A DNA stretch of 64,000 nt from Actinomyces radicidentis (GTDB taxonomy: Bacteria > Actinomycetota > Actinomycetes > Actinomycetales > Actinomycetaceae), in the NCBI RefSeq assembly GCF_001553565.1, contig NZ_CP014228.1:2728001-2792000 (forward strand). Direction: 5' to 3'. The position numbers were made by a program, and so were the translations under genes. The first letter of the stretch is position 1, and each line of letters begins with the position of its first letter. Shown one piece after another: positions 1 through 64,000 of the stretch. The notes under the pieces are model-generated. The model was given only the letters and a program-made list of their open reading frames with translations. It did not search any database and had not been told where the DNA came from.

Positions 1-334
1 GGCGTGCGAGCCCGGTGCGGTGCGTGAGCGCGCCGATGGCGACGGGGTCGAGCACCCAGGGCGTGCCCGCCTCGCGCGCGGCGGCCACGGCCTCGACGGC
101 GGCGAGCCGCTGCTCGGGCTGGGGCGTGCCGAGGTTGACGAGCACCGCGGAGGCGACGGCGGCGAAGGGCCCGGCCTCGCCGGTGATGTCGACCATGGCG
201 GGTGCGGCGCCCGCGGCGAGCAGGACGTTCGCGGTGACGTTGGTGACGACCGAGTTGGTGAGGCACTGGACCAGTGGCGGTGCGGCTCTCAGCGCCTCGA
301 GGACCTCGGTGCGGACGGCGTACGGCGCAGCCAT
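1..334 (-). CDS. thiM: Hydroxyethylthiazole kinase ThiM (5' part, cut by window edge)
   Basis: ThiM phosphorylates hydroxyethylthiazole with ATP, salvaging the thiazole half of thiamine in the cytoplasm. Only the first 111 of the usual ~265 residues are present; the gene runs off the left edge. Visible family signatures are [20 protein letters not shown] at residues 23-42, followed by APAMVDI, and the VLDPVAIG strand near residue 97. The ATG was chosen because GAAGGGA lies 6 nt upstream and because a TPP riboswitch ends directly at this codon, which independently supports a thiamine role. Neighbour sigA is upstream on the same strand but separated by a strong hairpin, so thiM should have its own riboswitch-controlled transcript. 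Family assignment is secure; completeness of the gene cannot be judged. Confidence 0.93.
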
Positions 335-405
335 GACATTCCCTTCGTCAGCATGACCTGAACAGGTTCGACGGGTGTTCTCTCAGCCTCGCGGCACCCC
401 GTGTC
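335..405 (-). promoter_or_regulatory. TPP riboswitch (THI element) of thiM
   Basis: Read on the minus strand, the segment has the invariant TPP-aptamer blocks in order: ACGGGGTGCC, GGCTGAGAGAACACCCG, GAACCTG and ATGCTGACG, closing with GAAGGGAATGTC. P1 can form between GACA at 405-402 and TGTC at 338-335. The 3' strand of P1 ends at the base before the start codon, and the ribosome binding site GAAGGGA lies inside the aptamer's 3' part. This points to translational control by direct Shine-Dalgarno sequestration when thiamine pyrophosphate is bound, without a separate expression platform. Confidence 0.93.
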
Positions 406-440
406 AGGGTCCACGCTACCCCGGGCGCGCCCGCCGCGGG

Positions 441-501
441 GCCGAACGCGCACGAGGCCCCGCCGACCGCGGGGGTCGGCGGGGCCTCGTGCGCGTTCGG
501 C
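441..501 (-). terminator. sigA terminator hairpin
   Basis: A perfect 28-bp inverted repeat (441-468 with 474-501, loop GCGGG) abuts the sigA stop codon. There is no U-tract, as is common for actinobacterial terminators. It separates sigA from the thiM riboswitch transcript. Confidence 0.8.
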
Positions 502-2166
502 TCAGTCGAGGTAGTCGCGCAGGACCTGGCTGCGCGAGGGGTGGCGCAGCTTCGACATGGTCTTGGACTCGATCTGGCGGATGCGCTCGCGCGTCACACC
601 GTAGACCTTGCCGATCTCGTCGAGGGTCTTGGGCTGCCCGTCGGTGAGGCCGAAGCGCATGGAGACGACGCCCGCCTCGCGCTCGGAGAGCGTGTCGAGG
701 ACGGCGTGGAGCTGCTCCTGCAGGAGCGTGAAGCTCACGGCGTCCGCGGGGACGACGGCCTCGGAGTCCTCGATGAGGTCGCCGAACTCGGAGTCGCCGT
801 CCTCGCCGAGCGGCGTGTGCAGGCTGATGGGCTCGCGGCCGTACTTCTGGACCTCGACGACCTTCTCGGGTGTCATGTCCAGCTCGACCGCCAGCTCCTC
901 GGGCGTGGGCTCGCGACCCAGGTCCTGGAGCATCTGGCGCTGGACGCGGGCCAGCTTGTTGATGACCTCGACCATGTGGACGGGGATGCGGATGGTGCGC
1001 GCCTGGTCCGCCATGGCGCGGGTGATGGCCTGGCGGATCCACCACGTCGCGTAGGTCGAGAACTTGTAGCCCTTGGTGTAGTCGAACTTCTCGACGGCGC
1101 GGATGAGGCCGAGGTTGCCCTCCTGGATGAGGTCCAGGAAGAGCATGCCGCGGCCGGTGTAGCGCTTGGCGAGGGAGACGACGAGGCGCAGGTTGGCCTC
1201 GAGCAGGTGGTTCTTGGCGCGCTGGCCGTCGTTGGCGATCCAGTGCAGCTCGCGGCGGTACTTGGCGTCGAGGTCGTTGCCCTCGGTGGCCAGGAGGTGC
1301 TCCGCGTAGAGGCCGGCCTCGATGCGCTTGGCGAGCTCGACCTCCTGGGCCGCGTTGAGGAGCGCGACCTTTCCGATCTGCTTGAGGTAGTCCTTGACCG
1401 GGTCCGCGGTGGCGCCGGCGGTGACGACCTTCTGCGCGGGCTCGTCGCCCTCGTCGGAGTCGGAGACCGTGTAGGAGCCGTCCTTGGACTTCTCCCCGTT
1501 CTTCGAGCGCTTGGACTTCTTGCCGGCGGCCTTCTCGGCCTCCTCGCGGCGCATGCGGTCCAGCTCGCCGGTGAGGGCGGCGATCGAGGGCTGCATCTTG
1601 ATGCCCTTGATGACCCAGCCGCGGAAGATGTAGCCGTTCTGGGTGAGGAAGTCACGGGCGACCATCGGGGCGGAGTCGCCGACGACGAAGCGCGGGACCG
1701 GGCCGTGGCCGTAGGGGGCCAGGGTGATCGGGTCCTCCAGGGTGCCGTTGCCGGCGATCGGGAGGTTCTCGATCGTGGTGCGGGAGCGCACGTACAGCGT
1801 GGCACCCGGGGCCAGCTTGACGTCCTTGAAGGAGGCCGGGGTGTTGAAGGGCGAGCGCTTGGAGCCGTCGCCGTTCTCCTCGAGGGTCACGTCGAGGTAG
1901 TAGTCGCGCAGCTCGGGGGCCGGTCCCTCGTCCTCCGCGGCGTCCTCGGACCCGGCGGCCGAGTCCTCGTGGTCCTCGTCGTCCTCCTCGGAGTCCTCGT
2001 CCGAGTCGTCGTCATCGGCGGCGTCGTCCTCGTCGTCGGAGTCGTCGTTCAGGTCGACCTCGTCGTCCTCCTCCTCGTCGAGGTCGACGTCGTCGACCTC
2101 CTCGGCGGTGTCGTCGACGTCGTCGGTGCGCTGGGCGCGCTTCCGCGAAGTGGTGCTGGTGGCCAC
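502..2166 (-). CDS. sigA: Primary RNA polymerase sigma factor SigA with unusual N-terminal module
   Basis: The housekeeping sigma-70 factor directs core RNA polymerase to -10/-35 promoters. Region 1.2 begins at about residue 235 ([11 protein letters not shown]), followed by region 2 ([44 protein letters not shown]), region 3, and region 4 with the helix-turn-helix [20 protein letters not shown] near the C-terminus. The GTG start has AAAGGA upstream. The oddity is the first 230 residues: a run of Asp/Glu (about 15-80), then a compact segment (about 86-168) reading [36 protein letters not shown]. That pattern resembles the opening of secreted right-handed beta-helix polysaccharide lyases, not any sigma region. 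A Lys/Ser-rich linker (about 205-230) follows. The reading frame is uninterrupted. Its large antisense open frames are GC artefacts. Confidence 0.97.
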
Positions 2167-2364
2167 GGAGTTCCTTTCACGTGGGAGGACGGTTCAGGCG
2201 GCGGACCGGCGCCTCCGGGCACAGGTCACCACCGACGCTGCAGGCAACCGTGCAAGTGTACCGTTTATTCCCGCGCTCTCCTGCCGAGGCTCCGGCCGCC
2301 CGCGCGCACCTCGCTGGCCGGGCCGTCCCGCCGGGCGCTCGTCCCCTCGCGCCGCGGGTCCCGG

Positions 2365-2379
2365 TAGCCTGGCGGCATG
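2365..2379 (+). promoter_or_regulatory. Leaderless promoter -10 and start of prenyl synthase gene
   Basis: TAGCCT (2365-2370) sits 6 nt before the ATG at 2377 and there is no Shine-Dalgarno sequence, so transcription should begin at or next to the start codon. Confidence 0.55.
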
Positions 2380-3564
2380 AGTGACCTGCCCCGGACGATG
2401 ACGCTCGTGCGCACCGCGGTCTCGGCCCGCCTCGAGGAGGTCCTCGCCGAGCGACGCACCGCCCTGGCCGGGGTCGACGGCGCCGCCGACCTCCTGGACG
2501 CCGCCACCGCGCTCCTCGCCGGCGGCAAGCGCATGCGCGCGGTCCTCGCCGCCGCCGGCCTCGCGCTCGGGGTCGAGGATCCCGCTGAGCGCGAGACGGT
2601 CCTCATGAGCCCCGCCGCCGCGCGCCTGGGCGCCGCGCTCGAGCTGTACCAGGCGAGCGCCCTCGCCCACGACGACGTCATCGACGCCGCCGAGACGCGC
2701 CGAGGGCTCCCCGCCGCCCACCGGGCTCTGGCGGCCCTCCACGCCGAGCGCTCCTGGCGCGGCTCCCCGCACGACTTCGGCGCCTCCGCCGCGATCCTCC
2801 TGGGCGACCTGCTGCTGTCCGCCGCCGGCGGCGAGGCCGGGGCAGCCGTCGCCGCCAGCGATGCCGGGCCCGGTGCCCGTCTCGCCGCCCGGGACGCCTT
2901 CGACGCCATGACCGAGGAGGTCGCCGTCGGCCAGTTCCTCGACCTGCGCGGCGAGGCCCTCCCGCTGTCGGCGCCCGGCGAGGACGCCGCCGCCGCCGCG
3001 GCGCTCATGCGCGAGCAGGCCCTCGCCGTCGTCCTGCGGAAGTCCGCGCGCTACTCGGTGGCCCGTCCGCTCCTCCTCGGCGCCGCCCTCGCCGGCCTCG
3101 CCCCCGACTCCGCCGAGCACGCCACCCTCGCGCGCTTCGGGGAGGAGACGGGGGCAGCCTTCCAGCTGCGCGACGACGTCCTCGGCGTCGTCGGCGACCC
3201 CGCGGAGACCGGCAAGCCGGTGGGCGACGACCTGCGCGAGGGCAAGCGCACGGTCCTGCTCGCGGTCGTCTGGGGGCGTACGGACGAGGCGGGGCGTGCG
3301 CTCCTGCGCGAGGTCCTCGCGCACCGCGACGCCTCCCCCGAGCGCGTCGCCGAGGCGGTCGGGCTCGTGCGCGCCTGCGGCGCTCTCGAGGAGCACGAGC
3401 GCGAGATCGCCTCGCACGTCGCCGGGGCCCGCGCCGCGCTCGACGAGCTCGAGCGCCTCGCCTCGCGCGGCGCCGCCCCAGGCGCCGTCGCCCTGCGCCC
3501 CTCGCGCGCGACGCTCGGCCTCCTGGGCGACCTCGCCGAGGCGCTCACCGCCCGCTCCGCCTGA
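2377..3564 (+). CDS. Trans-prenyl diphosphate synthase (geranylgeranyl/polyprenyl type)
   Basis: This cytoplasmic isoprenoid chain elongase condenses IPP with allylic diphosphates to make C20 or longer prenyl diphosphates for menaquinone or other lipids. The 395-residue protein has the first aspartate-rich motif in HDDVIDAAETRRG, the second in QLRDDVLGVVGD, the GKRMR basic patch near residue 52 and the GKPVGDDLREGKRT loop. Chain length cannot be read reliably from sequence. The start follows a TAGCCT hexamer by 6 nt. It is directly upstream of the PASTA kinase, the arrangement seen for idsA2/pknL in mycobacteria. The 29-bp gap holds a second leaderless promoter, so the two genes need not be one operon. 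Confidence 0.9.
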   Translation: MSDLPRTMTLVRTAVSARLEEVLAERRTALAGVDGAADLLDAATALLAGGKRMRAVLAAAGLALGVEDPAERETVLMSPAAARLGAALELYQASALAHDDVIDAAETRRGLPAAHRALAALHAERSWRGSPHDFGASAAILLGDLLLSAAGGEAGAAVAASDAGPGARLAARDAFDAMTEEVAVGQFLDLRGEALPLSAPGEDAAAAAALMREQALAVVLRKSARYSVARPLLLGAALAGLAPDSAEHATLARFGEETGAAFQLRDDVLGVVGDPAETGKPVGDDLREGKRTVLLAVVWGRTDEAGRALLREVLAHRDASPERVAEAVGLVRACGALEEHEREIASHVAGARAALDELERLASRGAAPGAVALRPSRATLGLLGDLAEALTARSA

Positions 3565-3581
3565 TCGGCGCGGCGTCCCCG

Positions 3582-3596
3582 TAGACTCCGGACGTG
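3582..3596 (+). promoter_or_regulatory. Leaderless promoter -10 and start of PASTA kinase gene
   Basis: TAGACT (3582-3587) lies 6 nt before the GTG at 3594, with no Shine-Dalgarno sequence. It falls in the short gap after the prenyl synthase stop. Confidence 0.55.
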
Positions 3597-5666
3597 GTCA
3601 CCGATCCGAACCTCGGACGCCTGGTCGACTCTCGCTACGAGATCGTCGACCGGGTCGCACGCGGCGGCATGGCGACCGTGTACCGCGCCCACGACCGCCG
3701 GCTCGACCGCGTCGTCGCGCTCAAGCTCATGCACCCGCACCTGGCGGACTCCCCCGACTTCGTCGCCCGCTTCCGCCGAGAGGCGCGGGCCGCCGCGCGC
3801 CTGTCGAGCCCCGGCGTCGTCGCCGTGTACGACCAGGGCAGCCTCGACGGGATCGCCTACCTCGTCATGGAGCTCGTCGAGGGGCCCACCCTGCGCGACC
3901 TCATCGCCACCGGCCCCCTCAGCGTGCGCGAGTCGCTCGGCCTGACCGCGCAGGTGCTCGGCCCGCTCGGCGCGGCCCACCGCGCCGACCTCGTCCACCG
4001 CGACGTCAAGCCGGAGAACGTCCTGCTCCCGGCGGACGGCTCGGTGGCCAAGGTGGCCGACTTCGGCCTCGCGCGGGCTGTCACCGAGGCGACGCAGACG
4101 AGCACCGGCAACGTGCTCGGCACGGTCGCCTACCTCGCGCCCGAGCTCATCACGCACGGCGCCTCCGGACCTCGTGCCGACGTCTTCAGCGTCGGCGTCA
4201 TCCTCTACGAGCTCCTCACCGGGGAGCAGCCCTTCAGCGCGGAAGCGCCGATCCAGATCGCCTTTCGCAACGTCCACGACGACGTGCCGCCCCCCTCCGC
4301 CCTCGTCCCCGAGCTCGCGCCGCAGGTCGACGAGCTCGTCCGCGCGATGACGGAGCGGGACCCCGACCACCGCCTCGCCGACGCCGACGCGGCGCTTGCC
4401 TGGCTCCGCTCGACCGTCGCCGTGCTCACCCCCGCCGAGATGCACGTGCGCCGCGGTGGCGGCACGGGCAACGCCCGCACGCAGGAGGCGCTCATCGCCA
4501 ACGCCGCGTCGGCCCGGGCGGCCCTGCGCGACGACGCCGCCGGCGAGGATCCGGACGCGACGCCCGCCGCGGGGACGCGCACCGTCTCCCTCCCCGTGGG
4601 CACCTTCTCCACGCCCACCGGCTCCAGCAGCGCCGCGTCGAGCGGGGGCGCGGGCCCGAACGCCACGACGCGAGTGCCGGGGGCCCAGCGAGGGGCCGCC
4701 TCCCCGGTGCGCACCACCGATCCGCAGGCCACCACCGCCGTCCCGACCCGCCGCCACGGCGCCGGGCGCCACCCCCGCCGGCGCGCGGTCATCGCGGCCG
4801 GGGCGATCGCCCTCCTCGGGGCCGGAGGGGCCTCCGCCTGGTACCTCACCGAGGGACCCGGTCGTCGGGTCGCCGTGCCCGACGTCGCCGGTCGGAGTGA
4901 GGACGAGGCCCGCACCGCCGTCGAGGCGGCCGGTCTCACCTGGGGCTCGCCCAGCCAGAGCTACTCCGACACGGTCCCGGCCGACACCGTCATCTCGACC
5001 GAGCCCTCCGCCTCCGACCGGCTCCGGGTCACCGGCACCGTCACCGCCGTCGTCTCCCTCGGCGTCGAGCAGAAGACGGTCCCCGACGTCGTCGGGATGA
5101 CCCAGGAGGCCGCGACGAGCGCGCTGGAAGGCGCCGGTCTCGCGCTCGGCGCCGTCACCAGCGCCTGGTCCTCGAAAGTCCCGGAGGGCGAGGTCATCTC
5201 CTCCGACCCGGTCTCCGGCACCGCCCTGGACCACGGCAGCGCGGTCGCCCTCGAGGTCTCCAAGGGACGGGAGCCCGCCACGGTCCCCGACGTCGTCGGG
5301 ATGACCCAGGACGAGGCGGAGAGCGCCGTCGCCGCGGCCGGGCTCGCCCTCGGCGACGTGACGCAGGAGTTCAGCGACGACGTCGCCCGCGGCTCCGTCA
5401 TCTCCTCCGACCCTGCCTCCGGCGCCGACGGCGTCCACGTCGGCGACTCGATGGCGCTCGTCGTCTCCAAGGGGCCGGAGATGGTGACCGTCCCCGACGT
5501 AACCGGCAAGCAGGAGTCCGAGGCCCGGAGGACCCTCGAGGACCTCGGGCTCACCGTCACCGTCTCCGACGTCATGGGCGGGCTCTTCGGGACGGCGCAC
5601 TCCACGGACCCGGCGGCGGGCAAGAAGGTCCGCGCCGGCTCCGAGGTCACGCTCTACATCGTCTGA
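3594..5666 (+). CDS. pknL: Membrane Ser/Thr protein kinase with four PASTA domains (PknL/PknB type)
   Basis: A receptor-type Hanks kinase that senses peptidoglycan or lipid II outside and phosphorylates proteins inside. The kinase domain spans about residues 15-285: Gly-rich loop VARGGMATV (21-29), Lys44, HRDVKPEN with the catalytic Asp near 137, and DFG near 156. A Pro/Thr/Ala-rich linker follows. One transmembrane helix lies at about 397-418 (AVIAAGAIALLGAGGASAWY). Four tandem PASTA repeats of about 65 residues start near residue 425, each opening with a VPDV motif. The second and third are nearly identical (VPDVVGMTQ), pointing to recent duplication. The GTG start fits the 6-nt leaderless spacing. 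Context (prenyl synthase upstream, aroG downstream) matches mycobacterial pknL rather than pknB, which usually sits with the pstP/rodA cluster. Confidence 0.93.
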   Translation: MVTDPNLGRLVDSRYEIVDRVARGGMATVYRAHDRRLDRVVALKLMHPHLADSPDFVARFRREARAAARLSSPGVVAVYDQGSLDGIAYLVMELVEGPTLRDLIATGPLSVRESLGLTAQVLGPLGAAHRADLVHRDVKPENVLLPADGSVAKVADFGLARAVTEATQTSTGNVLGTVAYLAPELITHGASGPRADVFSVGVILYELLTGEQPFSAEAPIQIAFRNVHDDVPPPSALVPELAPQVDELVRAMTERDPDHRLADADAALAWLRSTVAVLTPAEMHVRRGGGTGNARTQEALIANAASARAALRDDAAGEDPDATPAAGTRTVSLPVGTFSTPTGSSSAASSGGAGPNATTRVPGAQRGAASPVRTTDPQATTAVPTRRHGAGRHPRRRAVIAAGAIALLGAGGASAWYLTEGPGRRVAVPDVAGRSEDEARTAVEAAGLTWGSPSQSYSDTVPADTVISTEPSASDRLRVTGTVTAVVSLGVEQKTVPDVVGMTQEAATSALEGAGLALGAVTSAWSSKVPEGEVISSDPVSGTALDHGSAVALEVSKGREPATVPDVVGMTQDEAESAVAAAGLALGDVTQEFSDDVARGSVISSDPASGADGVHVGDSMALVVSKGPEMVTVPDVTGKQESEARRTLEDLGLTVTVSDVMGGLFGTAHSTDPAAGKKVRAGSEVTLYIV

Positions 5667-5793
5667 GGCGCCCGCCCGCGCCTCCGCGCTGCGCCGCCCT
5701 CGCCCGGGCGCGGACGGGCCGCGGGACCGAGCGCCCCGCCGGCCCACTGCCGACGCATCGTGCTGGGCCTGTCGCGAGCCGCGACCGCGCAGC

Positions 5794-7137
5794 TCAGCGC
5801 CGCAGCATCTCCGCGACCTCGAAGGCCGTCTCGAGGGACTGCTGGTGGTTGAGTCGCGGGTCGACGAGGGTCTCGTAGCGCTCCTCGAGGGCCGCCTCGT
5901 CGATGTGCTCTCCGCCGCCGAGGACCTCGGTGACGTCGTCACCGGTCAGCTCGACGTGGATACCGCCCGGGACGGTGCCCGCGGCGCGGTGCACCTCGAA
6001 GAAGCCGCGGACCTCGTCGAGGATCGTGTCGAAGCGACGGGTCTTGTAGCCGTTCTCCGAGGTGATGGTGTTGCCGTGCATCGGGTCGGTCACCCACGTG
6101 ACCGGGCGGCCGTCCGCCTTGACGGCCTCGACGATCGGCGGGAGCGCCTCGCGGATGCGGCCCGACCCCATGCGCGTGATGAGGGTGAGGCGGCCGGGGT
6201 CGCCGTCGGGGTTGAGCTCGTCCATAAGGGCGCGGACGTCGTCACCGGTGGTCGACGGGCCGATCTTGACGCCGACCGGGTTGTGCACGCCGGCGAGGAG
6301 GGCCACGTGCGCGTCGCGCGGCCCGCGGGTCCGCTCGCCGATCCACAGGAGGTGGGCGGAGGTGTCGTAGAGGCGCCCGGAGCGGGAGTCCTGGCGGATC
6401 ATGGCGTCCTCGTACTCGAGGAGCAGCGCCTCGTGGGCGGCGTAGAAGTCGACCTGGCGCAGCGCGTCGAAGTCGACGCCGGCCGCCTCCATGAATCGCA
6501 TGGCGCGATCGATCTCCCCGGCGAAGGACTCGAAGCGCGAGTAGGCCGGGTTGTCGGTGAAGCCGCGGTTCCACGAGTGGACCTCGCGCAGGTCCGCGTA
6601 GCCGCCCATCGTGAAGGAGCGGATGAGGTTGAGGGTGGTGCCGGCCCGGAGGTACGCGTCGAGCATGCGCTGCGGGTCGGGCACGCGCGCCTCGGCGGTG
6701 AAGGCGTGGTCGTTGACGGAGTCGCCGCGGTAGGAGGGCAGGGTGACCCCCTCGCGGGTCTCGGTGTCCGTGGAGCGGGGCTTGGCGTACTGGCCGGCCA
6801 TGCGCCCGATCTTGATGACCGGGGTGGAGGCACCGTAGGTGAGGACGGCGGCCATCTGGAGGATGGTCTGGAGCTTGAGGCGGATGTTGTCGGCCGTGTT
6901 GTCCTGGAAGGACTCGGCGCAGTCGCCGCCCATGAGGACGAAGGCGCGTCCCTCGCTCGCGGCGGCCATGGCCCGGCGCAGGGAGTCGACCTCGCCGGCG
7001 AAGACGAGGGGCGGGCGGCTACGCAGGTCGCTCGTGACGGCCTCGAGCGCCCCCCGGTCCGGATAGCTCGGCTGCTGGGAGGCTGGGCGCTCCCTCCAGC
7101 TCGGGGTGGGCGTGGCTGCGTCGGTCTCGTACATCAC
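5794..7137 (-). CDS. aroG: Class II 3-deoxy-D-arabino-heptulosonate 7-phosphate synthase
   Basis: First enzyme of the shikimate pathway: condenses phosphoenolpyruvate with erythrose 4-phosphate. The 447-residue length and the motifs PLVFAGEVDSLR, FVLMGGDCAESF, PVIKIGRMAGQYAKPRS, LLWIGERTR, HNPVGVKIGPST and WVTDPMHGNT are those of the plant-like class II family, whose metal site uses the Cys of GGDCAE and downstream His and Glu residues. The start is a GTG 6 nt downstream of TATGAT, a strong leaderless signal; the next codon is ATG, so the exact first residue is ambiguous by one. It is convergent with the PASTA kinase and lies just downstream of the PPi-phosphofructokinase terminator. The 127-bp gap to the kinase shows no convincing terminator. 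Confidence 0.96.
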   Translation of the reverse strand: MMYETDAATPTPSWRERPASQQPSYPDRGALEAVTSDLRSRPPLVFAGEVDSLRRAMAAASEGRAFVLMGGDCAESFQDNTADNIRLKLQTILQMAAVLTYGASTPVIKIGRMAGQYAKPRSTDTETREGVTLPSYRGDSVNDHAFTAEARVPDPQRMLDAYLRAGTTLNLIRSFTMGGYADLREVHSWNRGFTDNPAYSRFESFAGEIDRAMRFMEAAGVDFDALRQVDFYAAHEALLLEYEDAMIRQDSRSGRLYDTSAHLLWIGERTRGPRDAHVALLAGVHNPVGVKIGPSTTGDDVRALMDELNPDGDPGRLTLITRMGSGRIREALPPIVEAVKADGRPVTWVTDPMHGNTITSENGYKTRRFDTILDEVRGFFEVHRAAGTVPGGIHVELTGDDVTEVLGGGEHIDEAALEERYETLVDPRLNHQQSLETAFEVAEMLRR

Positions 7138-7149
7138 GCCCGCATCATA
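7135..7149 (-). promoter_or_regulatory. Leaderless promoter -10 of aroG
   Basis: TATGAT (7149-7144 on the minus strand) is followed by 6 nt and then the GTG start at 7137. It is one of the best -10 matches in the window. Confidence 0.65.
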
Positions 7150-7157
7150 GGGGCGCG

Positions 7158-7210
7158 ACGACGCCGCCCCCGCCTCCCGTCGGTGGGCGGGACGCGGGGG
7201 GCGGCGTCGT
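7158..7210 (-). terminator. Terminator of PPi-phosphofructokinase gene
   Basis: 14-bp perfect inverted repeat (7158-7171 with 7197-7210) around a 25-nt GC-rich loop, 47 bp after the stop codon and just before the aroG promoter. No U-tract. Confidence 0.65.
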
Positions 7211-7257
7211 GACCGGGTCTCCGGGCGGCGGCGCGGGGCCGTCGTCCAGGCTCGGGA

Positions 7258-8487
7258 TCAGTGCTCGGGGGCGGTCTCCGCCGGTTCGACGCTCTGACCC
7301 AGGTCGGCCATGAGCTCGGTGAACCAGGGCTGGGTGATGTCGAAGGGCTTGCCTCCGGCGATGCGCTGGAAGTCGATCGCGGCGAGCTCGTCGCCGTTCT
7401 CCTCGTCCTGGCCGATGACGCCGGAGACTCCCTTGAGGGCGGAGTCCACGGCGAGGTCGCACATCGTCTTGATGAGGGCGAGGTCCTCGTCGTTGGCGGC
7501 GGCGGCGCGCGAGTAGTAGCCGGACTTCTGGACCATGACCTTCTCGGCGCCGATGAGGCCGGCGAACTGCTTCGCGAACCACTGGCCGGGGTTGATGGTG
7601 TCGAGCTTGACGTGGCCGAAGGGGTCGCGGGCGACCTCCTCGCCGGCGGCCTCCTTCTCCGCGATGATCTCGGGGACGCCGGCACCCTCGGACAGGAAGA
7701 TGTTGACGTTGCCCTGCTCGTCCATGAGGGCCTTGAGGCGCTCCGCCTCGGCCTTGAGGTCGAGCTTCATCTCCGGGAGGAAGACGGCATGGACGTCCCA
7801 GCGCTCCTTGGTGAGGCCGAGGGACGGGGCCCAGCTCTTGGAGTCGAGGGACTCGTGGTAGCGGCGGGCGGTCTCCGCGGTGAGGTAGCCGCAGTTGCGG
7901 CCCATGCACTCGTGGACGATGAGCATGCGCGGGTTGGAGCGGTGCTCGCCGATGACGTTGAAGGCGAAGCCAGCGCCCTGCTCGGCGGCGGTCCAGGCGC
8001 CGAGGGACTGACGGATCGGAACGACGTCGTTGTCGATGGTCTTGGGCAGGCCGACGACGGTGAGGTCGTAGTCGTGCTCCTTGAGATACGCGGCGAGGTC
8101 CGCGGCGGTCGTGTTGGTGTCGTCGCCGCCGATGGTGTGGAGGACGTCGACGCCGTCCTTGCGGAGCTGCTCGGCCGCGAACTCGAGGGGGTTGACGCCC
8201 TGCTCGACGAGGCCGCGCTCGACGAGGTTCTTCGCGTTGGTGAGCTTGACGCGGGAGTTGCCGATCGGGGAGCCGCCGAACTCGCGCAGGGTGCCGGCGT
8301 TCTTGCGGGCCTCCTCGTCGATGACGACGTAGTTGCCGGTGAGCAGGCCGTGGTAGCCGTACTGGTAGGCGATGATCTCCACCTCGGGGGCGACCTCGGT
8401 GTAGCGCTCGATGAGGTCGCCGACGGCGGCGGACAGGCAGGGGGCGAAGCCGCCCGCGGTGAGCAGGGCGACGCGGCGGATCGACAT
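7258..8487 (-). CDS. pfp: PPi-dependent 6-phosphofructokinase
   Basis: Reversibly converts fructose 6-phosphate and pyrophosphate to fructose 1,6-bisphosphate and phosphate in glycolysis. The 409-residue protein opens with VALLTAGGFAPCLSAAVG. It contains GGDDTN (about residue 99-104), where the second Asp replaces the Gly of ATP enzymes and sterically favours PPi, and GLPKTIDND with the Lys typical of PPi enzymes. MGRNCGYLTAETAR and NINPGQW-like substrate loops follow. The ATG has GAAAGG 6-8 nt upstream, so this gene has a leader. A TAGAGT hexamer at 8547-8542 is a plausible -10. PPi-dependent glycolysis is documented in Actinomyces, which supports the taxonomic guess. It links functionally to PPi-releasing GlgC in the same window. 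Confidence 0.94.
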   Translation of the reverse strand: MSIRRVALLTAGGFAPCLSAAVGDLIERYTEVAPEVEIIAYQYGYHGLLTGNYVVIDEEARKNAGTLREFGGSPIGNSRVKLTNAKNLVERGLVEQGVNPLEFAAEQLRKDGVDVLHTIGGDDTNTTAADLAAYLKEHDYDLTVVGLPKTIDNDVVPIRQSLGAWTAAEQGAGFAFNVIGEHRSNPRMLIVHECMGRNCGYLTAETARRYHESLDSKSWAPSLGLTKERWDVHAVFLPEMKLDLKAEAERLKALMDEQGNVNIFLSEGAGVPEIIAEKEAAGEEVARDPFGHVKLDTINPGQWFAKQFAGLIGAEKVMVQKSGYYSRAAAANDEDLALIKTMCDLAVDSALKGVSGVIGQDEENGDELAAIDFQRIAGGKPFDITQPWFTELMADLGQSVEPAETAPEH

Positions 8488-8541
8488 CGAGAACCTTTCA
8501 GGTCGGTGGCAGGTGCGCGCGGTGCTGGCCGCGCTGCGCCC

Positions 8542-8547
8542 ACTCTA
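8542..8547 (-). promoter_or_regulatory. Candidate -10 for pfp
   Basis: TAGAGT on the minus strand, about 55 nt upstream of the pfp ATG. No clear -35 was recognised, so this is tentative. Confidence 0.3.
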
Positions 8548-8606
8548 CAAGGCCGCTCGGTGCCGACGGGAGGGACGGCGGTCCCCCGCCCCGGCCTCGC
8601 GCCCTC

Positions 8607-9494
8607 TCAGGCGGTCGCGCCGTCGGTCCCCGGCTGCCCGTCCTCGGGGGCGGAGGGGTTCTCGGCGTCCCCGGCTTCGGGCTCGGCGGGGGGCTCGGGC
8701 ACGGCGACCTCAGGCGCCGGGCGGCCGCCGGGCGCGTTGACGGGGGCGGCGGCGGGCCGACGCTCGGCCAGGGCGGCGCGCATCTCGCCGACGACCTCGT
8801 CGGCGGACCTCTTCTCCGCGTCCATGGCCTTCTTGACGTCGGCGGCGTAGAGGTCGACGTACTCCTGGCCGGACAGGCTCATGAGGGAGTACATGATCTC
8901 GTCGGTGATGGAGCGCAGGACGAAGCGGTCGTTGTCCAGGCCCTGGTAGCGGGAGAAGTCGAGGGGCTCTCCGATGACGATGCCGACCCGGTGGCGGGTC
9001 GAGGGGATGACCTGGCCGATGGGCTGGGCGAGGTTCGACCCGATCATGGCGACGGGGATGACGGGGGCCCCCGTGGCGAGGGCGACGCGGGCGACGCCGG
9101 TCTTGCCGCGGTAGAGACGGCCGTCGGGGCTGCGCGTGCCCTCCGGGTAGATGCCGAAGAGCTCGCCGGAGCGCAGGCGGTCGATGCCGGCCTGGAGCGC
9201 CGCCATGGAGGCCTTGCCACCGGAGCGGTCCACGGGGATGGTCCCGACGGCGGTCATGAAGTTCTTGACTGCCCAGCCCTTGACGCCCTTGCCGGTGAAG
9301 TAGTCAGACTTGCCGATGAAGGCGACCTCGCGCTCGATGAGGAGCGGGAGGAAGAAGGAGTCGATGACGGCCAGGTGGTTCGAGGCGAGGATCGCGGGCC
9401 CCTCGGCGGGGATGTTCTCCTCACCCCGGATCCAGGGCTGGTAGAGCATCTCCAGGGCCGGACCGGTGACGGTCTTGATGCCTCGGTACCCCAC
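8607..9494 (-). CDS. plsC: 1-acyl-glycerol-3-phosphate acyltransferase (PlsC family)
   Basis: Membrane-associated acyltransferase that makes phosphatidic acid from lysophosphatidic acid, or acylates a related glycolipid. The catalytic HX4D motif is in SNHLAVIDSFF near residue 50, and the acceptor-binding motif is IYPEGTRSPDG near residue 115; GVARVALATGAPVIPVAMIG completes the core. I place the start at the GTG at 9494 (VGYRGIK) because GGAGGAGG lies 6 nt upstream; the frame stays open further upstream to 9557 but has no ribosome site there. The last ~55 residues are Pro/Ala/Glu-rich and probably disordered. It is convergent with nothing and divergent from the exonuclease gene; plsC near aroG recalls mycobacterial Rv2182c. 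Confidence 0.88.
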   Translation of the reverse strand: MGYRGIKTVTGPALEMLYQPWIRGEENIPAEGPAILASNHLAVIDSFFLPLLIEREVAFIGKSDYFTGKGVKGWAVKNFMTAVGTIPVDRSGGKASMAALQAGIDRLRSGELFGIYPEGTRSPDGRLYRGKTGVARVALATGAPVIPVAMIGSNLAQPIGQVIPSTRHRVGIVIGEPLDFSRYQGLDNDRFVLRSITDEIMYSLMSLSGQEYVDLYAADVKKAMDAEKRSADEVVGEMRAALAERRPAAAPVNAPGGRPAPEVAVPEPPAEPEAGDAENPSAPEDGQPGTDGATA

Positions 9495-9619
9495 GCGGGT
9501 CCTCCTCCGGGTGCTGGACGGGTCCACCGCCCCGGCGGTCCGCCGACCGTGCCTCACGACGGTGTCGGGGCGGGAGGGCGCGCAGCGCGGGGCAGGTGGA
9601 ACGGCTGCTGGACGGAGTC

Positions 9620-9634
9620 TAGCCTCGCCACGTG
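9620..9634 (+). promoter_or_regulatory. Leaderless promoter -10 of exonuclease/GIY-YIG gene
   Basis: TAGCCT (9620-9625), 6 nt, GTG (9632). TGGAAC at 9597-9602, with a 17-bp spacer, is a possible -35. Confidence 0.55.
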
Positions 9635-11431
9635 GTTCCGCCTGACGCTTCGCACACCTCGCGCACGGGTAGCGCTTCCCCGGCGTCCGTCGGAGGGGCC
9701 GTCCGCGCGGGCGGGGCAGCGGGCGCGGGGCCCGGCCTCCAGGCGAGCTTCACGGACATGGGCACCGCCCTGTCTGACGTCGCCTTCGTCGTCGTCGACC
9801 TCGAGACGACCGGCGGGGCGCCGGGTGCCGACGCCATCACCGAGATCGGGGCGGTGCGCGTGCGCGGCGGCGTCAACGAGGCCGAGTTCGGCACGCTGGT
9901 CAACCCGGGCCGAGCGATCCCCGCGCAGATCACGGTGCTCACCGGCATCACGAACGCGATGGTGGTCGACGCCCCGCCCGTGGGCGAGGCGCTCATCTCC
10001 TTCCTCGAGTGGGCGCGCCTCGGCTCCGGGACGGACGACGGGACGACGGTGCTCGTCGCCCACAACGCACGCTTCGACGTCGGCCACCTCCGCGGCGCGG
10101 CGCGCGCCCTCGACCTGGAGTGGACCGAGCCCCGGGTGCTCGACACCCTCGCGCTGGCCCGACGGGCCTGGAGCCGCAGCGACGTCCCGAATCACCGGCT
10201 CGGGACCCTCGCGAGCTTCGTCGGCTCCTCCACGACGCCGACCCACCGCGCCCTCGACGACGCCCGTGCCACCGTCGACGTGCTCCACGCCGCCCTCGAG
10301 GCCCTCGCCCCGCTGGGGGTCACCCACCTCGAGGACCTCGCCACGGCGACGGACCCGGTGCCCGCGAGGCGCCGCGCCAAGACGCGCCTCGCCGACGACC
10401 TGCCGACCTCACCCGGCGTCTACGAGTTCGTCTCGAAAGCGGGCCAGGTCCTCTACGTCGGCTCGGCGGTCAACCTGCGGCGCCGCGTCCGCTCCTACTT
10501 CACGGCCGCCGAGAAGCGCTCCCGGGTGGCGCAGATGCTCGACACGACGGTCGAGGTGCGCAGCATCCCGACGCCGACGGAGATCGAGGCCCGGGTGCGC
10601 GAGCTCCGGCTCATCGCCGAGCTCGACCCTCCCGTCAACCGCCGCTCGCGGCAGCCGCGGCGCCAGCCCTGGCTGCACCTCGTCGAGGGGCGCCGGGGCG
10701 AGGGCCCTCACCTGGCGACGACGACCGTCCTCACGACCGAGGAGGTCGGGGCCGCCGTCGGCCCCTTCCGGAACCGGTCCAGCGCCCAGGAGGCGCAGCG
10801 GGCGGCGGAGTCGGTCCTGCGTCTGAGGGCCTGGGACGGCGGTGACCGGCGCGCCGTGGCCGTCGACGACGAGCCGGCCGACGCGTCCCCTGCCCGCCGG
10901 GCGCTCGCCGGGGAGATCGACGTCGTCGCCGTGCCGCTGCTGGAGCGGGTGGCGCGTCTGTCCGCCGAGGAGCGCTACGAGGAGGCGGGGACCTGGACTC
11001 ACCGGCTCCGGGCCCTCGTGCTGGGGGCCCGCAGGGCCGAGACGGTCCGGCCGCTCCTGGGCTGCCCGCACCTCATCGCCGCCCGGCGCCGCGACGGCGG
11101 TGGCTGGGAGCTCGTGTGCGTGCGCTGGGGCGCCCTCGCCGGGAGCGCCGTCACGCCCCCGGGGGCAGACCCCAGGCCGGCGGTGACGGCGCTGCGGGCG
11201 TCCGCGCAGGTCGTCGCGCGGCCGGAGCGCGTCGGAGCGGGGGCGAGTGTCGAGGAGACGCAGCTGCTCGCCGACTGGTGCCTCGACGCCGGGGCGAGGA
11301 TCGTCGAGGTCGGGCTCGGCCCGCAGGATGACGGCCCGACCTCGACGCGCCTCGAGGAGGTCCTGTCGGGCCTCACGTGGCCGATCGGTGCGGCGGCGCG
11401 GCACCAACGCGTGGTCGACGCCGTGACGTGA
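9632..11431 (+). CDS. DEDDh 3'-5' exonuclease fused to UvrC-like GIY-YIG nuclease
   Basis: A two-nuclease DNA repair protein of 599 residues. The N-terminal DnaQ/epsilon-like domain (about 48-225) has Exo I VVDLETTG, Exo II VAHNARFDVGHL and Exo III HRALDDA, the DEDDh set. The second domain (about 265-345) is a GIY-YIG nuclease as in UvrC, beginning SPGVYEFVSKAGQVLYVGSA, followed by the conserved Arg/Glu region (TPTEIEARVRELRLI). The remainder resembles the middle of UvrC-like proteins but lacks a recognisable RNase H-like domain. The same fusion is known in actinobacteria (Rv2191 and relatives). About 40 Ala/Gly-rich residues precede the first domain; a downstream Met (TDMGTALSD) is an alternative start, but the TAGCCT-6-GTG spacing favours the one given. 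Confidence 0.9.
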   Translation: MVPPDASHTSRTGSASPASVGGAVRAGGAAGAGPGLQASFTDMGTALSDVAFVVVDLETTGGAPGADAITEIGAVRVRGGVNEAEFGTLVNPGRAIPAQITVLTGITNAMVVDAPPVGEALISFLEWARLGSGTDDGTTVLVAHNARFDVGHLRGAARALDLEWTEPRVLDTLALARRAWSRSDVPNHRLGTLASFVGSSTTPTHRALDDARATVDVLHAALEALAPLGVTHLEDLATATDPVPARRRAKTRLADDLPTSPGVYEFVSKAGQVLYVGSAVNLRRRVRSYFTAAEKRSRVAQMLDTTVEVRSIPTPTEIEARVRELRLIAELDPPVNRRSRQPRRQPWLHLVEGRRGEGPHLATTTVLTTEEVGAAVGPFRNRSSAQEAQRAAESVLRLRAWDGGDRRAVAVDDEPADASPARRALAGEIDVVAVPLLERVARLSAEERYEEAGTWTHRLRALVLGARRAETVRPLLGCPHLIAARRRDGGGWELVCVRWGALAGSAVTPPGADPRPAVTALRASAQVVARPERVGAGASVEETQLLADWCLDAGARIVEVGLGPQDDGPTSTRLEEVLSGLTWPIGAAARHQRVVDAVT

Positions 11432-11466
11432 CGCGCCCGTCGCCCCTTTCGGGGCGACGGGCGCGT
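11431..11466. terminator. Shared hairpin terminator between convergent genes
   Basis: Perfect 16-bp stem (11431-11446 with 11451-11466, loop TTTC) beginning at the last base of the exonuclease stop codon. It can serve both this gene and the convergent receiver-like gene ending at 11491. Confidence 0.8.
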
Positions 11467-11490
11467 GGTGCGCGGGGGGGGGCCGGAGCG

Positions 11491-11934
11491 TCAGCCGGCG
11501 GCGACGACGGCGCCGGGGCGCGCCTGCAGGGCGGCGGTGACGCCCTCCTGGAGGGCCATCGGGTCCAGCGGGCGGGGGACGACGACCTCGGCGCGGGACC
11601 AGGCGGCGAGCCAGGAGTCCTGCGGGCGGGCGGTGAGGAGGACGACCGGGGGACGGCGGTCGAGCTCGGTGAAGAGCTCGTGGGCCAGGCCCATGCCGCC
11701 GAGCTTCTTGGTCTCGCCGTCCAGGACGAGGCAGTCGAAGGGGGCCTCGCCGGCCTCCTCGCGGTCCTTGATGGCCATGCGCACGCCCTCGGCGGTCGCG
11801 GTCTCCGTCCAGGTGACGAGCGGGAGGCCCTTGCCCGGACGGCGGCCGACGCCGTCGATGACCTCACGGCGCACGGAGGCGTCATCGGAGAAGACGAGGA
11901 GCGCGAGGCGCTGCTGGGCGGCCTGCTCGGCCAT
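11491..11934 (-). CDS. Stand-alone receiver-like protein (degenerate response regulator)
   Basis: A 147-residue protein with the layout of a CheY-like receiver and no output domain. Visible landmarks are the acidic pair in LLVFSDDASVRREV (about 10-25), a candidate phospho-acceptor Asp in CLVLDGET (about residue 70), the Thr of VVLLTARPQ, and VVPRPLDP where receivers normally have Lys-Pro. The invariant Lys is thus replaced by Arg, so normal phosphorylation switching is doubtful. The ATG at 11934 is preferred over the one at 11946 because GGAGG lies 5 nt upstream of it. There is no partner kinase nearby. TACACT near 12019 in the divergent gap to sodA is a possible -10. Function is unknown; a signalling adaptor is the most that can be inferred. 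Confidence 0.7.
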   Translation of the reverse strand: MAEQAAQQRLALLVFSDDASVRREVIDGVGRRPGKGLPLVTWTETATAEGVRMAIKDREEAGEAPFDCLVLDGETKKLGGMGLAHELFTELDRRPPVVLLTARPQDSWLAAWSRAEVVVPRPLDPMALQEGVTAALQARPGAVVAAG

Positions 11935-12149
11935 ACGAACCTCCATGGGAAGGGTGCGACTGCCCGGGACGGTACGCGGACCGCACGCGCGACGCGCGGA
12001 CCGGCCCCGGTTCTGCGATCAGTGTAATCACACCCCGCCACTGGCGGTTCCGACGATCGGAGTCTACGATCAATCATGTTCGGAACGTCGGTTCGCCCTT
12101 ATGACGATGGCGTCCGGCGTCACATCGAATCAGACGAAAGGCAGACCTC

Positions 12150-12773
12150 ATGGCCGTCTACACGCTTCCTGAGCTCCCCTACGACTACGCCGCCCTCGAG
12201 CCCCACATCTCCGGCAAGATCATGGAGCTCCACCACGACAAGCACCATGCCACCTACGTGGCCGGCGCCAACGCGGCCCTGGAGAAGCTCGAGGCCGCCC
12301 GCGAGGCCGAGGACCACGCCGCCATCAACCTCCTCGAGAAGAACCTGGCCTTCAACCTCGGTGGCCACATCAACCACTCCATCTTCTGGAAGAACCTCTC
12401 CCCCAACGGCGGCGGCGAGCCCGAGGGCGAGCTGGCGGAGGCCATCAAGGACTCCTTCGGCTCCTTCGACAAGTTCAAGGCCCAGTTCACCGCCAACGCG
12501 CTGGGCATCCAGGGCTCCGGCTGGTCCGTGCTCGCCTACGACTCCGTCTCCGGCAAGCTCGTGACCTTCCAGCTCTTCGACCAGCAGGGCAACGTGCCGG
12601 TCGGCACCATCCCGCTGTTCCAGGTCGACATGTGGGAGCACGCCTTCTACCTCGACTACCTCAACGTCAAGGCCGACTACGTCAAGGCCATCTGGAACAT
12701 CGCCAACTGGCAGGACGTCTCCGAGCGCCTCGCCGCGGCGACCTCCCAGGCCCAGGGCCTCATCGTCCGTTGA
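12150..12773 (+). CDS. sodA: Superoxide dismutase (Fe/Mn family)
   Basis: Cytoplasmic enzyme that dismutates superoxide to peroxide and oxygen. The 207-residue protein shows all four metal ligands: His28 (MELHHDKHH), His76 ([10 protein letters not shown]), Asp160 and His164 ([13 protein letters not shown]). The Mn versus Fe preference cannot be decided with certainty; the [10 protein letters not shown] context is compatible with Mn or cambialistic enzymes. The ATG has AAAGGCAG upstream. TACGAT at about 12066-12071 could be the -10, giving a leader of about 70 nt. The gene is divergent from the receiver-like protein and is followed by its own hairpin terminator. Confidence 0.96.
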
Positions 12774-12820
12774 GCCGACCGGCGTCCGCCCGCAGCGGCC
12801 GCCGCGCCCAGCCGGAAGGA

Positions 12821-12845
12821 CCCCGGCACCCACGTGGTGCCGGGG
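12821..12845 (+). terminator. sodA terminator
   Basis: 10-bp perfect stem CCCCGGCACC/GGTGCCGGGG with a 5-nt loop, followed by CCCTT, 48 bp after the stop codon. Confidence 0.75.
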
Positions 12846-12973
12846 CCCTTCGTCGTGCCCAGCGCGTCCACGCCCCGGGGTCCACCACCCGGTGCTGGAC
12901 CGCTCGTTGCTCGGGTGCTCGGTGCCGGGCGGCCCCTCGGCCCGCAGGGGCGGGCCGGGAGGGACGGCGAAGG

Positions 12974-13015
12974 ACGGGAGGGGCGGCGGACCCGTCGGTC
13001 CGCCGCCCCTCCCGT
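12974..13015 (-). terminator. Terminator of FKBP lipoprotein gene
   Basis: Perfect 19-bp stem (12974-12992 with 12997-13015, loop CGTC) 18 bp after the stop codon of the minus-strand gene. Being symmetrical, it may also back up sodA termination from the other side. Confidence 0.8.
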
Positions 13016-13032
13016 GAGCCGGTGGGCTCAGG

Positions 13033-14040
13033 TCACATGGCGGCCTCGATGTCCATGACGTAGGCGTAGGCCGAGGTGGAGGTGCCGGAGGTGTCCGCCG
13101 TCGACGTCGAGCCGGGCAGCAGGACGACGACGCGGGAGCCCACGGGGACCCCGACGAGGTCGGTCAGCCCCGTCGCCGTGGCCATGTCGATCGGCTGCGC
13201 CTGGTCGGCGTCCCAGGAGGACTGGGTGCCGGAGTTGCTCCAGTCGGTGTACGCCATGTTGACCAGGAGCGAGTCCTTGGCGGTGATGGCCGGACCGGTG
13301 CCCCTGGCGAGCACGATGACCTCGGTCTGGGTCGGCTGGGCGGCCCCGTCGTTCACCTTGATCGTGGCGGCGGCGCCGAGGTCGCCGCTGACGGTGATGC
13401 CGCGCTTGCTCAGCTCGTCCTCGCCGACGAGCGCGGCGTCCTTCGTGCCGGACGCGAGGTCCTTGGTGCTGTGCGAGCCGGTGATCTCGACGACGAAGAC
13501 GAGGGGGCCGGTCGGGGCGCCCGAGGAGGAGGCGGAGTCGCCGTAGGCGAGGCTGGCGGGGATGGACATCTCGACGCGGTCGCCGACGTGGTGGCCCGAG
13601 AGGCCGCAGCGCCACCCGGAGATGACGGAACCGAGGGAGAAGGTGGTGGCGGAGCCGCGCTGGTAGGACGAGTCGAAGACGGTGTCGGAGCCCCACTGCC
13701 AGCCGGCGTAGGCGGCCTTGACGAAGTCGGTCTCGGTCACCTCGGCGCCGGAGCCCTTCTCCAGGGTCTTGACCGTGAGGTTCGTCGGAGCGGAGTCACT
13801 GCTCCACTTGAGCGTCGGCTCGCTGCCGGCGTCGCCGGAGGCGGCCGGCAGCGCGTCGGAGTCCGAGTCGATGGCGAGGTCGGAGCACTGGACGTTCTGG
13901 GCGACCGTGGCTGCGGCGGTGGCGTTCCCGGAGGCGGAGGCCGAGGCGGAGGCCGAGCTGGAGGAGGAGCCCGAGCAGCCCGCGAGGGCGAGCGTGGCCG
14001 CGAGGGCCAGGGATGACAGGGCGAGGGGCGTGCGGCGCAC
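13033..14040 (-). CDS. Secreted lipoprotein with FKBP-type peptidyl-prolyl isomerase domain
   Basis: An extracytoplasmic prolyl isomerase/folding factor anchored to the membrane. Residues 1-21 are a lipoprotein signal ending LALAGC, with the lipid-accepting Cys22. A Ser/Ala-rich low-complexity linker (23-45) follows. The FKBP core lies at about 100-195: TDFVKAAYAGWQWGSDTVFDSSY, VISGWRCGLSGHHVGDRVEMSIPASLAYG, GPLVFVVEI. A second, weaker FKBP-like unit (about 225-335) keeps the VNMAYTDWSNS and GSRVVVLLPG strands but lacks the canonical pocket. The GTG start has GGAGAA at proper distance. Two-domain lipoproteins of this kind occur in Actinomycetales. Enzymatic activity of the second unit is doubtful. 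Confidence 0.87.
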   Translation of the reverse strand: MRRTPLALSSLALAATLALAGCSGSSSSSASASASASGNATAAATVAQNVQCSDLAIDSDSDALPAASGDAGSEPTLKWSSDSAPTNLTVKTLEKGSGAEVTETDFVKAAYAGWQWGSDTVFDSSYQRGSATTFSLGSVISGWRCGLSGHHVGDRVEMSIPASLAYGDSASSSGAPTGPLVFVVEITGSHSTKDLASGTKDAALVGEDELSKRGITVSGDLGAAATIKVNDGAAQPTQTEVIVLARGTGPAITAKDSLLVNMAYTDWSNSGTQSSWDADQAQPIDMATATGLTDLVGVPVGSRVVVLLPGSTSTADTSGTSTSAYAYVMDIEAAM

Positions 14041-14218
14041 GTGGTTCTCCTTGGGTGAGGGCGGTGTGTGGGTGGTGCGGGATCGGGACGCGGCCTGCGG
14101 GCCGCCTGTGAGGGTCCCCTGGACGCGGCGCGACCGCCGGGCCCGGGTGGGCTCCGACGGTCGGCTCAGTGCTCCGGTCCGCTCGTGGACAGGGGCGAGG
14201 TCACGTCCGTGGGACGGC

Positions 14219-14608
14219 TCAGTTAAAGGACTCGCCGCAGGCGCAGGTGCCCGTGGCGTTCGGGTTGTCGATGGTGAAGCCCTGCTTCTCGATCGAGTCG
14301 GCGAAGTCGATGGTGGCGCCGGAGAGGTAGGGGACGCTCATGCGGTCCACGACGACCTCGACCGACTCGAGCTCGCCGCCCCCGGTCGGGAAGGCGCGGA
14401 CGGCGTCGCCGTCGAGGAGGCGCTCGTCGAAGTAGAGCTGGTAGACGAGGCCGGAGCAGCCGCCGGGCTGGACGGCGACGCGCAGGCGCAGGTCGTCGCG
14501 GCCCTCCTGGACGAGGAGGCTGGCGACCTTCGCGGCCGCGGTCTCGGTGAGGAGGACCTCGTGCTCGGGGACCTCGGTGGTGGCGTCGGTGAGGGTGGTC
14601 TCTGCCAT
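14219..14608 (-). CDS. erpA: Iron-sulfur cluster insertion protein ErpA/HesB family
   Basis: A-type carrier that delivers iron-sulfur clusters to apoproteins. The 129-residue protein contains the three conserved cysteines: GGCSGLVYQLYF (first Cys near residue 60) and the C-terminal TCACGESF (CxC). The ATG at 14608 is preferred over an upstream in-frame ATG because AGGAGAG precedes it. A TAGGGT hexamer near 14686-14681 could be its -10. The upstream flank is bordered by an IS110 element, whose left end may reach into this gene's promoter region. Confidence 0.92.
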   Translation of the reverse strand: MAETTLTDATTEVPEHEVLLTETAAAKVASLLVQEGRDDLRLRVAVQPGGCSGLVYQLYFDERLLDGDAVRAFPTGGGELESVEVVVDRMSVPYLSGATIDFADSIEKQGFTIDNPNATGTCACGESFN

Positions 14609-14757
14609 GTGTCTCTCCTGGTCAGGATGGGTCGGATGCCATCGGGGCAACGCCCCGGCGCCCCGGCTTGTTCCCGCCCACCCTACGTCCTCCCGTGCTG
14701 GGGCCCGAAGTGACGGCGCTCACCGGGAGCGGCGCGGGCTCAGACGCTATGGGGGTG

Positions 14758-14873
14758 CGCGAGGCCGTCGTGGTCTTGTGGGCCAGGGCCTCGCGTATGC
14801 AACCTTCGTGGATCACCACCGAGGCGGTCGTTAGGGGACCGCTGCGGGGTGCCGACATGCATAGGAGACCCTG
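14758..14873 (+). ncRNA. Candidate bridge/seek RNA region of the IS110 element
   Basis: The non-coding stretch before the transposase folds into discrete hairpins: CGCGAGGCC (14758-14766) pairs with GGCCTCGCG (14787-14795), and GCGGTC (14824-14829) pairs with GACCGC (14837-14842). IS110 relatives are known to encode a structured guide RNA upstream of the recombinase gene that recognises donor and target DNA. Assignment here rests on position and structure only; the guide loops were not matched to target sequence. Confidence 0.4.
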
Positions 14874-15980
14874 GTGATTACTGAGCGTACAAGCCTGGGG
14901 CTGGACGTTCACGCCCGCAGCGTGAGTGCCGCCGCCATCGATACCCTCACCGGCGAGGTGATCCAACGCCGCCTGGACGGCGAGTACAGCCACACCATCG
15001 ACCTGGCCTCACGCCTGGCCGCCGAGCACGGACCACTGCTGATCACCTACGAGGCAGGCCCCACCGGCTTCGGACTGGCCCGCGAGCTGACCGCCGCGGG
15101 CCACCGGGTGCAGGTCGCCGCACCCTCGAAGCTGGCCCGCCCCGCCGGACAGCGGGTCAAGACCGACCGCACCGACGCGATGTTCCTGGCCGAGTGCGCC
15201 CTGAACGGCACGATCACGCCCGTGCGCATCCCTACCCTGGCCCAGGAGGGCGCCCGCGACCTGGTGCGATCCCGCGACGACGCCCGCACCGACCTCATGG
15301 CCGCCCGCCACCGCCTGTCCAAGATGCTGCTGCGCCGCGGATGGGTCTACCCCGGCAAGACCACCTGGGGACCCGCCCACGACGCTTGGCTGCGCGCACT
15401 GCGCCGCGAGGACGTCCCCGCCCTGGGCGCCGGCGCCACCGCGGCCTTCGACGACGCCTACGACACCGTCACCCACACCCTGGCACGACGCGACCGCCTC
15501 GATACCGCCATCGCCGCCCTGGCCGCCGACAGTGAGTTCACCCCCGTCACCGCCCGCCTGTCCTGCCTGAGAGGCATCTCCACACTGACCGGCTTCGCCC
15601 TCGCCGTCGAGATCGGCGACTGGCACCGCTTCACCGGCGCGACCATCGCCTCCTACCTCGGACTGGTCCCCTGCGAGCACTCCTCGGGCCAGACCCGCAC
15701 CCAGGGCGGCATCACCAAGACCGGCAACACCCACGCCCGACGTCTCCTGACCGAAGCCGCCTGGCAGCACAAGAGCCCCTACCGCCCCGGCCCCGCCCTG
15801 CGAGCCGCATGGGCCAAGGTCCCCGGGGACGTCGCCACCCGGGCCGACACCGGCAACAGGCGCCTGAACAGGCGCTGGCAGACCCTGGCCAGCCACCACA
15901 AACGTCACACGATCGCCAACACCGCCATCGCCCGGGAGCTCGCAGGCTGGTGCTGGTCCCTGGCCGTCATGGACCACTAG
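14874..15980 (+). CDS. IS110-family DEDD transposase
   Basis: RNA-guided recombinase of an IS110 element. The 368-residue protein has the N-terminal RuvC-like DEDD domain: Asp in GLDVHARSV (about residue 11), Glu in ITYEAGPTGFGL (about 60), and the paired Asp in KTDRTDAMFLAE (about 98-102). The C-terminal transposase_20 domain follows, with RGISTLTGFALAVEIGD and the conserved Ser-containing PCEHSSGQTRTQGGITKTGN. It appears full length and intact, so it may be active. The GTG start has AGGAGA 7 nt upstream. GC content and codon use look like the host's, suggesting residence in related actinobacteria. Confidence 0.95.
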   Translation: MITERTSLGLDVHARSVSAAAIDTLTGEVIQRRLDGEYSHTIDLASRLAAEHGPLLITYEAGPTGFGLARELTAAGHRVQVAAPSKLARPAGQRVKTDRTDAMFLAECALNGTITPVRIPTLAQEGARDLVRSRDDARTDLMAARHRLSKMLLRRGWVYPGKTTWGPAHDAWLRALRREDVPALGAGATAAFDDAYDTVTHTLARRDRLDTAIAALAADSEFTPVTARLSCLRGISTLTGFALAVEIGDWHRFTGATIASYLGLVPCEHSSGQTRTQGGITKTGNTHARRLLTEAAWQHKSPYRPGPALRAAWAKVPGDVATRADTGNRRLNRRWQTLASHHKRHTIANTAIARELAGWCWSLAVMDH

Positions 15981-16205
15981 AACCCCCGCAGACCGCGCTG
16001 ACCGGCACCACCAGGGCCCAGAGGGGAAGCAGCGTGAGGAGGACACCGGCGATTCGACTGTGAGCACCCCCAAGGGCACGCTCGACCTCAGACAAGCCAG
16101 CTCCTCCCACCGAAACCAGCGTCATGCGGCACACAGACCCGCGCATATCAGACTGACCACGCGTCGACACCAGACACGCCACCCCCACCCCACCGGCCAA
16201 CGCCG

Positions 16206-16243
16206 AAGAGGGGGCACCCACCGGCCAGTGGATGCCCCCTCTT
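16206..16243. terminator. Hairpin between IS110 transposase and ABC-F gene
   Basis: 11-bp perfect stem AAGAGGGGGCA/TGCCCCCTCTT (16206-16216 with 16233-16243). It can terminate the convergent ABC-F gene or the transposase transcript; whether it belongs to the element or to the host gene is not resolved. Confidence 0.65.
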
Positions 16244-16275
16244 CACCCTGCCACTTGACAGGAAACCCCTACATA

Positions 16276-17946
16276 TCAGGCGAGGGTGACGAGCTCGAGG
16301 TAGGAGTCGTTCCACAGGTCCTCGTCGCCGTCGGGCAGGAGGAGGACGCGGTCGGGCTCGAGGGCCTCGACGGCGCCCTCGTCGTGGGTGACGAGGACGA
16401 CGGCGCCCTCGAAGGTGGACAGCGCCCCGAGGATCTCCTCGCGGCTGGCGGGGTCGAGGTTGTTCGTCGGCTCGTCCAGGAGCAGGACGTTGGCGCTGGA
16501 GACGACGAGCATGGCGAGGGCGAGGCGCGTCTTCTCGCCTCCGGAGAGCACGCGGGCGGGCTTGTCGGCGTCGGCGCCCGAGAAGAGGAAGGAGCCGAGG
16601 ACGCTGCGCACCTCGGTGTCGTTCATGCCGGGGGCGGAGCGCCGCAGGTTCTCGACGACGGTGGCGCCGTTGTCGATCGTCTCGTGCTCCTGGGCGTAGT
16701 AGCCGATCTTGAGGCCGTGGCCGTCGATGACCTCGCCGGAGTCGGGGGTCTCGACGCCCCCGAGGAGCCGGAGGAGGGTCGTCTTGCCGGCGCCGTTGAG
16801 GCCGAGGACGACGACGCGGCTGCCGCGGTCGATGGCGAGGTCCACGCCGGCGAAGACCTCGAGCGAGCCGTAGGCCTTGGACAGGCCCGCGGCGCGCAGC
16901 GGGGTCTTGCCGCACGGAGCGGGGTCCGGGAAGCGCAGGTGGGCGACCTTCTCGGCCTCCTGCTCGGCCTCGAGGCCCTGGAGGAGGCGGTCGGCGCGCT
17001 TGAGCATCTGCTGGGCGGCGACGGCCTTGGTGGCCTTGGCGCGCATCTTCTCGCCCTGGGCGCGGAGCGCGGCGGCCTTCTTCTCGGCGTTCGCGCGCTC
17101 CTTGCGGCGGCGCGTCTCGTCCTCGGCGCGCTGGTGGAGGTAGGCGTCCCAGCCGAGGTGGTAGACGTCGAGGACGCCGCGGTTGGCGTCGAGGTACATG
17201 ACCTGGTTGACGGTGTCCCGCAGGAGCTCGACGTCGTGGGAGATGACGATGAAGCCGCCGGCGTAGGTGCGCAGGTGGTCTCGCAGCCAGAGGATCGAGT
17301 CGTGGTCGAGGTGGTTGGTGGGCTCGTCCAGGAGCAGCGTGTCCGGCTTCTGGAAGAGGACGCGGGCGAGCTCGACGCGGCGGCGCTGGCCTCCGGAGAG
17401 GGTGCCGATGGGCTGGTCGAGGACGCGGTCGGGCAGGCCGAGCGCGGCGGAGATGCGGGCGGCCTCGCCGGCGGCCGCGTAGCCGCCGGCCATGGTGAAC
17501 TCGTGGTCGAGGCGGGTGTAGCGGTCCAGGGCCTTGGCCATGGCGTCGCCCTCGGCGGACTGGGCGATCCTCTCCTCGGCCTTGTGGATGCGCTTGAGGA
17601 GGGCGTCGATGCCCCGGGCAGAGAGGATGCGGTCGCGGGCGATCTCGGTGAGGTCGCCGACCTTGGTGTCCTGGGGCAGGTAGCCGACCGAGCCGTTGCA
17701 GGCGATCGTGCCCTCGTACTGGACGGCCTCGAGGCCGTGGGACTCGTCGGCGTCGGCGACGGACTGGCTGGTGCCCTGGGCCACGGACTGCGCGGCGAGC
17801 AGCTTGGTCATGGTGGTCTTGCCGGCGCCGTTGCGTCCGACGAGCCCGATCCGCATGCCCTTGTCCACCCGGTAGTTCGCGCCCGCGACGAGCTGGCGGG
17901 CGCCGATGCGCATGGTGAGGTCCTGGACGTTGATCACGGCGGCCAT
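16276..17946 (-). CDS. ABC-F family ATPase (EttA/Uup-like)
   Basis: Cytoplasmic protein with two ABC cassettes and no membrane segment, a ribosome-associated translation or antibiotic-protection factor family. Cassette 1 has Walker A GRNGAGKT near residue 37, signature LSGGQRRRVELARVL and Walker B TLLLDEPTNHLD. Cassette 2 has GLNGAGKT, LSGGEKTRLALAML and VLLLDEPTNNLD. Between them lies the long charged helical linker (EDETRRRKERANAEKKAAALR...). No antibiotic-resistance specificity is evident. The start is uncertain: the ATG at 17946 (MAAVINVQDLTMRIG) fits family alignment but has neither a Shine-Dalgarno nor a well-spaced -10. The stop codon lies within about 15 bp of the presumed IS110 right end, so the insertion just missed the coding region. 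Confidence 0.92.
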   Translation of the reverse strand: MAAVINVQDLTMRIGARQLVAGANYRVDKGMRIGLVGRNGAGKTTMTKLLAAQSVAQGTSQSVADADESHGLEAVQYEGTIACNGSVGYLPQDTKVGDLTEIARDRILSARGIDALLKRIHKAEERIAQSAEGDAMAKALDRYTRLDHEFTMAGGYAAAGEAARISAALGLPDRVLDQPIGTLSGGQRRRVELARVLFQKPDTLLLDEPTNHLDHDSILWLRDHLRTYAGGFIVISHDVELLRDTVNQVMYLDANRGVLDVYHLGWDAYLHQRAEDETRRRKERANAEKKAAALRAQGEKMRAKATKAVAAQQMLKRADRLLQGLEAEQEAEKVAHLRFPDPAPCGKTPLRAAGLSKAYGSLEVFAGVDLAIDRGSRVVVLGLNGAGKTTLLRLLGGVETPDSGEVIDGHGLKIGYYAQEHETIDNGATVVENLRRSAPGMNDTEVRSVLGSFLFSGADADKPARVLSGGEKTRLALAMLVVSSANVLLLDEPTNNLDPASREEILGALSTFEGAVVLVTHDEGAVEALEPDRVLLLPDGDEDLWNDSYLELVTLA

Positions 17947-18041
17947 GCTACGGGCCGCCGTGGCGCCTCCCCCCGGCCGCACCGGTTCGGAGCGGCCGGG
18001 GATCGGTCACACCGCGCCGGCCCCGACGGGCACCGGGCCGC

Positions 18042-18713
18042 TCAGTCCCACCAGAGCCACCACCCGGTGGCCCCGCCGGTCCAGGCCGCGCCGACACGGC
18101 GGATCTCGTCGGGCACGGCCTCCGCGTCGAGCTCGTAGCGCCTGCGGACGGCGCCCCAGAGCTCGCGGCAGCGGCAGGCCGGGCCGTGCTCCTCGGTGAC
18201 CTCCATGTCCTGGAGGTCGGGGTCGGCGACCCAGAGGGCCTCGACGGTGACGCGCTCGTCGTCCCGCTGGGGGCCGATGCCGTAGCCGGACAGGAGCACG
18301 CGCCCCTCAGCGCCGACGCAGGCCCGCAGGAGGGGACCGAGGCTCGGGGCGAGGTTCTGGCGGTCCTCGAGTGCCTGCGCCGGGAGGACCTCGAGGAGCC
18401 GGCGGGCGCCGTCGGGCCCCATGGCGTGGAACGGGGTGTAGTCGTCGAGGGGGACGCCGTCGTCCCCGATGAGGCCCTGGGGCGCGATGCCGTGTGCGGC
18501 GGGGATCGCCGTCGACCTGAGGTGGTCACGGCAGCGGCCGAGCACCTCCCAGACGCCGGCGCTCACCGTCCAGCCGCGCGGGCCGTAGAGGCCCCTGGCC
18601 TCGCGTGCGGGACCGGGCTCCGCAACGGGGACGGCGTCGGTGCCGCCCGGGGCGGCCGGGTTCCCGGTGCCGGTGGCCGCAGGGCGTGGACGGGTCGTGG
18701 CGGACGCGCTCAT
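18042..18713 (-). CDS. Conserved hypothetical protein
   Basis: A 223-residue soluble protein I do not recognise. The first ~40 residues are Pro/Ala/Thr-rich and likely disordered. The folded part starts near LYGPRGWTVSAGVWEVLGRC, is rich in Trp and acidic residues, contains a CRC motif (GPACRCRELW) and ends WLWWD. No signal peptide, membrane segment or known motif is visible. The ATG at 18713 has GGAGGAGAG immediately upstream, which fixes the start. It shares a 95-bp gap with the ABC-F gene on the same strand and is divergent from the PTS gene. Confidence 0.7.
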   Translation of the reverse strand: MSASATTRPRPAATGTGNPAAPGGTDAVPVAEPGPAREARGLYGPRGWTVSAGVWEVLGRCRDHLRSTAIPAAHGIAPQGLIGDDGVPLDDYTPFHAMGPDGARRLLEVLPAQALEDRQNLAPSLGPLLRACVGAEGRVLLSGYGIGPQRDDERVTVEALWVADPDLQDMEVTEEHGPACRCRELWGAVRRRYELDAEAVPDEIRRVGAAWTGGATGWWLWWD

Positions 18714-19112
18714 GGTGCTCTCCTCCTCGGCGGCGACGGGCGGTGGTCCCCGCCTCGGACGTCGGCGCCGTGCGCGACGAGCCTCGCGCCTGCCCCTCCC
18801 CCGCCGCTGGGCGCCTGTGAGCGCAAGTGCTTCAGCCCTGCAGCCGCGCCCCTGGGGAGCCCGGCCCCGGTCGCGAGCGGGTCGTTCACGGCGGCGGGCC
18901 CACCGCGTCGGGGCCCCCGGCGGTGACGCCGTCCGGCCCCGTGGACCCGCACGGTCCCCGCGGGAATGGCGGAGGTCACAGCGTGTACGAGCGCCGCGGG
19001 GACCTGCGGCGTTACGCTCGGCCACAGCCCGTGCGAGGGCATCCCCACACCCGCACCGACACCGCGGTCGTCCCCGAACCCGTGGTGCCCGCTGCACAGA
19101 AAGGCCATTGGA
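18714..19112 (+). promoter_or_regulatory. 399-bp intergenic region with PTS promoter and imperfect inverted repeat
   Basis: No gene seen. Near the PTS gene, AGCGT and CGCCGC (about 18980-18998) are partly mirrored by GCGGCG and ACGCT (about 19005-19018), an imperfect hairpin that overlaps a possible -10 TACGCT at 19013-19018. This could be a regulator site or an RNA structure; no BglG-type antiterminator gene is nearby. The rest shows nothing recognisable. Confidence 0.35.
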
Positions 19113-21245
19113 GTGGCAACACAGACCTCAGCACCTGAGGCGATCATCGAGGCCGTCGGAGGCCCCGAGAACATCGCCCACCTCACCCACTGCGCGACGC
19201 GCCTGCGCTTCCAGCTCAACGACGCGTCCGTCGTCGACACCCCCACCGTCGAGAAGATCCCCGGCGTCATGGGCGCGGTCCCCCAGTCCGGCGACCGCTA
19301 CCAGGTCATCATCGGCGGCACCGTCCAGTCGATGTACGAGAAGATCATGGCCCTGCCCGAGATGCAGGACCTCGGCCAGGGCGGCGGCGCCAAGCGCCAG
19401 TCCGACGCCGACGTCAAGGCCGCGGCCCGCGCCGGCGGCGTCCGCGGGAAGTTCTCCTGGGTGGACAACTTCTTCGAGTTCCTCTCGGACTCCTTCCGCC
19501 CGATCATCGGCGCGCTCCTCGGCGCCTCGATCTTCATCACCTTCATGGCTCTCATGGGCACCCTGGGCGTCATCGGCAACTGGGCCGACTCCCGCGTCAC
19601 CCTCGAGCCGACCTGGGCCTACCTCAACCTGACCTGGCGCTCGGTCTTCTACTTCCTGCCGCTCATGGTGGCCTACAACGCCTCCAGGAAGCTTGGCGCG
19701 GACCCATGGGTCGGCTTCGCCGTCATGGCGATGACGATGCTGCCCGGCTTCGCGGCCCTCGGCACCCTCGACCAGGCCACGAGCCTCACCTTCATGGGCT
19801 CCGAGATCACCACCATCAAGCTCTTCGGCGGCATCCCGCTGACGATCTTCGACTACGGCTCGCAGGTGTTCCCGCCGCTGCTCATGGCCGCCGTCCTCGG
19901 CCCGCTCACCAAGTGGCTCAAGCGGATCATCCCCGAGGGCGTCCAGCTCATCTTCGTGCCCTTCTTCGCGATGCTCGTCATGTTCCCGCTCACGAGCTTC
20001 ATCCTCGGCCCGATCGGCGTCTACGTCGGCGCCTGGCTCGCCCACCTGCTCAACGCCATCAACAGCGTCTCGCCCTTCATCTTCTGCATCATCATCCCGC
20101 TGGCGTACCCCTTCATGGTGCCGCTGGGCCTCCACTGGCCCATCAACGCGATCATGCTGCTCAACATTCAGGAGTACGGCAAGGACTTCATCCAGGGTCC
20201 CATGGGCTGCTGGAACTTCGCGGCCTTCGGCGCCACTGCCGGCGTGCTCGTCCTCGCCGTCCGCAACAAGGAGACGGACATGCGTCAGACGGCGACCGGC
20301 GCGCTCTTCGCGGGCCTCGTCGGCGGCATCTCCGAGCCGAGCCTCTACGGCATCCACCTGCGCTACAAGCGCATCTACCCGCGCATGCTCGTCGGCTGCG
20401 TCGTCGGCGGCCTCATCCAGGGCATCTTCGGGGGCGTCACCACGAGCGCCTTCGTCTTCACCTCGCTCCTGACGATCCCGGCGTTCTCGAACATCCCGCT
20501 CTACGCGATCTCCGTCCTGGCCTCCTTCTTCACCGCCATGGTGCTCGTCATCATCTCCGACTACCGCACCCCCGAGGACCGCGCCGAGCAGCGCGAGATC
20601 GCCGCTCAGAACGCCGCCGACGAGGCCCGTGAGGCCGAGCTCGCCGGCGTGTCCGCCACGAGCGCCTCCGAGCACCAGCTCGCCGCCGGCTCCACCGCGG
20701 TCTCTGCGGCCGCCCCCGCCGCCGGTGCCGGCACCGGCGCCGTCGAGTCCGCCGCGCCCGCCGGCAAGCCGGCGCTCGAGCCGGGCACCGTCACCGACGT
20801 CGCCTCCCCGCTCACCGGCGTCGTCATGCCGCTCGACCAGGTCGACGACCCGGTCTTCGCCTCCGGCGCGGTCGGCCAGGGCGCCGGTCTCAACCCGGTC
20901 GGCGACGTCGTCGTCACCGCCCCGGCGGCCGGCACCGTCGTCGTGGCCCCCGCCTCGGGCCACGCCTACGGCATCACGCTGGACTCCGGCGTCGAGATCC
21001 TCATCCACGTCGGCATCGACACGGTCAACCTCGAGGGCAAGGGCTTCGACGTCAAGGTCAAGCAGGGCGACCGCGTCGAGGCGGGCCAGGAGCTCGTCCG
21101 CGTCGACCGCTCCGTCGTCGAGGAGGCCGGCTACCAGCTGACCACCCCGGTGCTCATCACCAACACCGCGAAGTTCGCCTCCGTCGAGGTCGTCGCCGAG
21201 GGCGAGGTCGCCCCGGGCGCCCCGCTCATTCGCGTCACCGCCTGA
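19113..21245 (+). CDS. PTS permease EIIBCA, beta-glucoside/glucose family
   Basis: Phosphotransferase permease that imports and phosphorylates a sugar using HPr-P. The 710-residue order is EIIB (about 5-90, phospho-Cys in HLTHCATRLRFQL), EIIC (about 110-500, roughly ten membrane helices, with GGISEPSLYGIHLRYKR as the sugar-site GITE-like motif), a flexible Ala/Ser/Glu linker (about 495-560), and EIIA (about 565-710, phospho-His in VEILIHVGIDTV). The BCA order is that of BglF/BglP-type beta-glucoside permeases. The substrate is not decidable; beta-glucoside, trehalose or sucrose is possible. The GTG at 19113 (VATQTSAPEA) is chosen because AAAGG precedes it and the EIIB domain starts right after; the upstream open frame is non-coding in character. 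No cognate hydrolase adjoins. Confidence 0.92.
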   Translation: MATQTSAPEAIIEAVGGPENIAHLTHCATRLRFQLNDASVVDTPTVEKIPGVMGAVPQSGDRYQVIIGGTVQSMYEKIMALPEMQDLGQGGGAKRQSDADVKAAARAGGVRGKFSWVDNFFEFLSDSFRPIIGALLGASIFITFMALMGTLGVIGNWADSRVTLEPTWAYLNLTWRSVFYFLPLMVAYNASRKLGADPWVGFAVMAMTMLPGFAALGTLDQATSLTFMGSEITTIKLFGGIPLTIFDYGSQVFPPLLMAAVLGPLTKWLKRIIPEGVQLIFVPFFAMLVMFPLTSFILGPIGVYVGAWLAHLLNAINSVSPFIFCIIIPLAYPFMVPLGLHWPINAIMLLNIQEYGKDFIQGPMGCWNFAAFGATAGVLVLAVRNKETDMRQTATGALFAGLVGGISEPSLYGIHLRYKRIYPRMLVGCVVGGLIQGIFGGVTTSAFVFTSLLTIPAFSNIPLYAISVLASFFTAMVLVIISDYRTPEDRAEQREIAAQNAADEAREAELAGVSATSASEHQLAAGSTAVSAAAPAAGAGTGAVESAAPAGKPALEPGTVTDVASPLTGVVMPLDQVDDPVFASGAVGQGAGLNPVGDVVVTAPAAGTVVVAPASGHAYGITLDSGVEILIHVGIDTVNLEGKGFDVKVKQGDRVEAGQELVRVDRSVVEEAGYQLTTPVLITNTAKFASVEVVAEGEVAPGAPLIRVTA

Positions 21246-21257
21246 CGGACGCTCCGC

Positions 21258-21309
21258 ACAACGGCTGAGGGCCGGTTCCCCGCTCGGGGAGCCGGCCCTC
21301 AGCCGTTGT
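21258..21309. terminator. Shared terminator, PTS gene and TrmH-like gene
   Basis: 24-bp stem with a single G-U wobble (21258-21281 with 21286-21309, loop GCTC), 12 bp after the PTS stop codon. It lies between convergent genes and can act in both directions; in the PTS direction it is followed by TT. Confidence 0.85.
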
Positions 21310-21361
21310 CGTGCTCACGGCTCCGTTCGACGCACGGCGGACGGACCGTGAGGGTGATCGC

Positions 21362-22246
21362 TCAGTCCCGGGCGCGCAGCTCCCAGTAGGCGACGGCGGC
21401 CGCCGCGGCCACGTTGAGGGAGTCCACTCCCCCGGCCATCGGGATGCGGACGACGGCGTCGGCGGCCGTGATCGTCCGGCGGGCCAGGCCGTCGCCCTCC
21501 GTGCCCAGGACGATCGCGACGCGTGAGTCGGGCCCGGAGCAGGCCGGGGAGGCGGAGAACTCGTCGAGGCTCACCGAGCCGTCGGAGAGCGTCATGGCGG
21601 CCACCGTGAAGCCGGCCTCGTGGAGCTCGTCGAGGGCGGGCCACCGCTCGATCCGGGTCCACGGGACCTGGAAGACGGTCCCCATGGAGACGCGCACGCT
21701 GCGGCGGTAGAGCGGGTCCGCGCACCGCGGGGTGACGAGGACGGCGTCGATGCCGAGCGCGGCGGCGGAGCGGAAGGCCGCGCCGACGTTCGTGTGGTCG
21801 ACGAGGTCCTCGAGCACGGCGACGCGCCGGGCCCCCAGCCCGCCGCGGGCGGAGGCGAGGAGCTCGCCGACGCCCGGCAGGACGGGGCGGTTCATCGCGG
21901 CCAGCGCCCCGCGGTGGAGGTGGAAGCCGGTGATGGTCTCGAGAACCTCCTCCGGGGCGATGATGACGGGGACGCCACCGCCGTCCTCGCGGCCGTCCGT
22001 GCCGTTCGCGGCGGCGATGACGGGCCGGAGCTCGTCGTACCAGCGCTCAGCCATGAGCAGGGAGCGGGGCGCGTGACCGGCCTGGACGGCGCGGACGATG
22101 ACCTTGGAGGACTCGGCCATGTAGAGCCCGCGCTCGGTCTCGAGGCGGCGGCGCAGGGCGACGTCGGTGAGGCTCGTGTAGTCGGCAAGGAGTGCCCGGA
22201 CGGCGGCGTCGTCCAGGCCCTCGAGGCTCTTGATGCAAAGGATCAC
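21362..22246 (-). CDS. TrmH/SpoU-family RNA 2'-O-methyltransferase
   Basis: SPOUT-class methylase acting on rRNA or tRNA ribose. The 294-residue protein has an N-terminal L30e-like RNA-binding part, then the three SpoU motifs: DHTNVGAAFRSAAALG (motif 1), VLGTEGDGL (motif 2) and IPMAGGVDSLNVAAAAAV (motif 3) near the C-terminus. Target base unknown. The GTG start overlaps the stop codon of the ABC exporter gene in a GTGA overlap, so translation is probably coupled. It is the last gene of the three-gene unit and is followed by a shared hairpin terminator. Confidence 0.9.
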   Translation of the reverse strand: MILCIKSLEGLDDAAVRALLADYTSLTDVALRRRLETERGLYMAESSKVIVRAVQAGHAPRSLLMAERWYDELRPVIAAANGTDGREDGGGVPVIIAPEEVLETITGFHLHRGALAAMNRPVLPGVGELLASARGGLGARRVAVLEDLVDHTNVGAAFRSAAALGIDAVLVTPRCADPLYRRSVRVSMGTVFQVPWTRIERWPALDELHEAGFTVAAMTLSDGSVSLDEFSASPACSGPDSRVAIVLGTEGDGLARRTITAADAVVRIPMAGGVDSLNVAAAAAVAYWELRARD

Positions 22247-24231
22247 TTGCGGTGCCTCGGCTTGTACCCGACGTCGTTGAGCAGCGGGTCGCGCTCCTCG
22301 GCGGGCTCCTCCTCGCCCTGGGGACCGACGAACTGGCTCTGGTAGAGCTCGTAGTAGGCGCCGCCGGCGGCGATGAGCTCGTCGTGGCTGCCCTGCTCGA
22401 CGATGTCGCCGTGCTGCATGACGAGGATGACGTCCGCGTCGCGGATCGTGGACAGGCGGTGGGCGATCACGAAGGCCGTGCGGCCCTCGCGCAGCTCGAC
22501 CATCGCCTTCTGCACGAGCAGCTCGGTGCGGGTGTCGACCGAGCTCGTCGCCTCGTCGAGGACGAGGATCTGCCGGTCGGCGAGGAAGGCCCGCGCGATG
22601 GTGATGAGCTGCTTCTCACCGGCGGAGACGCCCGAGCCGGAGTCGTCGATGACGGTGTCGTAGCCCTTGGGCAGGGCGGAGACGATGTGGTCGACGCTGG
22701 CGGCGCGGGCGGCCGCCACGACCTGCTCCTGGGTGGCGCCGGCGGAACCGAAGGCGATGTTCTCGCCGATCGTGCCCTCGAAGAGCCAGGTGTCCTGGAG
22801 GACCATGCCGATCTGCTCGCGCAGGGCGTCGCGGGTGAGGTCCTTCGTGTCGACGCCGTCGAGGGTGATGGCGCCCGCCTGCGGGTCGTAGAAGCGCAGG
22901 AGGAGGTTGACGAGCGTCGTCTTGCCGGCGCCCGTGGGCCCGACGATCGCGACGGTCTGGCCGGGCTCGACGGTAAGGTTGAGGTCGGTGATGAGCTCGG
23001 TGTCGGGGCTGTAGGAGAAGCGGACGTGGTCGAAGACGACCCGGCCGCGGACGGGCTCGGCGAGCGCCTGCGGGGCGGTCGTGTCCCTCTCCTCGGGGGC
23101 GTCGAGGATCTCGAAGACGCGCTCGGCGGAGGCGGCGCCGGACTGGAGCAGGTTCGCCATGGAGGCGAGCTGCGTGATCGGCTGGCCGAACTGCTGGGAG
23201 TACTGCAGGAAGGCCTGGACGTCGCCGAGGGTCATGGTGCCGTTGGCGACGCGCACGCCGCCGATGACCGCGACGATGACGAAGTTGAGGTTGGACACCA
23301 GGCGCATGACCGGCTGGATGGTGCCGGAGATCCACTGCGCCTTGTAGGAGCCCTCGTACAGGCGCGTGTTGTCCTTGTCGAACATGCGGCTGAACTCGGC
23401 CTCGGAGCTGAACAGCGCGACGGCCTCGTGGCCGGTGAAGGCCTCCTCGACGATGCCCGAGACGTCGCCCGTCGCGTCCCACTGCTCCGTGAAGTGCGGC
23501 TGGGCGCGCTTGGCGATGAGGACGGTGAGGAGCCCGGCGAGCGGGATCGTGCACAGGGCGACGAGGGAGAGCTGCAGGGAGATCGTCAGCATCATGACGA
23601 CGACGCCGACGATCGTGAGGATCGCGCTGAAGGCCTGCGACATCGTCTGCTGCAGGGTCTGACTGATGTTGTCGACGTCGTTGGTGAGGCGGGAGAGCGT
23701 GTCGCCGCGGCTGCCGTGGTCCAGGTAGGACAGCGGGACGCGGTTGACCTTCTCCTCGACGTCGGCGCGCAGCGTGCGGGCGGTGCGCTGGACGACGCCG
23801 GCGAGGATCCGGCCCTGGATCCACAGGAAGACCGCGGAGAGGGCGTAGACGGCGAGGGTCGCCAGCAGGATCCTCGCCAGCCTGTCGAAGTCCATGCCCT
23901 GGCCGGAGACGACGTCGTACTGGGTCACCATGTCCGCGTACTTGGTCTGGCCGGCGGCGCGCAGGGCCTGGGCGAGCTGCTCACCGCTCATCCCGGCGGG
24001 GACGCCGTTCGCGGCGAGGAGCTTGCCCATGACCCCGCCGAAGATGACGTTGGTCGCGCGGGCGAGGATCTTCGGGCCGATGACGTTGAGGACCACGGAG
24101 ACCGTGGTGAGCAGCAGCGCGAGGGAGATGAGGCCGCGCTCGGGGCGCAGTGTCCCGATGAGCCGGCGCATGGTGGGGCCGAAGTTCTTGGCCTTCTGGT
24201 TGGGGGCCTTGGGCCCGGGTCCGCGGCTCAT
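22243..24231 (-). CDS. ABC exporter, membrane-ATPase half-transporter (subunit 2)
   Basis: Type IV ABC exporter half with about six membrane helices (residues ~30-360) and a C-terminal nucleotide-binding domain. Walker A is GPTGAGKTTLVN, the Q-loop follows, the signature is SGSGVSAGEKQLITIARAF (VSAGE instead of LSGGQ), Walker B is ILVLDEATSSVD and the H-loop is IAHRLSTI. The 662-residue length includes an N-terminal PKAPNQKAKNFG extension. ATG at 24231 has GAGGAGG; it overlaps the previous gene by ATGA. Paired with the upstream gene it forms a heterodimeric multidrug/lipid exporter. The catalytic Glu after Walker B is present here. Confidence 0.92.
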   Translation of the reverse strand: MSRGPGPKAPNQKAKNFGPTMRRLIGTLRPERGLISLALLLTTVSVVLNVIGPKILARATNVIFGGVMGKLLAANGVPAGMSGEQLAQALRAAGQTKYADMVTQYDVVSGQGMDFDRLARILLATLAVYALSAVFLWIQGRILAGVVQRTARTLRADVEEKVNRVPLSYLDHGSRGDTLSRLTNDVDNISQTLQQTMSQAFSAILTIVGVVVMMLTISLQLSLVALCTIPLAGLLTVLIAKRAQPHFTEQWDATGDVSGIVEEAFTGHEAVALFSSEAEFSRMFDKDNTRLYEGSYKAQWISGTIQPVMRLVSNLNFVIVAVIGGVRVANGTMTLGDVQAFLQYSQQFGQPITQLASMANLLQSGAASAERVFEILDAPEERDTTAPQALAEPVRGRVVFDHVRFSYSPDTELITDLNLTVEPGQTVAIVGPTGAGKTTLVNLLLRFYDPQAGAITLDGVDTKDLTRDALREQIGMVLQDTWLFEGTIGENIAFGSAGATQEQVVAAARAASVDHIVSALPKGYDTVIDDSGSGVSAGEKQLITIARAFLADRQILVLDEATSSVDTRTELLVQKAMVELREGRTAFVIAHRLSTIRDADVILVMQHGDIVEQGSHDELIAAGGAYYELYQSQFVGPQGEEEPAEERDPLLNDVGYKPRHRK

Positions 24232-25988
24232 GCGGCCTCCTCGGCGCTGATCTGGGACAGGACGATCTCCGAGTAGGTCGGACAGGTGTCCATGAGCTCC
24301 TCGTGGGTGCCGACGCCGACGACATGGCCCTCGTCGAGGACGACGATGCGGTCGGCGGTGCGGATGGACGCGACGCGCTGGGCGACGACGACGACGGTCG
24401 CCCCGCCGGTCGCGCGCGGCAGGCCGGCGCGCAGACGCGCGTCGGTCGCGTAGTCCAGCGCGGAGAAGGAGTCGTCGAAGACGTAGACGCCGGCCTCTCG
24501 CACGAGGGCCCGGGCGATGGCGAGGCGCTGGCGCTGGCCGCCGGAGAAGTTGACGCCGCCCTGCTCGACCTCGTGGTCGAGGCCGTCGTCGAGCTGCTGG
24601 ACGAAGTCGGAGGCCTGGGCGGCGTCGAGCGCGGCCCAGAGCTCTGCGTCCGTCGCGCCGCTCTTGCCGTGCTGAAGGGTTGAGCGGATGGTCCCCGAGA
24701 ACAGGTAGGCCTTCTGGGGGACGGTGGCGACGGACGCTCGCAGCTCGACGGGGTCGAGCTCGCGCACGTCGACGCCGTCGACCGTGACCGCGCCCTCGGA
24801 GACGTCGAGGAGACGCGGGATGAGGTTGATGAGGGTCGTCTTGCCTGAGCCGGTGGAGCCGATGAAGGCCGTCGTGCGGCCGGCCTCGACGATGAGGTCG
24901 ACGTCGGACAGGACGGGGGCGTCCGCGCCCGGGTAGCGGAAGGAGACGTGGTCCAGGCGGACCTCGCGGCCGCGTCCGGTGCCCGCGGCCAGGCCGGAGG
25001 CGGCGGGGAGGTGCTCTGGCGACGCCGGCGCGGTGATGGAGGGCTCGACGGCGAGGACGTCCTGGAACCGCTCGGCGGCGACCTGGGCGCGGGGCAGCAT
25101 CGTCACGAGCACGACGGCGATCATGACCGAGAAGAGGATCTGCATGATGTAGTTGAGGAAGGCCGTGAGGTCGCCGACCTGCATGCCGCCGGAGTCGATG
25201 CGGTGGCCGCCGAACCACATGACGCCGACGCTCGCGAGGTTCATGATGATCGTGACGCCCGGGAAGAGGACGGCGAAGAGGTAGCCGATGCGCAGGGACG
25301 TGCCGGTGAGCTCGTCGTTGGCGACGCGGAAGACCTCGTCGCGCTGGTCCTGGCGGACGAAGGCCCGGATGACGCGCACGCCCTGGATCTGCTCGCGCAT
25401 GACGAGGTTGACGCGGTCGATGCGCGACTGCATCACCTTGAAGTGGGGCAGGAGCCTGCTCATGATGAGGCCGAGGACGAGCAGCAGCAGCGGGATGAGG
25501 ACGAGCAGGAGGCCCGAGAGCGGGACGTCGACGCGCAGTGCCATGACGGTGCCGCCGACCAGCATGATCGGGGCCATGAGCATCATGGCGCAGATCATGA
25601 AGACGACCATCTGGATCTGCTGGATGTCGTTGGTGGAGCGCGTGATGAGCGAGGGGGCGCCGAAGCGCGAGACCTCCTCGAGGTTGAAGCGCTGCACGTG
25701 GTTGAAGATGTCCCGGCGCATCTCTCGTCCGAGCGCCATGGAGGCCTTCGCGGCGAGGTAGGTGCCGAGGACGGCGACGACGCCCTGGACGGCGGTGAGC
25801 GCGAGCATCTCGCCGCCCAGGTGCCAGATCTTGTCCGTGTCACCGGGGATGACGCCGTCGTTGATGATGTCGGCGTTGAGGGTCGGCAGCGACAGGGCCG
25901 CGGTCGTCTCGATGATCTTGAGGACGAAGACCGCGAGCAGAGAGCCCCAGTAGGGGCTCAGATAGTGACGCAGGGTCTTGGATAGCAC
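24228..25988 (-). CDS. ABC exporter, membrane-ATPase half-transporter (subunit 1)
   Basis: Partner of the next gene in a heterodimeric exporter. Membrane domain at about 15-330 (six helices), NBD after it with Walker A GSTGSGKTTLIN, signature NFSGGQRQRLAIARAL and a Walker B region YVFDDSFSALD. The residue following the Walker B Asp is Asp (FDDS) rather than Glu, making this the degenerate ATPase site, and the H-loop position reads VAQRVASI, with Gln where His is usual. Such asymmetry is typical of TM287/288-like heterodimers. I start at GTG 25988, 7 nt after TAACCT, where homology begins (LSKTLRHYLSPYWG); the frame is open to 26066. Confidence 0.91.
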   Translation of the reverse strand: MLSKTLRHYLSPYWGSLLAVFVLKIIETTAALSLPTLNADIINDGVIPGDTDKIWHLGGEMLALTAVQGVVAVLGTYLAAKASMALGREMRRDIFNHVQRFNLEEVSRFGAPSLITRSTNDIQQIQMVVFMICAMMLMAPIMLVGGTVMALRVDVPLSGLLLVLIPLLLLVLGLIMSRLLPHFKVMQSRIDRVNLVMREQIQGVRVIRAFVRQDQRDEVFRVANDELTGTSLRIGYLFAVLFPGVTIIMNLASVGVMWFGGHRIDSGGMQVGDLTAFLNYIMQILFSVMIAVVLVTMLPRAQVAAERFQDVLAVEPSITAPASPEHLPAASGLAAGTGRGREVRLDHVSFRYPGADAPVLSDVDLIVEAGRTTAFIGSTGSGKTTLINLIPRLLDVSEGAVTVDGVDVRELDPVELRASVATVPQKAYLFSGTIRSTLQHGKSGATDAELWAALDAAQASDFVQQLDDGLDHEVEQGGVNFSGGQRQRLAIARALVREAGVYVFDDSFSALDYATDARLRAGLPRATGGATVVVVAQRVASIRTADRIVVLDEGHVVGVGTHEELMDTCPTYSEIVLSQISAEEAA

Positions 25989-26001
25989 GCGGGGAAGGTT
26001 A
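25986..26001 (-). promoter_or_regulatory. Leaderless promoter -10 of ABC exporter operon
   Basis: TAACCT (26001-25996), 7 nt, GTG (25988); no Shine-Dalgarno sequence. Confidence 0.5.
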
Positions 26002-26063
26002 TGCCCGCTCCGCCTCCGGTGTCTGCACCGGGTGCACGATTCGTGACCGTTTGCGGTGGAAGT

Positions 26064-26101
26064 CACCGGCCCCGCCCGAGCATGCTCGGGCGGGGCCGGT
26101 G
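26064..26101 (-). terminator. Terminator of the SPFH operon
   Basis: A perfect 38-bp palindrome (19 bp per arm, centred on GAGCATGCTC) 58 bp after the SPFH stop codon. It has no unpaired loop on paper; as RNA the centre would open. Confidence 0.75.
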
Positions 26102-26159
26102 GAGGGAGTGGATGCGGCCGGTGAGCGCGGTGCCCGCCGGTGCTCGCACGGCGTGCCCG

Positions 26160-27338
26160 TCAGCCCTGCTGACCTCCGTCGGCGAGGCGCGTCGGCGGGA
26201 TCGACGGCGGTGCCGAGGGCTCCTGCGCCTGCGAGCCGCCGCGGCCGCCGCGGGCGGTCGCGGACTCGTCGGAGGCCTCGCGGGTGGCCGACTCGGCCTC
26301 GCCGCGGGCCTGGGCCAGGGCCTCCTCGGGGGTCTGAAGGTTCGTCGCCGCGAGGTCGGAGGCGATGTCGAGACCGGAGTCCATGCCGGACAGGTCGACG
26401 CCGACGCTCTCCCCGTCGTCGCCGCGGAAGGCGCCCGAGCCGGACGCGCCGGAGCCGTCCTTGCCGCCGAGCGCACCGGCGATGCCGTCGAGGGCCGCGG
26501 TGAACTCGGTGGGGACGATCCACATCTTCGAGCTGTTGCCGTTGGCGATCTTGGGCAGGGTCTGGAGGTACTGGTAGGCGAGGAGCTTCGGGTCGGCGTT
26601 GCCGCGGTGGATGGCGTCGAAGACCTGGAGGATGGCGCGGGACTCGCCCTGAGCCTTGAGGATCGCGGACTGCGCCTGGCCCTCGGCGCGGAGGATGGCG
26701 GACTGCTTGTCGCCCTCGGCGGTGAGGATCTGGGACTGCTTGACGCCCTCGGCGGTGAGGATGGCGGCGCGGCGGTCGCGCTCGGCGCGCATCTGCTGCT
26801 CCATGGCGCCCTGGATGGAGGCGGGCGGGTCGATGGACTTGAGCTCGACGTTGCTCACGCGGATGCCCCAGCGGCCCGTGGCCTGGTCGAGGACGCCGCG
26901 GAGCTGGCCGTTGATCTGGTCACGGCTCGTGAGCGTCTGCTCGAGGTCCATGGATCCGATGACGTTGCGCAGCGTCGTGACGGTGAGCTGCTCGATGGCC
27001 TGGAGGTAGTTGGCGATCTCGTAGGTGGCGCGCTTGGGGTCGGTCACCTGGTAGTAGATGACGGAGTCGATGGAGACGACGAGGTTGTCGGAGGTGATGA
27101 CGGGCTGCGGCGGGAAGGAGACGACCTGCTCGCGCAGGTCCACGGTGGTGCGGACCCTGTCGATGAAGGGGACGAGGAGGTGGAGGCCGGCACCGAACTC
27201 CGCCTGGAACTTGCCCAGGCGCTCCACGATGATCGCGTTGGACTGCGGCACGATCCGGATCGCCTTGGCGATGGTGACGACGACGAAGAGCGCGATGAGG
27301 AGGAGGACGACGAGGGAGACGGTCGAGGCTGATGCCAT
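26160..27338 (-). CDS. SPFH/stomatin-family membrane protein
   Basis: Membrane scaffold protein of the stomatin/QmcA type. One N-terminal transmembrane helix (about 6-25, VSLVVLLLIALFVVVTIAKA) is followed by the SPFH domain (about 30-190: VPQSNAIIVERLGKFQ, GLHLLVPFIDRV, VDLREQVVSFPPQPVITSDN) and a coiled-coil with the repetitive ILTAEG/ILRAEG units (about 195-250). After residue 300 the tail is Gly/Ser/Ala-rich and probably disordered. ATG at 27338 has GAAAGG upstream. It lies 46 bp after NfeD in the same transcription unit, the standard partnership for membrane microdomain or membrane quality-control roles. Confidence 0.93.
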   Translation of the reverse strand: MASASTVSLVVLLLIALFVVVTIAKAIRIVPQSNAIIVERLGKFQAEFGAGLHLLVPFIDRVRTTVDLREQVVSFPPQPVITSDNLVVSIDSVIYYQVTDPKRATYEIANYLQAIEQLTVTTLRNVIGSMDLEQTLTSRDQINGQLRGVLDQATGRWGIRVSNVELKSIDPPASIQGAMEQQMRAERDRRAAILTAEGVKQSQILTAEGDKQSAILRAEGQAQSAILKAQGESRAILQVFDAIHRGNADPKLLAYQYLQTLPKIANGNSSKMWIVPTEFTAALDGIAGALGGKDGSGASGSGAFRGDDGESVGVDLSGMDSGLDIASDLAATNLQTPEEALAQARGEAESATREASDESATARGGRGGSQAQEPSAPPSIPPTRLADGGQQG

Positions 27339-27384
27339 GGCCGGTGCCTTTCTTGGGTGATCGGGTGCGGAGGTCGGGGTGCGG

Positions 27385-27831
27385 TCAGGCCGGCTCGACG
27401 ACGGCGACGGCGCCGTCGATGCTGACGACGCGCACGCGGGCGCCCGGCTGGAGCCGTGCGGGGGCGCCGTAGCCGCCGGGCGACTCGGCGAGTCGGGCGC
27501 TCCACTCCTCGCCGCCGAGGCGGACGCGGCCGCCGTGGGCGTCGAGGGCGGTGAGGGCCGTGGCCTCACGGCCGATCTGGGCGTCGACGTTGGTGCGCAT
27601 GTTCGGCGCGCTCGCCGCCCACCGACCCTTGATCCAGGGCCGGACCGTGCCGAGGAGCAGCGTGGAGACGACGGCGAAGACGACGACCTGCGCCCAGAAG
27701 GGGGCGCCGAGCGCGGCGGCGGCGGAGCCGCCGAGGGCGCCGCCGGCGAACATGATGAAGGTGAGGTCGGCCGTCAGGGTCTCGATGACGCCGAGGACGA
27801 GAGCCGCCCCCAGCCACCAGAGCCATGCCAT
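27385..27831 (-). CDS. NfeD-family membrane protein
   Basis: Short NfeD partner of the SPFH protein. Residues ~1-75 contain about three hydrophobic helices (WLWWLGAALVLGVIETL, FIMFAGGALGGSAAAALG, VVVFAVVSTLLLGTV). The C-terminal ~65 residues form the OB-fold (IGREATALTALDAHGGRVRLGGEEWSAR...). At 148 residues it is the short form without the ClpP-like protease domain. ATG with AGGAGG 8 nt upstream. It is the second gene of the ATPase-nfeD-SPFH unit. Confidence 0.92.
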   Translation of the reverse strand: MAWLWWLGAALVLGVIETLTADLTFIMFAGGALGGSAAAALGAPFWAQVVVFAVVSTLLLGTVRPWIKGRWAASAPNMRTNVDAQIGREATALTALDAHGGRVRLGGEEWSARLAESPGGYGAPARLQPGARVRVVSIDGAVAVVEPA

Positions 27832-27895
27832 GCGGGTGTCCTCCTGGTCGTCGGTCGGGTGGGGTCGGTCGTGCGGGCGCCGGGGTCCGGGCCGC

Positions 27896-28708
27896 TCAGG
27901 CGGCGTGCCCGCTGCCGGTGAGGGCGCCGCGGCCGCGCGCGGCGTAGCGCCCGCGGTCCTTGGTGATCTCGAGCGGGATCCCGAAGGTCTCGGACATCGT
28001 AGCGTCCGTGAGGACGTCGTCGAGGGCGCCCTCGCCGACGACCCGGCCGTCGCGCAGGGCGAGGGCGTGGGTGAAGCCGACGGGGATCTCCTCGAGGTGG
28101 TGGGTGACGAGCAGCATCGAGGGCGAGCCCGGCGCCGAGATGATCTCGGTGAGGGCGGCGAGGAGCTGCTCGCGGCCGGCGACGTCGAGGCCGGAGGCGG
28201 GCTCGTCGAAGATGAGGAGCTCCGGGTCGGGCATGAGGGCGCGGGCGATCTCGACGCGCTTGCGCTCGCCGGAGGAGAGGTTGGCCCAGGTGCGCTCGGC
28301 GATCGAGCCGGCGCCGAGGGCGTCGAGGAGAGCGTGGGCGCGCTCGACGTCGAAGTCGTCGTACTGCTCCGTCCACACGCCGATGCGGCCGTAGGAGGCG
28401 GACAGGACGACGCTCATGGCGGTCTCGCCGCCGAGGACGTTCTGGGCGAGCGCCGACGAGGTCAGGCCGATGCGCGGGTGGAGCTCGGAGATGTCGACCC
28501 GGCCCATGCGCTCGTCGAGGACGTCGACGGTGCCCTTGGAGGGGAAGAGGCGGGCGGAGGCGATCCGGGAGATGGTCGTCTTGCCGGCGCCGTTGGGGCC
28601 GAGGAGGACCCAGTGCTGCCCCTCCTCCACGGTCCACGTGACGTGGTCGAGGATCTGGGTGTCGCCCCGGTGCAGGGAGACGTCGTCGAGGTGCAGCACA
28701 GTCGTCAT
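27896..28708 (-). CDS. Stand-alone ABC transporter ATPase
   Basis: Single ATP-binding cassette of 270 residues: Walker A LGPNGAGKTT (about 36-45), signature LSSGERKRVEIARAL, Walker B LLIFDEPASGLD and switch His in LLVTHHLEEI. The family is that of YlmA/ModF-like ATPases whose permease partner is often unknown; no permease gene adjoins here. It heads the unit with nfeD (64-bp gap) and the SPFH gene, suggesting a membrane-organisation link, but co-function is inference. The ATG follows TAAGGT by 6 nt without a Shine-Dalgarno. Confidence 0.88.
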   Translation of the reverse strand: MTTVLHLDDVSLHRGDTQILDHVTWTVEEGQHWVLLGPNGAGKTTISRIASARLFPSKGTVDVLDERMGRVDISELHPRIGLTSSALAQNVLGGETAMSVVLSASYGRIGVWTEQYDDFDVERAHALLDALGAGSIAERTWANLSSGERKRVEIARALMPDPELLIFDEPASGLDVAGREQLLAALTEIISAPGSPSMLLVTHHLEEIPVGFTHALALRDGRVVGEGALDDVLTDATMSETFGIPLEITKDRGRYAARGRGALTGSGHAA

Positions 28709-28720
28709 GGGGCCACCTTA
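28706..28720 (-). promoter_or_regulatory. Leaderless promoter -10 of the ATPase-nfeD-SPFH unit
   Basis: TAAGGT (28720-28715), 6 nt, ATG (28708); no Shine-Dalgarno sequence. Confidence 0.55.
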
Positions 28721-28863
28721 ACGGCCGAGGGTGACCTGAGTCCCAGGCACGCGCCGGGGAGCGCTCCCCGGTCGGGTCCGGCCGCGCGGGGCGGTCCGCG
28801 CCCCGGACCGGGCGCCCGGGCCACGGGGCGGCCGGCGGGGGCCGGCCCGGTCGCCCCGCCCGC

Positions 28864-28880
28864 TAGAGTCCACGCCCGTG
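28864..28880 (+). promoter_or_regulatory. Near-leaderless promoter -10 of hypothetical gene
   Basis: TAGAGT (28864-28869), 8 nt, GTG (28878). Confidence 0.45.
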
Positions 28881-29615
28881 GATCCTCTCGAGCTGCCCGT
28901 CTCCGTCGTGCTCGCGCTGTGGGCGCCGCTGCCCTCCTCGCGCGGTCCCGCCCTCGTCCAGGGCCCCGACGGCGCGCACGAGGTCCGCGACGGGGCCATG
29001 GGCGGCGCGGTCCCGCTCGAGGAGTGGCTGCCGGCGCTGGGGCCGCTCATGCGCTGCGCGGCGGTCCTGCCGAGCGCCGCGGACCCGCTGCCGGGGCTCG
29101 CCCTGGCCCTCGACGCCGGCGAGGGAGTCCTGCTGGAGAGCGGGGGCGACGCCGGAGCACACGGAAGCGGGGTCCCGCGCCGGGTGCTGCTCGTGCCCGA
29201 GGACTCGGGCACCTCGGTCCTGTGGCTGGCGCACGACCTGCGGGCCACTCCCCCGCCCTTCGACGCCTCCCAGGCGCGCCGCGACGTGCACCGCGCGACA
29301 GAGGAGGCGATCGAGTCGCTCGTCGCGCTCGACCTGGCCCGCGAGCGCCCGGAGCTCGCGGACACGCTCACCGACCTCGTGACCGCCGTCCTGGACCCGG
29401 GGCTCGTCCCGCCCTCGCTGGACGGTCGACGTCGCGAGCTGCTGGAGCGCTCCCTGCGGCTGGAGGCGATCTGCGACCTGGCGCTGGAGGACGACGGCGC
29501 CGCGGCGACCGCGCTCCAGGCCCGTCGTCGCGCCGAGGTGCTGCGCCCGCTGCTCGCCGTGGCTCGCCGGGGCGTGGCCGCCGCGACGGAGACCTGGGCG
29601 GTGACGGGGCGCTGA
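28878..29615 (+). CDS. Conserved hypothetical actinobacterial protein
   Basis: A 245-residue soluble protein I do not recognise. It is rich in Leu, Ala and charged residues and mostly helical in appearance, with no signal peptide, membrane span, Cys cluster or nucleotide motif. The N-terminal half (LPVSVVLALWAPLP, GAVPLEEWLPALGPL) looks like an alpha/beta domain; the C-terminal half is a helix bundle (RRDVHRATEEAIESLVALDLARERPELADTL). The GTG start follows TAGAGT by 8 nt and lacks a Shine-Dalgarno. Third-position GC is high and the frame is uninterrupted, supporting real coding. Its gene lies between the ATPase unit and the glycogen genes; no functional link is obvious. Confidence 0.65.
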   Translation: MDPLELPVSVVLALWAPLPSSRGPALVQGPDGAHEVRDGAMGGAVPLEEWLPALGPLMRCAAVLPSAADPLPGLALALDAGEGVLLESGGDAGAHGSGVPRRVLLVPEDSGTSVLWLAHDLRATPPPFDASQARRDVHRATEEAIESLVALDLARERPELADTLTDLVTAVLDPGLVPPSLDGRRRELLERSLRLEAICDLALEDDGAAATALQARRRAEVLRPLLAVARRGVAAATETWAVTGR

Positions 29616-29644
29616 GGCGCGCCCGCCGTCGGGGATCGACGCGG

Positions 29645-29680
29645 AGGGGCCCCGCACCGGTCGTCCGGTGCGGGGCCCCT
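29645..29680. terminator. Shared terminator, hypothetical gene and glgA
   Basis: Perfect 16-bp stem (29645-29660 with 29665-29680, loop TCGT) between the convergent hypothetical gene and glgA. Confidence 0.85.
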
Positions 29681-29703
29681 CAGTGCTGCTCAGCGCAGGG
29701 CTC

Positions 29704-30936
29704 TCAGCGCGGGTTGGCGAGCGCCCACTCGTAGACCTCCATGGTCCGCTCGGCGATCGCGGTCCAGGCGAAGTGCTCCTCGACGCGCTTGCGCGAGGCG
29801 ACGCCCATCCGGGCGGCGGCCTCCTCGTCGGTGACGAGGCGCGTGAGGGCCCCCGCGAGGTCGGTGACGAAGCGCTCGGGCTCGATCGGCGTCCCCGTGC
29901 CGTCCTGCAGCTGCTCGATGGGGACGAGGAGCCCGGTCTCGCCGTCGACGATGACGTCGGGGATGCCGCCGGTGGCGGAGCCGACGACGGGCAGGCCCAT
30001 GGCCATGGCCTCGAGGTTGACGATGCCGAGGGGCTCGTAGACCGAGGGGCACACGAAGACGTCGGAGGCGGCCAGGACGGCCTGGAGCTCGCGGTGCGGG
30101 AGCATCTTCTCGATGAGGATGACGCCGGTGCGCTGGGCCTGGAGGTCGGAGACGAGGCCGTCGACCTCGGCCTTGATCTCCGGGGTGTCCGGGGCTCCGG
30201 CGCAGAGGACGACCTGGACCTGCTCGGGGAGCTGCGCGATCGCGCGCAGGAGGTAGGGCAGTCCCTTCTGACGGGTGATGCGGCCGACGAAGACGACGGT
30301 CGGTCGGTCGCGGTCGATGCCGTAGCGGGCGACGACCTCCTCCGCGAGCGCCTCCCACTCGGGGTCGGTGGGACGGGCCCAGGCGTCGAGGTCGATGCCG
30401 TTGTGGACGACCTTGACGCGCTCGGGGTCGACGTCGGGGTAGGAGCGCAGGATGTCCTCGCGCATGCCGTGGGAGACGGCGATGACGGCGGAGGCGCCCT
30501 CGTAGGCCTGCTTCTCAGCCCAGGAGGACAGGGCGTAGCCGCCGCCGAGCTGCTCGGCCTTCCAGGGGCGCATGGGCTCCAGGGAGTGCGCCGAGACGAC
30601 GTGCGGGATGCCGTGGAGCAGCCCGGCGAGATGGCCGGCGAGGTTGGCGTACCAGGTGTGGGAGTGGACGATGTCCGCACCGGCGACGTCGGGGACCATC
30701 TCGAGGTCGACGCCGAAGGTCTTGAGGGCGCCGTTGGCGCCGTCGAGCTCGGGGAGGTCGGCGTAGCCGGTGACGCCGGGGTCGGCGCCCTCGGTTCCGG
30801 GCTCGCGGGGGCCGCCGAAGGCGTGGACGCGCACGTCGGCGAGGGGGCGGAGGACCTTGGCGAGCTCGTTGACGTGGACTCCGGCGCCTCCGTAGATGTA
30901 GGGCGGGTACTCCTTGGTCAGCAGGTCGACCCTCAT
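29704..30936 (-). CDS. glgA: Glycogen synthase / maltose-1-phosphate synthase, actinobacterial GT4 type
   Basis: Retaining glucosyltransferase using ADP-glucose for glycogen or, as for mycobacterial GlgM (Rv1212c), maltose 1-phosphate. The 410-residue protein begins with [22 protein letters not shown] and has [11 protein letters not shown], the phosphate-binding [13 protein letters not shown] (about 215) and the EX7E element [16 protein letters not shown] (about 315-330). This is the Corynebacterium-type subfamily, distinct from the larger GT5 GlgA. ATG 30936 has GAGGAGA 5 nt upstream; in-frame codons further up are non-coding in character. It is divergent from glgC, whose product supplies the substrate. 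Which acceptor is used cannot be told from sequence. Confidence 0.93.
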
Positions 30937-31268
30937 GGTCGTCTCCTCGCTCGTGCGCGTGCACGCTCGGTGGCTGGTGGTCTGGTGGTCCGCGGACGGC
31001 GGCGGGCGGGACCGCGCCGGTGGCGTCGTCGGACCGGTGGGGCGGGCCGCGTCGGACTCGGCTCCTCCCACCGCAGACGGTATCGGGATCAGGGCCTGGC
31101 CGCTGCGCTTTCCGGTCCCGTGAGGGCTTCGTGCGCGGGAACGGCGGAGGGTGTGCGGACGGCAGGACCCGCACTCGGAACGGGCCCTCGGAACGGGCAC
31201 GGTCGCCTCGTCCCGTTGGGCCCCCGGAAGTGGCCCCGGAAGTGGCCCCGGCCACGTATGGTGCTCAC
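30937..31268. promoter_or_regulatory. Divergent glgA-glgC control region with tandem repeats
   Basis: No gene seen in this 332-bp gap. Two sets of direct repeats precede glgC: CTCGGAACGGGC at 31174-31185 and 31187-31198 (13-bp period), and CCCCGGAAGTGG at 31222-31233 and 31234-31245 with a partial third copy to 31251 (12-bp period). They lie 20-95 bp upstream of the start and are candidate operator or activator sites. The glgC -10 is TATGGT at 31257-31262, 6 nt from the ATG. ACGGTA at 31077-31082 (TACCGT on the minus strand) is a weak glgA -10 candidate. Confidence 0.5.
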
Positions 31269-32513
31269 ATGGCTTCCCCCCGTGTACTCGCAATCGTCCT
31301 CGCCGGTGGCGAGGGCAAGCGCCTCATGCCCCTGACGGTCGACCGCGCCAAGCCCGCCGTGCCCTTCGGCGGCATCTACCGCCTCATCGACTTCTCCCTG
31401 TCGAACATGATCAACAGCGGCTTCCTCAAGGTCGTCGTGCTGACCCAGTACAAGTCGCACTCGCTGGACCGCCACATCTCCAAGACATGGCGCATGAGCG
31501 ACATGCTCGGCAACTACATCGCCCCCGTGCCCGCCCAGCAGCGCGTCGGCAAGCACTGGTTCCTCGGGAGCGCGGACGCGATCTACCAGTCCCTCAACCT
31601 GCTCGACGACGAGCGGCCGGACTACGTGGTCATCACGGGCGCGGACAACATCTACCGCATGGACTTCTCCCAGATGCTCGACCACCACATCGCCTCGGGC
31701 CTCCCGTGCACGGTGGCGGGCATCCGCCAGCCCCGCTCGCTCGCGGACCAGTTCGGCGTCATCGAGACGGACCCGGAGGACCGCGGTCGCATCAAGGCCT
31801 TCGTGGAGAAGCCCAAGGAGACGCCGGGTCTGCCCGACTCCCCCGAGGAGATCCTCGCCTCGATGGGCAACTACATCATGAACGCCGACGCCCTCCTCGA
31901 GGCGGTCACGGTGGACGCGGCGGACGAGTCCTCCAAGCACGACATGGGCGGCAACATCGTCCCGTGGTTCGTCAACCAGGGCGCGGCGGGGGTCTACGAC
32001 TTCAAGGACAACGACGTCCCGGGCGCCACGGAGCGCGACCGCGACTACTGGCGCGACGTGGGTACCGTCGACGCCTTCTACGACGCCCACCAGGACCTCA
32101 TCAGCGTCACGCCGGTGTTCAACCTGTACAACGACCGCTGGCCGCTGTACGCGGGCTACACCAACGCGATGCCGCCGGCGAAGTTCGTCTACGGCCACCA
32201 CGAGCGCCTGGGCCACGCGGTCGACTCGATCGTCTCGCCGGGCGTCATCGTCTCCGGCGGTGAGGTCATCTCCTCGGTGCTGAGCCCGATGGTGCGCGTC
32301 AACTCCTGGTCCTCCGTGCGAGAGTCCGTCCTCATGGACGGGGTCAACGTCGGGAGGAACACGGTCGTCAACCGGGCGATCCTCGACAAGTACGTCGTCG
32401 TCGAGGAGGACGCCATGGTCGGCATCGACCACGAGCACGACCGGGAGCGCGGATTCACTGTCACGGAGTCCGGCATCGTCGTCGTCGCCAAGGGGCAGAC
32501 GGTCACGCGCTGA
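31269..32513 (+). CDS. glgC: Glucose-1-phosphate adenylyltransferase
   Basis: Makes ADP-glucose and pyrophosphate from glucose 1-phosphate and ATP, the committed step of glycogen synthesis. The 414-residue protein has the nucleotidyl-transferase signature [20 protein letters not shown] (9-28), [24 protein letters not shown], the glucose-1-phosphate site FVEKPKE, and a C-terminal left-handed beta-helix ([11 protein letters not shown] onwards). The TATGGT-6-ATG spacing supports a leaderless start. PPi formed here can be used by the PPi-phosphofructokinase at 7.3-8.5 kb. A hairpin terminator follows 22 bp after the stop. Confidence 0.97.
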
Positions 32514-32535
32514 CCGCCTCGACGGCCGACACCCT

Positions 32536-32575
32536 CGACGGCGCCCCGGGACTGAGACGTCCCGGGGCGCCGTCG
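32536..32575 (+). terminator. glgC terminator
   Basis: Perfect 16-bp stem (32536-32551 with 32560-32575, 8-nt loop) just after glgC. Confidence 0.8.
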
Positions 32576-32586
32576 TGCGTCCTGGC

Positions 32587-32601
32587 TAGCATCGCGCCAT
32601 G
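32587..32601 (+). promoter_or_regulatory. Leaderless promoter -10 of serB
   Basis: TAGCAT (32587-32592), 6 nt, ATG (32599), no Shine-Dalgarno, directly after the glgC terminator. Confidence 0.55.
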
Positions 32602-33339
32602 ACCGACGAGCCGCGTCCCAGCACCTCCGCCCCGACCGCCGACGGCTCCGCCGTCGACGGGGCCGCGCAGCCCCGCGTCACGGGGGCCCTGACCTCGGGA
32701 CCGCTCGTCGAGGAGGGGCCCGGCCTGCTCGTCATGGACGTGGACTCGACCCTCATCGAGCAGGAGGTCATCGAGCTCATCGCCGAGCGCGCCGGCACGC
32801 GCGAGCAGGTCGCCGCGGTCACCGCCCGGGCGATGCGCGGTGAGCTCGACTTCGCCCAGTCCCTGCGCGAGCGGGTCGCCACCCTGGCCGGCGTCCCGGA
32901 GACGGTCTTCGCGGAGGTCCTCGCCGAGGTGCGCCCGACGACGGGGGCGAGCGGGCTCATCGATGCCCTCCACGTGCGCGGGTGCAGGGTCGGCGTCGTC
33001 TCCGGCGGCTTCACCGAGGTCGTCGGCCCGCTCGTCGAGCGACTCGGCATCGACCACTACGCCGCCAACGAGCTGGAGGTCGCCGACGGCGTCCTCACCG
33101 GCCGGGTGCTCGGCAGGATCGTGGACCGCGAGGAGAAGGTCCGCTGCCTGGAGGCCTGGGCGGCCGCCGACGGCGTGTCGATGGAGCGCACGGTCGCCGT
33201 GGGCGACGGCGCGAACGACCTCGGGATGATCGGGCGCGCGGGCCTCGGCGTGGCCTTCTGCGCGAAGCCCGTCGTGGTGGAGCAGGCTCCCGCCTCGGTG
33301 CGCGTGCGGGACCTGCGCGCGGTGCTCGAGCTCTTCTGA
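32599..33339 (+). CDS. serB: Phosphoserine phosphatase SerB
   Basis: HAD-family phosphatase that completes serine synthesis from phosphoserine. The 246-residue protein has HAD motif I MDVDSTLIEQE (about 47-57; nucleophile and acid Asp separated by one residue), motif II VVSGGF (about 134), Lys in DREEKVRCLEAW, and motif III VGDGANDLGMI. The first ~40 residues are Pro/Ser/Ala-rich and replace the ACT domain of longer mycobacterial SerB. Start fixed by the TAGCAT spacing. It stands alone between glgC and a convergent phosphatase gene. Confidence 0.94.
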   Translation: MTDEPRPSTSAPTADGSAVDGAAQPRVTGALTSGPLVEEGPGLLVMDVDSTLIEQEVIELIAERAGTREQVAAVTARAMRGELDFAQSLRERVATLAGVPETVFAEVLAEVRPTTGASGLIDALHVRGCRVGVVSGGFTEVVGPLVERLGIDHYAANELEVADGVLTGRVLGRIVDREEKVRCLEAWAAADGVSMERTVAVGDGANDLGMIGRAGLGVAFCAKPVVVEQAPASVRVRDLRAVLELF

Positions 33340-33343
33340 GGGC

Positions 33344-33389
33344 GGCTCCGGGCTCGGCGGGGTCGCGCCGCCGCGCCCGGCCTGGAGCC
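33344..33389. terminator. Possible hairpin between serB and sixA-like gene
   Basis: GGCTCCGGGC (33344-33353) can pair with GCCCGG-CCT-GGAGCC (33375-33389) with a 3-nt bulge. It lies between convergent genes; weaker than the other terminators here. Confidence 0.4.
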
Positions 33390-33458
33390 GGGACTCGCTG
33401 AGTGAGCAGGATCCGTGGGCGGAGGGGTCACCGCGCCGTCCGGCGACGCCTCGGACCG

Positions 33459-33974
33459 TCAGCGCGTGGCGGTGAGGACGTACGTGAGGTGAGCGGTGCG
33501 CGGTCCCAGGGCGTCCCAGGCGACCGGGACGCTCAGCACGAGCGCCGTCGCGGTGGGGACGCCGAAGGAGACCTGGCTGGCGAGGTCGTCGTCGGCGTCG
33601 TGGAGCGTGTGGGCGAGGATCGAGACGGTCGGCTCGTGGCCGACGACGACGACCGTGCTCACGGACTCGTCGAGCTCGGCGAGGAGACCCTGGATGCCGT
33701 TCGGGCCCTCGTGGTAGATCTCCGGCTCGACGCGCACCTCGTCCGGGTCGAGGTGGGAGCGCATCGGGCGCGCCGTCTGGCGGGCCCGCTCGGCGGGCGA
33801 GACGAGCAGCAGGCCCGTGCTGGGCAGGCGGGAGGCGAGCTCGCGGGCGAGCTCCTCGGCCATGCCGCGCCCCTTGGAGGTCAGCGGGCGCTCGAGGTCG
33901 GTCGGGGCGTCATGGGCCGCCTTGGAGTGCCTCACGAGGACGAGGGTCTTCGTCTCAGGCGTCTGGGTCGTCAC
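33459..33974 (-). CDS. SixA-like histidine phosphatase
   Basis: Histidine phosphatase superfamily member of 171 residues. The catalytic motif is LVLVRHSKAAHD (RHS in place of RHG, about 15-17), with the second catalytic His in VVVVGHEPTVS (about residue 112) and Arg in SPAERARQTARP. This is the SixA subgroup, linked to phosphohistidine removal from signalling or PTS proteins; a PTS permease is in this window but the link is inference. The GTG start follows TAGGGT by 6 nt. Confidence 0.88.
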   Translation of the reverse strand: MTTQTPETKTLVLVRHSKAAHDAPTDLERPLTSKGRGMAEELARELASRLPSTGLLLVSPAERARQTARPMRSHLDPDEVRVEPEIYHEGPNGIQGLLAELDESVSTVVVVGHEPTVSILAHTLHDADDDLASQVSFGVPTATALVLSVPVAWDALGPRTAHLTYVLTATR

Positions 33975-33986
33975 ACGGCAACCCTA
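33972..33986 (-). promoter_or_regulatory. Leaderless promoter -10 of sixA-like gene
   Basis: TAGGGT (33986-33981), 6 nt, GTG (33974), in the 63-bp gap after the SDR gene. Confidence 0.55.
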
Positions 33987-34037
33987 CGTCACCGCGCTGT
34001 TCACCCGGCGGGACGCGGGGTACGGGTCCCGCGCGGC

Positions 34038-34811
34038 TCAGCGCCCCATGCCGAGGCCGCCGTCGACGCCGAGCACGGCACCGGTCACGTAGGAGGAGCC
34101 GGGCGAGGCCAGGAACAGGATGGGCGCGACGACCTCCTCGAGGGTCGCCGTGCGCCCCAGCGGGATCGCCGCGAGGTACTCCTCGCGGGCGGAGGTGCTC
34201 AGGGAGTCCGTCAGGGCCGTGTCGACGAAGCCCGGGGCGACGGCGTTGACGGTGATCCCCCGTGGCGCCACCTCGCGCGCAAGGGATCGTGCGAGTCCCT
34301 CGACGCCTCCCTTGGAGGCGCCGTAGGCGGCGAGACCGGCCCCGCCGCGGGCCGCCATGACCGAGGACACGAGCACGACGCGCCCGCTCCGGGCCCGCAT
34401 CATGCCGGGCAGGACGGCTCGGGCCGCGTTCATCGAGCCGGTGAGGTTGGTGGCGAGGACGCGGTCCCAGTCGGCCGGGCGGGTGCGGGCGGCGAGGGCG
34501 TCCAGCGACGTGCCGGCCGCGGCGACGAGGACCTCGACGTCCCCGTGCGCCTCGGCGACGCGCCGGACCGCCTCGTCGACGGCACCCGGGTCCGTGACGT
34601 CGACGGCTAGGGCCAGGACTCCATCGGGAGCCGTGCCCGAGCGCGACAGGCCGGCGACGCGGTCCCCCTGGGCGGCCAGGGCGGCGGCGACGCCGGCGCC
34701 GATGCCGCGCGAGGCGCCGGTGACGAGGACGGAGCGGGCACGCCGGGAGCCGGCGCCGGACGCGCCGGGCCGCTCCGCGCCGTGGGCGGGCGAGGGGGTC
34801 GAGCTGGGCAT
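34038..34811 (-). CDS. Short-chain dehydrogenase/reductase, FabG-like
   Basis: NAD(P)H-dependent SDR of 257 residues resembling 3-oxoacyl-ACP reductase. Rossmann motif TGASRGIG (about 31-38), NNAG-type AAAGTS, catalytic Ser in VLVSSVMA, YGASK catalytic Tyr/Lys (about 171-175), VAPGFVDTALT and C-terminal VDGGLGMG. The NNAG Asn is missing (AAAG). It is not in a fatty-acid operon, so the substrate may differ from FabG proper. The first ~27 residues are a Pro/Ser/Ala extension. ATG follows TACCCT by 6 nt; divergent from dus. Confidence 0.85.
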   Translation of the reverse strand: MPSSTPSPAHGAERPGASGAGSRRARSVLVTGASRGIGAGVAAALAAQGDRVAGLSRSGTAPDGVLALAVDVTDPGAVDEAVRRVAEAHGDVEVLVAAAGTSLDALAARTRPADWDRVLATNLTGSMNAARAVLPGMMRARSGRVVLVSSVMAARGGAGLAAYGASKGGVEGLARSLAREVAPRGITVNAVAPGFVDTALTDSLSTSAREEYLAAIPLGRTATLEEVVAPILFLASPGSSYVTGAVLGVDGGLGMGR

Positions 34812-34823
34812 GGCGGCAGGGTA
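34809..34823 (-). promoter_or_regulatory. Leaderless promoter -10 of SDR gene
   Basis: TACCCT (34823-34818), 6 nt, ATG (34811). Confidence 0.55.
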
Positions 34824-34874
34824 CGTGGCGCACGCCTCGCCCGGCTGCGCGCGGCCCTGTGCCAGAGTGTCGGG

Positions 34875-36230
34875 GTGACGAGCCAGCCCCTCTCCCCCGC
34901 GTCAGACGCCCGGACCGCCATCCGGGAGACCGCCACGGCACCCGCGCAGGAGCCCGGCCCGGGACTCGTCGAGGGGCTGCGCCCCCTGCGGATCGGCCCG
35001 ATCGAGGTCGCCACGCCGGTCGAGCTCGCGCCGATGGCCGGAGTCACGAACGCCTCCTTCCGCCGCCTGTGCCGCCAGATGGGCGAGGCCGCCCTCCCCG
35101 AGGCGCTGCGCCCCGTCGCCCAGGGCGCCCTTCCGACACCCGACGGCGGCCTGTCGGCCCCGGCGGGAACGTGGGTGACCGAGATGGTGACGACCCGGGC
35201 CCTGGTGGAGCGCAACGAGAAGACGATGGGCATGGTCCGCTCCGACCCGGCCGAGCGCGTCCGCTCCATCCAGCTCTACGGCGTCGACCCCGTCATCGCG
35301 GGCACGGCGGTGCGGATCCTCGTCGAGGAGGACCTCGCCGACCACGTCGACCTCAACTTCGGCTGCCCCGTCCCCAAGGTGACGCGCAAGGGCGGCGGCT
35401 CCGCGCTGCCGTGGAAGAAGGACCTCATGGCGGGGATCCTGCGCGAGACGGTGCGCGCCGCCGAGGAGGGCGCGCGCCGCGCCCACCGCGACCGCGAGGT
35501 CCCGGTGACGATCAAGATGCGCATCGGCATCGACGAGGAGCACGAGACCTACCTCGATGCCGCCCGCATGGCGAAGGACGCCGGTATCGCCGCCCTCGCC
35601 CTCCACGGGCGCACCACCCGCCAGCACTACTCGGGCCAGGCCCGGTGGGAGACGATCGAGCGGCACAAGGACGCCACCGACCTGCCGGTGCTCGGCAACG
35701 GAGACATCTGGACCGGCGACGACGCGCTACGGATGGTGCGCGAGACAGGTTGCGACGGTGTCGTCATCGGGCGCGGCTGCCAGGGGCGCCCGTGGCTCTT
35801 CGCCGACATCGTGCACGCCTTCCACGGCTCCGCCGAGCGCACCCGCCCCGACCTCGACGCCGTCATCGCCGTCATCAAGGAGCACGGGCGCCTCCTGGCC
35901 GGCGAGCTCGGCGAGCAGCGCGGAGTACGAGACCTGCGCAAGCACGTCGGTTGGTACCTCAAGGGCTACCCGGTCGGCGGAGCGGCACGCGGATCCCTCA
36001 TGAAGGTCTCCAGCCTCGCCGAGCTCGACGCCGCGCTCGCCGCCATGCGCGAGCGCCTTCCCGAGGAGGTCCCCTACCCGGGTGAGACCGTCGAGGGTCC
36101 GCGCGGCCGCGCCGGCACCCCGAAGCGCCCGCACCTGCCCGACGGCTGGCTCGACTCGGAGACGCTCACCGAGGAGCAGAAGCTCCTCCTGCTGAGCGAG
36201 GACGCGGAGTCCGACGTCTCCGGGGGCTGA
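34875..36230 (+). CDS. dus: tRNA-dihydrouridine synthase
   Basis: FMN enzyme reducing uridine to dihydrouridine in tRNA. The 451-residue protein has VELAPMAGVTNASFRRL (about 56-72), IQLYGVDP, DLNFGCPVPKVTRKGGGSAL with the catalytic Cys (about 172), IKMRIGID, LHGRTTRQHYSG and GNGDIWTGDDALRM. The family usually ends near residue 400; here an acidic ~40-residue tail follows. The GTG at 34875 lies 6 nt after CAGAGT (a weakened -10); the longer upstream frame overlaps the divergent promoter and is rejected. DusB-like class; the exact position modified is not predictable. Confidence 0.93.
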   Translation: MTSQPLSPASDARTAIRETATAPAQEPGPGLVEGLRPLRIGPIEVATPVELAPMAGVTNASFRRLCRQMGEAALPEALRPVAQGALPTPDGGLSAPAGTWVTEMVTTRALVERNEKTMGMVRSDPAERVRSIQLYGVDPVIAGTAVRILVEEDLADHVDLNFGCPVPKVTRKGGGSALPWKKDLMAGILRETVRAAEEGARRAHRDREVPVTIKMRIGIDEEHETYLDAARMAKDAGIAALALHGRTTRQHYSGQARWETIERHKDATDLPVLGNGDIWTGDDALRMVRETGCDGVVIGRGCQGRPWLFADIVHAFHGSAERTRPDLDAVIAVIKEHGRLLAGELGEQRGVRDLRKHVGWYLKGYPVGGAARGSLMKVSSLAELDAALAAMRERLPEEVPYPGETVEGPRGRAGTPKRPHLPDGWLDSETLTEEQKLLLLSEDAESDVSGG

Positions 36231-36266
36231 TCGCGCGGAAACCCTGTGAGCCGGCCGTGAGGGGCC

Positions 36267-36272
36267 TACGCT
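36267..36272 (+). promoter_or_regulatory. Candidate -10 of lipoprotein gene
   Basis: TACGCT, 30 nt upstream of the ATG at 36303, which has GGAG at ribosome-site distance; a short-leader promoter. Confidence 0.4.
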
Positions 36273-36302
36273 GACGGGGTCCCTCCCCTGATCGGAGTCG
36301 TC

Positions 36303-36908
36303 ATGCACCGCTCCCCCGCCCTGCTCGCCGCACCGACGGCCCTCCTGCTGCTCCTCGGCGCCTGCTCCCAGTCCGCCCCCGACGCCACGGGGACGGCCCC
36401 GGGAGCCTCGGCGAGCGCCTCCGTGGTCGCCACCGCGCCCGCCGCAGCAAGCGCCGCGTCCGCCACCCCCGTGAGCACCGCGACGACCGTCCCGACGAGC
36501 ACGGGCGCGACCGCCTCGTCCACCGGCGCCGGGACCGCTTCAGCGCCCGGCGCGACGCTCAGCGAGGCGCCCGTCGGCTCCTGCTGGTCCGACGTCACCG
36601 CCGAGGACTCGAGCCGCGCCCAGCAGGTCGACTGCTCCGAGCCCCACACGCTCCAGGTCATCGCCTCCAAGGACGTCCTCGCCGTCGGCGAGTTCGACGC
36701 GGACGAGCTGAGCCGCGGCCTCACGGAGGCCTGCTACACAGCCGCCTCCGCCTACGCCGCGACGGAGGACCAGGGCTTCCTGCTCGGCGTGCCCACGCAG
36801 GAGCAGTGGGACTTCGCGGCCGCCAACGGCGCCACGGTCACCGAGACATGCGGGATCGTCACCGGCTCGCCGACGACGGGGACGCTCCCGCCCGCGACGC
36901 CGCGCTGA
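36303..36908 (+). CDS. Lipoprotein with septum-formation-like domain
   Basis: A 201-residue surface lipoprotein. The signal peptide ends LLLGAC, with Cys21 as the lipidation site. Residues ~25-95 are a Ser/Thr/Ala/Pro-rich stalk suited to crossing the cell wall. The folded domain (about 95-195) reads VGSCWSDV, VDCSEPHTLQVIA, LTEACYTAAS, FLLGVPTQEQWDFA, ETCGIVTG, a pattern of four cysteines and CSEPHT typical of the actinobacterial septum-formation domain family, whose biochemical role is not established. ATG with GGAG. Its last 50 nt overlap the 3' end of the convergent YibE/F gene. Confidence 0.82.
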   Translation: MHRSPALLAAPTALLLLLGACSQSAPDATGTAPGASASASVVATAPAAASAASATPVSTATTVPTSTGATASSTGAGTASAPGATLSEAPVGSCWSDVTAEDSSRAQQVDCSEPHTLQVIASKDVLAVGEFDADELSRGLTEACYTAASAYAATEDQGFLLGVPTQEQWDFAAANGATVTETCGIVTGSPTTGTLPPATPR

Positions 36909-38115
36909 CGAGGAGGACCGCGATCGCCGTCGTCGCCGGCACCGCGAGGACGAGGCCGATCGAGGAGACGAGCGTCCGAACGAGCTCGTCCGCGATCTCG
37001 CCGGACAGCAGGGTGTCCGCCACGGGGCGGTCGATGAGCGAGGCCGACAGGATGAGCGGCAGCGCCGTGCCCGCGTAGGCGAAGGCCAGCGTGTACACCG
37101 TCGAGGCGATGTGGTCGCGGCCGATCCGCATCCCGCCGGCGAGCAGGCGACGCCGCCCGAGGCCGGGGTTCGCGGCGTGCAGCTCCCACACGGCCGAGGC
37201 CTGGGTGATGGTGACGTCGTTGAGGACGCCGAGGCCCGCGATGACCATGCCGCAGGTGAGCAGGGCCCGCAGGTCGAGGCCCTTGACGAGTGAGGAGAGG
37301 GTGAGGGCGTCCTCCCCGACTCCCCCGGTGAGGTTCGCGGCGCCCACGCCCCACAGGGCCAGGAGCACGGTGATGACGACGCCGACGAGCGTGCCGAGCA
37401 GCGCCGTCGTCGTGCGCACGCTGATACCGTGCGCCGTGTAGACGGCGAGCAGCATCATGGCGCTCGCACCGACGAGCGTCACCCACATCGGCGGGGCGAG
37501 GGCGAGGAGCGCCGGCAGGACGAAGCCCACCAGGACGCCGGTGGCGAGCAGCAGCCCGAGCACGGCGCGCAGGCCGCGGCGCCCCGCGACGGCGACGACG
37601 AGGACCAGGTAGACCAGGGCGAGCGCAAGGACGGGGACCTGGCGGTCGTAGTCGACGAAGACGTAGGGCGTGCCGGAGGCGAGGGCGTCGGGGGTGTACA
37701 TGACGCGGAGGCGGTCGCCGACGTCGGCGGCCGGGAGGGACTCGGAGGGCACGTGCACCGGCAGGACGAGACCCTCGCCCTGCCCGGAGGTGATGCGCGC
37801 GCAGACGGCGTCCTTGAGGAGCGAGGCGTCGGCGGTCCCGGCGGCGAGGCTCGAGGCCGCGTCCGCGCAGGCGCTCACGTCGAGGCTCGTCACCTCCGCG
37901 GTCGCGAGGCTGGTGCCCTCGGCGGCGAAGGGCTGGGAGCCGATGAGCGAGGAGCGGCCGGGCCACAGCACGGCCATCCCGATGAGGGTCGCGAGGACGA
38001 GGGGAACGACGATCGCGGTGAGGACCCGCCGTACGCGGCGGGCCTCGCGCTGCGGCAGGTCGAGGGGGCCGGAGTGCGCGTGCTCGTGGGGTGCGGGGGT
38101 GCTCACGGCGCACAT
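36859..38115 (-). CDS. YibE/F-family multi-pass membrane protein
   Basis: A 418-residue integral membrane protein. After a charged N-terminus with HEHAH, a first helix (about 33-50, LTAIVVPLVLATLIGMAV) leads to an extracytoplasmic domain (about 55-160, two Cys) and then seven or eight hydrophobic helices with conserved LGVLNDVTITQASAVWELHAANP and GMRIGRDHIASTVYTLAFAYAGTALP. YibE/F proteins are conserved but functionally undefined. The ATG at 38115 is used; the GTG at 38106 is an alternative, and neither has a clear Shine-Dalgarno. It is convergent with, and overlaps by 50 bp, the lipoprotein gene. Confidence 0.85.
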   Translation of the reverse strand: MCAVSTPAPHEHAHSGPLDLPQREARRVRRVLTAIVVPLVLATLIGMAVLWPGRSSLIGSQPFAAEGTSLATAEVTSLDVSACADAASSLAAGTADASLLKDAVCARITSGQGEGLVLPVHVPSESLPAADVGDRLRVMYTPDALASGTPYVFVDYDRQVPVLALALVYLVLVVAVAGRRGLRAVLGLLLATGVLVGFVLPALLALAPPMWVTLVGASAMMLLAVYTAHGISVRTTTALLGTLVGVVITVLLALWGVGAANLTGGVGEDALTLSSLVKGLDLRALLTCGMVIAGLGVLNDVTITQASAVWELHAANPGLGRRRLLAGGMRIGRDHIASTVYTLAFAYAGTALPLILSASLIDRPVADTLLSGEIADELVRTLVSSIGLVLAVPATTAIAVLLVSAASRAGASPSSASR

Positions 38116-38254
38116 GGTGCCAGAGCGCGGCCGGGCCGTCGTCGAGCCGAGGACCCTCGGAACCCTCGAGCACCTGAGCGAGGCGGGGCCGAACCAGCCA
38201 GCGGGACCAGAAGCGGGCGCAGGACCGAGCCGGACGCATGACGGACCCCGAGCG

Positions 38255-38339
38255 CGACGGTGCCCCGGCACCGGCCATCCGCGAGATGGCCGGTGCCGGG
38301 GCACCGTCGGCGACGTCGGGACCGGTCACAGGTCCCGAC
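38255..38339 (-). terminator. Tandem terminator hairpins of glyS
   Basis: Two stems directly after glyS: GTCGGGACC/GGTCCCGAC (38315-38323 with 38331-38339) and a perfect 24-bp stem (38255-38278 with 38286-38309, 7-nt loop). Confidence 0.85.
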
Positions 38340-38345
38340 GCCGGG

Positions 38346-39740
<1,395 letters not shown>

Positions 39741-39880
39741 GGAGGGTCTCCTGGTGTGAGTCGTGATCCGCACCTGGATGGTGGGAACGAGTGGCGTCAG
39801 TCTATTCGGGAGGGTGCGACCTCCTCGGGGCGGGTCCTGCGCCGCGGACGTCGGTCTCGCCACATCCGCCCTTCCTCGTG

Positions 39881-39919
39881 TTGACGAGAATCATCCTCAC
39901 GTAAAGAATGGTTCTCATG
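39881..39919 (+). promoter_or_regulatory. Zinc-operon promoter with overlapping Zur-like boxes
   Basis: TTGACG (39881-39886), a 17-bp spacer, AAGAAT (39904-39909), 7 nt, ATG (39917). Two 15-mers, CGAGAATCATCCTCA (39885-39899) and AAAGAATGGTTCTCA (39903-39917), each resemble AT-rich palindromic Zur sites, and together they form an inverted pair GAGAAYCATYC. They cover the spacer, the -10 and the transcription start, so bound Zur would block initiation. The operon encodes its own Fur-family regulator, which fits autoregulation. Confidence 0.7.
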
Positions 39920-40936
39920 AACATCCCCTCGTCCTCGCGTCGCGCTCTCGCCGGCGCCGCCGCGCTCTCACTCGCGCTGGGGCTCTCCGCCTGCTCCGCG
40001 CTCTCCTCCGACTCCGACAGCGCCGCCAAGGCCACCACCTCGTCCGGCGCCCTCAAGGTCTCCGCCTCCTTCTACCCCGTCCAGTACCTCGTCCAGGCCG
40101 TCGGCGGCGACCACGTCTCGGTCACCTCCGTGACCCCGACCAACGTCGAGCCCCACGACTTCGAGCTCTCCCCCAAGGACGTCACCGCCCTGAGCGAGAC
40201 CTCCCTCATCGCCTACGTCTCCGGCTTCCAGCCCTCCCTCGACGACGCCGTCTCCCATGTCTCCGGCCCCACCGTGCTCGACCTCGCGAGCGACGTCGCC
40301 CTCGAGCACCACGACGGCGTCGAGGAGGAGCACGAGGAGGAGGCGACCGCCGAGGCCTCCACCACGGCCTCCACCGCCGAGGCCAGCACCTCCTTCACCG
40401 ACGCCCACAACTCCGAGGCCGACGAGTCCGACCCTCACTTCTGGCTCGACCCCGTCCGCATGAAGGACGCCGCCGTCGCCGTCGAGGCCGCCCTCGCCAA
40501 GGCCGACCCGACCCACGCGAGCGACTACGAGGCCAACCTCAAGACCCTCGAGGGCACCCTGGGCGACCTCGACGCCTCCTACAAGGACGGCCTCGCCCAG
40601 TGCGAGCGCAAGGACGTCGTCACCTCCCACGCCGCCTTCGGCTACCTCACGGAGCGCTACGGCCTCACCCAGACCTCCATCTCCGGCGTCGACCCCGAGT
40701 CCGAGCCGAGCCCGGCCGACCTCGCCGCCGTGAAGAAGGTCGTCCAGTCCACCGGCACGACGACGATCTTCACCGAGGAGCTCGTCTCCCCCAAGACCGC
40801 CGAGGCCGTCGCCAGCGAGACCGGCGCCAAGACCGCCGTCCTCTCGCCCATCGAGTCCGCCCCCGAGGAGGGCGACTACGCGAGCGCCATGACGAGCAAC
40901 CTCGACGAGCTGCGCACCGCGCTCGACTGCAAGTGA
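39917..40936 (+). CDS. znuA: Zinc ABC transporter substrate-binding lipoprotein
   Basis: Extracytoplasmic cluster A-I metal receptor that hands Zn2+ to ZnuBC. The 339-residue protein has a lipoprotein signal ending LGLSAC (Cys26). Metal ligand regions are NVEPHDFELSPKD (His near 75), DPHFWLDPVRM, SHAAFGYLTERYG and the C-terminal IESA region with an acidic ligand. Between the first two is an acidic/His-containing insertion (EHHDGVEEEHEEE and a Ser/Thr stretch) of the kind that gathers zinc in this family. The ATG at 39917 is preferred over 39908 because the promoter spacing predicts a leaderless transcript there and the Zur-like boxes end at it. First gene of znuA-znuC-znuB-zur. Confidence 0.93.
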   Translation: MNIPSSSRRALAGAAALSLALGLSACSALSSDSDSAAKATTSSGALKVSASFYPVQYLVQAVGGDHVSVTSVTPTNVEPHDFELSPKDVTALSETSLIAYVSGFQPSLDDAVSHVSGPTVLDLASDVALEHHDGVEEEHEEEATAEASTTASTAEASTSFTDAHNSEADESDPHFWLDPVRMKDAAVAVEAALAKADPTHASDYEANLKTLEGTLGDLDASYKDGLAQCERKDVVTSHAAFGYLTERYGLTQTSISGVDPESEPSPADLAAVKKVVQSTGTTTIFTEELVSPKTAEAVASETGAKTAVLSPIESAPEEGDYASAMTSNLDELRTALDCK

Positions 40937-40943
40937 GACCGGC

Positions 40944-40968
40944 GGGCCGGGGCGCACCGTCCCGGCCC
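40944..40968 (+). terminator. Intercistronic hairpin after znuA
   Basis: GGGCCGGG/CCCGGCCC stem (40944-40951 with 40961-40968) in the 135-bp znuA-znuC gap. It may attenuate transcription so that the binding protein outnumbers the permease. Confidence 0.45.
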
Positions 40969-41071
40969 TCGCGGCGGACCTCCGCCACCGACCGGCCGGC
41001 GCCGTGGGATGATCACCCGCGGCACAGCGATCCTCGGGCGCCAGCGCCCCGGAAGGACACGGAGCACCTCC

Positions 41072-41995
41072 ATGACAACCACCTCCCCCGCCGCCGCGGG
41101 TGAGCCGACGACGCCGTCCGGTGACCACCGGGCGGCGTCGTCCGCGCGTCCCGTCAGCGTCGACGACGTCAGCGTCGTCCTCGGATCGAGCCTCATCCTC
41201 CACGGCGTCGACCTCGAGGTCGACGCAGGCGAGTCCGTCGCGCTCCTCGGCGCGAACGGCTCGGGCAAGTCGACCCTCGTCAAGACCGTCCTCGGGCTCA
41301 TCGAGCCCGCGGCCGGGACCGCGCGCCTCTTCGGGCAGCCGACGACGCAGCGACGCAGAGTCCCCTGGCGCAGGATCGGCTACGTCCCCCAGCGCGTCGG
41401 CGCCGGCTCCGGCGTGCCCGCGACGGCCCTCGAAGTGGTCCGCTCCGGGCTGCTGAGCCCCGGACGCCCCTTCGCCGACCGCGGCCGCGGGGCCCGGGAC
41501 CGCGCCATGGCCGCTCTCGACGCCGTCGGCCTCGCCGACCGCGCCGACGACCACGTCCAGGTCTTCTCCGGGGGCCAGTCCCAGCGCGTCCTCATCGCCC
41601 GCGCCCTCGTGCGCGACCCCGAGCTCCTCGTCCTCGACGAGCCCCTGGCCGGCATCGACCGCGCCAGCCGCGAGGCCCTCGCCGCCATCCTCACAGAGCT
41701 GCGCGGGCGGGGCCTCACGCTGCTGACGGTCCTGCACGAGATGGGCGAGTTGGCCGAGGTCGTCGAGCGGGCCGTCGTCCTCGACGAGGGCCGCGTCGTC
41801 TCCGACGGGCCGGTCGCGGACGTCGCCCCCGCCCACCACGACCACTCGCGCCACGACTCCCTCGGGCACGACCACCTCGACGACTGCGAGCACGAGCACC
41901 CCCACGGTGACACAGGCCCGGCCGTCCACCACGCGCCCGTCCTGTCCACCTCGCTGCCCGGCCAGGGCGGCAGCGCCCACGGAGGAGCCCGATGA
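41072..41995 (+). CDS. znuC: Zinc ABC transporter ATPase
   Basis: Energises zinc uptake through ZnuB. The 307-residue protein has Walker A LLGANGSGKSTLV (about 61-73), Q-loop GYVPQRVGAGSG, signature FSGGQSQRVLIARAL, Walker B LLVLDEPLAGID and switch His VLHEMGEL. An N-terminal ~30-residue Thr/Pro/Ala extension precedes the cassette. After residue ~250 there is a His/Asp-rich tail (HHDHSRHD, GHDHLDDCEHEHPHG, HH) not needed for ATPase function and probably zinc-binding. ATG 41072 has GGAG 8 nt upstream. The stop overlaps the znuB start as ATGA. Confidence 0.93.
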   Translation: MTTTSPAAAGEPTTPSGDHRAASSARPVSVDDVSVVLGSSLILHGVDLEVDAGESVALLGANGSGKSTLVKTVLGLIEPAAGTARLFGQPTTQRRRVPWRRIGYVPQRVGAGSGVPATALEVVRSGLLSPGRPFADRGRGARDRAMAALDAVGLADRADDHVQVFSGGQSQRVLIARALVRDPELLVLDEPLAGIDRASREALAAILTELRGRGLTLLTVLHEMGELAEVVERAVVLDEGRVVSDGPVADVAPAHHDHSRHDSLGHDHLDDCEHEHPHGDTGPAVHHAPVLSTSLPGQGGSAHGGAR

Positions 41996-42894
41996 CCGCC
42001 ACCTTCTCCGAGATGCTCGCAAGCCCCCTCATGCAGCGGGCCCTCATCGTCGCCATCCTCGTGGGCCTGTCCGCGCCCGTCGTCGGCACCTACCTGGTCC
42101 AGCGCGGCCTCGCCCTGCTCGGCGACGGCATCGGTCACATCGCCCTCACCGGCGTCGCCCTCGGCTGGCTCGCGGGGGCCACCGCCAACGTCACCCCATC
42201 GGACGCCTGGGCCGTGCCCGGTGCGATCGTCGCCTCGGTGACCGGCGCCGTCCTCATCGAGGTGATCCGCGCCAGGGGGCGCACCCGAGGCGACGTCGCC
42301 CTGGCCATCCTCTTCTACGGCGGCATCGCGGGCGGCGTCATCCTTATCAAGATCGCCGGCGGCACGACGACGAACCTCACGAGCTACCTCTTCGGCTCGA
42401 TCGCCACCGTCTCCGTCTCCGACGCCTGGTTCACGATCGTCCTGTCCGTCCTCGTGCTCATCATCGGCATCGGCCTGCGCGGCCCGCTGTTCTCCCTGTG
42501 CCACGACGAGGAGTTCGCCCGCTCCATCGGGCTGCCCACCGGCGTGCTCAACGTGACGATCGCCGTGGTCGCCGCGCTCACCGTCTCGGTGTCCATGCGG
42601 GTCGTCGGGGCCCTTCTCGTCTCCGCCGTCATGATCGTGTCCGTGGCCGTCGCCCAGCTCGTGTCCCACTCCTTCGGGCGCACGATGCGCCTGGCGATGC
42701 TCATCGGCGTCGTCACCTGCGTCCTCGGCCTCACGATCACCTACGTCGTCGCCGCCTCCCCGGGCGCCATGATCGTCGTCCTGCTCGTCGGGCTGTACGC
42801 TCTCACCGCCGTCATCACGGGCCTGGTGCACCTGGGCGGCCACGCCTCCCGCACCGCCGCAGGACAGCCGGAAGGAGCCGTGACCCGCTCATGA
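41992..42894 (+). CDS. znuB: Zinc ABC transporter permease
   Basis: Integral membrane channel of the ABC-3 metal permease family, 300 residues with about eight or nine helices. Characteristic stretches are SPLMQRALIVAILVGLSAPVVGTYLVQRGLALLGDGIGHIAL, DEEFARSIGLPTGVLN (coupling loop region) and MRVVGALLVSAVMIVSVAVAQL. Translationally coupled at both ends: ATGA overlap with znuC and ATGA overlap with zur. Metal specificity for zinc is inferred from the linked Zur-type regulator. Confidence 0.93.
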   Translation: MTATFSEMLASPLMQRALIVAILVGLSAPVVGTYLVQRGLALLGDGIGHIALTGVALGWLAGATANVTPSDAWAVPGAIVASVTGAVLIEVIRARGRTRGDVALAILFYGGIAGGVILIKIAGGTTTNLTSYLFGSIATVSVSDAWFTIVLSVLVLIIGIGLRGPLFSLCHDEEFARSIGLPTGVLNVTIAVVAALTVSVSMRVVGALLVSAVMIVSVAVAQLVSHSFGRTMRLAMLIGVVTCVLGLTITYVVAASPGAMIVVLLVGLYALTAVITGLVHLGGHASRTAAGQPEGAVTRS

Positions 42895-43352
42895 CCACGC
42901 AGCGAAGCACCGCCGGGAGCGCTTCCCCGCGTCCGCGCGCCACCTGGCAGCGGGCCGCCGTCGCCGACATCCTCGCGCGCACCGAGGAGTTCCGCTCGGC
43001 CCAGCAGATCCACGCGGCCCTGGAGGCCGAGGGCACCAAGGTGGGGCTGGCGACCGTCTACCGCAACCTCACGGCGATGGCCGAGTCCGGCGAGGTCGAC
43101 CAGGTCCGCAGCACGGAGGGCGAGACCCTCTACCGCGAGTGCGAGCGCGCCGAGCACCACCACCACATCGTCTGCCGCCAATGCGGGCACACCGTCGAGG
43201 TCGCCGGTGGCGAGCTCGAGTCCTGGATCGGCCGCGTCTCGGCCGAGGCCGGCTTCACGCGCATGGAGCACACGGCCGAGTTCTTCGGGCTGTGCGCCGA
43301 GTGCTCCGCCAAGGCTGACGCCGAGGAGGCCGAGGGCGCCACGGGGGCCTGA
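42891..43352 (+). CDS. zur: Zinc uptake regulator, Fur family
   Basis: Zn-sensing repressor of 153 residues. The N-terminal winged helix (about 15-85) includes SAQQIHAALEAEGTKVGLATVYRNLTAMAESGEV; the dimerisation domain carries the regulatory ligands ECERAEHHHHIVCRQCGHTVEV and the structural zinc cysteines CRQC and CAEC. Being the last gene of the zinc permease operon argues for Zur rather than Fur or PerR. The ATG overlaps the znuB stop. Predicted targets are the boxes at 39885-39917. Confidence 0.92.
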   Translation: MTTQRSTAGSASPRPRATWQRAAVADILARTEEFRSAQQIHAALEAEGTKVGLATVYRNLTAMAESGEVDQVRSTEGETLYRECERAEHHHHIVCRQCGHTVEVAGGELESWIGRVSAEAGFTRMEHTAEFFGLCAECSAKADAEEAEGATGA

Positions 43353-43416
43353 GCCCCGGACCGGCCGGTGCGTGCCCTCCGCCGTAGCCGCCGTACCCGC
43401 CGCCCCTGCACCGGTG

Positions 43417-43440
43417 CCTGCACCTGCACCTGCACCTGCA
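43417..43440. repeat. Hexanucleotide tandem repeat (CCTGCA)4
   Basis: Four perfect CCTGCA units in the gap between zur and the HIT gene, immediately before the first 71-bp repeat copy. Confidence 0.85.
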
Positions 43441-43508
43441 AAGGACGACATCCTCGGCAGACTGCGACGCCGTCGGCGCAACAGTTCGCCGAGGATGTCT
43501 GCTTCTGC
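43438..43508 (+). repeat. 71-bp palindromic intergenic repeat, copy 1
   Basis: Matches 44038-44108 with only four mismatches. Its ends form a 12-bp perfect inverted repeat, GACATCCTCGGC (43447-43458) with GCCGAGGATGTC (43488-43499); the interior adds an imperfect ACTG...GCCG pairing. It would fold as one long hairpin in DNA or RNA. Confidence 0.9.
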
Positions 43509-43544
43509 TCCGCACTCAGGGGTGACGAGCCGTAGCCGGAGCGG

Positions 43545-43979
43545 CTAGCACCCCATCTGCGCGCGGAGCCCGTCGGCGACGCGCTCGAACTCGTGGCGGC
43601 CGGGACGCTCCCCGGGCAGGTCGATGACGACGCCGTCGCCCTCGTGCCGCGGGATGACGTGGAGGTGGACGTGCGGCACGTCCTGCTCCGCCTCGTGCCC
43701 GTCGGACAGGTGCAGGTTGACCGCGGGGGCGAGCCCGGCGCGCACGGCGCCGGCGACGTCCCGGGCCAGCGACATGACGGCTCCGCACTCGACGTCGGTG
43801 AGCTCCTCGAGGCTCGCCGCGTGACGGCGAGGGATGACGAGGACGTGCCCGGGCGCGACCGGGCAGCGGTCGAGGACGGCCACGGCGTCGCCGGCATCTG
43901 CGACCACGACGGCGTCGGCGTCGGTGCCCGCGAGGGTCTCGCAGAAAGGGCAGGCGGGAGCGATCGGGGCCGGCGTCAT
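43545..43979 (-). CDS. HIT-family hydrolase
   Basis: Histidine-triad nucleotide hydrolase/transferase of 144 residues. The triad motif is HVHLHVIPRHEGDG (about 105-118); CPFCETL near the N-terminus and APGHVLVIPRRHAASLEEL are typical of the HinT-like branch. Substrate (adenosine phosphoramidates or dinucleotides) not determinable. The ATG at 43979 has AGGATGAG upstream; codons further upstream lie in the flanking repeat and are not coding. The gene is bracketed by two direct copies of a 71-bp palindromic repeat exactly 600 bp apart. Confidence 0.9.
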   Translation of the reverse strand: MTPAPIAPACPFCETLAGTDADAVVVADAGDAVAVLDRCPVAPGHVLVIPRRHAASLEELTDVECGAVMSLARDVAGAVRAGLAPAVNLHLSDGHEAEQDVPHVHLHVIPRHEGDGVVIDLPGERPGRHEFERVADGLRAQMGC

Positions 43980-44037
43980 GCGCTCATCCTGGCAGACGGC
44001 GGCAACGCCCGGAGCGCCCCGCGAACGTCCCCTCCCC

Positions 44038-44108
44038 GCAGAGGACGACATCCTCGGCGGACTGCGACGCCGACGGCGCAACAGTTAGCCGAGGATGTCT
44101 GCTTCTGC
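44038..44108 (+). repeat. 71-bp palindromic intergenic repeat, copy 2
   Basis: Second copy, same orientation, 600 bp from copy 1; differs at 44041, 44059, 44073 and 44087. The 12-bp terminal arms are identical to copy 1. It lies between the HIT gene start and the carbamate kinase stop. Confidence 0.9.
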
Positions 44109-44146
44109 GGCGAGAACCGGCGCCCGAGCCGGGGCCCGGCCGCACC

Positions 44147-45076
44147 TCAGACGAGCTCGGCGGGGGCGTCCCCGGGGACGACGCGCGTGCCCGTCGTGCC
44201 CTCGAGCATGGCGGAGACGTCCTGCAGGCGGCCGATGTAGGCCGCGTGCCCGCTGCGGCGCACGAAGGCGGTGGCCGCCTCGACCTTGGGACCCATCGAG
44301 CCCGCAGGGAACTCCATCGTGTCCAGCGTGTCCGCGCCGATGACGGCGATGCGCCTGTCGTTCGGGGTGCCCCAGTCCACGTGGACGGCGTCGGTGTCCG
44401 TGGCGAGGACGAGGGCGTCGGCGTCGATCTCCCGGGCGAGGACCGCGGAGGAGGCGTCCTTGTCGACGACGGCCTCGACGCCGGAGATCGTGCCGTCCTC
44501 GGCGCGGGCCACGGGAATGCCGCCGCCGCCCGTGCACACGACCACCTGCCCGGGGCCGAGGAGGCTGCGCACGGCGTCGACCTGGATGATGCGCTCCGGA
44601 ACGGGCGAGGGGACGACGCGCCGCGGCAGCTTGCCGTCCATGGCGAAGGTCCATCCGCGCTCACGGGCCAGCGACCGCGCCTGCTGGGGCGTGTACACCG
44701 GCCCCACGAACTTCGTGGGACGGGAGAAGGCCGGGTCGGAGGGGTCGACCTCGACGAGAGTGAGCACGGTCGTGAGGTGGGCGCGGTCGAGGAGCGCGTT
44801 GCGCAGCTCGAGCTCGATGAGGTAGCCGATGAGGCCCTGCGACTCGGCACCCAGGGTGTCCAGGGGGTAGAGGCTGCCCTCGGTGTAGGCGGCGTTCTGG
44901 AGGGCGAGGAGCCCGACCTGGGGTCCGTTGCCGTGGGTGACGACGAGCTCGTGGTGCTCGGCGATCGCGGTGAGGGGACCGCAGGCCTCGCGGATGTTGC
45001 GCCGCTGGTTCTCGACGGAGATCTCCTCGCCCCGACGCGAGATGGCGTTCCCGCCGAGGGCGACGACGATCCTCAT
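44147..45076 (-). CDS. arcC: Carbamate kinase
   Basis: Makes ATP from carbamoyl phosphate and ADP, normally the last step of the arginine deiminase pathway. The 309-residue protein has VVALGGNAISRRG (about 4-16), VVTHGNGPQVGLLALQNAAY, the AAESQG-like GAESQGLIGYLIELELRNAL, CTGGGGIPVAR, VVDKDASSAVLA and FPAGSMGPKVEAATAFV. ATG with AAGGAG 6 nt upstream. No arcA or arcB lies beside it, so it may act with distant genes or in purine/allantoin or agmatine breakdown. Alone between HIT and uppS. Confidence 0.95.
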   Translation of the reverse strand: MRIVVALGGNAISRRGEEISVENQRRNIREACGPLTAIAEHHELVVTHGNGPQVGLLALQNAAYTEGSLYPLDTLGAESQGLIGYLIELELRNALLDRAHLTTVLTLVEVDPSDPAFSRPTKFVGPVYTPQQARSLARERGWTFAMDGKLPRRVVPSPVPERIIQVDAVRSLLGPGQVVVCTGGGGIPVARAEDGTISGVEAVVDKDASSAVLAREIDADALVLATDTDAVHVDWGTPNDRRIAVIGADTLDTMEFPAGSMGPKVEAATAFVRRSGHAAYIGRLQDVSAMLEGTTGTRVVPGDAPAELV

Positions 45077-45133
45077 GTGCTGCTCCTTGCGGGGTCTTCT
45101 CGGCGTGGTGGGAGGTTGATGGTAGCGGCGGAC

Positions 45134-45970
45134 TCAGCCCTGCGGCGCGACCTTGTCGACGGCGCCGCCGAAGCGCCGATCACGCCCGACGTAGGACTCG
45201 ACCGCCCGCCACAGCGCGGTCCGGTCGAACTCGGGCCAGGGCAGGTCGGAGAGGTAGAGCTCGGCGTAGGCGGACTCCCACATGAGGAAGTTGCTCGTGC
45301 GCTGCTCCCCGCCGGTGCGGATGAAGAGGTCGACGTCCCGCATCGAGGGCGAGTACAGGTAGCGCTGGATGGTGCGCTCGCTGATCGAGGAGGCCTTGAG
45401 GCGGCCGGCCTCGACGTCGCGGGCCATGGCGCGGGCGGCGTCGGCGATCTCCGCCCGGCCGCCGTAGTTGAGGCACATGTTGAGCACCATGGTCTCGTTG
45501 CCGGCCGTGATCCGCTCGGAGCGGCGCACCTCGGACAGGACCGACTTCCACAGGCGCGGCTCGCGGCCGACCCAGTTGACGCGCACGCCCCAGGCGAGCA
45601 GGTCGTCGGTCTGGGCGCGCAGGACGGTGCGGGTGAAGCCCATGAGGAAGCGGACCTCGGCGGGCGAGCGGCGCCAGTTCTCCGTGGAGAAGGCGTAGAC
45701 GGACAGCTCGGGGACCCCGAGCTCGACGGCGCCGGCGATGACGTCCATCATCGTGGACTCCCCCACGCGGTGCCCCTCGGTGCGGGCCAGGCCGCGGGCG
45801 TTGGCCCAGCGTCCGTTGCCGTCCATGACGCAGGCGACGTGCTGCGGGAGCGCCTCGCGCGGCAGGGCGGGCGGCGTGAGGCCCTCGCGGTGCAGCGGGA
45901 CGCGGGCCGGGACCAGCGAGGGGGCGGAGCCGGTCCCGGCCGGGGCGGACGGGCGGGCGGAGTCGGTCAC
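45134..45970 (-). CDS. uppS: Isoprenyl (undecaprenyl/decaprenyl) diphosphate synthase, cis type
   Basis: Cis-prenyltransferase making the lipid carrier for cell-wall precursors. The 278-residue protein has HVACVMDGNGRWANARG (about 44-60) with the catalytic Asp, GHRVGESTMMDVI, YAFSTENWRRSPAEVRFLM, NYGGRAEIADAAR, and the C-terminal DLFIRTGGEQRTSNFLMWESAYAEL. An N-terminal extension of ~40 residues is Pro/Ala-rich. The GTG start is 1 nt after the recO stop, with GAAAGG inside recO, so the two are coupled, the arrangement common in actinobacteria. Confidence 0.96.
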   Translation of the reverse strand: MTDSARPSAPAGTGSAPSLVPARVPLHREGLTPPALPREALPQHVACVMDGNGRWANARGLARTEGHRVGESTMMDVIAGAVELGVPELSVYAFSTENWRRSPAEVRFLMGFTRTVLRAQTDDLLAWGVRVNWVGREPRLWKSVLSEVRRSERITAGNETMVLNMCLNYGGRAEIADAARAMARDVEAGRLKASSISERTIQRYLYSPSMRDVDLFIRTGGEQRTSNFLMWESAYAELYLSDLPWPEFDRTALWRAVESYVGRDRRFGGAVDKVAPQG

Positions 45971-45971
45971 G

Positions 45972-46718
45972 TCAGGCCCTTTCGACGAGGGAGAGGGAGC
46001 GCAGGCGGCGCTCGAGGTGCCAGGTCAAGTATGCCGAGACCAGCCCCGACGCCTGGGCCCTCTCGCGAGGTTCCGAGGCGTCGGCGATCGCCCACGCGCC
46101 GGAGAGCAGCGCGCCGAGGAGGGCCATCGTGCCCGGCTCGACGTCGACGCTGCCTGCCGGCCGGCAGGACTCGCAGACGGCGCCGCCGGCCTGGACGTGG
46201 AAGGCGGTGTGCGGACCGGGTGCGCCGCAGCGCGCGCAGTCGAAGCAGGACGGCGCCCAGCCGGCCAGGGCGAGGGCTCGCAGGAGGTAGGAGTCCAGGA
46301 CGAGGCCGGGCGCGTGGCGGCGGCGGGCGAGCGCCGAGAGGGCGCCGTACAGGAGGAGGAACTGCTGCGGGGAGTCGGCGGTGTCGACGTCGCCGGAGTC
46401 CTCGGTGAGGCGCTCGGCGGTCTCGACCATGGTGGAGGCGCAGGTGAAGACGGCGTAGTCGGAGGTGATCATCCCGGCGAAGGGGTCGATGGTCTCGACC
46501 TGGGTGACGACGTCGAGGTTGCGGCCCTTGTGGAGCTGGACGTCGATCATGGAGAAGGGCTCGAGGCGGGCGCCGAAGCGGGAGGTCGTGCGGCGCACGC
46601 CCTTGGCGACGGCGCGGACCTGCCCGTGGGAGCGCGTGAGCAGGACGATGATGCGGTCCGCCTCGCCCAGCTTGTACGTGCGCAGGACGATCGCCTCGTC
46701 CCGGAAGAGCCTGTCCAC
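45972..46718 (-). CDS. recO: DNA repair protein RecO
   Basis: RecF-pathway mediator that binds DNA and RecR and anneals strands. The 248-residue protein begins [31 protein letters not shown], the OB-fold N-terminus, and has the four-cysteine zinc site CFDCARCG and CESCRP (about 165-195). The GTG at 46718 is chosen because alignment begins there and it follows CACAGT by 6 nt; a frame start at 46745 is possible but weaker. Coupled to uppS. Confidence 0.93.
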
Positions 46719-46751
46719 GGGGCCACTGTGCCACGGGCGCTGCACGACGAC

Positions 46752-46805
46752 GCCCCGCCACCGGGCGGTGGCGGGGCATGATCGCCGACGGCGCAGCGCC
46801 GTCGG
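46752..46805 (-). terminator. Tandem terminator hairpins of leuA
   Basis: CCGACGGC/GCCGTCGG (46785-46792 with 46798-46805) followed by GCCCCGCCACCG/CGGTGGCGGGGC (46752-46763 with 46766-46777), in the gap between leuA and recO. Confidence 0.75.
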
Positions 46806-46811
46806 GAGGCG

Positions 46812-48590
46812 TCAGCGCATGGCGCGGTTGACGGCGGAGATGATCGCCTTGAAGGACGAGGTCGTGATGGAGGGGTCGATGCCGACGCCCCACAGGACCT
46901 GGCCGTCGACCTCGCACTCGACGTAGCAGGCGGCGCGGGCGTCGCGGCCCTCGGACAGGGCGTGCTCGGCGTAGTCGAGGACGCGGACCCTCACGCCGGT
47001 CTGCTCGAGGGCGGAGACGAAGGCGTCGAGCGGGCCGTTGCCGGAGGCGGTGAGGAGCTTGCGCTCTCCGTCCTCGCGCACGGTGACGGTGAGGATGGAG
47101 TCGTCCTCGCCCGCCTGCGTGAGGGTGGCGCCCTTGAGCTGGAAGCGGCCCCAGGAGGCCAGGCCGGCGTCGGGCGCGGAGGCTGCGGGCAGGTACTCGT
47201 CGGCGAAGATCGCCCAGAGGTTCTCGGCGTTGACCTCGCCGCCGTAGGTGTCGGTGTGGCGCTGGACGATCCGGGAGAACTCGATCTGGAGGCGGCGCGG
47301 CAGGTCGAGGTTGTGGGTCGTCTTGAGCAGGTAGGAGACGCCGCCCTTGCCGGACTGGCTGTTGACTCGTACGACGGCCTCGTAGGAGCGGCCGACGTCG
47401 TGCGGGTCGATCGGCAGGTAGGGCATCCGCCAGGGAACGGCGACCTCGGCAGCCTCGCCGTCGAGCCCCTCGGCCTTCCTCGCCTGGACCTCCTTGGCGC
47501 GGGCGGTGAAGCCCTTCTTGATGGCGTCCTGGTGGGAGCCGGAGAAGGAGGTGTAGACGAGCTCGCCGACGTACGGGGTGCGCGGCGGGACGTCCATCTG
47601 GGTGGAGCGCTCGACGACGCGGCGGATCTCGTCGATGTCGGAGATGTCGAGCATAGGGTCGACGCCCTGGCTGAAGAGGTTGAGGGCGAGGGTGACGAGG
47701 TCGACGTTGCCGGTGCGCTCGCCGTGCCCGAAGAGGCAGCCCTCGACCCGGTCGGCGCCGGCGAGGAGGCCGAGCTCGGCGGCGGCGACGCCGGAGCCGC
47801 GGTCGTTGTGGTTGTGCAGGGACAGGCAGACGGCGTCGCGGTGGGAGAGGTTGCGGCTCATCCACTCGATCTGGTCGGCGTAGACGTTGGGGGTGGCGCG
47901 CTCGACGGTGGCGGGCAGGTTGAGGATGATCTCGCGGTCGTCCTCGGGCTGCCACACGCCCATGACGGCCTCGCAGACCTCGAGGGTGTAGTCGCGCTCG
48001 GTGTCGACGAAGATCTCCGGGGAGTACTCGAAGCCGAAGATGGTGTCGTCGGTGAGGACCTTGTCGGCGCGGGCCATGACCTGGCGGGTGCCGTCGACCG
48101 CGAGCTCGCGGATCTCGTCGCGGCCCATGTGGAAGACGACGTCGCGGAAGAGCGGCGAGAGGGCGTTGTAGAGGTGGACGGTGGCCCGCGGCATGCCGAC
48201 GCAGGCGTCCAGGGTCCGGTCGATGAGGTCGCCGCGGGACTGGGTGAGGACGGAGATGGTGACGTCCTCGGGGATGGCGTCGTCGTCGACGAGGGAGCGG
48301 ACGAAGTCGTAGTCGGTCTGGCTGGCGGCCGGGAAGCCGACCTCGATCTCCTTGAAGCCCATGCGGATGAGGAGGTCGAAGATGGCGCGCTTGGCCTCGG
48401 CGTTCATCGGCTCGATGAGGCTCTGGTTGCCGTCGCGCAGGTCGGTGGTGAGCCACCGGGGGGCCTTCTCGATGCGCTTGGTGGGCCAGGTGCGGTCGGG
48501 CAGGTCCGTGTCGAGGGTGTCGAGGAAGGGCAGGTACTTCGAGAAGGGCATCCCGGAGGGCTGCTGGGGGGCGGGACGGGCGGTGCGCAT
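46812..48590 (-). CDS. leuA: 2-isopropylmalate synthase
   Basis: Commits 2-oxoisovalerate and acetyl-CoA to leucine synthesis. The 592-residue actinobacterial LeuA2 type has RWLTTDLRDGNQSLIEPM (catalytic Arg/Asp), EIEVGFPAASQTDYDFV, LSLHNHNDRGSGVAAAELGLLAGADRVEGCLFGHGERTGNVDLVTL and, after residue ~440, the LeuA dimer regulatory domain that binds leucine for feedback inhibition. ATG 48590 has AGGAGAAA 6 nt upstream. A leader peptide with clustered Leu codons lies 132-215 nt upstream, giving a second, transcriptional or translational, layer of leucine control. Confidence 0.96.
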   Translation of the reverse strand: MRTARPAPQQPSGMPFSKYLPFLDTLDTDLPDRTWPTKRIEKAPRWLTTDLRDGNQSLIEPMNAEAKRAIFDLLIRMGFKEIEVGFPAASQTDYDFVRSLVDDDAIPEDVTISVLTQSRGDLIDRTLDACVGMPRATVHLYNALSPLFRDVVFHMGRDEIRELAVDGTRQVMARADKVLTDDTIFGFEYSPEIFVDTERDYTLEVCEAVMGVWQPEDDREIILNLPATVERATPNVYADQIEWMSRNLSHRDAVCLSLHNHNDRGSGVAAAELGLLAGADRVEGCLFGHGERTGNVDLVTLALNLFSQGVDPMLDISDIDEIRRVVERSTQMDVPPRTPYVGELVYTSFSGSHQDAIKKGFTARAKEVQARKAEGLDGEAAEVAVPWRMPYLPIDPHDVGRSYEAVVRVNSQSGKGGVSYLLKTTHNLDLPRRLQIEFSRIVQRHTDTYGGEVNAENLWAIFADEYLPAASAPDAGLASWGRFQLKGATLTQAGEDDSILTVTVREDGERKLLTASGNGPLDAFVSALEQTGVRVRVLDYAEHALSEGRDARAACYVECEVDGQVLWGVGIDPSITTSSFKAIISAVNRAMR

Positions 48591-48721
48591 GGGTTTCTCC
48601 TGGTGCAGGTGGCTGGACACGGGTCCGGCTGCCGCGCGCCCTGCTCGGTGGCGGGCGCGGGGCGCCGGGGTCCCCGGTGGCTGGCGTCGCAAAGGGAGCC
48701 GCGGTCGGGGTGCCGGCCTGG
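48591..48721 (-). promoter_or_regulatory. leuA leader RNA, attenuator hairpin region
   Basis: Between the leader-peptide stop and leuA, the transcript can form GGCCT/AGGCC directly after the stop and CGCGCCC/GGGCGCG nearer the gene, plus other GC pairings. These are candidate alternative structures for attenuation; the exact terminator/antiterminator pair could not be resolved by eye. Confidence 0.5.
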
Positions 48722-48805
48722 TCAGGCCCCGCCGCGGCGACTAAGCAGGAGGCTGAGGCGCGATCCGGAGGCCCGGACGCGCGCGAAGCTCGGGGTCGCT
48801 CGCAC
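48722..48805 (-). CDS. Leucine-rich leader peptide of leuA (27 aa)
   Basis: A short frame starting at GTG 48805 encodes 27 residues ending SGSRLSLLLSRRGGA. The four Leu codons in a five-codon block (CTC AGC CTC CTG CTT) are the hallmark of a leucine attenuator: ribosomes stalling there when charged Leu-tRNA is scarce would favour leuA expression. The peptide is probably regulatory only. It is leaderless: TACGGT lies 6 nt upstream of its start. The frame can be read as far as 48931, but the promoter lies inside that extension, so the short version is preferred. Confidence 0.75.
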   Translation of the reverse strand: MRATPSFARVRASGSRLSLLLSRRGGA

Positions 48806-48840
48806 GTGGCGACCGTACCGCGAAACCGGGACGGTGTCAG
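48803..48840 (-). promoter_or_regulatory. leuA promoter
   Basis: CTGACA (48840-48835), a 17-bp spacer, TACGGT (48817-48812), 6 nt, GTG (48805). It is among the clearest -35/-10 pairs in the window and coincides with the leader-peptide start. Confidence 0.75.
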
Positions 48841-48916
48841 ACGCCTCCGGAGTCCGGACAGCGCGGAGCCACCGGCGGTAACCCTGAGCGCTCGCGCACC
48901 CGCCCCTCCCCTGACG

Positions 48917-48996
48917 CTGGTCGACCGTCAATGCACCGTTCGACCGTCGGATTTCCGGAAATCAGACGGTCGAACGGTGCATTGACGGTCGACCAG
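48917..48996. repeat. 80-bp near-perfect palindrome downstream of putA
   Basis: Arms of 32 bp are perfect complements (48917-48948 with 48965-48996), then one G/A mismatch, then a further 7-bp complementary core GATTTCC/GGAAATC (48950-48963). Each arm contains TCGACCGTC twice. It starts 38 bp after the putA stop and may serve as its terminator, but the size, symmetry and lower GC than the surroundings are unusual. Confidence 0.9.
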
Positions 48997-49034
48997 GGGT
49001 GGGGGCGAGGTGCCGCGCGGTTCGGGGTCTCCGC

Positions 49035-52000
49035 TCAGAGGAGCCCGGCGGCGAGGTCGAGCGGGGTGCCGAAGCGGTGCTTCGTCACGGCGACGGCCTG
49101 CTCGCGCAGGAAGGGCAGCAGCTCGACGTGCGCGGAGCCCGTCACTCCCCCGGCGTACAGGGCGACGTCGGGGCTGCCCTTCGTCACGCGGCTGGCCTCG
49201 TTCCAGCGGGCCTCGGGATCGACGCCCCGCTGCCCGAGCAGGCGGACGCGGACGCCGAGCGCCCCGGAGGAGGCGAGGTCGGCGAGCCGGGACTCCCACA
49301 CGCCGGGGGCCTCGACGGCGACCTCGACGCCGGCGGCGCGGGCCGCGGAGGCGAGGCGGGCCGGCGGCTCCTCGGCAGCCGACAGGCTCACCCTCCCGCC
49401 GGCGAGGACGCCCGCCGCGAGGACGCGGGCGAGGTCCGCGACGTTGGTGCCGGCGCCGGCGCGCACGACGACGTCGGCGGGCCGGTAGCGCAGGACGTTG
49501 CGCTCGCAGGCGAGCGCCGAGACGTCGCGGCCGACGCCGTACTCGTCGGCCCAGGCGGTCGCGTCGTCGACGAGGGCGCGGCGAAGGAAGGCGACGTCGC
49601 GCTTGTCGAGGTCGCCGGCGACGGCGTCGTAGAGTGCCTTGACCGCGGGCTTCAGCAGCGTGTTGAGCTCGTGACGGCCCTGGGCGGAGGCGCGCTCCTC
49701 CTCGGCGTCGCGGGCTGCGTCGTCGCCGGGCAGGACGTCGACGAGGCCGAGCAGGTAGCTCGGGCCGCCGGCCTTGGTTGTCGATCCGATCGCGGAGCGC
49801 TTCCAGCCGCCGAAGGGCTGGCGGCGCACGATGGCGCCGGTGATGCCGCGGTTGACGTAGAGGTTGCCGGCCTCGACGCGGTCGAGCCAGAGGGCCAGCT
49901 CGTCGGGGTCCAGGGTGTGCAGGCCGGTCGTGAGGCCGTAGTCGACGGCGTTGACGGCGTCGATGGCCTCCTCGAGGGTCTCCACCCGCATGACGCCGAG
50001 GACGGGGGCGAAGTACTCGGTGAGGTGGTACTCGCTGCCGGGGGTGACGCCGGCGCGGATGCCGGGGCGCCACAGGGCGTCGCCGAGGCTCTCGGGCTTG
50101 ACGACCCAGTGCTCGCCCTCCCCGAGCTCGGTGAGGCCGCGCAGGGCCTTCTCGTCGTCGGGCTGGACGACGGGGCCGACCTCGGAGTCGAGGTTCCACG
50201 GCAGCTTGACGCGCAGCGACTGGGTGGCGTCGACGAGCTGGCGGGCGATGCGCTCGGAGCGGCCGGCCGAGCCGACGAGGATGAGGAGCGAGGAGGCCGA
50301 GCACTTCTGGCCGGCGTGGCCGAAGGCGGAGGCGATCGTGTCCTTGACGGCCAGGTCCGGGTCCGCCGACGGGGTGACGATGATGGCGTTCTTGCCGCTC
50401 GTCTCGCCGAGCAGGTGCATGCCGGGCTTCCAGGAGCGGAAGAGCTTCGCGGTGTCGTAGGAGCCGGTGAGGATGACGCGGCCGACGCCGTCGTGCTCGA
50501 CGAGGTGCTTCGAGACCTCGCCGTCGTCGACGGCCGCGAGGACGAGGACGTTCTCGGGGACGCCGGCGTCGTGAAAGGCGCGGACGAGCTCGGCGGCGCA
50601 GCGCTTGGCGGGCGGAGCGGGCTTGAGGACGACGGTGGAGCCGGTGGCCAGGGCCGCGGCGACGCCGCCGGTGGGGATGGCGAGCGGGAAGTTCCAGGGG
50701 CTCGCCACGACGGTGACCTCGACCGGGGAGACGGTGGCGCCGCCGAGGTACTCGGGGTCCTCAAGGAGGAGCGAGCGCTCGGCGTAGTGGCGGCAGAAGT
50801 CGATGGCCTCGGAGACCTCGGGGTCGGCCTGGGTGACGGTCTTGCCGGCCTCGGAGCCGGCGACCTCGATGAGCTCGCCGCGGCGGGCGTTCAGCGTGTC
50901 GGCGACGCGGTGGAGGATCGCGGCGCGTCCCTCGGCGCCCAGCTCGCGCCAGGAGGCGGCGGCGTCGCCGAGGTCGAGGACGAGCTCGTCGACGTCGGTC
51001 GTGGTGGCGAGGCGGGCCGCGGAGGCGTCGACGGCGTCGGCGCCCAGGCGGGAGTCCCTCATACGGGAGGCGATGCCACGGGCCCACTCGCGGTTGGCGG
51101 CGAGCGCCGGGTCGGAGTCGGGCTCGTTGGCGAAGGGGCGGCGCGCCTGCTCGGCCGCCGTCCCGGTGGCCTCGGGGACGCCGGCGGCGGCCTCGGCAAG
51201 GCGGTCCTGGACGCGGTTCGGCGTCGGCACGGGAGCGCTCGGGTCGACGTTGGACAGCGCGGCGAGGAAGCGGTCGCGCTCCCGGGCGAAGACGGCCTCG
51301 TTCTGCGCGATGTCGAAGACGCCGGACATGAAGTTCTCCGGGGCGGCGTTCTCCTCGAGGCGGCGCACGAGGTAGGAGATGGCGACGTCGAACTCCTTGG
51401 GGTTGACGACGGGCACGTAGAGGAGGAGGTGGCCGGTGTCCCGGGTGACGACCTTCTGCATGTCCTCGGCCATGCCGGAGAGCATCTCGAACTCAACGGC
51501 GTCGGTGTCCTCCAGGCCCCGGGCGCGGCGTAGCTCGAAGCCGAAGGCGCAGTCGAAGATGTTCATGCCGGCGACGCCGAGGCGGATGTTGCGCGTGCGC
51601 TCAGGGGTCATGGCCCAGTCGAGGATGCGCTTGTAGTTGGTGTCGGTCTCCTGCTTGGAGCGCTGCGTGGTGAGCTCCCAGCCGTGGATCTCGGCGTCGA
51701 CGCGCTCCATGGAGAGGTTGGCGCCCTTGACGCAGCGGACCTTGATGCGGGCGCCGCCGCCGTCGACGCGCTCCTTGGCCCAGGCCTGGAGGCGCTGCAT
51801 GGCGCCGAGGGAGTCGGGCAGGTAGGCCTGGAGGACGATGCCGGCCTCGTAGCCGCGCAGGTCCTCCTGGTCGAGGATGGCGGTGAAGACGGCGATGGTG
51901 AGGTCGAGGTCCTTGTAGTCCTCCATGTCGAGGTTGAGGAAGGTGCCGTGGTCGCGGGCGAGGCGGTACAGCGGGGTGAGGGCCTCGACGCCGTGGGCGA

Positions 52001-52622
52001 CGACCTCCTCGAAGCCCCAGGGGTCGTGGGGGCCGGTGACGGCGGAGACCTTGACGGAGACGTAGTCGACGTCGTTGCGCTGGACGAGCTCGGAGACGGC
52101 GGCGAGGCGGTGGGAGGCCTCGGTCTCGCCGAGGACGGCCTCGCCGAGGAGGTTGACGTTGAGGCGGTGGCCGCCCTTGCGGAGGCGGGCGAGCGCGGGG
52201 CCGAGGCCGGCGGGGCTGGCGTCGACGACGAGGTCGCCGACGATCTCGCGGAAGGTGCGGCGGGCGACGGCGGCGACGGTGCGGGGGGCGAGGCGGGAGG
52301 CGGCGCCTCCCAGTCCCATGGCGGCACGCAGGTAGGGCGGCAGGAAGTCGGAGCGGCGCTTGGTCAGCTTGACGAGGGCGGCGCCGGCGACGTCGAGGTC
52401 GACGGGGCGGACGACGTCGTCGACGAAGCGGGTGGTGAAGTCGAGGCCCTCGGGGTCGGCGAGGATGCCGGACAGGAGCGCGGCTGTGCGCGGGGTCGAC
52501 TCCGCGGAGGACTCGTCCGCCCACCGTCTCGCCCTGGCGATGGCGAGCTGACCGATCTCCCAGAGCTCGTCGGGGCAGGTGCGGGCGGCGGGGTCAGTGG
52601 TTCCGGCGGGGGTGGTGGACAT
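49035..52622 (-). CDS. putA: Bifunctional proline dehydrogenase / P5C dehydrogenase PutA
   Basis: Oxidises proline to glutamate in two steps at the membrane: FAD proline dehydrogenase and NAD P5C dehydrogenase. The 1195-residue protein lacks the DNA-binding ribbon-helix-helix of enteric PutA. PRODH occupies about 100-480 (DVDYVSVKVSAV, KVRCVKGANLSMER, EMLSGMAEDMQKV); P5CDH about 530-975 with VASPWNFPLAIPTGG, LLGETSGKNAI (catalytic Glu) and GQKCSASS (catalytic Cys). The last ~200 residues are a degenerate ALDH-superfamily domain as in long-form PutAs. ATG 52622 has GAGGAGA. TACCCT near 52710 on the minus strand is a weak -10 candidate. It stands between core genes era and recO. Confidence 0.95.
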   Translation of the reverse strand: MSTTPAGTTDPAARTCPDELWEIGQLAIARARRWADESSAESTPRTAALLSGILADPEGLDFTTRFVDDVVRPVDLDVAGAALVKLTKRRSDFLPPYLRAAMGLGGAASRLAPRTVAAVARRTFREIVGDLVVDASPAGLGPALARLRKGGHRLNVNLLGEAVLGETEASHRLAAVSELVQRNDVDYVSVKVSAVTGPHDPWGFEEVVAHGVEALTPLYRLARDHGTFLNLDMEDYKDLDLTIAVFTAILDQEDLRGYEAGIVLQAYLPDSLGAMQRLQAWAKERVDGGGARIKVRCVKGANLSMERVDAEIHGWELTTQRSKQETDTNYKRILDWAMTPERTRNIRLGVAGMNIFDCAFGFELRRARGLEDTDAVEFEMLSGMAEDMQKVVTRDTGHLLLYVPVVNPKEFDVAISYLVRRLEENAAPENFMSGVFDIAQNEAVFARERDRFLAALSNVDPSAPVPTPNRVQDRLAEAAAGVPEATGTAAEQARRPFANEPDSDPALAANREWARGIASRMRDSRLGADAVDASAARLATTTDVDELVLDLGDAAASWRELGAEGRAAILHRVADTLNARRGELIEVAGSEAGKTVTQADPEVSEAIDFCRHYAERSLLLEDPEYLGGATVSPVEVTVVASPWNFPLAIPTGGVAAALATGSTVVLKPAPPAKRCAAELVRAFHDAGVPENVLVLAAVDDGEVSKHLVEHDGVGRVILTGSYDTAKLFRSWKPGMHLLGETSGKNAIIVTPSADPDLAVKDTIASAFGHAGQKCSASSLLILVGSAGRSERIARQLVDATQSLRVKLPWNLDSEVGPVVQPDDEKALRGLTELGEGEHWVVKPESLGDALWRPGIRAGVTPGSEYHLTEYFAPVLGVMRVETLEEAIDAVNAVDYGLTTGLHTLDPDELALWLDRVEAGNLYVNRGITGAIVRRQPFGGWKRSAIGSTTKAGGPSYLLGLVDVLPGDDAARDAEEERASAQGRHELNTLLKPAVKALYDAVAGDLDKRDVAFLRRALVDDATAWADEYGVGRDVSALACERNVLRYRPADVVVRAGAGTNVADLARVLAAGVLAGGRVSLSAAEEPPARLASAARAAGVEVAVEAPGVWESRLADLASSGALGVRVRLLGQRGVDPEARWNEASRVTKGSPDVALYAGGVTGSAHVELLPFLREQAVAVTKHRFGTPLDLAAGLL

Positions 52623-52821
52623 GCGCGGTTCTCCTCGGATCCTGGGTCGGGTGCGGCCGTCATCGTGGCACGTCGGTGTGTCACGGGGCTCTCGGCGGCG
52701 TGACGAGGGTAACCCCTGCGAGACACGAGTGAGGGCCCTTGGTCGCAGTGGTTCGCCCACAGCGGGGCGTAAGTCCCTCGGTCCGCTCCCCCGAGCCGGT
52801 CCGCGCGGATCCCGGGGTCGC

Positions 52822-54750
52822 TCAGAACAGGACCGGGAAGAGGCCCCAGTAGGACAGGTCGACGAGCAGGACGACCGTGCCCGCGAGGGCGAGCGCCAGC
52901 ACCGCGCCGGAGGGGACCGTGAGCCAGCGGCCGCCCTCGTCGCGGCCGTGGCGCTCGTGCCCGCGGACGTTCCAGGCGCGCGAGACGAGCTTGACGAGGA
53001 GGACCAGGGTGCCGAGCGCGGCCAGCTGCGCGACGGCCCAGCCGCCGTAGGAGAGCCACGGGTTGGACTCGTAGGAGATGGCGAGCCTGGCGACGGCGAC
53101 GATGTAGGCGAGGTACAGCACCCAGGAGGCGGTGACGGACAGGGCGAGGGCGCCCGTCCACCGGCCGACGGGGTCGGGCAGGTGGAGGCCGCGCCGGCCG
53201 ATGAGCCTGGGTGCCTGCCCGAGGAGCCAGACGAGTCCGGCGGCGATGAGGAGGAGGAATCCGGAGAGGATCGCGAGGACCATGAGGTCGCCGGAGGCGT
53301 ACCAGCGGGTGGCGCCGGGCGTCGTCGCGGAGAAGTCCTGGACGGGGGTGGCGCCGGCGACCTGGGGCTTGGCGGTGGCGGTGACCGGCAGGCCGTCGAT
53401 CCAGCGGCTGAGATCCCGGGCGACGCCGGGGGCCAGGTCGCCGTCGGTGGAGTTGCCGAGCTTGAGGCCGTGGTTGGCGTGGTTGTAATAGCGCACGGTG
53501 AGGGCCGTGTTCCCGTTGGCGGCGATGGCGTCGCGAACGGTCTCGGGGCCCTGGACGATGGGCATGGAGGAGTCGCCGGTGCCGTAGAGCATGAGGATGG
53601 GGACGCTGATGCGCTCCTCGTAGGAGCGGGCGTCGAAGTCGACGTAGTCGAAGCCGCCGCCGGGGATCTCCTTCGAGCCGAGCACGCGCGGGATGACGGA
53701 CAGGAGCGCGGAGGGTACGCCGACGTTCTCGAGATAGTTGACGGCGGCGTAGGAGGCCTGCTGGCGCAGAAGGACGACGGGGGCGCTGGCCAGGACGAGG
53801 AACGCGATCCGCTGGTCCTGCGCGGCGAGGACGACGCCGGGGAAGTCGCCCTCGGACTCGGCGTAGACGCCGACCTGGTCGGGGTCGATGTAGTCCTGCT
53901 CGCGCAACCAGTCGACGCTCTTGGCGTAGTCGGCTGCCATGGAGACGTAGTCGCGGCTCGTCGTGCTGTAGTCGTCCATAGGCTTGGAGGGCACGAGGGT
54001 GGTGACGCCGGTGGAGGCGATGGACTCGGCCTGCTCGGCGAAGCCCCAGGCGGTGTGGGTGCCGGCCCCGTGCATGAAGACGACGGCGCGGGTGGCGCCC
54101 GCGACGCCCTTGGGGCGCCTCAGGACAGCGGGGCGGGTCTCGCCGTCGGCCTGGGTGATCTCGACCGTCGTCATCTCGACCTCGTAGGTGCCGACGGCGG
54201 GGGTGTCGACGTCGCCGCCGATCGCGGTGTCCGTCGTCGTCGGGGCGAGGTCGGTGTGGACGGGGGTGGGGCTCCAGCGGGGGCCGGCGAGGGTGCCGAC
54301 GAGGCTGAGGACGAGGAGGGACACGACGACGCCGCCGGCGGTGCGGTGGTCGCGGGAGACCGCGAGGACGAGGGCGCCGAGGGCGACCGTGGAGAGGATC
54401 TCCCAGATCTCGAGGCGGCCCGTTCCCAGCACGGAGAGGAGGACGACGACCGCGACGACGCCGAGGGCCATGATCCACAGGCGGTGGCGCTCGGTGCGCC
54501 AGATGTCGGCGAGGAGGGAGGCGACGCGGCCGGGCACGGCGCGCAGCCAGGTCCAGGTGGAGCGGACCTCGGTCTCGGTGAGGTGGGCGGGGTCGGCGCG
54601 GCGGCGCGCTCGCGCCTCGGCGCGGCGGCGGGCTCGTGCCTCGGCGCGCCGGGCGCGGGCCTCCTCACGGCGGCGGGCGCGCGCGGACGTGGGGCGGCGG
54701 GGCCCGTCGTCCCGTGCTCCCCGAGGCTCCTCCTCTCTCACGCGCGCCAC
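52822..54750 (-). CDS. Membrane-embedded alpha/beta hydrolase
   Basis: A 642-residue membrane protein with an alpha/beta-hydrolase domain facing outside. The N-terminus is very Arg/Ala/Glu-rich (about 20-52, tandem EARARR units). Helices at about 92-155 precede the hydrolase (about 195-460): oxyanion strand [13 protein letters not shown], nucleophile elbow [12 protein letters not shown] (Ser near 293), acid in [12 protein letters not shown], and His in [10 protein letters not shown]. Four or five more helices follow to the end ([23 protein letters not shown] onward). Substrate unknown; esterase or peptidase of envelope compounds is possible. Start GTG 54750 or the GTG three codons later; AGGGGA lies just upstream. 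17 bp after era. Confidence 0.8.
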
Positions 54751-54767
54751 TCCCCTGCCGGGCCCGG

Positions 54768-55841
54768 TCAGAAGCCGAGCTTGGCGAGGGCCTTGGGGTC
54801 GGACTGCCAGTCCTTCGCGGTGCGCACGTGGAGGTCGAGGTAGACCTTGCGGCCGAGGAGCTTCTCGATGCCCTTGCGGGCGTTGACGCCGATCTCCTTG
54901 AGCCGGGAGCCGCCCTTGCCGATGATGATGGCCTTCTGGGAGTCGCGCTCGACGACGACGCTGACGCGGACCTGGAGGCGCTGGCCGCGGCCCTTGACGG
55001 CGGAGGAGGCGGAGTCCTTGGCCGGGTCGAGGACCTCGTCGACGACGACGGCGAGGGAGTGCGGGAGCTCGTCGCGCACGCCCTCGAGGGCGGCCTCGCG
55101 GACGAGCTCGCCGATCATGACGGCCTGGGGCTCGTCGGTGATCTCGCCGGTCGGGTAGAGGGGCGGCGAGGGCGGCAGGTAGCCGATGAGGACCTCCTCG
55201 AGGACGTCGACCTGCTCGTGCCGCTTGGCGGACACGGGGACGATGTCAGCCCAGTCGCCGAGGGCGTCGACGGCGAGGAGCTGGGCGGCGAGGGCCTCGC
55301 GGGAGACGGTGTCGGTCTTGGTGACGACGCCGACGACCGGCTTGCGCAGCTCGGCGAGGTCGCGGGCGATGTAGCGGTCGCCGGGGCCGACCTTCTCGTC
55401 GGCGGGGAGGCAGAAGGCAATGACGTCGACGTCGAGGAGGGTCTCGCGGACGAGGTCGTTGAGGCGCTTGCCGAGGAGGGTCTTGGGGCGGTGCAGCCCG
55501 GGGGTGTCGACGAGGACGAGCTGGCTGGTCTCGCGGTGGACGACGCCGCGCACGTTGTGGCGGGTGGTCTGGGGGCGGTCCGACATGATGGCGACCTTCT
55601 GGCCGACCATGGCGTTCGTGAGGGTGGACTTGCCGGCGTTGGGGCGGCCGACGAGGCAGGCGAAGCCCGCCGTGTAGCCCTCCGGGATCTCGGGGACGAC
55701 GATCTCGACGCGGGCGGAGGTGGGGACGCCGTCGGCGTCGTCCACGGCGGCGTCGTCGATCTCCTCGGAGGGCTCCTCGAGGGCGTTGGGGCCCGCCATG
55801 AGCTCGTCGTCGCTCGGGAAGCGGAAGGGGGTGTCGGTCAT
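54768..55841 (-). CDS. era: GTPase Era
   Basis: Essential GTPase that binds 16S rRNA during small-subunit maturation. The 357-residue protein has G1 [10 protein letters not shown] (about 65-74), G2 [10 protein letters not shown]3 DTPGLH, G4 TKTD, G5 VSAK and the C-terminal KH domain with [14 protein letters not shown]. About 55 acidic residues extend the N-terminus. ATG 55841 (MTDTPFRFP) is preferred over the ATG at 55856 because GGAGA precedes it. Follows corC by 56 bp in the phoH-ybeY-corC-era operon. Confidence 0.96.
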
Positions 55842-55897
55842 CGGGTTCTCCGTCATGCGTCTGCGGGGTGTGTCTGCCGGCGTGGGCGCCGGCGGGG

Positions 55898-57181
55898 TCA
55901 GTCGGTCGGCTCGTCGTCGGGATCGGGAGTGCGTGAGGCGAGGAGGCTCGTCACGTGGTGGCGGCGGCCGGTGGCCTCGTCGGCGACGAGGTGGACGCCC
56001 TGGGCGTCGCCGACGGCGCCGGGGATCGGCACGCGGCCGACGGCCTTGGCGAGCAGGCCGCCGACGGTGTCGACGTCGTCGTCGTCGATCTCGAGGTCGA
56101 AGAGCTCGCCGAGCTCGTCCAGGCCGAGGCGCGCCGGGACGCGGAAGAGGCCGTCGCCGAGGTCCTCGACCTCGGGCTCGGCGTGGTCGTGCTCGTCCTG
56201 CATCTCCCCGACGACCTCCTCGAGGAGGTCCTCCATGGTGACGATGCCGGCGGTGCCGCCGTACTCGTCGACGGCGAGGGCCATGTGGAAGTGCCCGGTC
56301 TGCATCTCGCGCAGGAGGTCGTCGGCGGCCTTCATCTCAGGGACGTAGACGGCCTCGCGCGTGAAGGCGGCGACCTCGCGCTCGGCCTGCTCGGGGTGGG
56401 AGCCGAGGCGGCGCAGGACGTCCTTGAGGTAGAGGACGCCGCGGACGTCGTCGACGTCCTCCCCGATGACGGGGACGCGCGAGTAGCCGGAGCGGGTGAA
56501 CAGGCGCATGGCGGCGGAGGCGGGCTTGTCGGCGTCGATGGTGACCATGTCGGTGCGGGGCACCATGACCTCGCGGACGAGGGTCTGTCCGAGCTCGACG
56601 ACGCTGCGGAGCATCTCGCGGTCCTCGTCCTCGATGGACTCGGAGTCGCCGATCTCGTCGATCATCTCCCGCAGGTCCTCGGTGACCTCGGCGCGGGCCT
56701 CGGCGTCGGTGAGGGTGGAGGCGCGGCCCCAGTGGTTCTCCATCCAGCGCCACGGGGCGCCGACGGCGTCGACCTTCTCCAGGACGCCGACGAGGGCGAG
56801 GAGCGTGCCGTCGGGGTTGCGGCGCCCCGCGGAGCGCGGAGAGAGCCCGACGACGACGCCGAGGAGGAGCGTGTTGAGGACGACGGCGGTGAGGAGGACG
56901 ACCCACCAGCGGTCGATGAGGCCGGCGAGCGCCAGGGTGAGGAGCACGGCGGCGAGCATGTCGACGGCGACGCGCACGGAGGCGACGGCGCCGAGGACCT
57001 GTCCGCGGCGCTCGGCCAGTGCCAGGACGCGGGTCGCCCCGCGGCGCCCGTCCTCGACGAGGTCCTCGGCGGCGGCGCGCGTCATGCGGGTCAGGGCCGC
57101 CTCGGCACCTGAGAGGAGCGCGCCGAAGGCGAGGACGGCGATCGCCAGGACGACGAGGAGGGCGACCGGGGTGCCGGTCAC
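55898..57181 (-). CDS. CorC/HlyC-type CNNM/CBS-domain membrane protein
   Basis: Hemolysin C/CorC family protein, implicated in divalent-cation efflux or magnesium handling. The 427-residue protein has a CNNM transmembrane domain (about 1-140, four hydrophobic segments), a CBS pair (about 205-330: [60 protein letters not shown]) and a CorC_HlyC C-terminal domain. GTG start at 57181 in a GTGA overlap with ybeY's stop; the longer upstream frame is inside ybeY and rejected. Classic partner of ybeY and era. Confidence 0.93.
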
Positions 57182-57632
57182 TTGCCCCGCTCCGCGAGGA
57201 AGGTGAGGAGGAGCCGGCGCTGGAGGTCGAACATCTCCTTCTTCTCCTCGGCCTCGGCGTGGTCGTAGCCGAGGAGGTGGAGGATGCCGTGGGTGGTGAG
57301 CAGGAGCATCTCCTCGACGGCGCTGTGGCCGGCGTCGAGAGCCTGCTTGGCGGCGACCTGCGGGCACAGGACGATGTCGCCGAGGGTGCCGGCGGGCGTC
57401 TCGGTCTCCGGGGTTCCGGGGCGCAGCTCGTCCATGGGGAAGCTCATGACGTCGGTCGGCCCGGGCAGGTCGAGCCAGCGCACGTGGAGCTCCTCCATCG
57501 GCTCGGGGTCGATGAAGAGGATGTTGAGCTCGGCGCGGGGGTTGACGTGCATGGCCCGCAGGACGTGGTCGGCGAGGGCGGCGAACTCGGCGCCGTCGAC
57601 CTCGACGTCGGTCTCGTTGTTGACCTCGGTGG

Positions 57633-57636
<4 letters not shown>
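57178..57636 (-). CDS. ybeY: Endoribonuclease YbeY
   Basis: Zinc RNase for 16S rRNA 3' maturation and ribosome quality control. The 152-residue protein carries the HGILHLLGYDH zinc motif (about 116-126), TDVMSFPMDE and LGDIVLCP, all family hallmarks. Its ATG overlaps the phoH stop (ATGA) and GAGAGGA lies upstream within phoH; its stop overlaps the corC start. Translation of the three genes is probably coupled. Confidence 0.96.
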
Positions 57637-58832
<1,196 letters not shown>

Positions 58833-58835
<3 letters not shown>

Positions 58836-58850
58836 CGTGGCCCGAGTCTA
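58833..58850 (-). promoter_or_regulatory. Promoter -10 of phoH operon
   Basis: TAGACT (58850-58845), 9 nt, ATG (58835); no convincing Shine-Dalgarno. Confidence 0.45.
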
Positions 58851-58991
58851 TCGATCGCGCGGCCGCGGGCCGAGGGGCGCGACGGCGGGATCGGTCACGC
58901 GGCAGCGGTCCACTGCACGGGCGGCTCGAGCGGCTACGTCGCCGCCAGAGCGCTCGAGGGCGAGCCCCGGCGGCGGCCGACGGGGCCCGGG

Positions 58992-60305
58992 TCAGTAGAG
59001 CAGGTACGGAGCCCGAGCGCTCTCCCAGGTGACCTCGTCGGCGGCCCAGCCGTCGACGAGGGTCTCCGCCGTGGCACCGGCGATGAGCTGCTCGCGCGCC
59101 GCGCTCGTCCCGGTGAGGAGGTCCAGCCAGCGCCAGTCGTACTCGTCGCCGTCGCGGGGTCCGAAGCCCTCGTAGAGGTCGCGCAGCGCCGTGAGCATGT
59201 GGACGGCGACGGCCGGAGCGTCGAGGGAGGCCGGGTCGGTGAGGTGCACCTGGACCCCGCCGCAGACCTCGCCCTCGTTCTTCGAGGAGATGGGGCTGAA
59301 GTGCGCCTCCCGGAACCGGACGCCGGCCAGTCCCCGGTCGTTGAGCGTCTCGGCGAGGCGGTGGTCGACGTACGGCGCGCCGATGAGCTCGAAGGGGCGC
59401 GTCGTACCGCGCCCCTCGGAGAGGTTCGTCGCCTCGAACAGGCCGGTGCCCGGGTAGAGCAGCGCCGTGTCGGGGGTCGGCATGTTGGGCGAGGGCATGA
59501 CCCACGGCAGGCCCGTGTCCTGCCAGAGGCCGCCGGACCAGCCCTCGACCTCGACCACGGTGAGGTCCTCGATCGCCTGGCCGCCGTCCTCAGCGGGCAG
59601 GAGGACCGTGTTGAAGTAACGGGCGAGCTCGCCGACGGTCATGCCGTGCTGCATGAGGATGGGGCGCAGACCGACGCCGGAGGAGTAGGCGGCGTCGAGC
59701 AGGGGGCCCCTCACGGCGCGCCCGACGGGATTGGGACGGTCGAGGACGACGAAGCGCAGGCCACCCGTCATGGCGGCGCCGCGCATCGCCTTGTACATGC
59801 TCCAGACGTAGGTGTAGAAGCGCACGCCGACGTCCTGGATGTCGAAGACGATGGTCTCCGCGCCGCACTCGGCGTACATCCGCGCGAAGTCCTCCTCGGT
59901 GGCGCCGTAGGCGTCGTAGACGGTGATCCCCGTGCGAGGGTCCGTCGTCCGCTCCTCGGAGGCTCCGGCCTGGGCCGTCCCGCGGAAGCCGTGCTCGGGG
60001 CCGAGGACGGCGACGACGTCGACGCCGTCGACGTGCATGCGGTCGACGACGTGCGTGAGGTCGTCGACGACGCCGGTGGGGTTGGAGATGACGGCGACGC
60101 GCTGCCCCGCGAGCTCGGACCAGCCGTCGTCCAGCTGCGCCTGCGCCCCGGTGCGGACGGCGATGCTCCGCCGCGGGCCGCCGTTGCCCCGGCCGCGGCC
60201 GTTGTTGCCCTTGCCGTTGCCGGCGGCGAGGGCCGGCGCGGACAGCGGCAGGGCGAGGGCGCTCAGGCCGGCGCCGGTGACGAGGTTCCTGCGGGAGACG
60301 GTCAT
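58992..60305 (-). CDS. Exported NamZ-type exo-beta-N-acetylmuramidase (DUF1343, GH171)
   Basis: Secreted glycosidase family that removes N-acetylmuramic acid from peptidoglycan fragments for recycling. The 437-residue protein starts with a Tat-like signal (VSRRNLVTGAGLSALALPLSAPALA, cut near residue 28). The DUF1343 body shows VISNPTGV, VAVLGPEHGFRG, FDIQDVGVRFYTYVWSMY, VVLDRPNPVG, ILMQHGMTVGELARYFN, LPWVMPSPNMPT, YPGTGLFEATNLSEGRGTTRPFELIGAPY and FSPISSKNEGEVCGG, which are the family's most conserved blocks. ATG 60305 has AAGGAGGAG upstream. Activity on muropeptides is inferred from the family. Confidence 0.9.
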   Translation of the reverse strand: MTVSRRNLVTGAGLSALALPLSAPALAAGNGKGNNGRGRGNGGPRRSIAVRTGAQAQLDDGWSELAGQRVAVISNPTGVVDDLTHVVDRMHVDGVDVVAVLGPEHGFRGTAQAGASEERTTDPRTGITVYDAYGATEEDFARMYAECGAETIVFDIQDVGVRFYTYVWSMYKAMRGAAMTGGLRFVVLDRPNPVGRAVRGPLLDAAYSSGVGLRPILMQHGMTVGELARYFNTVLLPAEDGGQAIEDLTVVEVEGWSGGLWQDTGLPWVMPSPNMPTPDTALLYPGTGLFEATNLSEGRGTTRPFELIGAPYVDHRLAETLNDRGLAGVRFREAHFSPISSKNEGEVCGGVQVHLTDPASLDAPAVAVHMLTALRDLYEGFGPRDGDEYDWRWLDLLTGTSAAREQLIAGATAETLVDGWAADEVTWESARAPYLLY

Positions 60306-60531
60306 CGTGCTCTCCTCCTTCCCGGGCGTGCCCGGGCGCGACGTCTGGGGACCGACGGGCTGGGCTCGAGCTGGGAGGCGAATCCACACCCGACCGGATG
60401 AAGAGTAGTTTCTCAGATCACACGTCGATGAAACAGAGTTCCGGGCTCGACGTGCCGTTCCTCCGCCCCAGCACCGGGCTCGGAGCCGCTCGCGACGGAT
60501 GGGCACGCCGGGGCGCCGGCGCGGCCGTCCC
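60306..60531 (-). promoter_or_regulatory. Upstream region of namZ-like gene
   Basis: A locally AT-rich patch (about 60398-60436) contains TACTCT on the minus strand (60407-60402), a possible -10 about 97 nt from the start. Flanking it is GTTTC (60408-60412) with its complement GAAAC (60430-60434), a weak inverted repeat that could be an operator. No gene seen. Confidence 0.3.
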
Positions 60532-61365
60532 TCAGCCCCAGAGCCCGGCGCGCTGGGCGAGGACCGCCAGGGCGACGGGCCCGGCGGAGGCCGTGCGCAT
60601 GACGTGAGGTCCGAGGCGCACGGTGCTCGCGCCGGCGGCCTCGAGGGCGGCGGTCTCCTCGGGGGCGATGCCGCCCTCGGGACCGACGACGACGGCGAGG
60701 AGCGGCGCCTCGGCGGACTGCCCGGGATCCCCCGTCGCGCTGGCGGCCGCGGGCTCAGGCAGCGCCGCGCCGCCGACAGGGGCCATGCCCTCCTCGTGGA
60801 GGACGAGGACCGCTCCCCCGGCGTCGACGGCGTCGTGCACCCAGGCGACGAGCCGCTTGGTGGAGACGGGTTCGAGGACCTCGGGGACGCGTGCTCGGCG
60901 CGCCTGCTTGGCGGCCTCGTGGGCGGTGGCCTGCCAGCGGCCGCGTCCCTTGGCGGCCTTCGGGCCGTTCCACACGGAGACGCAGCGACTCGACTGCCAC
61001 GGGACCACGAGGTCGGCGCCGACCTCGGTGGCGGTCTCGACGGCCTGCTCGTCGCGGCCGCCCTTGGCGAGGGCCTGGACGAGAGCGAGGCGGATCGGCG
61101 GCGCGGGTTCCTCGACGCGCTCGGTGACGCGCACGCCGAGGCGGTCCTTCGCTCCTCCGGTGCCGGGCTCGGTCACCTCGCAGACGAGGCGCAGCCCCTC
61201 GCCGTCGACGAGGTCGACGCGCTCGCCGGCGCGCAGCCGGCGCACGGTGACGGCGTGGCGGGCCTCGGCGCCGGTGAGGACGAGGAGGTCGCCGGACTCG
61301 GCGCGGTGGGCGGCGCCGGCGGGCTCGAGGGTGTCGGGCGTGAGGACGAAGACGGGGGCGGTCAC
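60532..61365 (-). CDS. rsmE: 16S rRNA m3U1498 methyltransferase RsmE
   Basis: SPOUT methylase that N3-methylates U1498 of 16S rRNA. The 277-residue protein has the N-terminal PUA-like part (LTGAEARHAVTVRRLRAGERVDLVDGEG), RLALVQALAKGGRDEQAVETATEVG, VPWQSSRCVSVW and the knot motifs VVVGPEGGIAPEE and LGPHVMRTASAGPVALAVL. A Pro/Ala/Ser insert near 195-215 lengthens it. GTG start 6 nt after TAGGCT, divergent from yggS. Follows dnaJ in the usual actinobacterial order, but with yggS interposed. Confidence 0.95.
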   Translation of the reverse strand: MTAPVFVLTPDTLEPAGAAHRAESGDLLVLTGAEARHAVTVRRLRAGERVDLVDGEGLRLVCEVTEPGTGGAKDRLGVRVTERVEEPAPPIRLALVQALAKGGRDEQAVETATEVGADLVVPWQSSRCVSVWNGPKAAKGRGRWQATAHEAAKQARRARVPEVLEPVSTKRLVAWVHDAVDAGGAVLVLHEEGMAPVGGAALPEPAAASATGDPGQSAEAPLLAVVVGPEGGIAPEETAALEAAGASTVRLGPHVMRTASAGPVALAVLAQRAGLWG

Positions 61366-61433
61366 GGGCCGAGCCTACGGTGGCCGGTCGGTCGCGACGC
61401 GCCGCGGAGCGCCGAACTAGAGTCGGGAGCATG
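61363..61433. promoter_or_regulatory. Divergent leaderless promoters of rsmE and yggS
   Basis: In the 65-bp gap, TAGGCT (61377-61372, minus) is 6 nt from the rsmE GTG, and TAGAGT (61418-61423, plus) is 7 nt from the yggS ATG. Neither gene has a Shine-Dalgarno sequence. Confidence 0.6.
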
Positions 61434-62249
61434 ACCGACCACGCACCGCAGTCCCCTGCACCCGGTACCGAGTTCTCCGTCGCCGCCGACTCGGAGTCGG
61501 CCGGGCCGACGGCGACGACGGTCGAGGACTTCCGCACGAACCTGGCGGCGGTCCGTGCCCGCCTGGAGGCGGCGGCCGCCGCGTGCGGGCGCGACGCCTC
61601 GGGGATCCGGCTCCTGCCCGTCTCCAAGACCGTCCCGGAGGAGCGGCTTCGGGCCGCCTTCGCCGCCGGGATCACCGAGATGGGCGAGAACAAGGTCCAG
61701 GAGGCCAAGCGGAAGTCGGAGAACCTGGCCGAGCTCGGCATCCGGTGGGCGCTCATCGGGCACCTCCAGACGAACAAGGCCAAGGACGCGGCCGTCTTCG
61801 CCGACGAGTTCCACGCGCTGGACTCGATGCGCCTGGCGGAGGCGCTCGACCGCCGTCTCCAGGCGGTCGGTCGCGGCCTCGACGTCTACGTACAGGTCAA
61901 CTCCTCCGGCGAGGAGTCGAAGTTCGGCCTCGAGCCCGACGAGGTGCCCGGCTTCCTCGAGCAGGTGCGCGCCTGCTCCTCCCTGCGGGTCCGCGGCCTC
62001 ATGACGCTCGCCGCCCACACCCAGGACACCGAGCGGGTGCGCGAGTGCTTCCGCCTCATGCGCGAGCTGCGCGACGCGGGGCTGCAGGCCGGCACGGTGG
62101 GCGACGGTCAGCTCTCCATGGGCATGTCCGGCGACTTCGAGCTCGCCATCGAGGGCGGCTCGACCTGCGTGCGCGTCGGCCAGGCGATCTTCGGAGCGCG
62201 TCAGTACGGCTACGACCACTACTGGCCGGAGGGGCAGCCGCGCGCCTGA
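61431..62249 (+). CDS. PLP homeostasis protein YggS/PROSC family
   Basis: Pyridoxal-phosphate-binding protein that buffers PLP and amino-acid pools. The 272-residue single-domain TIM barrel has LLPVSKTVPEE with the PLP Lys (about residue 66), GENKVQEAKRK, HLQTNKAK, VDSS-like LDSMRLAEAL, VQVNSSGEESKFGL, GLMTLAAHT, LSMGMSGDFELAIEGGSTCVRVGQAIFG. About 35 N-terminal residues form an extension. ATG 61431 is 7 nt after TAGAGT. In actinobacteria this gene usually sits in the ftsZ region, so its place between rsmE and dnaJ is noteworthy. Confidence 0.94.
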   Translation: MTDHAPQSPAPGTEFSVAADSESAGPTATTVEDFRTNLAAVRARLEAAAAACGRDASGIRLLPVSKTVPEERLRAAFAAGITEMGENKVQEAKRKSENLAELGIRWALIGHLQTNKAKDAAVFADEFHALDSMRLAEALDRRLQAVGRGLDVYVQVNSSGEESKFGLEPDEVPGFLEQVRACSSLRVRGLMTLAAHTQDTERVRECFRLMRELRDAGLQAGTVGDGQLSMGMSGDFELAIEGGSTCVRVGQAIFGARQYGYDHYWPEGQPRA

Positions 62250-62323
62250 GGTGCAGCGCACCTCACGTCCCAGCACGGGACCGGGGCCGGTCCGTTCCCC
62301 TGAGGAACGGGCCGGCCCCGGTC
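62247..62323 (+). terminator. yggS terminators
   Basis: TGAGGTG/CACCTCA (62247-62253 with 62259-62265) begins at the stop codon; then a 20-bp stem with one G-U pair (62279-62298 with 62304-62323, loop CCTGA), followed by TTGTGCT. Confidence 0.8.
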
Positions 62324-62386
62324 TTGTGCTCGAGGCGGGAGGCCGCCGTCGTCGGTCCTTCCCGACCGACGGCGTCCTCCGGACGC

Positions 62387-63532
62387 TCAGCGGCGCTTCT
62401 TGCCACGCCCCTTGCCCTTGCCGCCCTTGAAGGCGTCGGAGAGCTTGCCGGCGATGCCCTCGTCCTTGGCGGCGGGCAGGCCGTCCTCGCCGCGCAGACG
62501 GGCGAGCTCGGTGAGGAGCTCCTTCTGGCGCTCGTCCATCCTGGTGGGCGTCTCGACGACGATGCCGACGTGCAGGTCGCCGCGCGAGCTGCGGCGCAGG
62601 CGTCCGACGCCCAGGCCGTCGAGGACGACCTCGTCGCCGGGCTGGGTGCCGGCCTTGACGCTCACGGTGCGCTCGCCGTCGAGGGTCTCCAGCGGGAAGG
62701 AGGCGCCGAGGGCGGCGGCCGTCATGGGGACGCGCAGCTCGGTGTAGAGGTCGTCGCCCTGGCGCTCGAGGAACTCGTGCGGGCGCTCGTGGAACTCGAG
62801 GTAGAGGTCGCCGGCCGGGCCCCCGGCGGGGCCGGCCTCGCCGCGGCCGGACATGCGCATGCGCAGGCCGTCGGTGACGCCCGCGGGGACCTTGACCTCG
62901 AGGTCGTTGTGGACGTGGACGCGGCCCTCGCCGGCGCACTCCTTGCAGGGGGTGACGATGACGGTGCCGTAGCCCTTGCAGGTGGGGCAGGGCGAGCTGG
63001 TCATGACGTTGCCGAGGAAGGAGCGCTGCATCTGCTGGATGGAGCCCTGCCCGTTGCACTGGGAGCAGGTGACCGGGGAGGTGCCCGGGGCGCAGCACGA
63101 GCCGTCGCAGACCTTGCACGTGACGTAGGTGTCGATCGGCACGGTCTTCGTGGCGCCGAAGGCGACGTCGGCGAGGTCGACCTCGACGGCGACGAGGGAG
63201 TCGGAGCCGCGACGGGCTCGGGAGACAGGGCCGCGACCGCCGGCGCCTCCGCCGAAGAAGGTCTGGAAGATGCCGCCCAGGTCGCCAAGATCGGGGCCGG
63301 CGCCGCCGAAGCCGCCGAATCCGGAGGCGTCGGGGCCGCCGAGGTCGTACATGCGGCGCTTCTCCGGGTCGGAGAGGGTCTCGTTGGCGGCCTGGACCTC
63401 CTTGAACTCCTCCTCGTGGCCCGGGCCGGCGATGTCGGGGTGGAGCTGGCGGGCCTTCTTGCGGTAGGCCTTCTTGATCTCCTCGGTGCTCGCGTCGCGG
63501 GAGACGCCGAGGACCTCGTAGTAGTCGCTCAC
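62387..63532 (-). CDS. dnaJ: Chaperone DnaJ (actinobacterial DnaJ2)
   Basis: Type I Hsp40 co-chaperone of DnaK. J domain (1-70, DYYEVLGVSRDAS, HPD in LHPDIAGPG), Gly/Phe-rich linker (about 70-105), four zinc motifs CKVCDGSC, CSQCNGQG, CPTCKGYG, CKECAGEG (about 138-205), substrate domain with LEVKVPAGVTDGLRMRMSGRGEAG, and a basic tail GGKGKGRGKKRR. The first zinc motif lacks the final Gly (SCC instead of GxG). GTG start with AAGGAA. Placed right after hrcA, giving the hrcA-dnaJ2 heat-shock pair; a CIRCE element would be expected upstream of hrcA, outside the window. Confidence 0.95.
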   Translation of the reverse strand: MSDYYEVLGVSRDASTEEIKKAYRKKARQLHPDIAGPGHEEEFKEVQAANETLSDPEKRRMYDLGGPDASGFGGFGGAGPDLGDLGGIFQTFFGGGAGGRGPVSRARRGSDSLVAVEVDLADVAFGATKTVPIDTYVTCKVCDGSCCAPGTSPVTCSQCNGQGSIQQMQRSFLGNVMTSSPCPTCKGYGTVIVTPCKECAGEGRVHVHNDLEVKVPAGVTDGLRMRMSGRGEAGPAGGPAGDLYLEFHERPHEFLERQGDDLYTELRVPMTAAALGASFPLETLDGERTVSVKAGTQPGDEVVLDGLGVGRLRRSSRGDLHVGIVVETPTRMDERQKELLTELARLRGEDGLPAAKDEGIAGKLSDAFKGGKGKGRGKKRR

Positions 63533-63643
63533 TGAGACGTTGTTCCTTCGTGGGTGGGTGGTGGCGGGCGGTGCCCGCTCTCACGGGTGTCTGCGGGACC
63601 GGCGGCGCTGGGCGCCCGCCGGCCGGGTCTGGTGGTGGACCGG

Positions 63644-64000
63644 TCAGTCGCCGTCGTCCCCGGGGTCCTCTCCCCCGGCGAGGAAGCGGGAGAGGTAGCG
63701 GGCGACGGCGCGGACGGCGGCCATGGTGGCCGGGTAGTCCATCCTCGTGGGGCCGATGACGCCGAGGTGGGCGACGGCGTCGTCCGGACCGGTGCCGTAG
63801 GAGGCGGAGATGACGCTGGCCTCGGCGAGGGCGTCCTCGTGGTTCTCCGAGCCGATGCTCACGCGCATGCCGCCCGCGCCGGAGCGGGTGAGGCGGCCCG
63901 GCACCGAGGAGGCGGCGACGTCGGGGTCGGTGAAGAGGCGAAGGAGGACCACCTGCTCCTCGACGGCGTCCAGGAGGGGGCCGATCGAGGAGAAGTCGAG
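63644..64000 (-). CDS. hrcA: Heat-inducible repressor HrcA (3' part, cut by window edge)
   Basis: C-terminal 118 residues of HrcA, the repressor that binds CIRCE operators of groE/dnaK genes. Visible blocks are [56 protein letters not shown], typical of the HrcA C-terminus, with an acidic Gly/Asp tail. The frame is open to the right edge of the window. Downstream is dnaJ after 111 bp. The DNA-binding domain is outside the window. Confidence 0.92.

What the first reader, a model, noticed from the sequence alone, without database searches (positions are those of the whole stretch)
1663..1911. Secreted-enzyme-like beta-helix module inside the primary sigma factor
Residues ~86-168 of SigA read PFNTP...[11 protein letters not shown]...[23 protein letters not shown]. 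That order (PF-T, L-PG-TLYVRS, GNGT--PI-L-PYG-G-P) is the entry segment of right-handed beta-helix polysaccharide lyases, which are normally extracellular. It lies in frame between an acidic tract and sigma region 1.2. A carbohydrate-type fold grafted onto a housekeeping sigma factor could bind a ligand or an RNA polymerase partner. I know of no description of this.
Basis: partly seen in the sequence, partly recalled or inferred. Interest (0 to 1): 0.82.

Follow-up and report, generated by a model that had tools for sequence, protein, structure and literature searches.

The report
Sugar-enzyme module domesticated inside sigma factor
In every Actinomyces genome examined, the main protein that starts transcription carries an extra conserved domain related to the entry piece of secreted sugar-cutting enzymes, and it likely serves as a docking or gating part of the transcription machine rather than as an enzyme.

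Summary
Residues ~85-192 of the primary sigma factor SigA (window 1591-1914, minus strand) are a ~105-residue domain homologous to the N-terminal cap of right-handed beta-helix enzymes. A profile of SigA copies alone finds lacto-N-biosidase-type enzymes (E 8e-5, 1.4e-4), and an AlphaFold model built only from SigA copies has lacto-N-biosidases as its best four Foldseek matches. The closest relative is a stand-alone ~100-residue module of secreted GH29-type fucosidase proteins (profile-profile E 1.4e-21), not a whole lyase. All 49 genus genomes searched have the module, in frame with or next to the sigma core. SigA of 25 other genera of the family, read directly, lacks it. It is under purifying selection (dN/dS 0.23, against 0.59 and 0.83 in neighbouring stretches). 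Sigma region 1.1 was not detected in this family but is in many other actinobacteria. Another genus has apparently placed a secreted-type Ig-like domain in the same tail. Function is inferred: likely a folded replacement for region 1.1 at the downstream-DNA entrance of RNA polymerase. My six literature searches listed no earlier description.

The parts
502..2166 (-). sigA, primary sigma-70 factor, 554 aa, GTG start
   Evidence: Pfam regions 1.2, 2, 3, 4 and NCBIfam NF004561 (790.1 bits, cut-off 582)
1915..2130 (-). acidic tract, residues 13-84 (residues 1-87 have net charge -40)
   Evidence: pLDDT under 50 for residues 1-81 in the full-length model
1591..1914 (-). beta-helix-cap module, residues 85-192
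   Evidence: 58 of 108 positions invariant in 49 aligned SigA proteins (counted)
1525..1590 (-). conserved stretch after the module, residues 193-214, predicted helix (low confidence); beyond the part that aligns with the secreted relatives
   Evidence: dN/dS 0.118; helix at residues 195-213 and 195-217 in the two models, pLDDT about 40-63
1477..1524 (-). poorly conserved linker, residues 215-230
   Evidence: dN/dS 0.832
1405..1476 (-). conserved stretch just before region 1.2, residues 231-254, shared with SigA of other genera and with HrdB
1303..1404 (-). sigma region 1.2, residues 255-288
   Evidence: PF00140, E 1.9e-14
541..1206 (-). sigma regions 2 to 4, residues 321-542
   Evidence: PF04542, PF04539, PF04545

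Best explanation
SigA of Actinomyces contains a domain homologous to the beta-helix-cap module of secreted fucosidase-type enzymes, likely captured once by the ancestor of the genus, and it is predicted to act as a folded docking or gating element of RNA polymerase that would stand in for the undetected sigma region 1.1. Shown: the homology, the position between the acidic tract and region 1.2, presence in all 49 genus genomes searched, purifying selection, and no detectable region 1.1 in the SigA loci of this family that I examined. Inferred: a single capture, with a stand-alone fucosidase-associated module as the likely source. [quoted passage not shown] Inferred: there the module and the stretch after it would dock on polymerase (or on entering DNA) and hold the strongly acidic tail in the DNA path, so that free SigA does not bind DNA and the channel is kept clear until promoter DNA is loaded. 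No catalytic or sugar-binding role is expected, because only the cap is present and not the later coils of the helix.
For: Homology. Fold from SigA copies alone: mean pLDDT 77.1, 82-94 in ten-residue blocks over model residues 11-100 apart from one block at 75; lacto-N-biosidases best. Stand-alone nature of the relatives: module between two F5/8C-type domains, or as the last domain of the protein. Distribution: 37 of 37 genus genomes in the family sample, each match next to the SigA core on the same strand; 49 of 49 in the genus search, the 12 further ones read and in frame with region 1.2; 32 SigA loci from 25 other genera of the family without it (three are cut upstream by contig ends). Selection: dN/dS 0.232 module, 0.118 following stretch, against 0.589 acidic tract and 0.832 linker. 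Region 1.1: 0 of 70 family loci against 52 of 80 named actinobacterial loci (14 of the 52 seeded the model); Pfam names region 1.1 above its cut-off in one of three examples, just below it in one, and not in the third. Acidic tail net -28 to -50 in 33 of 34 Actinomyces SigA, -14 in one. Literature: the mycobacterial SigA N-terminal stretch moves between channel, beta lobe and HelD and is proposed to help load downstream DNA (passages of PMC11464796); removing the first 179 residues, but not the first 132, of M. tuberculosis SigA abolished initiation in vitro (passages of PMC10011835).
Against: No experiment and no complex model places the module on RNA polymerase. Region 1.1 lies at the extreme N-terminus in other actinobacteria, whereas the module follows the acidic tract, so it would be a replacement in kind, not in position. 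Other actinobacteria live without a detectable region 1.1: 28 of 80 named loci had none, of which at least seven are of this family, so a replacement is not demanded. VIA-align Z for 7v6m is only 4.5, in the range that can reflect a common arrangement. Two of the five models of the module were poor (mean pLDDT 39.9 and 37.1). The full-length model is poor (mean pLDDT 55.8). The SigA core protein tree does not recover the module-bearing genomes as a clean clade (five other loci fall inside, support 78), although a single clade is not rejected (AU p 0.344).
Confidence: 0.5

Rival explanations
1. The module is a docking site for an Actinomyces-specific regulator that tunes SigA, as MoaB2 does on the disordered SigA tail of Mycobacterium smegmatis.
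For: The M. smegmatis SigA tail is involved in MoaB2 binding, and MoaB2 inhibits SigA-dependent transcription (passages, including the abstract, of PMC11656743). 50 of the 58 invariant module positions are not invariant in the six secreted relatives, which suits a new protein surface.
Against: No partner was found here. RbpA, the one factor checked, is present in 39 of 39 relatives, 14 of them outside the genus, so it is not a special partner.
Confidence: 0.22
2. The module still binds a carbohydrate or nucleotide sugar and makes housekeeping transcription respond to envelope or sugar status.
For: The relatives outside SigA that I identified lie in fucosidase-type or beta-helix proteins, most likely secreted carbohydrate-active ones.
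Against: It has only the N-cap; in the enzymes the substrate groove is built by later coils (general knowledge of beta-helix enzymes, not tested here). Positions invariant in both the 12 SigA and the six fucosidase modules are eight Gly/Pro residues, which points to shared architecture rather than a shared binding site.
Confidence: 0.12
3. The module binds DNA directly, helping to load downstream or upstream promoter DNA.
For: Among the invariant charged module residues nine are basic and four acidic (counted); one other genus puts a Rho_N domain, and another a weaker SAP/Rho_N-like stretch, in the same tail.
Against: Overall module charge is near neutral (12 K/R, 12 D/E). Surface clustering could not be examined, as model coordinates were not among the files available to scripts.
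Confidence: 0.1
4. The module is a passive spacer, or the resemblance is chance.
For: Pfam does not recognise it.
Against: 49 of 49 genomes, dN/dS 0.23, profile-profile E 1.4e-21 to the fucosidase module.
Confidence: 0.06

Closest known systems
Stand-alone ~100-aa module of secreted GH29-type (PF01120) fucosidase proteins, e.g. Buchananella hordeovulneris P0121/P0122
   Same: Nearly the whole module aligns, including the closing helix region and the final G-W/F strand; 25-38% identity to the window's copy in six examples
   Different: There it sits in a multi-domain, apparently secreted protein beside F5/8C domains; in SigA it is part of a cytosolic protein, more conserved, and followed by an extra conserved stretch
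N-terminal cap of lacto-N-biosidases (6kqt GH136, 7v6m) and PL6 alginate lyases (7dmk)
   Same: Same motif order and predicted fold of the cap
   Different: The enzymes continue into a full parallel beta-helix with a catalytic groove; SigA stops after the cap
Sigma-70 region 1.1 (PF03979)
   Same: A folded domain in the N-terminal tail of a primary sigma factor
   Different: No sequence similarity; not detected in this family
Disordered SigA N-terminal domain of mycobacteria
   Same: Same place before region 1.2
   Different: Disordered by CD and NMR apart from about 30 residues at its end (passages of PMC11656743); no folded insert
SigA with an Ig-like domain in Ruaniaceae bacterium KH17 (P0124) and two unnamed sigma factors (P0125, P0127)
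   Same: A secreted-type domain placed in the SigA tail of another genus of the family
   Different: Different domain, no beta-helix module; apparently an independent event

Membership tests
Primary sigma-70 factor (RpoD/SigA) | Regions 1.2, 2, 3 and 4 | tested here: met
Sigma-70 region 1.1 (PF03979) | Match to region 1.1 in the N-terminal tail | tested here: not met
   no PF03979 hit; 0 of 70 family loci at E < 1e-3 with an actinobacterial model (weak values 0.015 for L085, 1.6 to 7.7 for three others)
Fucosidase-associated stand-alone module | Sequence homology over ~100 residues | tested here: met
   hhalign 101 columns, E 1.4e-21
Fucosidase-associated stand-alone module | Location in a secreted multi-domain enzyme | tested here: not met
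   the only Pfam domains of the protein are sigma regions; its first 84 residues are acidic and predicted disordered
Right-handed beta-helix lyase / GH136 enzyme | N-terminal cap | tested here: met
Right-handed beta-helix lyase / GH136 enzyme | Full parallel beta-helix of many coils | tested here: not met
   homology and the confident part of the model end by about residue 192, followed by a predicted helix and linker, then region 1.2 at 255
Right-handed beta-helix lyase / GH136 enzyme | Catalytic activity | not testable with these tools
   needs an assay; not expected without the later coils

The most novel reading that the evidence does not exclude
After losing region 1.1, the Actinomycetaceae turned the SigA tail into a domain-capture site. 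Different genera domesticated different folded domains there as new gates of RNA polymerase: a beta-helix cap from secreted sugar enzymes in Actinomyces, an Ig-like cell-wall-enzyme repeat in the KH17 lineage, and Rho_N/HeH-type domains in others. The essential initiation gate of bacterial transcription is thus replaceable by unrelated folds.
Probability: 0.4. Interest if true: 0.86.

Novelty: new variant of a known kind. Interest (0 to 1): 0.74.

Why it matters
The N-terminal tail of actinobacterial primary sigma factors is described as divergent and predicted unfolded (PMC11656743), yet part of it is needed for initiation in M. tuberculosis (PMC10011835). A whole genus of human and animal bacteria has a compact, strongly conserved, predicted folded domain there, related to extracellular enzymes. 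That gives a tractable handle on what the tail does: swapping region 1.1, the module, the Ig-like domain or nothing into one sigma factor would test directly whether the tail is a generic gate or a specific contact. It also suggests that secreted-protein domains can enter the core transcription machine.

Tried and rejected
Region 1.1 as identity of the segment: rejected. A recent copy from the same genome: the only significant match in the window's own genome is sigA itself; the next two have E 0.107 and 0.228. A module-bearing SigA outside the genus: none found. None of the matches outside the genus lies at a SigA place listed (that list is cut; for genomes beyond the cut I went by open-frame length). 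In the order sample of 396 genomes, 16 genomes outside the genus give 19 matches at 1e-9; I read 18 of the 19 and none is a sigma factor; the unread one, G010:C64, lies in a 1436-codon open frame. RbpA as a partner specific to the module: uninformative, present in 39 of 39. A nucleotide tree of the sigA core grouped low-GC genomes together, probably by base composition, and was set aside; the protein tree does not show the module-bearing genomes as one clade but does not reject it. Literature searches for a prior description; none of the listings showed one. Only PMC10011835, PMC11656743 and PMC11464796 were opened, as passages. Second AlphaFold job, full-length SigA: poor overall. Pfam gave no name for the Ig-like stretch of L085 nor for the tail of L094.

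Full report
What is there. SigA is encoded at window 502-2166 on the minus strand, 554 aa. Pfam finds sigma regions 1.2, 2, 3 and 4 and nothing before residue 255; the NCBIfam model NF004561 scores 790.1 bits against a cut-off of 582. The quoted motifs lie at the given coordinates. They are part of a longer unit, residues ~85-192, that stands between a very acidic tract and a conserved, probably helical stretch (193-214), followed by a variable linker, a conserved stretch (231-254) and region 1.2.

More than chance. A single copy of the segment finds, among 177635 distinct PDB sequences, four hits at E up to 10, three of which are beta-helix enzymes (0.012, 0.013, 0.16) and one of which is not (0.079). 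A profile from 12 SigA copies finds 7v6m and 6kqs at 8e-5 and 1.4e-4 and PL6 lyase 7dmk at 1.3e-3; the four weaker hits up to E 1 are two alginate lyases and two unrelated chains. With six secreted relatives added, the first two reach 8.1e-14 and 1e-11; unrelated chains appear only from 0.034 on. 6kqs is labelled GH136; that 7v6m is of the same family is from general knowledge.

Closest relatives. In 200 genomes of the family, the best matches outside SigA are long open frames, 30-41% identical in the first eight (best E 1.7e-13, 1.2e-11, 2.3e-9). I fetched twelve such loci. Nine were examined in detail: eight (L033-L038, L040, L042) carry the module as a separate ~100-residue unit in proteins with fucosidase-type sequence by eye; for the two scanned with Pfam, L033 and L042, these are PF01120 with F5/8C domains. 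L042 is itself from the genus (G174), so the genus also has a secreted-type version. L039, and by eye L043 and L044, are beta-helix proteins with the cap in front; L041 is a 114-codon open frame of unclear nature. In other families of the order, four loci (L207, L208, L209, L216) have the module as a stand-alone unit, in L207 and L216 at the end of the protein, and the others read run on into beta-helix-like sequence by eye. Profile-profile comparison of SigA modules with the fucosidase modules gives E 1.4e-21 over 101 columns. The two groups share the closing region and the G-W/F strand, so I take the stand-alone module, not a full lyase, as the source. The direction of transfer and a single capture are inferred.

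Distribution. All 37 genus genomes in the family sample have the module, each time next to the SigA core on the same contig and strand. All 49 genus genomes searched have it; the 12 not in the family sample were read and the module is in frame with region 1.2 in all 12 (in G562 the open frame ends before region 2). SigA core matches were found in 190 of 200 family genomes. I read SigA N-termini of 32 loci from 25 other genera: none has the module; L098, L106 and L107 are cut upstream by contig ends, with the stretch before region 1.2 visible. Most have Lys/Ala-rich and often acidic tails instead. Actinomyces tails mostly lack the Lys-rich part: 1-4 K/R before the acidic tract in 33 of 34, ten in L024.

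Selection. For dN/dS I used 526 of 561 pairs of 34 Actinomyces SigA genes (pairs outside core pS 0.02-0.55 were dropped): 0.232 for the module, 0.118 for the stretch after it, 0.589 for the acidic tract, 0.832 for the linker, 0.115 for the stretch before region 1.2, 0.065 for region 1.2, 0.303 for the spacer after it and 0.012 for region 2. In 49 aligned SigA proteins 58 of 108 module positions are invariant (counted); eight of these, all Gly or Pro, are invariant in the six fucosidase modules too. The architecture is shared; much of the rest has been fixed anew in SigA.

Region 1.1. A model built from 14 actinobacterial SigA N-termini matches 52 of 80 named loci (including the 14 seeds) and 0 of 70 family loci at E < 1e-3. 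The 70 loci represent 66 genomes; weak values were L085 0.015, L083 1.6, L013 7.1, L078 7.7. Of the 28 named loci without a match at least seven are from this family. Pfam names one of three such examples region 1.1 above its cut-off (E 1.5e-7), one just below (2.2e-4) and one not at all. So the family appears to have lost region 1.1, as have some other actinobacteria.

A second capture. It is 52, 47 and 44% identical to three repeats of one 559-codon open frame in the same genome, which has a signal-peptide-like stretch near its start and ends like a D-Ala-D-Ala carboxypeptidase by my reading. G012 is the only genome held for its genus. Of six proteins found with the domain, three are sigma factors: P0124 and the unnamed P0125 and P0127, 75 and 71% identical. 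In G135 (L102) the tail has a Rho_N domain above Pfam's cut-off (E 8.4e-8), and in G122 (L100) weaker SAP/Rho_N matches below it.

How it likely works. In mycobacteria the tail is mostly disordered; its last part (ordered from Phe140 in M. smegmatis) lies along the beta lobe, across the channel or around HelD, and is proposed to help load downstream DNA (passages of PMC11464796); part of the tail is needed for initiation (passages of PMC10011835); it takes part in binding MoaB2 (passages of PMC11656743). The Actinomyces module sits just upstream of the conserved stretch that precedes region 1.2; that this stretch corresponds to the mycobacterial one is my inference from position. I therefore favour a folded gate or dock at the downstream-DNA entrance, with the acidic tail as a DNA-like competitor. 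This step is inference; the rivals are a dock for an unknown regulator, direct DNA binding, or a kept sugar-sensing ability.

Verdict. A real, conserved domain architecture of a housekeeping sigma factor that none of my literature searches showed as described; the function is open but directly testable.

Noticed in passing
L085 (G012:C46), and P0124, P0125, P0127: SigA tail of the KH17 lineage carries an Ig-like domain 44-52% identical to repeats of a secreted carboxypeptidase-like protein in the same genome: apparently an independent domain capture.
   Followed up: partly
L102 (G135) and L100 (G122): SigA tails with a Rho_N/SAP-type domain (above Pfam cut-off in L102, below in L100) in two further genera of the family.
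   Followed up: partly
L123-L200, e.g. L129, L136: 52 of 80 named actinobacterial loci have a region-1.1-like N-terminal domain in SigA/HrdB, although one paper opened here calls actinobacterial tails predicted unfolded.
   Followed up: partly
L112/L024 (G195): One Actinomyces keeps a Lys-rich stretch before the acidic tract as well as the module, perhaps an intermediate state.
   Followed up: no
L042 (G174:C1:2099500-2107000): An Actinomyces genome with both the SigA module and a fucosidase-type protein carrying the stand-alone module.
   Followed up: partly
window 541-2367, plus strand: A 608-aa open frame runs antisense to sigA; probably a high-GC artefact.
   Followed up: no
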